DNA of 38,250 nucleotides from Candidatus Thalassarchaeum sp. (GTDB lineage Archaea > Thermoplasmatota > Poseidoniia > Poseidoniales > Thalassarchaeaceae): positions 1-38,250 of the forward strand of contig JASMMD010000012.1 in assembly GCA_030748335.1 (NCBI GenBank), given 5' to 3'. Below the pieces are notes generated by a model, which did no database searches, was not told the DNA's origin, and was given only the letters and a program-made list of their open reading frames with translations. Both the position numbers and the translations under genes were made by a program. Shown here one piece after another: positions 1 through 38,250 of this stretch. How positions within the stretch are numbered: position 1 is the stretch's first letter; every line of letters starts with the position of its first letter.

Positions 1-2
1 CA

Positions 3-389
3 CTGTACTACAATACTGAGGATCCTAGCGAAGTCCAAGTTGATAACCCTTGGGGCGAGGTTTTCGGCCTCTTTTTGTGTGGATTAATACAACTTATCCT
101 CTTGATTGTGGTCCTTGTACTGGCCTATAACGATGTAGGAGGTAATAGCGTGAGTTTCTCGTCAGGGAGTGGTCGGTACTACGACGACCCAGGTTACTAC
201 GACCGGCCTTGGCACAGGAGACCATGGTTCCACCGCAGACGCCATTACTACCGACACCGCGGTCATCACCGCAGAAGCAGTAGAGTCACTAGGAGCTCTG
301 GTGGACGCAGGTCCGGTGGCGGCGGCAGGTCCGGTGGCGGTAGTTCCGGTGGCGGCGGCAGGTCCGGTGGCGGCGGTCGTGGCAGATGA
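3..389 (+). CDS. C-terminal part of a membrane protein with a Gly/Arg-rich tail (5' truncated)
   Basis: The frame is open from the left edge (first whole codon at base 3), so the true start lies outside the window; a TTG at base 75 is a less likely internal start. A short polar stretch is followed by one strongly hydrophobic segment encoded at about 72-140, then a Tyr/Arg/His-rich stretch and a tail of repeated RSGGGG-type units up to the stop at 387-389. A single membrane helix followed by a Gly/Ser-rich tail is seen in TPM-domain (YgcG-like) membrane proteins, but the diagnostic domain would lie upstream, so this is only a guess. The Arg/His-rich part suggests a basic, possibly anion- or metal-binding tail. 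The coding frame is secure; the function is unknown. Confidence 0.6.
   Translation: MYYNTEDPSEVQVDNPWGEVFGLFLCGLIQLILLIVVLVLAYNDVGGNSVSFSSGSGRYYDDPGYYDRPWHRRPWFHRRRHYYRHRGHHRRSSRVTRSSGGRRSGGGGRSGGGSSGGGGRSGGGGRGR
306..380 (+). repeat. GC-rich short tandem repeat encoding RSGGGG units
   Basis: An 18-base unit of the form ggtccggtggcggcggca is repeated about four times with small variations. It encodes the Gly-rich tail of the truncated membrane protein. The tract explains the apparent proline-rich open frame on the opposite strand. Confidence 0.7.
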
Positions 390-436
390 TTGCTCGACCC
401 AAGAATGAAATCCACCCGTCCCCTTAGGTCAATTTG

Positions 437-1297
437 ATGGAAGAAATGTGGAGCGGTGCGCCTCATCTCCCAGAGGCCAATGCTGAGGAGCTTTTTGTTG
501 AAGTCGCTCCGAATATTTCGGTAAGGGTCCTACGGTGGGTTCCTGTCGATTCATCTGCAGCCTCTTTGGATCCTGCTGTGGTCGTTCCTGGCTGGGGCTC
601 TGTCTTCGAGGGTTGGCGACCGCTTCTGACCGAGTGGGTTTCTCGCCGGCCTATTGTCTACATCGAGACGCGCGAGAAGAAGAGTGCCCGGATTACTAGG
701 AAGGTGCGGCGCGAGGACTTCGAGATGCGGCATCACGGTCACGATGTCGCCGCAGTTCTAGACGAGTTTGGTATCGATTCGTCGGAGGTCGACTGGTTCT
801 CGTCATCTCTGGGCGCTACCCTCCTCATAGATGCATACCAGAACGACGTTCTAGCGGGGCGATCCTCGATCCTTCTCGCACCGAACCCGGACTTCAAATT
901 CCCACTATGGGCCAGAATACTGCTCAAAATGCCGTTGCCGAAGTTCATCCACCCGGCTCTGGTGCGATTCGCGGTCTTGGTCGTAGAGCGCAGGACCAAG
1001 GAAGAGGGGCAGCGGATTCGCTATCGAAGGGCCCTGATGTCTCAGGACCTCGAAAGACTGCTGCTGAGTTCTAGGGCGAACATCAGATACAGTCTACCAC
1101 AGGACCTCTCCAGGGCCTCAGTGCCCTGCGCAGTTATGACAGCGAAGTCAGACACCCTGCATGGCTTGGACAAGGTCCTCGACATCGTAGATAGGTTGCC
1201 TAACGCAGTACTGATTGAAGTCCCGAGTAATCAGTACGCGCACGAGGCCGACGTCTTAGCGGAGATAGAGGAATTCCAGTCTTCGATAGGGAATTAG
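437..1297 (+). CDS. Alpha/beta-hydrolase fold protein
   Basis: 286 residues from the ATG at 437; a TTG at 434 is directly upstream in frame and no clear Shine-Dalgarno decides between them. A central alpha/beta-hydrolase core is visible: an early strand ending in VVVPGWGS (oxyanion region), a nucleophile elbow SSSLG with Ser124, an acid candidate Asp239 in TAKSD, and His269 in YAHEAD near the C-terminus. The elbow is S-x-S-x-G instead of the usual G-x-S-x-G. There is no signal peptide, so it is probably cytoplasmic. The substrate cannot be predicted; esterase, lipase or thioesterase activity are all possible. It precedes the NFACT gene by about 50 bases on the same strand. Confidence 0.75.
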   Translation: MEEMWSGAPHLPEANAEELFVEVAPNISVRVLRWVPVDSSAASLDPAVVVPGWGSVFEGWRPLLTEWVSRRPIVYIETREKKSARITRKVRREDFEMRHHGHDVAAVLDEFGIDSSEVDWFSSSLGATLLIDAYQNDVLAGRSSILLAPNPDFKFPLWARILLKMPLPKFIHPALVRFAVLVVERRTKEEGQRIRYRRALMSQDLERLLLSSRANIRYSLPQDLSRASVPCAVMTAKSDTLHGLDKVLDIVDRLPNAVLIEVPSNQYAHEADVLAEIEEFQSSIGN

Positions 1298-1347
1298 CCC
1301 GATTTGGGTAAGCGATTGCCTGATGAAGGGTAGTTGAGCCGGGCGGG

Positions 1348-3498
1348 TTGAGCAGTATGCGCGAACAGTCCTCTTCGTTCGATGTCGCCCGCATCGTGCG
1401 TGAGCTTTCCGAATTGGTAGGGGCACGCGCACGGAAGGCGTATCAGCCGCATTACGAGCAGGTGGTCCTGAGGCTGAACCGAAAGGGGGTGCCTTCTACA
1501 GACCTAGTCATCGTCAGGGGACGCAGGGTCTACACTTCGCAGCGCGATCGGCCGATGCCCTCGAAGCCTTCCCAGTTTGCAATGGTTCTGCGCAAGCATC
1601 TCAACAACTCGCGCCTCGTTGCAGTCGAGCAGTTCGGCTTCGACAGGGTCATCCAGCTCACCTTCGAGCACGGCGGCGGGCGTCTCAAGCTCGTCATAGA
1701 GCTGTTCAGAGACGGAAACGTGCTGTTGCTCGATGATTCCGGAGTCATCATCCAGCCGCTCACCCACGCCAAGTACGCCAGCCGCTCCCTGAGGAAGGGG
1801 GTTGCCTACGCACCACCTCCTGAGACTGTCGACCCTAGGGGGATGGATAGGTCAGCCCTCGATGCCTTGCTGGACGGCAGCGAGCATGACCTGATTCGTA
1901 CTCTAGCCGCTAGAGCCAACCTCGGTCGGATTTACGGCAGTACGGCATGCTCTATCGCCGGGCTCGAGGAGAAGGTGGATGCTGACTCACTAGACTCTGT
2001 TCAGCGCGATTCACTGGAGGGGGCCATCCAATCGATGCTGGCAGAGTTGTCGGAAGGAGATGGAGCGATGATGTGGATGGTTGACTCGGATTCCAAGCAG
2101 GCCTGGCAGGCAGCAGACAATGAGGCATCCCGAGATGTTGCCTCGTCCGGAATTACCGAAATTGCCCCATTCGACCTCGCTTACACCGACTCCGGCATGA
2201 TGGTTGAGGTTGCATCCCTTTCGATGGCCTACGACGCAGTGTTTGGATCGCACGATGCTGCTGCCTTCATCCGCCGAGAGGAGGAACTGCTGGTCGACTC
2301 CGGCGAGGACGAGGGGGCGAAACAGGCGAAGCTGGACCGCAGGGCTGCGCAGCAGAAAGCAGCCATAGACAGGTTCCACGAGCGTGCAGCAATCACTCAG
2401 GAGTTAGGCAAGGCGATACAGGACGACTGGGAGCACGTGGATTCGCTGCTTACCCAGTTCAACGAGGCGGTCGCCTCGGACGGCTGGGAGGGAGTAATGG
2501 ACAGAATCCACGACGTCCCTTGGATAGACAGCGCTGATCCAGCGAGGCAGACCTTAGTGGCCTACCTCCCCGACGAGGATGGTGATCCGGGTGCTAGCAT
2601 CACTCTTGAGGTCTCCAAAACAGTTCACCAAAACGCCCAGCGCTACTTCGAGGAGGCTCGGTCCCAGAAGAGCAAGGCCAAGGGCGCTCAGGTGGCTCTG
2701 GTCAGCACCGAGGAGGCTCGGGAGAAGGCCGAGAAGCGCGCTGCCAAGGACGCTGCTGCTGGCAGGCTCAGAGCGAAGAAGCGCAGCAAGCGCTTCTGGT
2801 TCGAGAAGCATCGCTGGGCGATGCTCTCGGGTGGGCACCTGATAGTCGGCGGTAGGGACGCGAAGGGCAACGATCTCGTAGTCCGAAAACACCTATCTTC
2901 CGATGACCTCTATGTCCATGCCGACCTGCACGGAGCGCCATCTTGTTCGCTCAAGCTAAAGGACGGGTTGGCTCCCAATCAAAACCCATCCGAAGCCATC
3001 CCCGAAGGTGTGGCCTCACTACAGATAGTTCAGAATCTGGCTGAAGGCGTAGAAGACGCTCGCGAACTGCCAGAATCGCTGCACTCCGAGGCTGCCCAAG
3101 TCGCAGTCTGCTGGTCTAGGGCTTGGGGCAGCGGAGGTGCTGCGGCTGTCGCCTTCCACGTCAGGCCGAGCCAGGTCTCGAAGACCACCGAGTCTGGTGA
3201 GTCGCTGGGTCGCGGCTCCTTCGTGGTTCGCGGGCAGCGCAACTGGCACCGTGACCTGCCACTTGAGCTGGCTGTGGGCATGGCAGTGGTGAACGGAGTC
3301 CCAATGCCGGTCTCGGGTACCCCGGCTACAATCTCAGAACACTGCCGGAGATGGGCTAGGGTTATCCCAGGCAGAGAAAAGAAGGAGAACGTTGCTAATC
3401 GAATCGCCAAGGCCACTGGTCTGGCGCAGGACGATCTGCTCTCCTGCCTGCCGCCGGGCAACTGCTCGGTCGAGGATCACGGCTTGATTCAGCCTTGA
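1348..3498 (+). CDS. NFACT-family protein (Rqc2/NEMF/RqcH homologue)
   Basis: 716 residues from TTG 1348; ATG 1357 is an alternative. The N-terminal half is an NFACT-N domain (conserved KAYQPHYEQVVLRL near residue 30). It is followed by a helical, charged coiled-coil region at roughly 300-480, then an NFACT-R domain (formerly DUF814) beginning near FWFEKHRWAML with the signature DLYVHADLHGAPS. In bacteria and eukaryotes such proteins bind ribosomal large subunits carrying stalled nascent chains and recruit tRNA to add C-terminal tails for degradation; archaeal members are inferred to work in the same quality-control path. Length and domain order match full-length archaeal homologues. The last ten bases overlap the convergent acetyltransferase gene. 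Confidence 0.9.
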   Translation: MSSMREQSSSFDVARIVRELSELVGARARKAYQPHYEQVVLRLNRKGVPSTDLVIVRGRRVYTSQRDRPMPSKPSQFAMVLRKHLNNSRLVAVEQFGFDRVIQLTFEHGGGRLKLVIELFRDGNVLLLDDSGVIIQPLTHAKYASRSLRKGVAYAPPPETVDPRGMDRSALDALLDGSEHDLIRTLAARANLGRIYGSTACSIAGLEEKVDADSLDSVQRDSLEGAIQSMLAELSEGDGAMMWMVDSDSKQAWQAADNEASRDVASSGITEIAPFDLAYTDSGMMVEVASLSMAYDAVFGSHDAAAFIRREEELLVDSGEDEGAKQAKLDRRAAQQKAAIDRFHERAAITQELGKAIQDDWEHVDSLLTQFNEAVASDGWEGVMDRIHDVPWIDSADPARQTLVAYLPDEDGDPGASITLEVSKTVHQNAQRYFEEARSQKSKAKGAQVALVSTEEAREKAEKRAAKDAAAGRLRAKKRSKRFWFEKHRWAMLSGGHLIVGGRDAKGNDLVVRKHLSSDDLYVHADLHGAPSCSLKLKDGLAPNQNPSEAIPEGVASLQIVQNLAEGVEDARELPESLHSEAAQVAVCWSRAWGSGGAAAVAFHVRPSQVSKTTESGESLGRGSFVVRGQRNWHRDLPLELAVGMAVVNGVPMPVSGTPATISEHCRRWARVIPGREKKENVANRIAKATGLAQDDLLSCLPPGNCSVEDHGLIQP

Positions 3499-4097
3499 TT
3501 GCGAGCGCGCCACTCGGGGGCGGTGATAGCGTAAAGAGCAGCGTCGACATAGTGGTCGTACAGCCACTCTCTGTCCTTCGTGATGCCTTCCAGACGCATT
3601 CCCAACCTCTCAGCGATGGCACGGCTGGGGAAGTTCTCGGTCGCCGCTTCGAGCACGAACCGGTGTAGCCCTAGGTCGTCGAAGCAGTGCTCCATCAAAC
3701 GCACGCAGCAACGAGTGGCGATTCCACGGCCCGTGTACTCTGTGGACAACCAGTATCCCACACCGCAGCCTCGGTTCCCCCAATCTATCCAATTCAGACT
3801 CGTCGCCCCAACCAACTCGCCATCAAACCTGATGGCATAGAGGGCTCCGTCTCCCTTGCCATACTCCTCAAGGGTGGCCCCGATGAAAGAGGTCTCGTCC
3901 TCGACGTTGTTCGTTCCGTCCAGCCACGGTAGCCACTCCCTGAGGTGCCCCCTGTTGGCATCGACCGCCATGAACAACTCCTCAGCGTCACCCAACTCAA
4001 TCTGACGTAACTCCAAGCCCTCCTCAACAAGCAGAACTGGATAAGGGAGAGTCAAGTCATCGGGCGGCTTCTTCGGCCCACCACACCTTCCAGACAC
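3489..4097 (-). CDS. GNAT-family N-acetyltransferase (RimJ/RimL-like)
   Basis: 202 residues from GTG 4097; a slightly later start is possible because the first 20 residues are not typical of the family. The fold is that of the RimJ/RimL branch: LELRQIELGDAEELF at the start of the core, HLREWLPWLDGT, GVGYWLSTEYTGRGIA with the acetyl-CoA-binding RGIA turn, then LHRFVLEA and a NFPSRAIAERLGM segment. These enzymes move acetyl groups from acetyl-CoA to N-terminal amines or small molecules; the substrate here cannot be told. The gene converges on, and overlaps, the 3' end of the NFACT gene and is divergent from tryptophan dioxygenase. Confidence 0.85.
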   Translation of the reverse strand: MSGRCGGPKKPPDDLTLPYPVLLVEEGLELRQIELGDAEELFMAVDANRGHLREWLPWLDGTNNVEDETSFIGATLEEYGKGDGALYAIRFDGELVGATSLNWIDWGNRGCGVGYWLSTEYTGRGIATRCCVRLMEHCFDDLGLHRFVLEAATENFPSRAIAERLGMRLEGITKDREWLYDHYVDAALYAITAPEWRARNQG

Positions 4098-4177
4098 GGA
4101 ATTTCGACGCGCCTCGGGGGTTTAGACAGTTCTGGTTCGGCGACAATGCTTCAAACGACCACCGTCAGGGAGGGAGC

Positions 4178-5257
4178 ATGGGGGGCGGAGAGCCGGGTAA
4201 CTGGACATATGCCGATTACCTGCGGTTGCATGAATTACTGGAACTACAAGGAGAGGATCGTGGCATCAACTCCGACGAGATGCACTTCGTCATCGTCCAC
4301 CAGACTTTCGAGCTCTGGTTCAAGCAAGTGATTCGCGAGCTCTCCGAGGTCCGCGACATCCTCGGTGATGACCACGTCCCAGAGGACGATATCCCCCGTG
4401 CGGTCGATCACCTAGGCAGGACAACCGAGATCTTCCGGCTGATGTCGAATCAGTGGGCAGTTCTGGAGACGCTCACGCCACAGGGCTTCCTCGCATTCAG
4501 GGACGGTCTGGGGTCCGCTTCGGGCTTCGAATCCTTCCAGATGCGCGAGTTTGAGATTCTGCTGGGCCTCGAGAACGAGGAGAGGGTCGGTGGCATGGAT
4601 CCATTGAGCAACTTCAGGTCCATGGCAGAGCGGGATGAGCGAGGCGCTGCCACTTTGGCGCGACTCGAGGACGCGATGTCTAAGCCGTCGCTGTGCGAGT
4701 CGGTGATGAGTTGGGTGGAACGTACCCCCATAATGGGGTCCACACACGGCAGCGAAGACGATGATGGGGCAGTACGTGCATACGTCGAGGCCCACTTGGA
4801 TTCTCACAGGGCCCTTGGCGAGGCCGCAGCCGAGAGGAGTTCGGGCTGGGGTGCGGGCGACCCCACCAAGATGGCTGCTAGGATGACAGCCGCCCACCAG
4901 GACGCGGTTGACTTTCTGATGCCCGAAGGGGAGGTCAGTAGGGCACGCGCTGGCCTACTTTTCATCGAGTCCTACCGCGAGCTGCCACTTCTGACCTGGC
5001 CGCGAAAGTTGATCGATGCGATAGTCGAGCTCGAGGAGTCGATGGTGAAGTGGAGATTTGCCCACGCTCGGATGGTCGAGCGAATCATGGGCAGAAGAAT
5101 TGGCACTGGAGGCACCAGTGGGGTAGACTACCTCGACATGACTTCGCAGTATCGTATTTTCAAGGACTTGTGGGGAGTCAGGACGATACTTGTCAAGCCT
5201 CAGGAGAGGCCGGCTCTGCGCAATGCGGAATTCTACGGCTACACCGCCGAATCGTAA
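4178..5257 (+). CDS. kynA: Tryptophan 2,3-dioxygenase
   Basis: Heme enzyme that opens the indole ring of L-tryptophan with O2 to give N-formylkynurenine, the first step of the kynurenine pathway. 359 residues from ATG 4178, preceded by a strong GGGAGGGAG ribosome site. Family signatures are clear: NWTYADYLRLHELLELQ, then EMHFVIVHQTFELWFKQ containing the distal His41, the LTPQGFLAFRDGLGSASGF block, and near the C-terminus WRFAHARMVERIMG (proximal heme ligand candidate His296) followed by GTGGTSGVDYL. It is longer than the roughly 280-residue bacterial enzymes. A TTTAGA element about 55 bases upstream may be the TATA box. No other kynurenine-pathway gene is in the window. Nearby ctaA/ctaB also depend on heme and oxygen, but a shared pathway is not implied. 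Confidence 0.95.
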   Translation: MGGGEPGNWTYADYLRLHELLELQGEDRGINSDEMHFVIVHQTFELWFKQVIRELSEVRDILGDDHVPEDDIPRAVDHLGRTTEIFRLMSNQWAVLETLTPQGFLAFRDGLGSASGFESFQMREFEILLGLENEERVGGMDPLSNFRSMAERDERGAATLARLEDAMSKPSLCESVMSWVERTPIMGSTHGSEDDDGAVRAYVEAHLDSHRALGEAAAERSSGWGAGDPTKMAARMTAAHQDAVDFLMPEGEVSRARAGLLFIESYRELPLLTWPRKLIDAIVELEESMVKWRFAHARMVERIMGRRIGTGGTSGVDYLDMTSQYRIFKDLWGVRTILVKPQERPALRNAEFYGYTAES

Positions 5258-5315
5258 TCGCCACAGCGACTTTGCAATCGGACCATTGAAGGCTCGTTCG
5301 CCTCTCGGGAGCGTC

Positions 5316-6476
5316 ATGCCGCAAGCAGTAATCTGCGCCTATGCCCGGACCCCTGTGGGCAAGTACCGCGGTGCCCTGTCGGGTTTCACCGCCACCGAGT
5401 TGGGCACACTGGCGGTGAAGGAATTGTTGCGGCGTGCCGACATTGACCCTGCCAGCGGTGTGATTGATCAGGTCTACATGGGTCATGTCCTGCAGACCGG
5501 TGCGGGACAGGCGCCTGCTAGACAGGTCGCGATGAACGCGGGGCTCCCGGTAAGCACCCCCTGCACCACCATCAACAAGGTCTGTGGCTCTAGTCTCAAG
5601 GCTGCCATGATCGCAGCCACCGAGATTACCGCCGGTATCTCCAACCTCGTAGTGGCCGGAGGCATGGAGTCGATGAGTAACGCACCCCACTTCATCAGAG
5701 GAGCCCGGCGAGGCGAGGACGTGTCATATGCCTCCTTGGAGTCGGTCATGGTCCACGACGGTCTGAAGGATGCTTACACAGGTGAGTCGATGGGGAACAC
5801 CGGTGAGGCAATTGCTGACGAACATGGCATCACAAGAGAGCAATCTGATGCATTCGCCGTCCGCTCGCACGCCCTAGCCAACAAGGCCTGGGACGAGGGC
5901 TGGCTCGACAAGGAGGTGTTTCCCGTTGCCGGCCTCGAGCGTGACGAGGGGATTCGCCCCAGTTCGACCATGGAATCACTAGGTGGCTTAGCAGCCGTCT
6001 TCACGGAAGATGGGCAGGTCACGGCGGGCAACTCCAGCCAGGTCTCGGATGGGGCCTCTGCGGTACTAATCGCATCCGAGGAGGCCGCCGAGGAACACGG
6101 CCTTCCCGTTCTGGCCCGCATAGTCGGCTACGCGACCTCGGGCGTCGAGTCCCACCGGGTGATGTCAGCCCCCATCCCGACCGTCCACAAACTCCTCGAG
6201 CAGACCGGAATGGGCATGGAGGAAATCGACGTCCTAGAACACAACGAGGCTTTCGCGGCGGCCTCGTGCGCCATCCAGATGTCCTTGGGTGCCTCTGAGG
6301 GCCGCTTCAACCCTCACGGAGGCGCCGTGGCTATTGGTCATCCATTGGGAGCCACCGGTGCCCGGTGCCTGATGACTCTGCTGAACGCCCTCGAGCGCAC
6401 TGGGGGTCACCGCGGCATAGTCACCATATGCCTCGGCGGGGGCAATGCCGTCGCCATGATGGTGGAGCGCGATTGA
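5316..6476 (+). CDS. Acetyl-CoA C-acetyltransferase (thiolase)
   Basis: 386 residues from ATG 5316, the usual thiolase length; the frame is open further upstream but the protein start MPQAVICAYARTPVGKYRG is the family start. The catalytic elements are all present: nucleophile Cys90 in NKVCGSSLKA, HNEAFA, His342 in GHPLGATGAR and Cys372 in ICLGGGNAVA. It condenses two acetyl-CoA to acetoacetyl-CoA or runs in reverse in acyl-chain or amino-acid breakdown. In archaea acetoacetyl-CoA also feeds the mevalonate route to isoprenoid lipids, but usually via a thiolase of another clade clustered with HMG-CoA synthase, so the role here is uncertain. It is complete and is followed directly by a short hairpin. 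Confidence 0.93.
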   Translation: MPQAVICAYARTPVGKYRGALSGFTATELGTLAVKELLRRADIDPASGVIDQVYMGHVLQTGAGQAPARQVAMNAGLPVSTPCTTINKVCGSSLKAAMIAATEITAGISNLVVAGGMESMSNAPHFIRGARRGEDVSYASLESVMVHDGLKDAYTGESMGNTGEAIADEHGITREQSDAFAVRSHALANKAWDEGWLDKEVFPVAGLERDEGIRPSSTMESLGGLAAVFTEDGQVTAGNSSQVSDGASAVLIASEEAAEEHGLPVLARIVGYATSGVESHRVMSAPIPTVHKLLEQTGMGMEEIDVLEHNEAFAAASCAIQMSLGASEGRFNPHGGAVAIGHPLGATGARCLMTLLNALERTGGHRGIVTICLGGGNAVAMMVERD

Positions 6477-6493
6477 CGCCCCCTGTGGGGGCG
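6477..6493 (+). other. Perfect 7-bp hairpin directly after a stop codon
   Basis: CGCCCCC-TGT-GGGGGCG starts on the first base after the thiolase stop codon. No T-run follows, so it is not a bacterial-type terminator. It may define the mRNA 3' end or stabilise it. Confidence 0.6.
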
Positions 6494-6539
6494 ATTCGTA
6501 GTCATAGGCCTTATTTGGGGGTCGCCGGTCGCCCGGCCG

Positions 6540-6794
6540 ATGGTAGAGCCCGCAAGACCCCACACACGCTTCGAGAAGGCGAGGATCATTGGCGCCAGAG
6601 CGCTTCAGATTAGCATGGGAGCCCCCCTGTTCGTGACCGAGGATGAGTTACGCCAGCACTTCAGCGAGGAGTTGGTGCAGTTGTACGGTGTCGAGGAGGC
6701 GCAGTGGAGAGTCGTCCTCGACCCTAACAAGATAGCCATGCTGGAGTACGAGCAGAATCGAATTCCGATTGACGTGGACCCGCACGCAGAGTGA
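6540..6794 (+). CDS. rpoK: DNA-directed RNA polymerase subunit K (Rpb6 homologue)
   Basis: 84 residues from ATG 6540. The body [20 protein letters not shown] followed by AP is the Rpb6/RpoK/omega core motif, which clamps the largest polymerase subunit and helps assembly. The C-terminal part ([10 protein letters not shown]) matches the family pattern in which the last strand carries I-P-I-D. An N-terminal acidic tail, common in eukaryotic Rpb6, is absent, as usual for archaea. It lies alone between a thiolase and ctaA; in many archaea rpoK is instead linked to ribosomal-protein and rpoN genes, so the context is atypical. Confidence 0.93.
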
Positions 6795-6858
6795 GTCCGC
6801 ATCGGTTCGGGCAAGTCTATTTGGCTGAACGCCGAGGCTCTCCTAGGGGAGATTCCAG

Positions 6859-7890
6859 TTGCTCGACGGGATTCATGCAAGACATCTGGCTGGCGCCCTC
6901 GTGGTGGTGACCTTTCTCGTCATCGCCCTCGGCGGCGTTGTTCGGATTTACGACGCTGGAGAGTCCTGTCCCGACTGGCCGACCTGCTTCGGAACATGGG
7001 GCTTCGATGTCTCGGAGGTCGAGCAGGGAGAATGGTACGAGGCGAATCCAGATGAGATTGACTCACGCGGCGAGGGACACCGCTACACGACCTTTCAGAT
7101 ATTCACGGAATGGGCGCACAGGCTGCTCGCAGGAGCGGTCCTCGGGCCACTAGTGCTGCTCAATTGGCTGCTGGTCAGGAGGGATGAGGGTCTCGGTTCC
7201 GAGGTTCGTCTCGCCTCCAGCGTGGCTGTGGCTCTGATTGTCTGGCAGGGAGCGGTTGGTTGGCTGACGGTTAGGATGGACAACGAGCACTGGAGCGTCG
7301 CTCTGCATCTGGGCTCGGCCCTAGCTTTCATTCTCAGCCTGATCTGGCTCTGGCTAGCGGCGTCGAGGGACCAAGGAGAGTTGCCCGGCTGGGCGGACTT
7401 CGAGCGGGTGAGCGAGGTCTGGCGCAGGAGGCTGTTCTGGCTCTCCACAGGGGCTCTGTTCACGCTCTTCTCTGGCGCCTTTGTCTCGACCACTGGTGGA
7501 GCAAACACTGGTTGCGGGGTGGATGGACTGTATGACTCGTGGCCATTGTGCCACGGCGAGCTCCTCCCATCGATACACGACTGGGTGCTGCAGTCTCAGA
7601 TTATCCACAGGTGGATGGTGGTGGCAGTCGAAGTGGCCCTGTTGATGGCCTCGTGGGCAATCTGGAAGGAGTTCGGCTCTGACAGCGTGCTATGCAAATG
7701 GATCTGGGGGACTACCGCGCTCTACATGGTGAACCTCGGCATCGGCGCCCTATACATTCTCTCGTGGGACCTCAGCGACGGTTTCTCCGAGCACCTCTCC
7801 CTCACTCATCTGCTTCTGGCATCGCTCTCGTTCATCGCCCTAGCCACAACCTGGGTAGGGGTTGCGACGGTTCAACACAGGGAGGGTTAG
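6859..7890 (+). CDS. ctaA: Heme A synthase (COX15/CtaA family)
   Basis: 343 residues from TTG 6859, preceded by GGGGAGA at good spacing. It converts the C8 methyl of heme O to a formyl group, giving heme A for aa3-type cytochrome oxidase. The protein is a polytopic membrane protein with the expected internal duplication. The first half has GGVVRIYDAGESCPDWPTC and FTEWAHRLLAG. The second has TTGGANTGCGVDGLYDSWPL, IIHRWMVV and SLTHLLLA. Each half supplies a Cys pair in a loop and His residues suited to heme binding. The stop codon lies one base before the ctaB start, so the two form an operon. Confidence 0.92.
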   Translation: MLDGIHARHLAGALVVVTFLVIALGGVVRIYDAGESCPDWPTCFGTWGFDVSEVEQGEWYEANPDEIDSRGEGHRYTTFQIFTEWAHRLLAGAVLGPLVLLNWLLVRRDEGLGSEVRLASSVAVALIVWQGAVGWLTVRMDNEHWSVALHLGSALAFILSLIWLWLAASRDQGELPGWADFERVSEVWRRRLFWLSTGALFTLFSGAFVSTTGGANTGCGVDGLYDSWPLCHGELLPSIHDWVLQSQIIHRWMVVAVEVALLMASWAIWKEFGSDSVLCKWIWGTTALYMVNLGIGALYILSWDLSDGFSEHLSLTHLLLASLSFIALATTWVGVATVQHREG

Positions 7891-7891
7891 C

Positions 7892-8926
7892 ATGAGTTCC
7901 GTGGGACCGTATCTCTCCCTAACCAAGCCGCGAGTGGTAGTGCTCCTACAAATCACGGCGCTGTGCTCCGTGTTGGTGCACGACCAGCTAGGAGGCGGGG
8001 TGGACTCGGACTCGATGCGTACTATGCTGGTAGTCTTCGTAGGCGGTTACCTGAGCGCTGGCGGGGCCAATGCGGTCAACATGTGGTACGACAGGGACAT
8101 CGATCCCCTGATGTCACGCACCAAGGACCGGTCCATTCCTTCCGGCGAGGTGTCGGCGGAAGCCGCCTTAGCATTCGGAGTGGCCTTGTCTATCCTCGGG
8201 GTGTACTGGTTCTGGGAATTGGCCAACCCCGTCGCTGCTGTCTGGTCCGCGTTCAGCATCCTGTTCTACGTCTTCGTCTACAGTATCTGGCTGAAACGCT
8301 CGACGTCGCAGAACATTGTCATCGGCGGCATCGCAGGCTCGACGCCGCCCGTTATCGGCTGGGCAGCGGCCGAGGGCGGACTTACATTAGCGACTGACTC
8401 GACTCAAGCTATGCTGGAATCGTTGCTCGATTTGGGTAGCCCAATGCCGTGGTTCATGTTCCTGCTAATCTTCCTCTGGACCCCCCCTCACTTCTGGGCG
8501 CTAGCGCTGTACCGTTCAGAGGAGTATGGAAGAGTAGGAGTCCCAATGATGCCCAATGTGAAGGGGCCGGAACGAACTCTCAGAGAGATGAAGGTGTACG
8601 CGATCATTCTACTCATCTTGTCAGTGAACGTACCATCGTACCACGAACTGGCAGAAAGTGGTACTTTCTATTACATTCTAGGAGGCAATGTGGTCGTGCT
8701 AACAATATGGTACGCTAACTCGGTATGGAGGATCGATCTAGAAGAGGAGCGTGGGGCCACTGGGAGGATACCAACGGCCGCTCGTTCATTCTTCGTCTCC
8801 ATGCTCTATCTAGCTCTGATGTTCGTAGTTCTGGTCACCGCCAGTTTCGGCATACTGGGGGCTGGATTCGGGGCCGCCTTGAGTATGGCAGTAGTGGTTC
8901 GCAGCGAGAGTCGGGCTAGGGTCTGA
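7892..8926 (+). CDS. ctaB: Protoheme IX farnesyltransferase (heme O synthase)
   Basis: 344 residues from ATG 7892; the ribosome site GGGAGGG overlaps the end of ctaA. It is a UbiA-superfamily prenyltransferase that adds farnesyl to protoheme to make heme O, the substrate of CtaA. The first Asp-rich motif is in NMWYDRDIDPLMSRTKDRSI, followed by PSGEVS, and a second polar motif occurs near GRVGVPMMPNVKGPERT. About eight or nine hydrophobic segments are spread along the protein. Together with the abutting ctaA it supplies heme A, which implies that a heme-copper terminal oxidase is encoded elsewhere. Confidence 0.93.
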   Translation: MSSVGPYLSLTKPRVVVLLQITALCSVLVHDQLGGGVDSDSMRTMLVVFVGGYLSAGGANAVNMWYDRDIDPLMSRTKDRSIPSGEVSAEAALAFGVALSILGVYWFWELANPVAAVWSAFSILFYVFVYSIWLKRSTSQNIVIGGIAGSTPPVIGWAAAEGGLTLATDSTQAMLESLLDLGSPMPWFMFLLIFLWTPPHFWALALYRSEEYGRVGVPMMPNVKGPERTLREMKVYAIILLILSVNVPSYHELAESGTFYYILGGNVVVLTIWYANSVWRIDLEEERGATGRIPTAARSFFVSMLYLALMFVVLVTASFGILGAGFGAALSMAVVVRSESRARV

Positions 8927-8988
8927 CAGCCCGATGGCTTCAAACACCGACTGCACCATCGCGCTGCGTCGTAAAGCGTGGTGGGGCA

Positions 8989-10245
8989 ATGGATGAGCAG
9001 GACCTGATTTACGATTGGAACGCGATAGATTACGAAATCAAGCGCGATGCCTCCACGCACCCACACGAGCTGTGGTTCGACGACGAGACCCTACGTGACG
9101 GTCTGCAGAGTCCCAGTGCTCGGAACCCCACCATCGAGCAGAAAATCGAGCTGATTGACTTCATGGAGTCCCTTGGGATCCAGAAAGCGGACCTAGGGCT
9201 CCCTGGTGCCGGCCCGTTCCACGTCGGGCACATCGATGCCATGCTCACGCACATGGGCGAGAACGGGTATTCGCTTCGCCCCGGTTGCGCTGTCCGCACG
9301 GTGGTGAGCGATATCGAGCCGCTGGTCGAATTACAGGCCAAGCACGAGCGGCAAATACAGGCTAGTGCCTTCCTCGGGACCAGTCCCATCCGCCAGTACG
9401 CAGAGGGTTGGACGATGGAGAGGATTCTCTCCACGGCCGAGAAGGCCGTGTCGTTCGCCATCGACAACGACATTCCGGTGATGTTCGTCACCGAGGACAC
9501 CACGCGCAGCAAGCCCGACGAGATCAAAGCGGTCTACACTAGGGCGATGGAGCTCGGCGCTGACCGGATTTGCGTGTGCGACACCTGCGGACACGTCACC
9601 CCTAACGGCGTTCGCAAGTTGCTCTCGTTCATCCAGAACGAAGTGATCCCCGACGCAGGGATGAAGCGTCGTGACATCGAGGTCAACTGGCACGGCCATC
9701 AAGACCGTGGATTAGGCGTTGCGAACAACCTAGCCGCCTACGAGGCCGGAGCCGACGTCATCCACGGGACAGCACTCGGGGTGGGTGAGAGGGCGGGCAA
9801 CGCCCCCCTCGATCAGACGCTGGTCAACCTCAGCCTCATGGGGGTGATTAGTAACGACCTGACGGCGCTGAACGAGTACATGCGCAAGGCGCACGAGTAC
9901 GTCGAGGTCGCACTGCCACGGAATTACCCGGTGTTCGGCGAGGACGCATTCGAGACCGGTACCGGGGTTCACGCTTCGGCCGTGGTCAAGGCGATGAAGA
10001 AGGGTGACCACTGGCTCGCCGACCGCGTGTACTCAGGGGTGCCGGCCGCCGACTACGGGCTGCAGCAGGTAATCAGAATAGGTCACATGAGCGGTCGCTC
10101 CAACATCATCTGGTGGCTGCAGCAGAACGGCTACGAAGTGAGCGAAGAACTGGTATCGCACATGTTCGAAGTGGCCAAAGGACAACGCAGGCTGATGACC
10201 GATGAAGAGGTCCATGCTGTCATCTCGGGCTTCTTGGAATCGTGA
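8989..10245 (+). CDS. 2-isopropylmalate synthase / homocitrate synthase-family protein (DRE-TIM)
   Basis: 418 residues from ATG 8989. This is an HMGL-like TIM-barrel enzyme that joins an acyl-CoA to a 2-oxo acid, or cleaves such a product. Visible motifs are DETLRDGLQSP (the DRE-TIM Asp/Arg site, with RDGLQ where many isopropylmalate synthases have RDGEQ), the metal-binding HxH in NWHGHQDRGLG, and GERAGNAPLDQ, typical of the LeuA side of the family. The C-terminal portion (GTGVHASAVVKAMKKGD onward) resembles the short linker region of such synthases; no long regulatory LeuA dimer domain is visible. LeuA, citramalate or homocitrate synthase cannot be separated by eye. Its stop codon lies inside a hairpin. 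Confidence 0.8.
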   Translation: MDEQDLIYDWNAIDYEIKRDASTHPHELWFDDETLRDGLQSPSARNPTIEQKIELIDFMESLGIQKADLGLPGAGPFHVGHIDAMLTHMGENGYSLRPGCAVRTVVSDIEPLVELQAKHERQIQASAFLGTSPIRQYAEGWTMERILSTAEKAVSFAIDNDIPVMFVTEDTTRSKPDEIKAVYTRAMELGADRICVCDTCGHVTPNGVRKLLSFIQNEVIPDAGMKRRDIEVNWHGHQDRGLGVANNLAAYEAGADVIHGTALGVGERAGNAPLDQTLVNLSLMGVISNDLTALNEYMRKAHEYVEVALPRNYPVFGEDAFETGTGVHASAVVKAMKKGDHWLADRVYSGVPAADYGLQQVIRIGHMSGRSNIIWWLQQNGYEVSEELVSHMFEVAKGQRRLMTDEEVHAVISGFLES

Positions 10246-10260
10246 AGCGGGCTCTTCACG
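10241..10260 (+). other. 7-bp hairpin spanning a stop codon
   Basis: CGTGAAG-cgggct-CTTCACG is a perfect inverted repeat whose left arm contains the TGA stop (10243-10245) of the LeuA-like gene. The protease start at 10271 follows closely. It could affect termination or translation of the next gene. Confidence 0.55.
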
Positions 10261-10270
10261 TTACAGACGA

Positions 10271-13200
10271 ATGGCTAAATGTCGAATGCGTTCGACCTCG
10301 GCCATGCGTACGGCGCTCGCGGTCCTTGTCATCCTCCTGCTCGCCCCCTTTGGGGGCGTTGCCACAGCCAGTCCGGGGCAGCCGATAGACCTCGGAATTG
10401 AGGGCGACGAGATACTGCCGACTTACTCTCGCGCCGTCCAGCTCGCCTTTGAGAGGGTGAGTGACCTGAACGGTTACTCGGAAGAGGATCTCAAAGCAAC
10501 CCATGAGTGGCTGGTAGTTACAAGAGTGCCTCTGGAAAAGCATGGTTGGACCAAGGCCTCGCCTGAGTTGTTCGAGCCGGCTCCGATTCTGAGAGGGGCC
10601 TACGTCTGGGGCTTCGAGGACCCACTGGGTGCGGTTCCTCGGCTGCAGCAGTCCCTAGAGCGGGGCGAGATAGAATCGTTCTCACCGCTTCTCGAGAAGA
10701 AGCAGAATCCGCGACTAGCTCCCAACGACACCGAGTTCGCTTCGCAATGGCACCTTGAGAACACTGGTCAGACTAACGGAGCAGTGGGGGAGGACGTCAA
10801 CGTCACCAGCACTTGGGACGACTACACCGGAACGGGAGTGGTCATCAGCGTCGTGGACGACGGCCTTGACCACGAACACAGCGATATTAGCCCCCATTAC
10901 TCATCGCTGTTTTCGTACGACTGGTGTGATGATGATGGCGACCCCAGTCCTACGGGCTGGAACGGTCACGGTACTGCGGTGGCGGGGGTAGCTGCTGCAG
11001 TCGGCGACAACTCACTGGACGTCACAGGAGTTGCCTTCGACGCGACCATTGCCGGCTCGACCCTGATAGCATGCTGGGCAGGTGATGCCACCGAAGCCGA
11101 TGCGCTGAGCTACGAGAGCGACGACATCGACATCTACACCAACTCATGGGGTCCAGCCGACGACGGTTCAACCCTAGAGGGGCCCGGGCCACTTACGCTG
11201 GCTGCCTTCGAGAGCGATGCCTACGGCGGTAGAGATGGGCTGGGTAACCTGATCACGTGGGCTGCGGGCAACGGCCTCGGCTCGGACGACAATTCAAACT
11301 ACGACGGTTACGCCAACAGCCGCTTCACCATCGCTGTCACCGCGATTAATCACTACGGCGAGCAGTCCTACTACGCCGAGCCGGGGGCCAACATACTGGT
11401 CGCCGCGCACTCCAATGGAGACGGTGAGGGCATTACCACCACGGACATCACCGGAACCGGGGGCTACAACAGTAGCGGCAACGTCACTCACGACTTCGGC
11501 GGCACATCGAGCGCCACCCCGCTGGCGGCTGGGGTCATCGCACTGATGCTGGATGCCAATGAGAATCTGACTTGGAGGGACGTTCAGCACGTCCTAGTCA
11601 ATAGCGCGAGGATGAACGATGCCAGCGACTCGTCATGGGAAGTCAACGGCGCGGGCCATGACGTCTCGCACAAATACGGATTCGGAGTGGTCGACGCGGG
11701 CGCTGCCGTATCTGTCGCTGAGAACTGGATCACCGTCGGAGAGGAGCTCAATGCCACGTACGGCCCCTACAGCCCTTCCTTTGACATTCCAGACGACACC
11801 CTCTCGTGGAGCGAGTTCACGGCCGTTGTCACGGATGAGTACTCCCTCGAGAGCGTGGACCTAGTGGTCGACATCTCTCACCAGAGCAGGGCGGATTTGG
11901 ATATCGTGCTCGTTTCCCCCTCTGGGACCGAGTCCTGGCTCGCCGAGTCGCGCAACGGCTGGGGCTCCGACTACTCAGACTGGATGTTCAGCACGGTGCA
12001 GCACTGGGACGAGTCGTCTTTGGGCACGTGGACCTTGAAAGTCAGAGATACAGAATCAGGGACTAACGGGTCTCTGAACTCATGGGAGATGATTCTGCAC
12101 GGGGTCGACGTGGACTACGACCATGATGACGACGGGTTGACCGATGAGAACGAGACTCTGCTCTATGGAACCGACCCGTACGATGCCGACAGCGACGACG
12201 ACGGATTGAGCGACTACGACGAGGTGATGGTCTACGGCACCAACCCGTTGGCAATCGACTCTGACACCGACGGCCTGTCGGACTATGCCGAGGTCACGAC
12301 TACCGGTACCGACCCGATGGACTCCGACAGCGACGACGACGGGCTCTCTGACGGGGCGGAGGTGAACTACTGGTCCAGCGATCCTCTAGTTTACGACCCC
12401 GATGACGACTCGGATCTGTTCTACCACTTCAATGACTGCAACGACAACGACCCTAACGTCAACCCGGGCAAACCAGAGCTGTTGAACGGCATAGACGACA
12501 ACTGCGACGACTACATCGACGAGGGATACAACTTCACTGACAGGGACAACGACGGCCTGAAGGACTGGAGCGAGTATCACGTCCACGGCACCGACTACAT
12601 GGACTCGGACACCGACGACGACGGGCTGGATGACGGTGAGGAGGTCAACACCTACGCCGCGCTGGGCTCGGACCCGCTGGTGTACGACCCTGACTCGGAC
12701 TCGGACTCGTGGTACTGGTTCGAGGACTGCGATGATGATGACGAGGACAGGTCGCCTGGTCACGTCGAGTTGCTCGACGACTTCGACAACGACTGTGATT
12801 TCCTGATTGATGAGGACTACTGGACTCTGGATACTGACAACGACGGTCTGACCGACTACGATGAGTTTCACAACATCACCACGGATTATCTAGACGGCGA
12901 CACTGACGATGACGGTCTGCCCGACGGTCTGGAGTACAACGAGTACTCCTCGATGGGGGCGGATCCACTGGTACACGATGCCGATGCTGACTCCGACGGG
13001 TGGTATTGGTTCCAGGACTGCGAGGACGAGGACTTCGACCGCGCCCCTTTCAAGCCCGAGGTTCTGGATGGCAAGGACAACGACTGCGACGACGTGGTCG
13101 ACGAGGATTTCTTCGAACTTGACAGCGACGATGACGGATTGACCGACTACGACGAGTTCCACAACATAACCACGGACCCTGGATTGTCTGATTCGGACTC

Positions 13201-14056
13201 GGATGGCATGTCCGACGGGTACGAGGTCATGGTGAGTGGCTCAAACCCTAAGGAATACAACTTCGATCGCGACGAGGACGGTTTCTACGACTTCAATGAC
13301 TGTGACGACCTCATTGACACGATCAACCCCACAGGAGTGGAGTCATGGAACGGCAGGGACGACGACTGCAACGACGAGGTCGATGATGCCCTGAACAGGA
13401 AGAGTCTGATCACCACCGAACCCGACTTCCGCCAAGTGTACGTGTGGGACGCGGTCAACGAGAGTCTGGTCCTTTCCGTAGGCTCAATACCAGACGACGT
13501 AGCGGTCACGCTGTCATGGCAGTTCGGCGACTACACACTGACAGAGAACGTCAGCTCCGACGGTAGGGGGGTGCTCATAGAGCCAATCGACTGTGAGGCC
13601 CGAGACAACACTCTGACGATCTACCTGTGCGATCAGGGAAGTGGGCCGCAGCAGATTACCGCGACCCTGTTGGACTCCGACCATATCACGGCCCTAGTAT
13701 GGGACATCGACATGGAGGTCTGGATACCGCCAGATACGCTGTCGGAGAAGCTGCTCTCCTTCATCACCTCGCCCACCGGCCTCGTAGTGGCCTTCGTACT
13801 GCTGCTTTCCCTAGTAGGAGGCTGTGTGTACACAGTGAGCAGGATATCGCACAAGAGGAAGCTCAAGGACGCCTATCAGGCATACGACCTGAAGCCGGAG
13901 AAGTTCACACTCTCGCCCGAGTTCCAGGACTACGACCTACCCTCCGCACCGGACCTGAGTGCGCTGATGGGGGAGCAGAACGCCCCCGTTCAACTGCCTT
14001 CAGTCCCGGTCGCAGATGACGATGGCGAGATACCACAAGCGCCCGAGTTGGACTGA
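10271..14056 (+). CDS. Membrane-anchored kexin/furin-type subtilisin protease with P-domain and calcium-binding repeats
   Basis: 1261 residues from ATG 10271, chosen because it gives a normal signal peptide (positive start, then MRTALAVLVILLLAPFGG). The frame is open upstream into the previous gene. After a roughly 150-residue pro-like region comes an S8 catalytic domain: Asp196 in VVDDGLDHEH, His233 in GHGTAVAG, oxyanion Asn334 in AAGNG and Ser413 in GGTSSATPLAAG. The DDG and GTSSATPLAAG contexts match the kexin/furin (S8B) branch. A P-domain follows (about 520-615, ending TWTLKVRDTESG). Next come thrombospondin-type-3 DxDxDGLxD repeats alternating with MopE-like blocks (DCNDNDPNVNPG, NGIDDNCDDYIDEG). 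One membrane helix (LVVAFVLLLSLVGGCVY) and a short cytoplasmic tail end the protein. It probably acts outside the cell on proteins. Confidence 0.9.
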   Translation: MAKCRMRSTSAMRTALAVLVILLLAPFGGVATASPGQPIDLGIEGDEILPTYSRAVQLAFERVSDLNGYSEEDLKATHEWLVVTRVPLEKHGWTKASPELFEPAPILRGAYVWGFEDPLGAVPRLQQSLERGEIESFSPLLEKKQNPRLAPNDTEFASQWHLENTGQTNGAVGEDVNVTSTWDDYTGTGVVISVVDDGLDHEHSDISPHYSSLFSYDWCDDDGDPSPTGWNGHGTAVAGVAAAVGDNSLDVTGVAFDATIAGSTLIACWAGDATEADALSYESDDIDIYTNSWGPADDGSTLEGPGPLTLAAFESDAYGGRDGLGNLITWAAGNGLGSDDNSNYDGYANSRFTIAVTAINHYGEQSYYAEPGANILVAAHSNGDGEGITTTDITGTGGYNSSGNVTHDFGGTSSATPLAAGVIALMLDANENLTWRDVQHVLVNSARMNDASDSSWEVNGAGHDVSHKYGFGVVDAGAAVSVAENWITVGEELNATYGPYSPSFDIPDDTLSWSEFTAVVTDEYSLESVDLVVDISHQSRADLDIVLVSPSGTESWLAESRNGWGSDYSDWMFSTVQHWDESSLGTWTLKVRDTESGTNGSLNSWEMILHGVDVDYDHDDDGLTDENETLLYGTDPYDADSDDDGLSDYDEVMVYGTNPLAIDSDTDGLSDYAEVTTTGTDPMDSDSDDDGLSDGAEVNYWSSDPLVYDPDDDSDLFYHFNDCNDNDPNVNPGKPELLNGIDDNCDDYIDEGYNFTDRDNDGLKDWSEYHVHGTDYMDSDTDDDGLDDGEEVNTYAALGSDPLVYDPDSDSDSWYWFEDCDDDDEDRSPGHVELLDDFDNDCDFLIDEDYWTLDTDNDGLTDYDEFHNITTDYLDGDTDDDGLPDGLEYNEYSSMGADPLVHDADADSDGWYWFQDCEDEDFDRAPFKPEVLDGKDNDCDDVVDEDFFELDSDDDGLTDYDEFHNITTDPGLSDSDSDGMSDGYEVMVSGSNPKEYNFDRDEDGFYDFNDCDDLIDTINPTGVESWNGRDDDCNDEVDDALNRKSLITTEPDFRQVYVWDAVNESLVLSVGSIPDDVAVTLSWQFGDYTLTENVSSDGRGVLIEPIDCEARDNTLTIYLCDQGSGPQQITATLLDSDHITALVWDIDMEVWIPPDTLSEKLLSFITSPTGLVVAFVLLLSLVGGCVYTVSRISHKRKLKDAYQAYDLKPEKFTLSPEFQDYDLPSAPDLSALMGEQNAPVQLPSVPVADDDGEIPQAPELD
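12121..13395 (+). repeat. Repeats encoding Asp-rich calcium-binding segments (TSP3 and MopE-like)
   Basis: Reiterated units encode D-x-D-x-D-G-L-(S/T)-D-x-x-E loops followed in several copies by a Cys-containing block with the pattern D-C-x-D-x-D then P-E-x-x-(N/D)-(G/D)-x-D-(N/D)-(N/D)-C-(D/N). About four of the two-Cys blocks can be read. The Asp codon bias produces long valine-rich open frames on the minus strand that are not genes. Confidence 0.75.
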
Positions 14057-15430
14057 CTAAGCCCAGTTCGGGTCGGCCTCACCGGCCTCGTCGTCTGCGG
14101 GATCGCCCTCATTTCGGCCCCACTCCGCATCCGGGGAGCCGCCAGACCATTCGCCGGCCACGGATATGTCCTCGACGTCATCATCCTCTCTCCAAGGCGG
14201 TTCGCCGTCCGAGCCACTGGTGACGAGGCACCCCTCGGGATCCAGTCGCTTGCGCAGCGTTCTGACGCCACGCGTCACCGGTAGGAGATGTCCTATCGGC
14301 GTGCCAGCGTTGACGAACGGATGGGTGGCTGTGGAAATCAACAGGCCCCTGGTCGGGGAGAGGATGTCGTAGCTATCCCCGGGCCTCTCCGGGTCCGTTA
14401 CAGTGGCCACTGTCTCTCCATCCTCGACGAAACTTCCCGCTGGAGTGAGGACGTCCAGCAGGCCGCCTTGGTCGGAGCGGATCCACACCGAGCCAGAGGC
14501 TAGGATCCTGAATCTGGGCCTACTGGGGTAGCCGGGCAGCACCTTGAGGCTCCGTAGAACGTTGAGGATACCGTAGATTGCTACTTGGACCGATTCGGGG
14601 TCGGCCTCGTTGGAACCTCCGCCTTCGTAGGTGATAGAACCAATTCCGGCTTCGTTGGCGGTCTTGCGCAAGGAGCCCTTCGGTCCGACGTTGTCTAGGA
14701 TCGTCTCAATGCCGAATGCCCTAGCAATCCGGTTGCTGGCGCGGTCTGCTAGGTTCGCCCTAATCTGGGGCATGTTGGTGCGGCCCACGGCGGCGGTGTG
14801 TAGATCGATTAGGTGGTCGCTGCCCGAGATGACCTCGTTCCAAAGACGGTGAGCGACCCTCGATGTTGTGTTACTCTCCGGCTTGCCGGGAAAGCTCCTG
14901 TTCAGGTCCCTGCCGTCGGTCATGTACCTGCTCTGGCGCCGATAACCTGGAAGGTTCACCACCGGGACTATGCGGAGTGTCCCGGCCATGGCCGCGGGGT
15001 CAATCGCCTTGTCCTCGCCGAGGAAGTTCGGCCCACACAGGTAGGTCAAAGCCAGCGGACCGACGAGCTCGTTGCCGTGAAGGGCACCGAGCAAAGTGAC
15101 GACTGGCCCGGGCCTAGCACCGTGGACCACGGTGATTGGGATGGGCCAAGACTCACCTATGTCGACGTCGAGCAGGTCGAACTCAATCTGTCTCACCTTA
15201 CCCTGCCCAATTCTCTTCCTGAGGAACCTGTGATACTTCGGGCCATCCTTCCTGGACCACCTCTTCGGAGTTCCTTGGGCGTCCTCAAGGGCCTTCTCTA
15301 TCTCCTTACGGCGACTCTGGGGGATCTGGTTCGCCACCTTCAGCGGCTGCGACCGTCTCCTCTTGGGTCTCGGAGCCGCTCCCTCGGTGGAGTCACCGTC
15401 CTTCGAACCCGAACCCACGTCTGGCACCAC
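14057..15430 (-). CDS. Succinylglutamate desuccinylase/aspartoacylase-family metallohydrolase
   Basis: 457 residues from GTG 15430. It belongs to the zinc carboxypeptidase-like AstE/AspA family, which hydrolyses N-acyl amino acids or related amides. The zinc ligands are visible as His118 and Glu121 in GALHGNELVG and His211 in LIDLHTA; Glu269 in ITYEGGGS is the likely catalytic acid, and DLNRSFPG is the usual substrate-binding element. A C-terminal beta-rich domain (about 310-400) resembles the biotinyl/lipoyl-like tail of related proteins. The first 70 residues are a lysine/arginine-rich extension not seen in short family members, and the last 60 are acidic and low complexity. It abuts the convergent protease gene with no spacer. 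Confidence 0.85.
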   Translation of the reverse strand: MVPDVGSGSKDGDSTEGAAPRPKRRRSQPLKVANQIPQSRRKEIEKALEDAQGTPKRWSRKDGPKYHRFLRKRIGQGKVRQIEFDLLDVDIGESWPIPITVVHGARPGPVVTLLGALHGNELVGPLALTYLCGPNFLGEDKAIDPAAMAGTLRIVPVVNLPGYRRQSRYMTDGRDLNRSFPGKPESNTTSRVAHRLWNEVISGSDHLIDLHTAAVGRTNMPQIRANLADRASNRIARAFGIETILDNVGPKGSLRKTANEAGIGSITYEGGGSNEADPESVQVAIYGILNVLRSLKVLPGYPSRPRFRILASGSVWIRSDQGGLLDVLTPAGSFVEDGETVATVTDPERPGDSYDILSPTRGLLISTATHPFVNAGTPIGHLLPVTRGVRTLRKRLDPEGCLVTSGSDGEPPWREDDDVEDISVAGEWSGGSPDAEWGRNEGDPADDEAGEADPNWA

Positions 15431-15475
15431 TTCACGGAAAAGGTCCCCCGATTAAGAGCATGCGTCGACGAATCC

Positions 15476-15496
15476 CTAGGAATTTTCAATTCCTAG
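15476..15496. promoter_or_regulatory. Perfect 9-bp palindrome between divergent genes
   Basis: CTAGGAATT-TTC-AATTCCTAG lies in the 85-base gap between the divergent aspartoacylase-like and thioesterase genes. Because both genes point away from it, it is better placed as an operator or a 5' leader hairpin than as a terminator. Confidence 0.45.
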
Positions 15497-15515
15497 AGGG
15501 GGCTCAGCCGGCCAT

Positions 15516-15989
15516 ATGCGGCAGGGGGGGCCTTCAGTGCAGGAGGAGCACGCGCCCAACAGCATCTGCTTCGGCTGCGGACCGGCTAACGAGGACGGCC
15601 TGAGGATTCGCTCGTTCCGCAGCGAGGGTGGCCTAGAGATGGAGTTCTCCCCCGAAGCCGGGCATCAGGCATTCCCGGGCATGATTAACGGAGGGATAAT
15701 CGGCACCCTGCTGGACTGTCATGGCAACTGGACCGCGGCGATGGCTCTGATGGATCAATCTGGGGGGTCGGAGCCTCCCTGCACCGTGACCGCGTCGTAC
15801 TCCATCAAGCTCAGGAGGCCTACGCCTTACGGGGTCACTCTGCAAATAAGCTCGGAGATCGAGGAGATTAGCGAAGGCAGGGCCAAGGTGCTGATGAGCC
15901 TGCGAGCCGGCGACGAGGTCTGCGCAACCGGAGAGGGTCTGTTCGTGGCCGTAAAGGAGGGTCATCCCGCCTTCCATCGCTGGAATTAG
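15516..15989 (+). CDS. Hotdog-fold thioesterase (PaaI-like)
   Basis: 157 residues from ATG 15516. An in-frame GTG at 15537, seven codons on, sits six bases after a run of seven G and may be the true start. The N-terminal NSICFGCGPANEDGLRI block is the hallmark of a PaaI/THEM4-like thioesterase subfamily, and the hotdog core follows: FPGMINGGIIGTLLDCHGNW, where the helix begins, then the strands TASYSIKLRRPTPYG. Such enzymes hydrolyse acyl-CoA thioesters. The acyl group is unknown. The stop codon is 48 bases before the chosen hel308 start; a GTG overlapping the stop (TAGTG) also exists for hel308. Confidence 0.87.
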   Translation: MRQGGPSVQEEHAPNSICFGCGPANEDGLRIRSFRSEGGLEMEFSPEAGHQAFPGMINGGIIGTLLDCHGNWTAAMALMDQSGGSEPPCTVTASYSIKLRRPTPYGVTLQISSEIEEISEGRAKVLMSLRAGDEVCATGEGLFVAVKEGHPAFHRWN

Positions 15990-16036
15990 TGGCTTGCCCG
16001 CGGCATCCTTTAGAACGGCCGAATCGAAGACGTGGC

Positions 16037-18586
16037 GTGACCCCATCGGCAAGGCCTCCTCCAAGTAGGCTCGAGGACCTCGGACTGGATGGCAGGGTCG
16101 TGTCGATGCTTCGCGAGGATTGGAACATAGAGGGACTCTTTCCCCCACAGGCCGAGGCCCTGCCGCATGCGCTGTCGGGTCGTAACGTCATGCTCACGAT
16201 ACCAACGGCCAGTGGCAAGTCACTTGTTGCGTATCTGGCAATCGTGCATCGGCTGACAAGTGACTTGGAGGGCGCTCGCGCCCTATATGTGGTCCCCCTG
16301 AAGGCCCTAGCCAACGAGAAGGCACGCGAGTTGCGCGAAATCGCCTCCTCGGTAGGTCTACGGGTGGGTCTCGCGATTGGTGATAGGGAGAGCGAGACCG
16401 GGGTGCTCGAGGAGGCGGACATCCTCGTATGCACCAGTGAGAAGCTCGATTCACTGCTGCGCACCCGATCCGAGCTGATGGACAGGGTCGGCATAGTAGT
16501 GAGTGACGAGTTTCATCTGCTGCACGACCCGGGCCGCGGGCCGACCCTCGAAGTCCTACTCTCTCGCATCCGGCATAGCAGGCCAGAGGCCCAGATTATC
16601 GCTCTGTCAGCAACAGTGGGCAACGCCGATGAGATGGCCAATTGGCTCGACTCCGAGTTGGTGGTCTCGGAGTGGCGACCCGTCACACTGCGCTATGGCA
16701 CCGTGACCGGACTGGAGGCCAAAGTACACCGGGTCGACGGTCAAGGGACCGAAGAAGTGCCCGAGGCTAGGGCGCTCGAAGGCAAGACTTCCCGACCTCT
16801 GCAAGCCATACTCCAGGACACCGTCAGAAACAAAGGTCAGCTGCTCGTCTTCGTGTCCTCACGCGCCTCCGCCCAGAAAGAAGCTCGCGAGCTCGCCAAG
16901 CACATCAGGCGCATGTTGGTCGATAGCGTACTGGATGTCAGCCAGGATGTCATAGACAGATGGGAGGAGATCGCTGCCGGACTCCTCGGGAGCGGTGAGG
17001 CGTCTGCCACGGTCAATTCCCTAGCCACTTCCCTCAGGGGGGGCGTCGCCTTCCACCATGCGGGTCTGACCGGCAGGCACCGCGGTGTCGTAGAGGACTC
17101 ATTCAGGAGAGGTGATCTGTTCTGCGTAGTCGCAACTCCCACACTCGCGCAGGGAATCAACCTGCCTGCCCGGACCGTCGTGGTCAGGGACTACCGGAGA
17201 TGGAGCGCTGCGGCGGGCATGACCATGCCGCTTCCGATCCTCGAGGTGCTTCAGATGATGGGTAGAGCGGGACGGCCCAAGTACGATGATGTCGGCGATG
17301 CTTGGTTGCTTGCTAAGGGTCGTGACGAGGAGGTTCGTTTAGTGGATCTTTACCTGCACGGAAAACCCGAGGAGGTGACCTCCAAGCTCGCCAATCCGAA
17401 TGCACTGAGGGCCGAGGAGGACCCTGCTCTGCTGACTCACGTCCTATCCATGATTGCCACGGGAGGGACTACGGACAGGGACGCTCTTGGGAGATTCTTC
17501 TCCAAGACCTTCCTAGCAACGCAACTGGATTCGGAGTCCCTAGCTTCGAGGATAGATGACGTCGTCAGTTGGCTGGCATCGAACGGTATGGTCGACCGAC
17601 TCGGCGAGTCTGACGAAGTGAAGGCGAGGATTCTCGAGGAGGCTCCTGTCGAGCAGCCTGAGGAGTGGGAGGATGAAATGCCCTCGTGGGTCGACTCGGC
17701 CACCGAGGTGAAGGGCTTGGATGTCGCGTCCGAGCCAATCAGGAGATACGGTGAGAGGCCTCGTCGCGGTCCTGCTATCTTCGGTTTCCGCAAGGCCAGC
17801 ATGCACGACTCCTTCGAGGCGGACCCTCCCGAGTCCACCTCCATGTCCTACAGTGCCACCCACCTCGGGGAGAGAGTGGCCCAATTATACCTCAACCCGA
17901 TATCTGGGCGCATCATACGCGATGGTCTGGCCAAGGCCATGGCCACTCTGACGGGAGAGGACGATTACGGGCAAGTCTCGCCCCTCAGCCTCCTGCATCT
18001 CGTATCGTGCACCCCAGACTTCCTTCCACTGTGGCCAAGAAAGGGTGACTACGATGCCATTCAGGCCGCGCTGCACGGGCACGAGAGAGAGTTTCTGGCA
18101 CAGGCCGTAGATCTAGATGAGGAGCGTCGGATGAAGGGTGTGCTAGTTCTGCAGTCTTGGACCGAGGAGGCTCGTGTGGAGCGCATAGAGAAGGACTGGG
18201 GGGTGCAGCCGGGGGATTTGCGAGGGCGCGTGGAGTTGGCCGAGTGGTTGCTCTACGCGACTAGGAGAATTCTAGCCGAGGACGAGGAGCTCGCCTCGAT
18301 GGGCAGCAACGCCCATCGGACGCTGGTTGAGGCAGTTGACGAGATTCATCGCAGGGTGCGTTACGGGTGCAAGGCCGACCTCCTCGGCCTCGTGGCGTTG
18401 CGTGGCGTCGGCAGAGCTAGGGCCAGGCAGATGGTGGATCTGCTGGGAGTGTCCAACGCCGCTGACGTGGCTGCCCTTACGGAACGTGACATGCAGAGGC
18501 TTTCCGACCTGCGTGGATGGAGTCCACGGCTAGTGGACGGTTTGGTAGCGACAGCTGGGCGGGCCGTCAAGCGTGGCTCCGAATAG
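16037..18586 (+). CDS. hel308: Hel308-type ATP-dependent DNA helicase
   Basis: 849 residues from GTG 16037, chosen because a TTTAGA element lies about 30 bases upstream; GTG 15989 is the longer option. It is a superfamily 2 helicase that unwinds stalled replication forks with 3'-5' polarity. Motif I is TASGKS (57-62), motif II is DEFH (157-160, where most Hel308 have DEIH), motif III is SAT, and motif VI is QMMGRAGRPKYD (from about 406). A winged-helix region, ratchet region and C-terminal helix-hairpin-helix (LRGVGRARARQMVDLLGV) follow. About 75 extra residues (roughly 525-600, acidic and then Arg-rich) sit between the winged helix and the ratchet, which makes it longer than the usual 700-750 residues. 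cgi121 follows 33 bases downstream. Confidence 0.92.
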   Translation: MTPSARPPPSRLEDLGLDGRVVSMLREDWNIEGLFPPQAEALPHALSGRNVMLTIPTASGKSLVAYLAIVHRLTSDLEGARALYVVPLKALANEKARELREIASSVGLRVGLAIGDRESETGVLEEADILVCTSEKLDSLLRTRSELMDRVGIVVSDEFHLLHDPGRGPTLEVLLSRIRHSRPEAQIIALSATVGNADEMANWLDSELVVSEWRPVTLRYGTVTGLEAKVHRVDGQGTEEVPEARALEGKTSRPLQAILQDTVRNKGQLLVFVSSRASAQKEARELAKHIRRMLVDSVLDVSQDVIDRWEEIAAGLLGSGEASATVNSLATSLRGGVAFHHAGLTGRHRGVVEDSFRRGDLFCVVATPTLAQGINLPARTVVVRDYRRWSAAAGMTMPLPILEVLQMMGRAGRPKYDDVGDAWLLAKGRDEEVRLVDLYLHGKPEEVTSKLANPNALRAEEDPALLTHVLSMIATGGTTDRDALGRFFSKTFLATQLDSESLASRIDDVVSWLASNGMVDRLGESDEVKARILEEAPVEQPEEWEDEMPSWVDSATEVKGLDVASEPIRRYGERPRRGPAIFGFRKASMHDSFEADPPESTSMSYSATHLGERVAQLYLNPISGRIIRDGLAKAMATLTGEDDYGQVSPLSLLHLVSCTPDFLPLWPRKGDYDAIQAALHGHEREFLAQAVDLDEERRMKGVLVLQSWTEEARVERIEKDWGVQPGDLRGRVELAEWLLYATRRILAEDEELASMGSNAHRTLVEAVDEIHRRVRYGCKADLLGLVALRGVGRARARQMVDLLGVSNAADVAALTERDMQRLSDLRGWSPRLVDGLVATAGRAVKRGSE

Positions 18587-18619
18587 AGACCCTTCTTCAA
18601 CGAGAGGCCATCGCGGCAC

Positions 18620-19189
18620 ATGGAAGGACCCTACTCTATGCCGTGGTTCCCGGCTTGGGGTATCGGCTTCTCTGAGCCGCTGGCCGAAGTCGGTGAGGCT
18701 GTCGCCGTGTTCGGTGAATGGAGGCCCAGTGAGAGGTGGCTGCTCCTAGCCTACGACGCCGCTTGCAGTGAGGTTCGGCTGTGGGCAGCTTGGGCTACCC
18801 TCAGAAGGCTGGAGGAGTCGGATCGTATGGTAGCGAGGACCTGTGACGCCGAGTTCCTGAGGCTGATATCGGGCACGCACCAGATTAGCACCGCCTTCGA
18901 GCGGGCCGGAATCAGGAGCGGAGACCAGTCGGCTTGGATAGTCCATCTTCCGGAAACGGCGGTTGGTGGAGAGCTCGGACAGATGGAGCTGCCCCGCACC
19001 AGCTACCTAGACAACGAAGTCGAAGCCACCCGGCTTATGGAGCATCTCGGAGCGAGTCTTCTGGCCCGCAGGCCGGTTCCGAGCGAGGCGGGATTGCTGA
19101 GACTGGGTGTCATCGAGTCAGAGGAGACGATAGAGGCGGCGAGACAGGAGGATGCGTTCCTACTGCACACCGCCCTAGCCGACATGTGA
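18620..19189 (+). CDS. cgi121: KEOPS complex subunit Cgi121
   Basis: 189 residues from ATG 18620. The central segment CDAEFLRLISGTHQISTAFE and the following RAGIRSGDQSAWIVH match the Cgi121/TPRKB core, in which the SGTRQI-type loop is the strongest family mark. Cgi121 binds the tRNA 3' CCA end and activates Bud32 in the KEOPS complex, which makes the t6A modification at position 37 of ANN-decoding tRNAs. The C-terminal half is more divergent than in well-studied homologues. It directly follows hel308 on the same strand, a linkage I recall from other archaea, and is followed by a hairpin. Confidence 0.82.
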   Translation: MEGPYSMPWFPAWGIGFSEPLAEVGEAVAVFGEWRPSERWLLLAYDAACSEVRLWAAWATLRRLEESDRMVARTCDAEFLRLISGTHQISTAFERAGIRSGDQSAWIVHLPETAVGGELGQMELPRTSYLDNEVEATRLMEHLGASLLARRPVPSEAGLLRLGVIESEETIEAARQEDAFLLHTALADM

Positions 19190-19193
19190 GAGA

Positions 19194-19212
19194 TTGACCC
19201 CTTTGGGGTCAA
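19194..19212 (+). other. Perfect 8-bp hairpin after the cgi121 stop
   Basis: TTGACCCC-TTT-GGGGTCAA begins four bases after the TGA of cgi121. It has a three-base loop like the hairpins at 6477 and 33856, and no T-run follows. Confidence 0.6.
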
Positions 19213-19249
19213 ACTCATAGGCGGGGTACCCGAGGGACGCTCGGACGAG

Positions 19250-19495
19250 ATGGCCAAGTTTCACGGCTTCAGGAGCTGCGTCACCTGCAAGGTGAGTTGC
19301 ACCCCGGGGAACTTCGTGGACTTCGAGAGCAAGAGATACTGTACGGCCTGCTGGATAGGGGATAACAACCCGGAGCATCCGGATTTGAAGCTAATCAGGC
19401 AACAGGTCATCGACTCTGCCGAGGAGTGGAAGTGTGCCAAGTGGAGTCGCGAAGAAGGGCCTCTGCCAAATGGCCCGAAGCCAACTCGTGATTGA
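19250..19495 (+). CDS. Small zinc-finger protein
   Basis: 81 residues from ATG 19250. Two Cys pairs, CVTCKVSC near residue 10 and CTAC near 34, could bind one zinc ion. The rest is polar with a basic, proline-containing C-terminus, and there is no signal peptide or membrane segment. I do not recognise the family. It ends 9 bases before the start of the M3 peptidase gene, whose ribosome site overlaps its stop codon, so the two are probably translationally coupled. Confidence 0.65.
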   Translation: MAKFHGFRSCVTCKVSCTPGNFVDFESKRYCTACWIGDNNPEHPDLKLIRQQVIDSAEEWKCAKWSREEGPLPNGPKPTRD

Positions 19496-19504
19496 GGTGG
19501 AGGT

Positions 19505-21211
19505 TTGAGCTCCGCTTTCATCACCGAGGACTTCGATGCCTCCCAGTGGGTGAACATCGAGCCCTACGCTAACGACTTGCTTAGTCGTGAATTGAATTGC
19601 TCGGGTTGCCTAGAGACCCTGATCAAGGACGGTTCGACACTGGCCGAGCACGTTTCCGAGGCGGGTACATTGCTGAGCATCGCGATGACTTGCGACACCG
19701 AGAGTGAGGCCAAGAGGCAGTCCTACCTAGACTTCATCGAGAACGTACAGCCGAAGCTGTCTGAGTTTGCCGACGCGTTCAACCGCAGACTTGCCGGGCA
19801 TCCTGCTGTAGACGAATTGCCCCCTCGCCACGACCTGATGATCAAGCAGATACGTACCGACATAGCGATCTTTCGCGAGGAGAACATCCCCCTACAGGTC
19901 GAGGAGGCCAAGCTGGAGACCGAGCACAGTACCATCACAGGCGCCATGACGGTCGAGTTCGATGGTGAGGAGAGGACATTTCCTCAAATGGCCCTGTACT
20001 TCGAGAAGACCGATCGCAGCATTAGGGAGGCGGCTTGGAGAGCAGTGGTAGAGAGAATGGGGCAGGACTCCGAGAGGCTCTCGGAAATCTACGACGAGCT
20101 GATTCGGATTCGCCACCAGATAGCGCTGAACGCCGGGTTCGACGACTATCGCCCCTACATCTTCGAGGCGAAGCACCGATACGACTACTCGATTGGCGAC
20201 TGCCTCGAGTTCCACGATTCCATAGAGCGCGTCTGCGTCCCCTTGATGCGCGAGCTCCAAGAGAGGCGTCGCGAGACACTCGGGGTAGAGACTCTGCGGC
20301 CGTGGGACGTCGGTGAGAAGAGTGGCGGTGGTGTGGACATCCACGGAAGGCCGCCGCTTGCTCCCTTCGAGGACGTAGAGAGGCTAATCTCAGGCTGTTC
20401 GAACGTCTTCCATGGCATGTCTCCCGAGCTAGGCGGGATGTTCGACATGCTCAGGGAGAGGGACTCGCTCGACCTCGAGAGCAGGAAGGGTAAGGCACCT
20501 GGGGGCTATCAGGCCAATCTGGAGAAGACTCGAATCCCGTTCATCTTCATGAACGCGGCTGGCACCCATGACAATCTGTCCACCATGCTGCACGAGGCGG
20601 GGCACGCGTTCCACTCCTGCTACAGCTCAAATCTGGAGTTAATCGGGGAGCGCAACCCGCCCATCGAGTTCGCCGAGGTGGCCTCAATGTCGATGGAACT
20701 GATGAGTCAGTCCCAGTGGGACGAGTTCTATGATGACGAGGATGCCCGCAGGGCGAAACTAGAGGATCTTGAGAAGATCGTCTGCTTCCTGCCTTGGATG
20801 GCCACGATAGACGCCTTCCAGCACTGGGTCTACGCCAATCCGGAGCATACCCACGAAGAGCGATCCGAGTACTGGCTGGAGTTGAGGAGGAAGTTTGGCC
20901 CGAGAACCGACTGGAGTGGTTTCGAGGTACTGAAGGAGATCTCCTGGCAGAGTCAGCTGCACCTGTTTCAGGTGCCGTTCTACTACATCGAGTATGGAAT
21001 CGCCCAACTCGGGGCGCTTCAGCTCTGGCAGCACCACCGCAGGGATGCTGCAGATGGCCTAATCCGCTATGCTAGGGCGATGAAATTGGGCAACACCAAG
21101 TCGCTGCCAGAGCTGTTCGAGGCGGCCGGGCTGGATCTTGGCTTTGGCGAGGGGCACGTCGCGTCGCTGATTGGTGAGCTGCGCGTAGCGATGGTGGAGA
21201 TCGGGGCCTGA
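19505..21211 (+). CDS. M3-family oligoendopeptidase (PepF-like)
   Basis: 568 residues from TTG 19505, with GAGGTGGAGG upstream. The M3 zinc site is MLHEAGHAFHS (HEAGH 363-367), and the third ligand region is FAEVASMSMELM. The N-terminal half is helical and contains the FDASQW and FYVVTA-like family landmarks in altered form. PepF-type enzymes are cytoplasmic and cut peptides of about 6-18 residues, finishing protein breakdown begun by surface proteases. The absence of a signal peptide fits this. It is complete and close to family length (about 560-600 residues). An MFS permease gene follows 46 bases downstream on the same strand. Confidence 0.9.
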   Translation: MSSAFITEDFDASQWVNIEPYANDLLSRELNCSGCLETLIKDGSTLAEHVSEAGTLLSIAMTCDTESEAKRQSYLDFIENVQPKLSEFADAFNRRLAGHPAVDELPPRHDLMIKQIRTDIAIFREENIPLQVEEAKLETEHSTITGAMTVEFDGEERTFPQMALYFEKTDRSIREAAWRAVVERMGQDSERLSEIYDELIRIRHQIALNAGFDDYRPYIFEAKHRYDYSIGDCLEFHDSIERVCVPLMRELQERRRETLGVETLRPWDVGEKSGGGVDIHGRPPLAPFEDVERLISGCSNVFHGMSPELGGMFDMLRERDSLDLESRKGKAPGGYQANLEKTRIPFIFMNAAGTHDNLSTMLHEAGHAFHSCYSSNLELIGERNPPIEFAEVASMSMELMSQSQWDEFYDDEDARRAKLEDLEKIVCFLPWMATIDAFQHWVYANPEHTHEERSEYWLELRRKFGPRTDWSGFEVLKEISWQSQLHLFQVPFYYIEYGIAQLGALQLWQHHRRDAADGLIRYARAMKLGNTKSLPELFEAAGLDLGFGEGHVASLIGELRVAMVEIGA

Positions 21212-21212
21212 C

Positions 21213-21228
21213 CGGCAGTATATTGCCG
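21213..21228 (+). other. Short hairpin after the M3 peptidase stop
   Basis: CGGCA-gtatat-TGCCG begins two bases after the TGA. The loop is AT-rich and could also be read as a weak TATA element for the MFS gene starting at 21258. Confidence 0.4.
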
Positions 21229-21257
21229 CCCACGGCCTAGCACGCTGCGGTGGGAGC

Positions 21258-22559
21258 GTGGAGGCCGTCACAGAGGTCGGATACTTCGACCGACTGAGGC
21301 AATTCAGCCGCAATGCCCGACTGTATCTCCTGCACGTAATAGGAATGGATCTAATCCACGGGGCGTGGGAGGTACTGTTCAACCTCTACCTCCTCGCTGT
21401 GGGCTTCGATGTCAAGTTCGTCGGAATAAGAATCGCCGTACTAGGAATCGCCGGCTCACTGGCATCGATTCCAGCAGGGAGGCTAGCCGACCGAATAGAT
21501 CGCAAGTGGGGCTTCATCATAGGTGACGGAGGTGGGGCCGCGTGCGCGCTGATACTCATCATGTCCACGGACGCAAACACGATTCTAGCCTTCTCGGCGG
21601 TCTCGGCCTGCTTCAGCGCGCTTCACCACGTAACGGAGTCGCCGTTCATGGCGGAGAACTCGGAGCCTGAAGAGCGTATACACCTGTTCAGTGTGGAACA
21701 GGGGCTCGCCACACTGGCGGCGATGGCGGGGGCGTTGATTGCGGGGTTCCTGCCCCAGTACCTGATCAACTCTGAGGGGCTGACTCTGGTGGAGGCGTAC
21801 AGATGGGCGGTTCACATTGGCATAGCCTGGTGGTTCCTGTCCTTGATACCCGCAATCATGCTCAAGCGGTACGTCTCGGAGGAGGTAGCCAAGGCTAGGG
21901 AGGAGGTCGCACAAGAGGAGCGGAGCGGATGGTTCTCGGCCCTGCGCAGCCCGGAGACGGTGTACCGATTCGTGGTCATCGGAACTTTGCTATCCCTAGG
22001 AGGGGGGTTCGTAATCAGGCTCGCGAACGTGTTCTTCCACTACGACCTGCACGCACATGAGCACCAGATTGGAATGGTATTCGCAGCTGGTTCGTTCTTT
22101 CTAGCCATAGGGGCCTTCGCCGTCCCGCTCGTAGTGGAGCGACTGGGTGAGGTCGCGACCATCGTGTGGACGCGTTTCGCAGCGATTCCCTTCATCCTCC
22201 TCATCGGATTCGCGCCTGAGCTAGCGACGCCAGAGACCGTGGTCTCCCTCGCAGGCCTCGCATGGGTCCTGAGAACGAGCCTGTTCAACATGTCAGGCCC
22301 CGCCTTCGAGGCATTCAGTATGGGTCAACTGCATCCGACTGAGAGAGCCACTTACATCGGCATCTCGCGCTTGTTCGGAAGCGCGATGGCCGCAGTCGGC
22401 GGATATCTGGGCGCTGTGCTGATGAGCGGGGGCGACTTTCGAACGCCATTCGTCGTGATGGCGGTGCTTTACGCGATATCCACTGCCTTGTTCATGCAGT
22501 GGTTCAGAGGCACGTCTGGCCTTTCGGACCCGAGGAGCCTACGGGAATCAATCCCGTAG
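21258..22559 (+). CDS. Major facilitator superfamily transporter
   Basis: 433 residues from GTG 21258, preceded by GGGAG. About twelve hydrophobic segments are readable. The loop between segments two and three carries [12 protein letters not shown], the MFS motif A (G-x-x-x-D-R-x-x-R-R type). A central charged cytoplasmic loop ([18 protein letters not shown]) separates the two halves. The substrate cannot be predicted from sequence alone. Its last 12 bases overlap the convergent radA gene. Confidence 0.87.
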
Positions 22560-23549
22560 ACCCTCGGTTGTCACGGTAAAGACCGCTTCTCCATCAGGCA
22601 AGTTGGGGCTGTCAACCAGGCGGGCTATGCGTCGGCCCCCCTTCGACTTCCTGAGGTACAAGCGGAATGTGCTGGCGTGTGCGACGATGTGGCCACCAAT
22701 GGCTCTCGTCGGATCTCCCCACATGGCATCAGGCTTCGACATAACCTGATTTGTGACCAGAACCAAGGCATTCTGGATGTCTGCAAGCTGCTTGAGCTCC
22801 TTCATGTGGCGATTGAGCTTCTGCTGTCTAGGCGCTAGCATACCGCGCCCGATGTACTCGGCACGGAAGTGACTGGTCAGCGAGTCGACGATGATTAGTT
22901 TGACATCGATGTTCTTCGACATTCTCTTGATCTCATCGACGAGTAGGATTTGGTGAGCCGAGTTGTATGCCCGCGCTACGTGGATTCTGTCAAGTGCGTC
23001 CTGTGGATCTATTCCAACTGCTTCTGCCATCTGCGATATTCGCTCGGGCCTGAAGGTGTCCTCCGTATCGATGTAGAATACCTCGCCGTCGAATCCACCC
23101 TGTTCCAAGGGCAGGATTGTATTAACGGCGAGTTGATGGCCAATCTGGGTCTTACCACTACCGAACTCGCCGTAGACCTCGACTATTGCCTGAGTCTCGA
23201 AGCCGCCGCCGAGCAACTCATCCAAAGACGAGGCGCCTGATGTTAGCTTCTGCACCTGTCGGCGCTTGTCCAAGAGGGCTGTACCACTGACGAAGCCACC
23301 TATGTTGGCCATCTTCTTCGCTCCGGCAATAATCTTGGCTGACACGGCCTCACCCAGTTCGGCCTGCTCTGCCAACTCAACGGGACTCATCACTGCAATA
23401 GCAAGCAATTCTTCGAAGCCCGCCTCGCGGAGCTTCTCCGCCGTCGCAGGACCTACTCCTGGTAGATCCTCCACCGTGCTCACGGGTTCATCTACATCAA
23501 TCACTATCTTCTCTTCCTCGATCTTCTCGCTTGCTGTCTTCTTGGACAT
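22548..23549 (-). CDS. radA: DNA repair and recombination protein RadA
   Basis: 333 residues from ATG 23549, chosen over GTG 23558 because AGGTGAG precedes the ATG. It is the archaeal Rad51/RecA homologue that forms filaments on single-stranded DNA and drives strand exchange. The N-terminal helix-hairpin-helix domain ([18 protein letters not shown]) is followed by the polymerisation linker, then the ATPase core with Walker A GEFGSGKT (127-134), Walker B LIIVDSLT and the L2-region [20 protein letters not shown] before GGH. Length and motifs are complete, with no intein. A TATA-like element stands about 40 bases upstream. Confidence 0.97.
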
Positions 23550-23588
23550 CTCTCTCACCTTTCTACAACCACCATCGGACTTCGATAG

Positions 23589-23597
23589 TATATGAAC
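23589..23597 (-). promoter_or_regulatory. TATA-like element of radA
   Basis: On the minus strand the sequence reads GTTCATATA, about 40 bases before the radA ATG, which fits an archaeal TATA box with a short leader. The same nine bases occur upstream of the initiator tRNA at 23790-23798. Confidence 0.55.
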
Positions 23598-23673
23598 AAA
23601 CGATTGACCCCCATCGACGGTTGAAAGTGCTTCACACCGTCGTTTGCTCTCAGTGCAACGATTTTCACTTTCA
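23596..23673. other. Intergenic region with nested inverted repeats between radA and tRNA-Met
   Basis: Arms CAAACGA and TCGTTTG enclose CGACGG (23615-23620) and CCGTCG (23637-23642). In addition TGAAAGTG (23622-23629) is matched by CACTTTCA (23666-23673). Either pairing could form; they partly exclude each other. No open frame fits. It may be a small RNA, a trailer of the tRNA transcript, or an operator region for radA. Confidence 0.35.
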
Positions 23674-23688
23674 GTTGTATTTCGGCCG

Positions 23689-23766
23689 TGGTAGCGGGTG
23701 GTGGATTTGAACCACCGGTCTCCGGGTTATGAGCCCGACGAGATAACCTGGCTACTCCAACCCGCT
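23689..23766 (-). tRNA. Initiator tRNA-Met (anticodon CAT), CCA encoded
   Basis: On the minus strand the acceptor arms AGCGGGT and ACCCGCT pair perfectly. The anticodon loop is CTCATAA, and the T arm is GGTGG-TTCAAAT-CCACC. Three G:C pairs next to the anticodon loop (GGG/CCC) and an A1:T72 end pair identify it as the initiator rather than elongator tRNA. After the discriminator A, CCA is present in the DNA (23689-23691 on the plus strand reads tgg). A TATA-like element lies about 25 bases upstream of the mature 5' end. No intron is seen. Confidence 0.95.
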
Positions 23767-23788
23767 GTGCACTTGGGTCTACGGTTGG

Positions 23789-23798
23789 TTATATGAAC
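23789..23798. promoter_or_regulatory. Shared TATA element between tRNA-Met (minus) and pyrC (plus)
   Basis: TTATATGAAC reads as a TATA box in both directions. It is about 25 bases from the tRNA 5' end on the minus strand and about 27 bases from an ATG at 23821 on the plus strand. Both distances fit archaeal TATA-to-start spacing. Confidence 0.55.
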
Positions 23799-23820
23799 AG
23801 CACCTTGGACGGATGGAAGG

Positions 23821-23883
23821 ATGAGCGCGCGTAAGAACAGTCATGGGACTTCTCGCGCCGCAGCCTTTCAGGTGAGGCTGTGA
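23821..23883 (+). CDS. Possible 20-codon upstream ORF overlapping the pyrC start
   Basis: ATG 23821 opens a 20-residue frame beginning MSARKNSHG. Its TGA (23881-23883) overlaps the pyrC GTG start as GTGA. The ATG lies at TATA-to-start distance, so a transcript could begin almost at this codon. It may be a leader peptide that couples translation to pyrC, or chance. No similarity is recognised. Confidence 0.3.
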   Translation: MSARKNSHGTSRAAAFQVRL

Positions 23884-25253
23884 GCGGGGACCTTCTGATT
23901 CGCGATTCGGCCATGGTGATTGGCGACCGCGTCGTTCACGGAGACCTTCGGGTGGTCGGAGGAAAGATTGTCTCCATCGCACCTGGAGGAGGCTTGGAGC
24001 CGTTCGACGGAGAGACCGTATTCGACGCCGAGGGTCTGCACCTGCTTCCCGGCGCAATCGACCCCCAAGTACACTTCCGCGAGCCGGGACAGTCCGAGAA
24101 GGAGGACATCGGCAGTGGCAGCAGGGCCGCTGCGGCCGGAGGCGTCACCGCCTTCCTAGACATGCCCAACAACGTCCCTGCAGCCACCTCGCTGGACGCG
24201 ATGCGGGCCAAGCTGGATTCTGCCTCTCGCAGCGCGGTGAACCATTACGGGTTCTTCATCGGCGCCACGCCCAACAACGTGGCCGACCTGCAGCAGGCCG
24301 TGGGCACGCCTGATGCCCCATCGCCAACTGCGGGGATCTGCGGCATCAAGGTGTTCATGGGCAGCAGCACCGGTGACCTGTTGGTTCACCAACAGCAGCA
24401 CCTTGAGGACATCTTCGCTGGCACTGCGGGCATCATCGCGGTGCACGCGGAGGATGAGGACAGGTTGAACGCGCGCAAGCCCGAGTTTGCTCATCGGACC
24501 GATGTCGCAGCCCACGCCGAGTGGCGCGACAGCGAGACCGCCCTGATTGCGACCCAGAGGGCGACCAGATTGGCCGAAGACCATCGGCACAGGCTTCACG
24601 TCCTCCACCTGACCAGCGCTCTGGAGGCCAATTGGTTAGCTGCGAACAAGAGCAATCTGATTACCACCGAGGTCTGCCCTCAGCATCTCACCTTCGATGA
24701 CAGCGACGTGGCCGAGCGCGGGACCAGACTGGTGATGAACCCGCCCATCAGGTATGCCGAGGACCGTGAGACTCTGTGGCGCCGCCTCAAGGACGGTACC
24801 ATCGACTGCATCGCCACCGACCACGCCCCGCACACCCTTGAGAACAAGCAGCTGGGGTTCCCCCAGGCCCACTCCGGCATGCCCGGGGTCGAGACTTCGC
24901 TGCCGCTGATGCTCACGCACGCGGCCGACGGCAGGTGCAGCGTGCCCGACGTCGCGAGGTGGATGTGTGAAGGACCCGCCCGGGTCTACGGGATGATTGG
25001 CAAGGGCAGGCTGGCCGAGGGTATGGACGGGGACCTAATCCTCGTCGACATGGAATCTCACCGGGAGTTCGGGGACGCAGACACCTGGACGAGGGTGGGT
25101 TGGACCGCCCTCGACGGAATGGAATTGACCGGATGGCCGATGCTCACTATAGTCGACGGTGCTGTGGTGCACTCACGTGACGCGGACGGTGCACTGCGCG
25201 GTACTGCCGTGGGTGCCCCGGGGTCTGCCGGGCGGGCATTGGAGTTCTCGTAA
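23880..25253 (+). CDS. pyrC: Dihydroorotase
   Basis: 457 residues from GTG 23880, preceded by AGGTGAG. It closes carbamoyl-aspartate to dihydroorotate in pyrimidine synthesis. Class I amidohydrolase motifs are present: GAIDPQVHFREPG, the Lys in GIKVFMGSSTG, AVHAEDED, VLHLTSA and ATDHAPHTLE. The first metal-site His of the usual H-x-H is Gln63 (Q-V-H), a change I recall from some bacterial class I enzymes, so activity is still plausible. An allantoinase or hydantoinase is less likely given the EMPNN-like LDMPNN and HAPHT context. No other pyr gene is nearby. Its stop codon directly abuts the convergent lipoprotein gene. Confidence 0.9.
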   Translation: MSGDLLIRDSAMVIGDRVVHGDLRVVGGKIVSIAPGGGLEPFDGETVFDAEGLHLLPGAIDPQVHFREPGQSEKEDIGSGSRAAAAGGVTAFLDMPNNVPAATSLDAMRAKLDSASRSAVNHYGFFIGATPNNVADLQQAVGTPDAPSPTAGICGIKVFMGSSTGDLLVHQQQHLEDIFAGTAGIIAVHAEDEDRLNARKPEFAHRTDVAAHAEWRDSETALIATQRATRLAEDHRHRLHVLHLTSALEANWLAANKSNLITTEVCPQHLTFDDSDVAERGTRLVMNPPIRYAEDRETLWRRLKDGTIDCIATDHAPHTLENKQLGFPQAHSGMPGVETSLPLMLTHAADGRCSVPDVARWMCEGPARVYGMIGKGRLAEGMDGDLILVDMESHREFGDADTWTRVGWTALDGMELTGWPMLTIVDGAVVHSRDADGALRGTAVGAPGSAGRALEFS

Positions 25254-27710
25254 TCAGCCTTCGACCGTCGCGGAGTCCTTGTCTTCTTCTGGATCGTCTC
25301 CGTCAGACGAGGAGGTGCCCGGATCCGTGGTCTCATCCCCTTCCCCTTCCTCATAGTAGTAGACCTCAGTCTGATCGTGGCCAGGGATATCGAGCTCGAC
25401 CATGGGCTCGAGGTCGTCGGTCCTGTGGACCGAGGCGCCGGCGGCTGAGAAGGCGTAGATGTAGTCGCCCATGAAAATCGAGCGTCGGATGCTGGTCGAG
25501 CCGCCCCACCAACCAGACAGGCCGTCCTCATTGTAGAACTCCGAGTGATTGACCATGCCGTGAGTAGATAGCGTGCCGTTCTCGGCATCAACGTCGATGA
25601 GTTCGAGCGTCGACACGAACTCGTAGCCGGAGTAGGTGTAGGTCCGGCCGTCGATTACGACCTCGTCGTAGGTGTAGCGGTAGGTGGAAAGTGGGACTGC
25701 GAGCAGTTGCTCGGGCGCCCAGTAGGTGAACGCCTTGTGCTCGTAGGTGGCCTCGGAGTAGGACCACGACCAGCCGCATCCCCACTCGTCGCAGCCCTCT
25801 TCCTCGTAGGCCGGGGACAGCGGCAGCGAGTCGGCGAGCACCGGATTGGTGGGGTCGCTGACGTCGAACAGCGATATCTGGGTCATGGACCAATCGAGCC
25901 CGAGCCCGTCCTCCCCTGGCCCTATGCCAATCGTCAGTAGGGTGTCCGCATCGACCGGGTGGATGTAGGTCGAGACACCCGGGACCTCAAGCTCGCCGAG
26001 TATCTCCGGATTGGTCGGGTCGGTCAGGTCAATGACCCAGAGAGGGTCGATGTTGCGGAAGGTGACTAGGTAGGCGCGGTCGCCCACGAAGCGGGCACTC
26101 CAGATGCGCTCACCCTCGGCGATGTCGCCGACGTGACCGATTTGCACCATCTCGCTGGAGTCTCCCTCGCACCCCTCGGGTATCATGCACTCCATGGCCA
26201 CGAGCGTGAACACGTTGTTGGTCGGTCCCGTCCACTCCTCGGTCTCAAGCCACCAGCGGCCCCATGCGTCCTCGGTGGTGGCGACGCGGATGACACCATT
26301 GTGCTCCGAGACGGAGAACTGGTCCTGCACTGTGCCGTCGACCCTTCCTGAGGCCACGTAGGTGGTCTCGGTGGGATCGCTGATGTCGAAGACGTGAATG
26401 TTGGTGGCGTCGTCCCAACCGAAGTTGCGCCAGAACCACCACCAGTCGTTGGCTGGCTCTGCGAGCACCATGACGTCCTGGGAGGCGTACACGTGGGCCC
26501 ACGAGGACGTGATGTGGTCGACCTCCATATCGGAGTCGTCACTCAGCATCTGGAGGGTCATGATGGTCGTGAATCCCCGACCAGCACTGTCGGCGCTGGC
26601 TGAGAACTCATCGCAGTCACCCGAACTGATTGGGTGCTGGAACAAGCCATCCTCTCCAATCTCGTAGATGTGCGGGGCGAAATCATCGAGTGTGAGGTCG
26701 TCGATGATGGCCTGGTTGGAAGCGATAGTTTCCTCCATGCTCTGGTTCCAGATTCCCATCCTCTCCTCGTCACTTTCGGTCTCCCAGTAAGTCTGAGGCA
26801 GATACACCCAGGTGCGCATGCCCTCGATGTAGGTCCACAAGTGGGTGACAGAGCGCATCGTTCCGTCGACCAGTCTCGCAGTGTGGTAGTTGCCCTCGAT
26901 GTAGAGTTCGCGCTCCACATCGGGGGCAGTCCTGTCCGAGATGTCAACGACGGTGTACTTCACGAGATTCTGGACGCGGGTGTAGGTGTAGGAGTACTCC
27001 TCCTCTCCGGGGTAGCTCACTGTGACTTCCTCGGACATCAACTCCCTCAGTGGGTCGTCAGTCGGGAGACTCCAGTAGTTTATTGCGGAGGCGATGACGA
27101 GCCTATCGCCATCGAGCATCATCTGCATAGGGCTACCCTGCACGCTCATGTTGGACTCTAGAGTCAATTCCCCGAACTCGGGGACGCCCATGATTACCAG
27201 CAAGTTGCCGTTCAGCATGTAGATGTGGTAGCCGTCGGTCTTCAGGAAGTCGGCCTCGTCGACGCCTTCCTCCTGATTGTTGGTACCGGAGTACTCGCCC
27301 TCGCGGCTCCCTCCGCCATCTGAGTCCGAGGAGCTCGCGGACTCGTCGGCCGCCATCTCTGGCGCCCCGTCCATCATCGCTACGTCGTCCTCCATCCAGA
27401 CTCCGCCCCCACGCCAGACCGGGGCGGCCCAGTGCCAGTAGGCCTGCTGGTCCAGAGAGACCAGCATCTCGTTGTAAATCGAGTTCTTGAGGTCACTTAG
27501 CAGGATCTCGCACTCGTCGTAACTCTCGAGCACCGGAGTGGTCCGCTCGCGGTCCGGGAGGTCCAGTCTCGGGTACTCACCCTCGAGCCAGTCGAGGATA
27601 GGGTCAATCACCTCGTCCTCGATATCTTCGAGGTCGTCCACAGCGCCTAGGCACCCTGAGCTCAGCATCATCAACAGCACTAGAATTGTAGCCCTCGGGC
27701 TTCTGTTCAT
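25254..27710 (-). CDS. Secreted beta-propeller lipoprotein (COG4880-like)
   Basis: 818 residues from ATG 27710; a longer frame starts at 27740 but this ATG gives a clean lipoprotein signal, MNRSPRATILVLLMMLSSGC, with Cys20 in an SSGC lipobox. After a short acidic linker comes the block TNNQEEGVDEADFLKTDGYH followed by IYMLNGNLLVI, the characteristic opening of the archaeal and bacterial secreted proteins with a C-terminal beta-propeller distantly related to WD40. Repeated blades follow, with patterns such as IHVFDISDPTETTYVASG, LWVIDLTDPTNPEILGEL and ISLFDVSDPTNPVLADSL. The C-terminus is Asp/Glu/Ser rich. It is probably lipid-anchored and faces outward; ligand and role are unknown. It converges on pyrC with no spacer. 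Confidence 0.85.
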   Translation of the reverse strand: MNRSPRATILVLLMMLSSGCLGAVDDLEDIEDEVIDPILDWLEGEYPRLDLPDRERTTPVLESYDECEILLSDLKNSIYNEMLVSLDQQAYWHWAAPVWRGGGVWMEDDVAMMDGAPEMAADESASSSDSDGGGSREGEYSGTNNQEEGVDEADFLKTDGYHIYMLNGNLLVIMGVPEFGELTLESNMSVQGSPMQMMLDGDRLVIASAINYWSLPTDDPLRELMSEEVTVSYPGEEEYSYTYTRVQNLVKYTVVDISDRTAPDVERELYIEGNYHTARLVDGTMRSVTHLWTYIEGMRTWVYLPQTYWETESDEERMGIWNQSMEETIASNQAIIDDLTLDDFAPHIYEIGEDGLFQHPISSGDCDEFSASADSAGRGFTTIMTLQMLSDDSDMEVDHITSSWAHVYASQDVMVLAEPANDWWWFWRNFGWDDATNIHVFDISDPTETTYVASGRVDGTVQDQFSVSEHNGVIRVATTEDAWGRWWLETEEWTGPTNNVFTLVAMECMIPEGCEGDSSEMVQIGHVGDIAEGERIWSARFVGDRAYLVTFRNIDPLWVIDLTDPTNPEILGELEVPGVSTYIHPVDADTLLTIGIGPGEDGLGLDWSMTQISLFDVSDPTNPVLADSLPLSPAYEEEGCDEWGCGWSWSYSEATYEHKAFTYWAPEQLLAVPLSTYRYTYDEVVIDGRTYTYSGYEFVSTLELIDVDAENGTLSTHGMVNHSEFYNEDGLSGWWGGSTSIRRSIFMGDYIYAFSAAGASVHRTDDLEPMVELDIPGHDQTEVYYYEEGEGDETTDPGTSSSDGDDPEEDKDSATVEG

Positions 27711-27771
27711 GGTGAGTACGAACGGCTTGGGGGATATCAAGCGGTTGGTTAGTTGGTTTGACGTTTCTCAC

Positions 27772-27975
27772 TCAGAACGTCGGCCCTATGGGCCGAAAGG
27801 GCGGAATCGCGATGATATTCGGAATTGGGGCGGGGATCGGATCCTCGGGGTCCTCCTCCGTTAGGCTCAGGGCGTTCGTCGTTGCTACGTCTCCTTCCTC
27901 GGAACCGGAGACTAGGGCTTGCGTGCCGCTCATGAAAATCAGGGCGGCGATGTGTAGGTCCAGGTTTCGGTCCAT
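27772..27975 (-). CDS. Truncated paralogue of the dockerin-repeat secreted protein
   Basis: 67 residues from ATG 27975. The first 24 residues, with MDRNLDLHIAALIF and then SGTQALVSG, nearly repeat the signal peptide of the dockerin protein starting at 30061 (MDRTVDLTIAALIF and then AGTAGLVSG). Similarity continues to a G-x-V-x-TT stretch, after which this copy runs into an acidic and proline-rich end without any calcium loop. The upstream sequences also match, including the position of an ATAAG element. It is best read as a duplicate that lost its dockerin domains. It may still be expressed and secreted as a short peptide. Confidence 0.5.
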   Translation of the reverse strand: MDRNLDLHIAALIFMSGTQALVSGSEEGDVATTNALSLTEEDPEDPIPAPIPNIIAIPPFRPIGPTF

Positions 27976-27983
27976 GGAGCGAC

Positions 27984-28005
27984 TATCATCCACATCTGGA
28001 TGATA
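27984..28005. promoter_or_regulatory. 8-bp palindrome over the promoter of the truncated dockerin paralogue
   Basis: TATCATCC-acatct-GGATGATA overlaps the presumed TATA region (minus strand CTTATC) about 27 bases before ATG 27975. The palindrome is absent from the otherwise similar promoter upstream of 30061. It could be an operator or a chance repeat. Confidence 0.35.
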
Positions 28006-28077
28006 AGCGACTTGGGTCCTTGAGTCACCCCTGCATCAGGCCCAAAAGAAAGACACCTGACAACTCCGGAGATAATC

Positions 28078-28164
28078 ATGGACTGGCCCGCCGACCTCTC
28101 GGATGGCCGAGTAGGGAAGATTGAATTCACTTCTGCCAGTCCCTTCGAGATTCACCACATTCTG
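28078..28164 (+). pseudogene. N-terminal remnant of a dienelactone-hydrolase-like gene
   Basis: ATG 28078, with CGGAG upstream, opens a GC-rich frame beginning MDWPADLSDGRVGKIEF and then SASPFEIHHIL. The last segment matches the N-terminal part of the intact hydrolase on the opposite strand (S-R-SPFEIHHIL) at 10 of 11 residues, and 21 of 27 bases match across the SPFEIHHIL codons. Base composition changes abruptly to AT-rich right after it, and the frame then runs about 29 unrelated codons to a stop at 28249-28251. It is the 5' stub of a native hydrolase gene whose C-terminal stub lies at 29211-29390. Confidence 0.65.
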
Positions 28165-28210
28165 TGCAAGATATGCATATTTACGCCAGTTATTTTGCAG
28201 TCAAATTATC

Positions 28211-29113
28211 CTAGGAAAGTTGCTCTAAAAAGAAATCTCTAGCCCTATCTAAGGAATCAGCACGAGCAGACGGGTTGCCTTCCACATGAGCTCCTCTGTT
28301 CCGCAAGATTCGGATAATCCATCTACGCTGCCAGCGCTCATTCAGAGGTAATCGAAGACCAAGGAATAATTCTCCAGACATGTATCCATTCTTGTCTATT
28401 CTAGCAGTTCGCTTCCTTAAGCGAACCGCCTTTGGAAGAAGTGTCAGTTCTTTCTCACTGTCGAAAGAATGGTGCGCATCAGGATATGCATGTAAGGTAG
28501 CATTTGGAAGTTGAGGAAGTAGTTCTTCAACTAGATGCACAGGAGTCCAATTGTCAGCATCTCCATGAAGAATCAAAATTGGTGAATCCGACCAATTTTG
28601 GATTTCTGGTCGAATATGAGCTGCTGGATAGAATGGCAAATGAGCATCGAATGCGGACCCTAGAATATCGATAATAGGAGACCATGCCGAGTACAGAGCA
28701 ACAGTTCCACCGAGGCTCCAACCTGCAATCCCAATCTTGTTGATCCTAGGGTCTTGAGCCAATACAGAACGCGTGCTAAAAGCATCAACAAGCATCATTG
28801 CATGAGTTACCGAAAGTTGGTCGTCAACTGTTGAATCAATCCCCCTTGCGGCGAATGAATTTACCTTACAAACCGCCAGCCCAGCATTGATCCAACCATC
28901 GATATGGTCTTGATGATGAGTTGCCCAACCTTTGCTTCCATGATGGGCAATTACACATCCAAACGGCCCATCGCCTTCCGGAAAGAATAGTTCAGCCTCA
29001 ATTGTAGTTTGAGGTGTTTTTTCCAAACCAGTCAGTATGTGATGAATCTCAAATGGAGAGCGAGATTGAACTTGTAAGCGCTCCATCATGAGCACACGAA
29101 AGGCTCGCTTCAT
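28211..29113 (-). CDS. Dienelactone-hydrolase-family alpha/beta hydrolase (AT-rich, probably acquired)
   Basis: 300 residues from ATG 29113; later in-frame ATG codons are possible starts. The triad is readable: Ser133 in GIAGWSLGGTVAL, an Asp in ILHGDADNWTP (187 best fits the spacing) and His215 in PDAHHSFD. The oxyanion segment is VIAHHGSKGW. No signal peptide is present, so it probably acts in the cytoplasm. The family cleaves dienelactones and other small esters; the substrate here is unknown. Base composition and codon choice are clearly more AT-rich than the neighbours. Stubs of a GC-rich homologue flank it on the opposite strand. A 6-bp palindrome, TTTCAG-gg-CTGAAA, lies 15 bases upstream at 29128-29141. 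Confidence 0.85.
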   Translation of the reverse strand: MKRAFRVLMMERLQVQSRSPFEIHHILTGLEKTPQTTIEAELFFPEGDGPFGCVIAHHGSKGWATHHQDHIDGWINAGLAVCKVNSFAARGIDSTVDDQLSVTHAMMLVDAFSTRSVLAQDPRINKIGIAGWSLGGTVALYSAWSPIIDILGSAFDAHLPFYPAAHIRPEIQNWSDSPILILHGDADNWTPVHLVEELLPQLPNATLHAYPDAHHSFDSEKELTLLPKAVRLRKRTARIDKNGYMSGELFLGLRLPLNERWQRRWIIRILRNRGAHVEGNPSARADSLDRARDFFLEQLS

Positions 29114-29210
29114 TTGAAATGCGGTTATTTCAGGGCTGAAAAATCAACGACCGTCGCCACCAGATCTATCTCTAGAACCTCTTCGTAACTTACGACTTTT
29201 CCTTCCATGA

Positions 29211-29390
29211 CTTCTTCCTCTCCGAATCGACATGCAGGGGGATATGACGTCTGAAGTAATGCCCGGTGTTATGATTCCATTAAACGAGCCTGAAGATCGT
29301 TTGGCGGCCTTCGCAGCCGTCCCCAACCTAGGAGTCCACAAGAGGGGGTCAGCGGACGGCGCGAAGGCACGCGCTTGGTTGCAGCACTGA
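29211..29390 (+). pseudogene. C-terminal remnant of a dienelactone-hydrolase-like gene
   Basis: In the plus-strand frame ending at TGA 29388-29390, 42 residues starting RIDMQGDMTSEV align without gaps to residues 238-279 of the intact hydrolase (RIDKNGYMSGEL onward). By hand 16 of 42 are identical, including a shared IPLNE/LPLNE block and an N-x-G-x-H-x-x-G pattern. The ends (ADGAKARAWL versus ADSLDRARDFFL) also correspond. A stop codon at 29208-29210 and loss of the matching upstream part show it is not a working gene, although an ATG at 29232 could express 52 residues. The rest of 29114-29431 holds nothing else I can support. Confidence 0.65.
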
Positions 29391-29431
29391 ATTCTTCCAG
29401 AGAAGTCTCAGCGTATAGTGGCGCTAGTTGT

Positions 29432-30061
29432 CTAGCAGCGCTCGCACTGACCGCCCCATAGGTGGTCGGCGAGCATGACTAGGTCTAGCACGTTGACGGC
29501 GTGGTCACCGTTGATGTCGGCTCCCTGCATCGAGGCAGGTGCGTCCCCGTAACCGAGGATGTATTGCACCATCACGATGAAGTCGCCCAGATCGACGCTT
29601 CCGTCGTCGTTGGCGTCACCACGCAGCACACGCACAGACTCAAGGTCGCAGACCGCAACAGCGGTCTTGCTGGCCTGGGTGGCAGCCTTGGTGTCGCGAC
29701 TGTCTATGGATTGAGGTCCCGAGTCAGACTCGTCCTCACCCCACAGGTAGTCGGCCAGAATGACTAGGTCGAGCACGTCGACTGATCTGTCGCCGTTGAT
29801 GTCGGCCTGGGTCATCGAGGCAGGTTCTCTGCCATATCCTGCGATGTACTGTGCCATCACGATGAAGTCACCGAGATCTACACTTCCATCGTCGTTAGCG
29901 TCACCGCGTAGGTAACGCGCGTCGATGGGAGCAGCCTCAGCTGACTCGTCATCTATGTCGGTCGTTGTTTCAACGCCTCCGATGTCTTCACCGGAGACGA
30001 GGCCTGCTGTGCCAGCCAAAAAGATCAGCGCAGCGATTGTTAGGTCCACTGTTCGGTCCAT
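29432..30061 (-). CDS. Secreted protein with two dockerin-type calcium-binding repeats
   Basis: 209 residues from ATG 30061, which gives the signal peptide MDRTVDLTIAALIFLAGTAG; the frame extends further upstream but without signal character. Two domains follow at about 50-108 and 145-203. Each has paired EF-hand-like loops, as in RGDANDDGSVDLGDFIVMAQ and ADINGDRSVDVLDLVILADY. This is the dockerin type I layout. Dockerins bind cohesin domains and assemble extracellular enzymes, but no cohesin is seen here. The two domains come from an internal duplication 285 bases apart. There is no catalytic domain; the protein may be an adaptor or a surface calcium-binding protein. It ends CERC, an unusual Cys pair at the C-terminus. 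Confidence 0.82.
   Translation of the reverse strand: MDRTVDLTIAALIFLAGTAGLVSGEDIGGVETTTDIDDESAEAAPIDARYLRGDANDDGSVDLGDFIVMAQYIAGYGREPASMTQADINGDRSVDVLDLVILADYLWGEDESDSGPQSIDSRDTKAATQASKTAVAVCDLESVRVLRGDANDDGSVDLGDFIVMVQYILGYGDAPASMQGADINGDHAVNVLDLVMLADHLWGGQCERC
29454..29911 (-). repeat. Internal duplication of the dockerin coding unit (285-base period)
   Basis: The segments 29454-29626 and 29739-29911 are closely similar at DNA level and sit exactly 285 bases (95 codons) apart. Each encodes one double-loop dockerin domain. The linker between them (Ser/Thr/Asp rich with a single Cys) is not duplicated. Confidence 0.75.
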
Positions 30062-30085
30062 GAACAGGGTCCATCGGTGTGCTAG

Positions 30086-30096
30086 ACATAAGTAAC
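30086..30096 (-). promoter_or_regulatory. TATA-like element of the dockerin gene
   Basis: The minus strand reads GTTACTTATGT about 27 bases before ATG 30061, suggesting a nearly leaderless transcript. The element and its distance are conserved upstream of the truncated paralogue at 27975 (16 of 21 bases match across the ATAAG block). Confidence 0.45.
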
Positions 30097-30141
30097 TTGG
30101 TTCAGTGATTGGACAATTGGGACTGCCGAGCCTACCACGCA

Positions 30142-30930
30142 TCAGGCGTTCGAGGTCCGATTGCGGTCCAACCACACCGAGAGGCCGAAGTATAGTGCCG
30201 GGTAGACGAGAGAGATCTTCACCAAGAGCAGTGGGATGTCGGGGTACTGCAGCGCTGCGAAGAGCATCGAGACTATCCAGACTATGCCCCCTCCGAAGAA
30301 GAACCAGCGCATCCCGTCGAAACGGTTCGGATAGACGAAGCGCACTGGCATCACACTCAGGGCGCTGAACGCCAGCATCAGCACCAGCACGAGCCATTCG
30401 CTGCCGGCTGTGGCCAGTACCACAACGTAGAAGGCGAAGACGTTCCAGTAAGAGGGGAAGCCGAGGAAGAAGCCATCCTCGGTGTCCTTGGACTCAGTGT
30501 TGGAGAACGCTAGGGCACTGGCTACGAGCGGGAAGGCAGCCCACAGGGGGGCTGGATCGGGCAGCCAGCCGGCGTGGATCAGCAGGACGATTGGGACGAA
30601 TGTGTAGTTGATGTAGTCGATGACGTCGTCGAGTCTGGCCCCATCGATGTGCGGTGCGTGACGCTTGACATCGAGCTTCCTGGCCAGTGGCCCGTCGACG
30701 GAGTCGACGAACATAGCGACGAACATCCAGATGAAGGCCATCCGGTAGTCCCCGGACATTATGGCGTCCAGCGTGAGCAGCGCCCAGATCGCTCCTGACG
30801 CAGTGAACAGGTGCACTGACATCGCCAGCGCACGGCTCTGGACGGTGCTGCCGTCGTCTTGTCTCACGTGCCTGTCGTGATGCACGGGCCCTTGAATGCT
30901 CGTGACCGAGGGTGGTTGGTTTCTACTCAC
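30142..30930 (-). CDS. CDP-alcohol phosphatidyltransferase, phosphatidylcholine synthase-like
   Basis: 262 residues from GTG 30930; ATG 30822 is an alternative that removes a polar 36-residue lead. The CDP-alcohol phosphotransferase signature D-x2-D-G-x2-A-R-(x)-G-x3-D-x3-D is visible as DSVDGPLAR (76-84) and DGARLDDVID (96-105), with an IDYINYTFVP continuation that resembles bacterial phosphatidylcholine synthase (Pcs). About seven membrane segments are present. Pcs joins CDP-diacylglycerol and choline. In an archaeon the lipid acceptor would be CDP-archaeol and the alcohol may differ, so the exact product is an inference. Six bases separate it from the upstream zinc-ribbon gene, suggesting an operon with the GT2 gene. 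Confidence 0.8.
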   Translation of the reverse strand: MSRNQPPSVTSIQGPVHHDRHVRQDDGSTVQSRALAMSVHLFTASGAIWALLTLDAIMSGDYRMAFIWMFVAMFVDSVDGPLARKLDVKRHAPHIDGARLDDVIDYINYTFVPIVLLIHAGWLPDPAPLWAAFPLVASALAFSNTESKDTEDGFFLGFPSYWNVFAFYVVVLATAGSEWLVLVLMLAFSALSVMPVRFVYPNRFDGMRWFFFGGGIVWIVSMLFAALQYPDIPLLLVKISLVYPALYFGLSVWLDRNRTSNA

Positions 30931-30936
30931 TATGGG

Positions 30937-31752
30937 TCATTTCGGGCGCCGCTTCTCTTTCACCTTCATCGACTCGCTGAGAGAGACATTAGACATTTCA
31001 CCCGAGTCGAACCAAAACAGTCCGCAGGAGGGGCATCCATCGAGATCCAGATACTCCTTCTTGTTTGGTATCATCGCTTGTATCGTAGCTACGACCAAGG
31101 CACCAACCAGGTCACCGCCGCCGCCACTGTCGGGCATCACGTAGGTGATTGGGATTCGATTCATTCTCCCTTCGCAACTAGGGCACATCTTTTCTCCGGC
31201 CTTGCATCTACTCAGTTCTCTTTCTATGGCTAATGCCTTCTCTTCCCCGATTTTGTTGAATATTGTCTTGGAGTCGAGCATGGCCCCTCTACATTTTATG
31301 CAATAGAAATACGCAGTGGTTTCCCCAGTTGCAAAAAGGGAGTACCCAAGTGCTAAGGCAGCAGCGCACAGAAGATAAGACAGAACGGTGAAATCTTCGT
31401 TATTTCCCTGAACCATAATTTTCATACTAAAAACAAGGCACACAAGGCCAATCACAAAGGTGACTTGCTTTGCTTCTTGGCTCACTTTATCGTGGCGGTC
31501 GTAGGTGAGTTCAATGGGCCCAACAGGGGCCCCTCTTCCGCAACGGTTCGGGCACAGGAAGACCTCTGCTGAAGCAAATTGGAAGGAGGTCTCTTCTAAG
31601 GCCTCATCTGCTATTTCATCAAATTGTTCCTCTAATTTTTCCTGTTGTTGCTGGGGGATTTTACTTCCTAATCTCATATGCCTATTGCATATTCCCACCG
31701 ACCTGAACTCCAAGGCATTGCAGCCTTCAATAGCACAGTTCCGATTTCCCAC
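30937..31752 (-). CDS. Membrane protein with zinc-ribbon domains
   Basis: 271 residues from GTG 31752. The N-terminus carries a Cys/His cluster (CAIEGCN and CNRHM), then CPNRCG near residue 67. Two hydrophobic segments lie at about 95-135. The C-terminal part has CIKC, then CPSCEGRMNRI and DGCPSCGLFWFDSGEM, the pattern of the zf-TFIIB-like ribbon found in many small bacterial and archaeal proteins. A basic tail follows. The function is not known; a membrane-tethered metal-binding protein is all that can be said. It is more AT-rich than its neighbours, which hints at separate origin. It lies 45 bases after the GT2 gene and 6 before the CDP-alcohol transferase. Confidence 0.7.
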   Translation of the reverse strand: MGNRNCAIEGCNALEFRSVGICNRHMRLGSKIPQQQQEKLEEQFDEIADEALEETSFQFASAEVFLCPNRCGRGAPVGPIELTYDRHDKVSQEAKQVTFVIGLVCLVFSMKIMVQGNNEDFTVLSYLLCAAALALGYSLFATGETTAYFYCIKCRGAMLDSKTIFNKIGEEKALAIERELSRCKAGEKMCPSCEGRMNRIPITYVMPDSGGGGDLVGALVVATIQAMIPNKKEYLDLDGCPSCGLFWFDSGEMSNVSLSESMKVKEKRRPK

Positions 31753-31797
31753 GATTTCTGATGGGCCCGGGGGGCTATGGATTTGTTCCCGGATTCG

Positions 31798-32529
31798 TTA
31801 CTCTGGGCCCCAAGGAGTCACCTGACGCGTGAGTCCTAGCCTGTGAGTGAAGAGGAACCTCAGATTGAGTAGGCCGTCGCCCCATGTGTTGATCTCGGCC
31901 TCGCCGACTCTCGGCCGGTAAGGCACGCTGACCTCGGCCGTCTTACTCTTACCGAGGTATCTGCGGGCCCTAATCTTGAATTCCTGAGATAGGGGCATTC
32001 CATCGTGCTTGGGGCGGACGCGGTCGTCCTCGAAGATTGACTTATGGAAAACCCACATCCCGCTCTGGGAGTCGTGGATACCGTACCAGTAGAGAGTCTT
32101 GGCAGTGGTAGAGAGGACCCAGTTGCCGAAGCCGTGGATTCCGGGCATAGCACCCTCTTCTGCGCGCTTTAGGCGATCGCAGGTGATCCACCTCAAGTCC
32201 TCTTCGAGCAGCTTGCGAACAAGCCCTGGTACCTCTTCTCCCGGATATGTGCAATCCGCGTCCATAGTGACTATCACCTCGCCGGGAGCCATAGCGAACC
32301 CAGTCTTGTACGCCCTGCCGTAGCCCTTGCGTGGCTCCATGTACACAGTCGCGCCCTCGCCCTCGGCGAGTTCGCGGGTGCGGTCGGTCGAATTACCGTC
32401 GATAATCAGGAAGTCGAGCTTCTCGCACCAGCCGTCATTGGGCACCGAGCGAATCGTGTCTACGATGGCGGCCTCCTCGTTGCGAGTGGGGATGACCACG
32501 GTAACGTGAACTGGGAGTGTGTCGGCCAT
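31798..32529 (-). CDS. Family 2 glycosyltransferase (dolichyl-phosphate mannosyltransferase-like)
   Basis: 243 residues from ATG 32529; the longer upstream frame overlaps the divergent GT4 gene and lacks family similarity. The GT-A fold opens with VTVVIPTRNEEAAIVDTIRS, then FLIIDGNSTDRT, EPRKGYGRAYKTGF and the metal-binding TMDADCTYP. This pattern is that of polyprenyl-phosphate sugar transferases of the DPM1 type. No C-terminal membrane anchor is present, unlike some relatives. It probably charges a lipid carrier with a sugar for glycoprotein or glycolipid synthesis. Divergent from the GT4 gene across a 105-base gap. Confidence 0.88.
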   Translation of the reverse strand: MADTLPVHVTVVIPTRNEEAAIVDTIRSVPNDGWCEKLDFLIIDGNSTDRTRELAEGEGATVYMEPRKGYGRAYKTGFAMAPGEVIVTMDADCTYPGEEVPGLVRKLLEEDLRWITCDRLKRAEEGAMPGIHGFGNWVLSTTAKTLYWYGIHDSQSGMWVFHKSIFEDDRVRPKHDGMPLSQEFKIRARRYLGKSKTAEVSVPYRPRVGEAEINTWGDGLLNLRFLFTHRLGLTRQVTPWGPE

Positions 32530-32634
32530 GCTAACGAAGGCGGCGACCAAAGGCCTCGTTTTGAACAATGCGAATCGCTGCCCCGGGGTCGCGCTCTTGA
32601 AATGCGGGCGCTGGGCCGCGAATACGGTGAAACC

Positions 32635-33855
32635 ATGCACATAGCGATGCTGTCTGCCGAATATCCGCCCCGCTGGGGCGGGATGGGGTCCACGGTGTAC
32701 CACTTGTCGGCAGCGTTGGCCGCTAGGGGGCACCGAATCACGGTGATTACTCGTTCCGGCGGGGGTACGGCACCCAGTATCGAAGGTGTCGAGGTGGTGA
32801 GCGTGGGCTGGGCCCCCATCCCAATGGCATTCACGCGTTCCTACGGCCGCAGTGCGATGCGAGCGTTGAGGCACCTGCACGCTCGCGACAAGGTGGATGT
32901 GGTCCACCTGCACTGTCCAATGATTTCATGGAGCATCAAACAGCTCGAGAACTGCCGACGGGACATCGCTCCAGTTGTATCCTCGCTGCATGGCTCATGG
33001 CTTGGTGAGCGTGACGGTCTGGTCGCCGCCTCAGAACAGAGGGAGGCTGCTGTCTGGGCCAATCCCAACGACCTCGCGATTCTCCTGACGGCTAAGCACT
33101 ACTCGGGCTACGAGAGGGCTGCAGTCAGTGGATCCAGCGTCTGCGTGGCCAACTCCGAGGCCACCAAGCGCGACTTCGAGGTCCGCTACTCACCTCCAGC
33201 AGACTGGGACTGCGAGGTCGTGCACTGGGGCGTGGACACCAGCATGTTCGTGCCACTGCACCGCGATGACGAGGATTCCATGGCAACTCACGAGGGAATC
33301 AGGTCAAGTTACGGCGGCTCGCGCCTAATCCTAGCAGTGGGCAGGCTCGCGGCGAGGAAGGGGTACGGCCTGCTGCTGCGGGCCTTCGCCAAGGTCCACG
33401 CAGCGGACCCGAGCGCCCGCTTGGTAATCGTCGGCCGAGGTCATCTGCGCTCCCGGCTGCTCAGGCAGGCCCGAGCTTTGGGGGTGGTCGAGGCGGTGAC
33501 CATCGAGCCTGGGATGCCGTTCGAGGATCTGGCGTCCCTGTTCCGCTCCGCTGACCTAGTGGTCTACCCGTCATACTACGAGGGCCAGGGCCTAATCCCG
33601 CTCGAGGCGATGGCCTCGGGGACTCCGGTCGTCACTGTCGACCATGGCCCTCTGCCGGAGATGGTGGACCAGAGCGTGGGCAGATTGTTCGAGATGGGTG
33701 ACCCCGATGCCATGGCCGAGGCCATAATGGCCGAATTGGCCGATTCCGAGGAGATGCTCTCGAAGGGCGAGACTGGTAGGCGAAGGGTGTTGGAAGGATT
33801 CACCTTCGAGAGCAATGCAGCGCGCTTTGAGGCCATATACGAAAGGGCGCAGTGA
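32635..33855 (+). CDS. Family 4 glycosyltransferase
   Basis: 406 residues from ATG 32635, where the Rossmann start MHIAMLSAEYPPRWGGMG begins; the upstream part of the frame is not coding-like. GT-B fold marks are VDVVHLHCPM, SSLHGSW, ILAVGRLAARKGYGLLL (nucleotide-sugar site) and the E-x7-E element in YYEGQGLIPLEAMASGTPVV. It moves a sugar from an NDP-sugar to an acceptor, probably in surface glycan or glycolipid assembly together with the divergent GT2. The donor and acceptor are not predictable. It is complete and ends immediately before a hairpin. Confidence 0.9.
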   Translation: MHIAMLSAEYPPRWGGMGSTVYHLSAALAARGHRITVITRSGGGTAPSIEGVEVVSVGWAPIPMAFTRSYGRSAMRALRHLHARDKVDVVHLHCPMISWSIKQLENCRRDIAPVVSSLHGSWLGERDGLVAASEQREAAVWANPNDLAILLTAKHYSGYERAAVSGSSVCVANSEATKRDFEVRYSPPADWDCEVVHWGVDTSMFVPLHRDDEDSMATHEGIRSSYGGSRLILAVGRLAARKGYGLLLRAFAKVHAADPSARLVIVGRGHLRSRLLRQARALGVVEAVTIEPGMPFEDLASLFRSADLVVYPSYYEGQGLIPLEAMASGTPVVTVDHGPLPEMVDQSVGRLFEMGDPDAMAEAIMAELADSEEMLSKGETGRRRVLEGFTFESNAARFEAIYERAQ

Positions 33856-33874
33856 AATTCCCCAAAGGGGAATT
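33856..33874 (+). other. Perfect 8-bp hairpin directly after the GT4 stop
   Basis: AATTCCCC-AAA-GGGGAATT starts on the first base after the TGA (33853-33855). It has a three-base loop and no following T-run. It is the clearest member of the recurring stop-proximal hairpins. Confidence 0.6.
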
Positions 33875-33913
33875 ATTCATCCGTTGGTCGCACTGGCAGG
33901 GGTGGGGGAGAGC

Positions 33914-34990
33914 ATGGGAGAGACTCAGAGTCTGCGAGACTTGCCATCTGGAACAGTGGCCAACATCGCCATCATCCTGATGGTCTCGGTGTTGGCGATA
34001 ATCCAACTCAAGGCGGTGATTCAGCCGCTGGTGATAGCCATACTCCTCTTCCTGCTGATTCGACCCGCTGCGCAGTGGTTGGAGGATCGTCCGATAATGC
34101 AGAAGTACGCGCATCCGCTGATGCCCTACGGCGTCCTCGTGGTGATTCTGTTCATGGTGATGTGGATGGCCTCGCAATTGCTGTACTCCAACCTCACCGC
34201 GTTCACTGACGAGATACCCGGGCTGACCGAGCAGCTCAACAGCAAGTTAACCTGGCTAGAGGGGCTCGAGTTCTGGGGCTATTCATTCGATGTCAGCGGG
34301 CTGACTGCGCTGCTGAGCCTTGACACCATCAACGAGTACCTGACCGGGTTCGTGGGCTCACTCGCGAGCTTTACCGCGAGCGCGGTCACCGTCCTCATCT
34401 TCCTGCTGTTCATCATCCTCGAGGCTGAGACTCTGCCCCGCCGCCTGAAGGCCGCATATCCTGAGGATGCAGACAGAGTGCAGGCCGTGGCGAGCTCCTC
34501 AGGAGAGGGCATCAACACCTACGTCGTGACTAGGGCTACCGTTGCCTTCGGGCAGGCGGTGGTGGCGGGGATGGTTCTCTGGTACCTCGATATCCCGGGT
34601 TGGTTCATGTGGGCCTCAATCACCTTCATGATGGACTTCATCCCCTACGTCGGGGCACTGATCTCGCTGATTCCGCCAATCTTCCTCGGCTTAATCGTGC
34701 TTAATCCAACATGGGCTCTTGGTCTGATACTAATCCTAGTGGCCAACCAGCAGGCATGGGGTGCCGTAGTCGAGCCGCAGTTGGCCGGACAGAGGCTCGA
34801 CATGTCGCCGATAGTGCTGCTTCTCCTAGTGGCCTTCTGGGGTTGGGCCTGGGGGGTCATGGGGATGGTGTTGGGAGTGCCGCTCGCAGTTATCATGAAG
34901 ATCGCGCTTGAGTCCGACCCGCGAACCAGACCAATCGCCATGATGCTCTCGCGCGACCCTAAGCCGTCGGGTACCGTAGAGGAGGAGTAA
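33914..34990 (+). CDS. AI-2E family (UPF0118) permease
   Basis: 358 residues from ATG 33914, with GGTGGGGGAG upstream; the open frame before it overlaps the GT4 end. It is a polytopic membrane protein with an N-terminal hydrophobic pair, an amphipathic middle (FTDEIPGLTEQLNSKLTWLE) and the family's conserved segment FMMDFIPYVGALISLIPP near residue 240. It then has WALGLILILVANQQAWGAVVEPQLAG. Members export varied small molecules or exchange sodium and protons; quorum-signal transport is not implied here. The stop codon abuts the convergent thiamine pyrophosphokinase-like gene with no spacer. Confidence 0.88.
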   Translation: MGETQSLRDLPSGTVANIAIILMVSVLAIIQLKAVIQPLVIAILLFLLIRPAAQWLEDRPIMQKYAHPLMPYGVLVVILFMVMWMASQLLYSNLTAFTDEIPGLTEQLNSKLTWLEGLEFWGYSFDVSGLTALLSLDTINEYLTGFVGSLASFTASAVTVLIFLLFIILEAETLPRRLKAAYPEDADRVQAVASSSGEGINTYVVTRATVAFGQAVVAGMVLWYLDIPGWFMWASITFMMDFIPYVGALISLIPPIFLGLIVLNPTWALGLILILVANQQAWGAVVEPQLAGQRLDMSPIVLLLLVAFWGWAWGVMGMVLGVPLAVIMKIALESDPRTRPIAMMLSRDPKPSGTVEEE

Positions 34991-35599
34991 TCAGTCCCTC
35001 TGGACGATTACCACTAGAACTCCATCGGCCCGTATCCGCACCGACTCACCAGTGCCTACGTTATGCAGTCCTGCCGTTGACAGGCCCATCGGCTCGTCGT
35101 CGAGCTCCCAACGGGCCCCGTGCAGGTGCACACCCTGGCAAGGGCTCAGAGCGAACAACGAGAACTCTTTCCCGACTCCCATCGCGAACTCCCTCTCACC
35201 GTCATCGGGATGTACCCGATGGGTGATCGAATCCTCATGGTGCAGTCGGATCGCTGCTCCCGGGGGTGCCTCGGAGAGCGCCGCCCAACTGCCGAAGAAG
35301 TGGCTAGTGGAGCCGCCATCGGCGCCGACCACTTCGATCTCGGTGTAGCCTCGCTCGATGAGCAACGAGAGGGACTTGGCTAGGTCGCTACTCGACTGGT
35401 CGGCCAGTTCGTGGGTCATGCCACGCCATCTGGAGGAATCGACGGAATCGAGGTCCCCGAGGACCTGTTTGACCTCGTAACCCGCCTCGGCTGCCCTGTC
35501 GGCGCCGGCATCTACACCGAAGCAGGCGGCCCCTTCGACTAGGGGGGACACGACTGTGTCTGAGGGTGGCTGTCCGTTGCACCAGAGCAGAGCTCGCAA
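34991..35599 (-). CDS. Thiamine pyrophosphokinase-like protein
   Basis: 202 residues from TTG 35599, chosen because GAGG stands seven bases upstream inside the end of the preceding peptidase gene; a longer frame starts at 35647. TPK transfers pyrophosphate from ATP to thiamine. Family marks are FGVDAGADRAAEAG, LGDLDSVDSS, DQSSSDLAKSL (the D-x-x-x-D-x-x-K site) and GADGGSTSHFFGS, where typical enzymes have GGRxDH, so one usual Arg/Asp pair is changed to Thr/Ser. The C-terminal beta domain, ending ESVRIRADGVLVVI, is also typical. The altered motif leaves some doubt about substrate. It follows the peptidase gene by four bases on the minus strand. Confidence 0.8.
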   Translation of the reverse strand: MRALLWCNGQPPSDTVVSPLVEGAACFGVDAGADRAAEAGYEVKQVLGDLDSVDSSRWRGMTHELADQSSSDLAKSLSLLIERGYTEIEVVGADGGSTSHFFGSWAALSEAPPGAAIRLHHEDSITHRVHPDDGEREFAMGVGKEFSLFALSPCQGVHLHGARWELDDEPMGLSTAGLHNVGTGESVRIRADGVLVVIVQRD

Positions 35600-35603
35600 C
35601 CCA

Positions 35604-36635
35604 TCACCTCTTGCGCGCGGTAATCTTGCCCTCGAGCACCAGATCAACGTCGTTCAGCTCGATATTCGGCTTCAGCATGACTCCTCTCATGTGGATGCCG
35701 ACCCTAGCCGAGCCTCCTAGGGCCGAGTTGTCACCGAACCCGAAGTAGGCCGAGCCGCGTACCACCTGATCCTCGAGCCTGTTCCCGGTCATCCTCGCTC
35801 TCGAGTTCATCCCGAAGCCGAACTCGGCCACGGTATTGACCAACCCGGCTCTAGAGGGGCGCAGACCCACCTTGGCCTCGTCGAGCACCTCCTGAATACC
35901 CTCTGCCAGTTCCCCTCCGGAGATGCTGACCACCATGCCGTCCTCGACCAGCAGGGTGAGGTTTTCTTCCAGCAGGTTTCCCTCCCACGAACCATCGATG
36001 ACTATCTTACCGCTCATGGTCTGCTCCTTGGGCAGAACGAAGACTTTGCCGGCGGGCAGGTTCGTCACCTGCCCGGGTCTGTTGCAAATCCCATTGTCCT
36101 CAAGCACCCAGCGGCCCCCAGTCCGGAAGGTCACGTCGGTACCCGCAGGGGTCGTCACTCTGACGTCACGCCTACGTCGCAGCATCGGGTTGAGGCCTGA
36201 GATTTCCTTCTGCAGAGCGTTGTAATCGGCAGTCATGCCGCCACCAGCCAGCATCTCCTCGTTGATTCCGGGCATCGATGCTATCCTAGCCCCCTCGCGC
36301 GATGCCGTCAGACGGGCGCGGGTGTGAGTCAGGGAGTGGCGGGTGGCCAGCATCACGACGTTCTGGCGGCGCATCAGGTCACCCACAGATGCCGGGGGCT
36401 CGTTGCCCTGTCTGTGTCTACGGGGCATCATCATCATCAGGATGCGGTCGGTGACCTCCGAGGCGGCCTCGTACAGAGAACGCCCGACTTCGGAGGTGGT
36501 AGGATCGGTGACAACCAGCACGTGCTCGTGCGGCCGTACCTGCATACACGTCCTAACCACGGAGCGTGCTGCGGTGAGCATCGCCTCCTCGTGCTCGGTG
36601 TCGTCACCGATTGAAACATCGGACTCCTCGGCCAT
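35604..36635 (-). CDS. M29-family aminopeptidase (thermophilic/leucyl aminopeptidase type)
   Basis: 343 residues from ATG 36635, with GAGGAG just upstream; an upstream GTG at 36677 is possible. The AmpS/M29 pattern is recognisable: a first domain (VRPHEHVLVVTDPTTSEVG) and then a metal-binding domain with GTDVTFRTGGRW, IVIDGSWEG, ELAEGIQEV, NTVAEFGFGMN and HMRGVMLKPN. In M29 enzymes Glu and His residues in these late segments bind two metal ions; not all are easily matched here, so metal ligands should be checked by alignment. The enzyme removes N-terminal amino acids from peptides in the cytoplasm. It is divergent from the winged-helix regulator with a 48-base gap and overlaps the ribosome site of the TPK-like gene. 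Confidence 0.75.
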   Translation of the reverse strand: MAEESDVSIGDDTEHEEAMLTAARSVVRTCMQVRPHEHVLVVTDPTTSEVGRSLYEAASEVTDRILMMMMPRRHRQGNEPPASVGDLMRRQNVVMLATRHSLTHTRARLTASREGARIASMPGINEEMLAGGGMTADYNALQKEISGLNPMLRRRRDVRVTTPAGTDVTFRTGGRWVLEDNGICNRPGQVTNLPAGKVFVLPKEQTMSGKIVIDGSWEGNLLEENLTLLVEDGMVVSISGGELAEGIQEVLDEAKVGLRPSRAGLVNTVAEFGFGMNSRARMTGNRLEDQVVRGSAYFGFGDNSALGGSARVGIHMRGVMLKPNIELNDVDLVLEGKITARKR

Positions 36636-36683
36636 CGCTCCTCGGCCCGTGATGAGAGTTCCGTTATTCAACACCACTACGCA

Positions 36684-37571
36684 ATGTCAAACCAATTCAC
36701 CACGGCAGTCATAGGCGAAGGTGGGCTGCGCAGAGTGATGGAAGGGGTCCGGACGGTGCGTCTAGTCGCCGCTCTCGCGGTAGCCGCCTTGCTCACAGGT
36801 GGCTGGATGATGAGCGCCCCGTTCGACGAAATAGTCGAAGACGACGGAGACGAGGGGGACAAGGTACCGGCCTCACTAGCCTCGGAGGAAGATACCGAGG
36901 GAGATGCAGAGCCGGAGCTCAGGAGGGAGGAGAAGGAGGAAGGCTCCGAATCCACTCTTCCAGAGAGACTCATAGCAGGGGGAGCGGGTGCCCTAGGATC
37001 TCTGGTCCTAGGCTCGTTTATGCTTGAATTCGTGAAGGTAACTGTGCTGGTTGCGCTGGTCTCCCCGATGCTCGCGAGGATGAAGGCCAACAGGGAGGAT
37101 ATGCTAACCCGCGGTCGCCTGCTTGGTTATCTCGAGGCCAACGCGGGAATCCACTTCTCGGCACTGCGCGACGCTCTGGGCCTCGCCAACGGAGTGACGG
37201 CCTATCACCTCCACACGCTGGAGTCGACAGGGCAGGTGATTTCGTGGAGAGATGGTAAACTGCGTCGATATGCGATTTCCAGCCTCTCGAAGGAGGAGGT
37301 CAGTCGAATCAAGAATCCGATAGCAGGGACTCGCCTAGCTATACTTGAGGTCCTGGCCGAATCTGGCAACATAGGCCTCTCGGGGACTGATATCCGCTCA
37401 AAGTTGGAGATCTCGAGGCAGCTGCTGAGTCATCACCTGAGCGAACTGCGAAACGGAGAGCTCGTCGAGGCTGCCTCGGAGGCGAGGCGCCCCAACTGGA
37501 GACTTTCAGATAACGGAATGGAAGCTCTAGTTACCTCGAGAGAGGTAGCTAGGATTGAGGCTGCAGCCTGA
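36684..37571 (+). CDS. Membrane-bound tandem winged-helix regulator
   Basis: 295 residues from ATG 36684. A first hydrophobic segment (VAALAVAALLTGGWMM) lies near residue 30. An acidic loop of about 45 residues, rich in Glu and Asp, follows, and then a second hydrophobic region (GAGALGSLVLGSFMLE onward). The cytoplasmic part holds two helix-turn-helix units: FSALRDALGLANGVTAYHLH with a wing (GKLRRYAI) and IRSKLEISRQLLSHHLSEL with a second wing. The arrangement suggests a membrane sensor whose acidic outer loop detects a signal and whose DNA-binding part controls nearby genes; the target is unknown. It is divergent from the M29 peptidase. Confidence 0.8.
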   Translation: MSNQFTTAVIGEGGLRRVMEGVRTVRLVAALAVAALLTGGWMMSAPFDEIVEDDGDEGDKVPASLASEEDTEGDAEPELRREEKEEGSESTLPERLIAGGAGALGSLVLGSFMLEFVKVTVLVALVSPMLARMKANREDMLTRGRLLGYLEANAGIHFSALRDALGLANGVTAYHLHTLESTGQVISWRDGKLRRYAISSLSKEEVSRIKNPIAGTRLAILEVLAESGNIGLSGTDIRSKLEISRQLLSHHLSELRNGELVEAASEARRPNWRLSDNGMEALVTSREVARIEAAA

Positions 37572-37581
37572 ATCATAGGGT

Positions 37582-37621
37582 ACCCTCTGACTCGGGTTGA
37601 CTCAGTGGGTATTCAGAGGGT
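37582..37621. terminator. Inverted repeat between convergent genes
   Basis: ACCCTCTGA (37582-37590) pairs with TCAGAGGGT (37613-37621) around a 22-base loop. It sits between the regulator stop (37571) and the stop of the convergent right-edge gene (37645), so it may end transcripts from both sides. Confidence 0.45.
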
Positions 37622-37644
37622 CTTCCAATCAGATAGGATCGCAC

Positions 37645-38250
37645 TCATCTGGAACTGTGATACTGCTCATTGGCGATTTCCATCATCGCTGACATTAGTT
37701 GAGCAATATATTCTGCCTCTGGCTCATAAACCGCCCCGAGTCCACCGATTGGCAATATAAATTCATCATCTATTACTACAGCAAGGAACTTTGTCCCCAT
37801 TGGGCCATCCATATGCAAAACTCCTGTCATACTGGAGTCGCCAATTCTCCAAGGAAGACCTCCATATTGCCAATTTCCTCTCCAAAAAATCCCTATATTG
37901 GTAATCATTAGTCCATTTTTAGGAGCGAAAATAGCCGTTTTTTCATCTAATAGAGCGAATACATCTGTTTCCTTAAACATACCATTTACGCGGAATCGGT
38001 CATTGGAAATCCCATTATTGAGTTTCTTTGCAGGAATATTGGGTGCTAGATACATATTGCAATTCTTTACCGGTCTCTGTCCCAATAGGCTGACTTTAGG
38101 TAAATCTGGTGCAGTTGATAGCACGAAATCAATTGGTTCACCAAAGACTAATTCTTGAATATCTTCGTCCAAGAATAATTGGAGATTAATGTCTTCACCA
38201 TCTGGAGTAAGGAATGGTGCCCATACTGCATTATTGAACAACATATGTTC
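37645..38250 (-). CDS. Unrecognised AT-rich protein, runs to the right edge
   Basis: At least 199 residues from ATG 38244; the two codons before it are sense and the frame is still open at the window end, so the gene may begin outside. A central segment, VFALLDEKTAIFAPKNGLMI then TNIGIFWRGNW, recalls the PH-like domain in which a phrase of the kind 'ASPKNGFLLTNKGIYW' follows a strand-rich start. That resemblance is from memory and needs a profile search. No signal peptide or membrane segment is evident. Base composition is much more AT-rich than most of the window, suggesting recent acquisition. It converges on the winged-helix regulator across a 73-base gap. Confidence 0.6.
   Translation of the reverse strand, partial: EHMLFNNAVWAPFLTPDGEDINLQLFLDEDIQELVFGEPIDFVLSTAPDLPKVSLLGQRPVKNCNMYLAPNIPAKKLNNGISNDRFRVNGMFKETDVFALLDEKTAIFAPKNGLMITNIGIFWRGNWQYGGLPWRIGDSSMTGVLHMDGPMGTKFLAVVIDDEFILPIGGLGAVYEPEAEYIAQLMSAMMEIANEQYHSSR

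Follow-up and report, generated by a model that had tools for sequence, protein, structure and literature searches.

How does an intact hydrolase gene come to lie, in reverse, between two short stretches that resemble the two ends of a gene of its own family? The question is raised by a 38,250-nucleotide stretch of archaeal DNA (hereafter the window), contig C3 of a 1.16 Mb MAG that is about 81% complete and is the only assembly found for its species, a member of the Thalassarchaeaceae in the Poseidoniales (Marine Group II archaea). The first-pass annotation, made from the letters alone, had suggested that a native hydrolase lost its centre and that a foreign homologue took its place in the opposite orientation. 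We compared the window with the congeners G005, G009, G011 and G012, with G002 and G007, and with the sister species G006, searched 60 relatives for homologous proteins, and took a census of the family across 319 genomes of the order.

The homologues in the 60 relatives are of two kinds: type A proteins are 57-96% identical to the product of the window gene and type B proteins about 50%, and the two types, which form separate clades with support of 100/100, are ~48-50% identical to each other. In G005, G009, G011 and G012 an intact, uninterrupted plus-strand type B gene occupies the orthologous site, near the beta-propeller gene; these four same-site genes have 57-65% GC and lie on the strand of the two window stubs. 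The ancestral arrangement is thereby shown to have been an intact plus-strand type B gene between the beta-propeller and dockerin genes. Set against it, the window contains the following:

28078 to 28172, plus strand: N-terminal relic of the native type B gene (codons 1 to about 32), with 76% amino-acid identity across 29 residues to the genes that G009 and G011 have at this site; nucleotide homology to locus L019 stops at 28172.
28167 to 28172, no strand: left junction, a 6-bp microhomology, CAAGAT, common to native B, the window and the donor in a base-by-base comparison.
28167 to 29221, minus strand: about 1,055 bp of donor DNA, in reverse orientation to the gene that it interrupts and 93.6% identical over 1,067 alignment columns to contig C72 of G025 (L027/L128).
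28167 to 28210, minus strand: donor spacer downstream of A and before an aminotransferase gene, g4-native; the same spacer is found in G025 and in the A-less G234.
28211 to 29113, minus strand: complete alpha/beta hydrolase gene of type A (42.8 bits on the Pfam DLH model; dN/dS about 0.12 against G025; TGA at codon 3 in G025).
29144 to 29221, minus strand: end of the donor's upstream membrane-protein-like gene, severed by the right junction, as seen in the alignment to G025 and G234.
29221, no strand: right junction, a 1-bp overlap in a base-by-base comparison.
29221 to 29418 (end approximate), plus strand: C-terminal relic of the native type B gene, 85% identical in amino acids to residues 253-293 of the G009 protein, with a frameshift at about 29343-29348.

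When intact type B proteins from congeners served as queries, they matched the left stub with 68% identity at residues 1-37 (E 5e-10), where the end of the match extends into donor sequence, and the right stub with 85% identity at residues 253-293 (E 2e-24), both E-values applying to the fetched loci only; the two matches are on the plus strand and in gene order. Even the type A protein, distant as it is from B, retrieves the right stub when searched against the whole genome to which the window belongs (E 0.019). Compared with the four intact B genes and with the relic in G006, the right relic carries a 1-nt insertion, while the sequence missing between the relics amounts to ~656 bp (B nucleotides 96-751). 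The rest of the assembly, which is 81% complete, yielded no intact B. The two stubs are parts of one broken gene, as the first-pass annotation had recognized in matching them to the two ends of a hydrolase, but its boundaries have to be redrawn. On the left the B relic ends at 28172 rather than 28164, its final 6 bp being common to the insert; on the right the fragment does encode a hydrolase C-terminus but starts at 29221 and not 29211, because 29144-29221 is donor DNA.

At both joints one sequence gives way directly to the other. Nucleotide homology to native B ends at 28172 and restarts at 29221, donor homology starts and stops exactly where native homology stops and resumes, and nothing intervenes at either join; about 656 bp of B have been exchanged for about 1,055 bp of donor DNA. 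Extended homology between donor and target is absent, the two junctions sharing 6 bp and 1 bp only. No transposase or recombinase, tRNA or target duplication was found at the window site, nor were terminal repeats found in the insert or inverted repeats at the joints, in keeping with the earlier remark that no transposase is visible. The sole cross-type inverted repeat, a 25-nt pair that links the B stub with A (28140-28164 / 29033-29057), represents the shared codons for SPFEIHHIL; it lies near the left joint and does not coincide with the right one.

The base composition follows the same boundaries. With codon usage compared with window genes only, the hydrolase gene at 28211-29113 (46% GC, GC3 0.36) has a codon score of -0.36 versus its pooled neighbors, and the neighboring genes tested show GC3 values of 0.65-0.81 and codon scores of +0.06 to +0.25, with the exception of the gene at 30937-31752. 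Composition shifts at both insert junctions, and the contrast drawn in the first pass between GC-rich stubs and an AT-rich, inverted middle holds when set beside the same-site B genes of the four congeners.

The exceptional gene at 30937-31752 (minus strand; 48% GC, GC3 0.53) is a second AT-rich gene and the other compositional outlier. Its product has a TFIIB-type zinc ribbon near the C-terminus; the gene is matched in two pieces in the sister G006, none was found at the corresponding site in G002 or G007, and it is possibly also foreign. A small ORF at 27772-27993 (minus strand), retained in every congener examined, encodes an N-terminus 64% like that of the dockerin protein over 33 residues and may be a shortened duplicate of the dockerin gene.

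The insert also carries information on its source. In G025, which belongs to another genus (g4) than the window, a 3.4-kb contig carries type A with a membrane-protein-like gene on one side and an aminotransferase gene on the other (names assigned by eye from translations); in G234 (L208), likewise of genus g4, these two neighbors adjoin each other directly and A is absent from the site. The A-free site in G234 indicates that the flanks are g4-native, and G025 itself must therefore have gained A. As the insert holds the last ~78 nt of the membrane-protein-like gene and the 44-nt spacer before the aminotransferase gene, g4's own flanking sequence points to a donor lineage within g4 that already held A, which makes the donor a G025-like archaeon of that genus. 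Horizontal movement of A is likewise indicated by protein identities, because A of the window is 96% identical to that of G025 whereas a 1,284-aa window protein, long and vertically inherited, is only 63% identical to its G025 counterpart. The silent-site divergence (dS) of A between the window and G025 is 0.14. Between the window and G006, four of five vertical genes have a dS of 0.30-0.35 and the fifth (GT2) 0.105; against the other congeners vertical genes give 0.9-1.5. Since 0.14 is lower than the window-G006 value of ~0.33, the capture is probably recent, later than the split from G006.

The captured gene looks functional. Its dN/dS of about 0.12 suggests that it has been maintained as a working gene, whose true start is probably Met9 or Met10 (29089 or 29086) because codon 3 is a TGA in the donor relative. 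It scores well above the cut-off of 21 bits on the Pfam DLH model (PF01738), and no NCBIfam model run against it reaches its own cut-off. Ser133, Asp187 and His215 (window numbering) are invariant across A and B, and the Ser of GWSLGG, likewise invariant in both types, is the likely nucleophile. The predicted fold (pLDDT 85.8) is closest, with modest TM-scores, to feruloyl/cinnamoyl esterases and dienelactone hydrolases. A thus resembles the dienelactone hydrolase family in its Pfam score and in having members of that family among its fold matches, but differs in its likely Ser nucleophile from the classical dienelactone hydrolases, in which the nucleophile is a Cys.

We regard as the best explanation, with a probability of about 0.78, a xenologous gene displacement in situ and in inverted orientation, by microhomology-mediated (double illegitimate) capture of a linear fragment that was kept because A replaces B. 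The first-pass reading, in which a foreign homologue displaced the native hydrolase in reverse, is supported. A linear donor fragment would have been joined at a double-strand break, or a pair of breaks, inside B, presumably in one step of microhomology-mediated end joining, that is, double illegitimate recombination. Its orientation would have been left to chance because no long homology guided the joining. That a fragment should land in its own homologue would be a coincidence unless selection or guidance is assumed. Selection accounts for it best, because a landing that destroys B can survive when A supplies the function; if, as the shared invariant residues would allow, A took over the function of B, the destruction of B would have been costless.

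Other routes to the same locus have to be weighed against this. Homologous exchange is at odds with the reversed orientation, the point that the first-pass annotation had raised against simple homologous replacement, and with the lack of homology at either joint. A transposon, cassette or viral element might have carried A into B, and the occurrence of type A in many gene neighborhoods would be in its favor, but the locus has none of the recombinase, tRNA or terminal repeats of such elements, the fragment ends at arbitrary points of donor genes, 656 bp of the target were lost, and no viral relative of A, hence no viral contig with A, was found in IMG/VR at the sensitivity of the search; we consider this origin extremely improbable. 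With homologous exchange and a mobile element both fitting poorly, end-joining capture of a linear fragment remains. That the two stubs are small functional genes in their own right, with no relation to the hydrolase, is scarcely credible: both contain short ATG-led open frames, but both align to one uninterrupted same-site gene in four congeners, in none of which they form separate working genes, and the right one is frameshifted.

Contamination is rejected, since the insert sits within flanks and stubs that are themselves native. In any MAG it is worth asking whether foreign DNA with type A was spliced into the contig as a chimera of the library or the assembly, yet this is very improbable here: it would need two joins independent of each other, and overlaps of 6 bp and 1 bp are shorter than an assembler works with; the insert is inverted, and beyond it the sequence resumes in the gene that it had left, with the order preserved; the relic has a frameshift of its own; and the assembly yielded no intact B elsewhere. 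A history in several steps is unlikely, though less so. An A fragment could have entered in or beside B, with later deletions trimming B and the ends of the insert, or a direct replacement could have been followed by inversion. The frameshift in the relic implies that time has passed, and deletions at this locus did occur in G006 and G002; against such a history, both donor-native joins are direct with nothing between. An inversion would in addition require breaks exactly at both joints, where there are no inverted repeats, the lone cross-type repeat being a shared protein motif off the right joint, and on these grounds inversion after direct replacement is disfavored.

The one-step capture that we favor has a counterpart in the sister species, in which B was lost differently. 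In G006 a deletion of another kind, bounded by the 4-bp repeat AAGA, removed all of it but a C-terminal relic, an indication that microhomology joining occurs in the genus; G002 likewise retains a C-terminal B relic. The type A gene of G006 itself sits elsewhere (C13) and has a dS of 1.45 from the window A, and the two sister species apparently each lost B and gained A independently. A scan of all fetched loci for extra family fragments found in-place displacement with stubs in the window only. Pieces of type B also occur in other settings. In G011 (contig C42; L129, 334-496) the final 22 residues of type B are encoded a second time, next to a displaced dockerin gene and a CDP-alcohol transferase gene, at a locus that was rearranged in that genome. 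In G032 (contig C24; L154, 400-580) an isolated N-terminal stub of type B, with no A gene beside it, continues into a frame that by eye resembles the end of a type I restriction subunit.

Exchange of the two types is also seen in other genera. In genus g3, beside a tRNA-Pro gene, G034 has B (L172, 988-1869) where L043, L045 (4390-5290), L008 and others have A; the two types have the same orientation there, the flanks of B are 85-96% identical to those of the closest of these A loci, and the exchange is confined almost exactly to the gene. In g7, the genes that flank A in L029 and relatives are found no more than about 2 kb from B. Across the order type A occurs in many gene neighborhoods (loci L027-L084), several of them recurrent and others singletons, and it therefore appears to move as a lone gene, with no vehicle in evidence.

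None of the 319 genomes of the order contains a complete A together with a complete B; the G282 bin, which has overlapping but different A pieces and a B fragment at a contig end, looks mixed. Within genera that have both types, 3.9 co-occurrences would be expected and none was observed (P about 5e-4, or about 0.002 if G282 is counted), in a test that ignores phylogeny within genera and uses genome counts made by eye and genus sizes that are partly approximate. This near mutual exclusion is supportive of interchangeability rather than proof of it. A wider proposal would be that A and B are interchangeable and mutually exclusive versions of one enzyme that displace each other across Marine Group II, even at the same sites, inverted in the window and in normal orientation in the tRNA-Pro slot of g3. 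We hold this to be quite unlikely; if true, the repeated positional coincidence would imply either that end-joining capture is directed to the homologue, by weak homology or by shared fragile sites, or that A and B are incompatible in one cell.

Little is known about the way in which single foreign genes are taken up and fixed in abundant uncultured marine archaea. In most cases a replaced gene cannot be traced, since the joint is lost in homologous exchange; in the window the victim, the donor lineage, both joints and an approximate date can all be read. The case also suggests that functional redundancy can render a disruptive landing harmless. A systematic search for inverted displacements would make it possible to measure what fraction of gene acquisitions stems from end joining as opposed to homologous recombination.

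Xenologous gene displacement in situ is a known process, described in passages of PMC1274311 (citing Omelchenko et al. 2003) and of a report of xenolog shuffling in the Sulfolobales (PMC9425974). As in those passages, a native gene, orthologous to the one at the site in four congeners, has given way, at its own site, to a distant homologue gained by horizontal transfer. The cases that they cite keep operon order; retention of order and orientation, which is usual among them but outside the bare definition, is not seen in the window, where the newcomer is inverted, only the centre was overwritten, and the two ends of the old gene are preserved together with both joints. A limited, non-exhaustive literature search met no earlier inverted, joint-preserving displacement with a donor lineage and a date. 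The marks of a transposon or cassette (recombinase, terminal repeats, target duplication) are all lacking here. A closer mechanistic parallel is offered by the double illegitimate and homology-facilitated illegitimate recombination described for bacterial transformation (PMC4437187), in which linear foreign DNA is likewise integrated with little or no homology and target sequence is lost, although the window shows a natural event in an archaeon with no homologous anchor at either end. In the archaeon Haloferax volcanii, microhomology end joining proceeds without Ku (PMC2700283) at short joint repeats of 3-5 bp, against 6 and 1 bp here and 4 bp in the G006 deletion; there it made deletions in a cut plasmid, whereas here an ectopic fragment was captured. 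The readable joints of the window are in line with such end joining and point to homology-independent capture with microhomology, so that displacement in situ need not mean homologous recombination.
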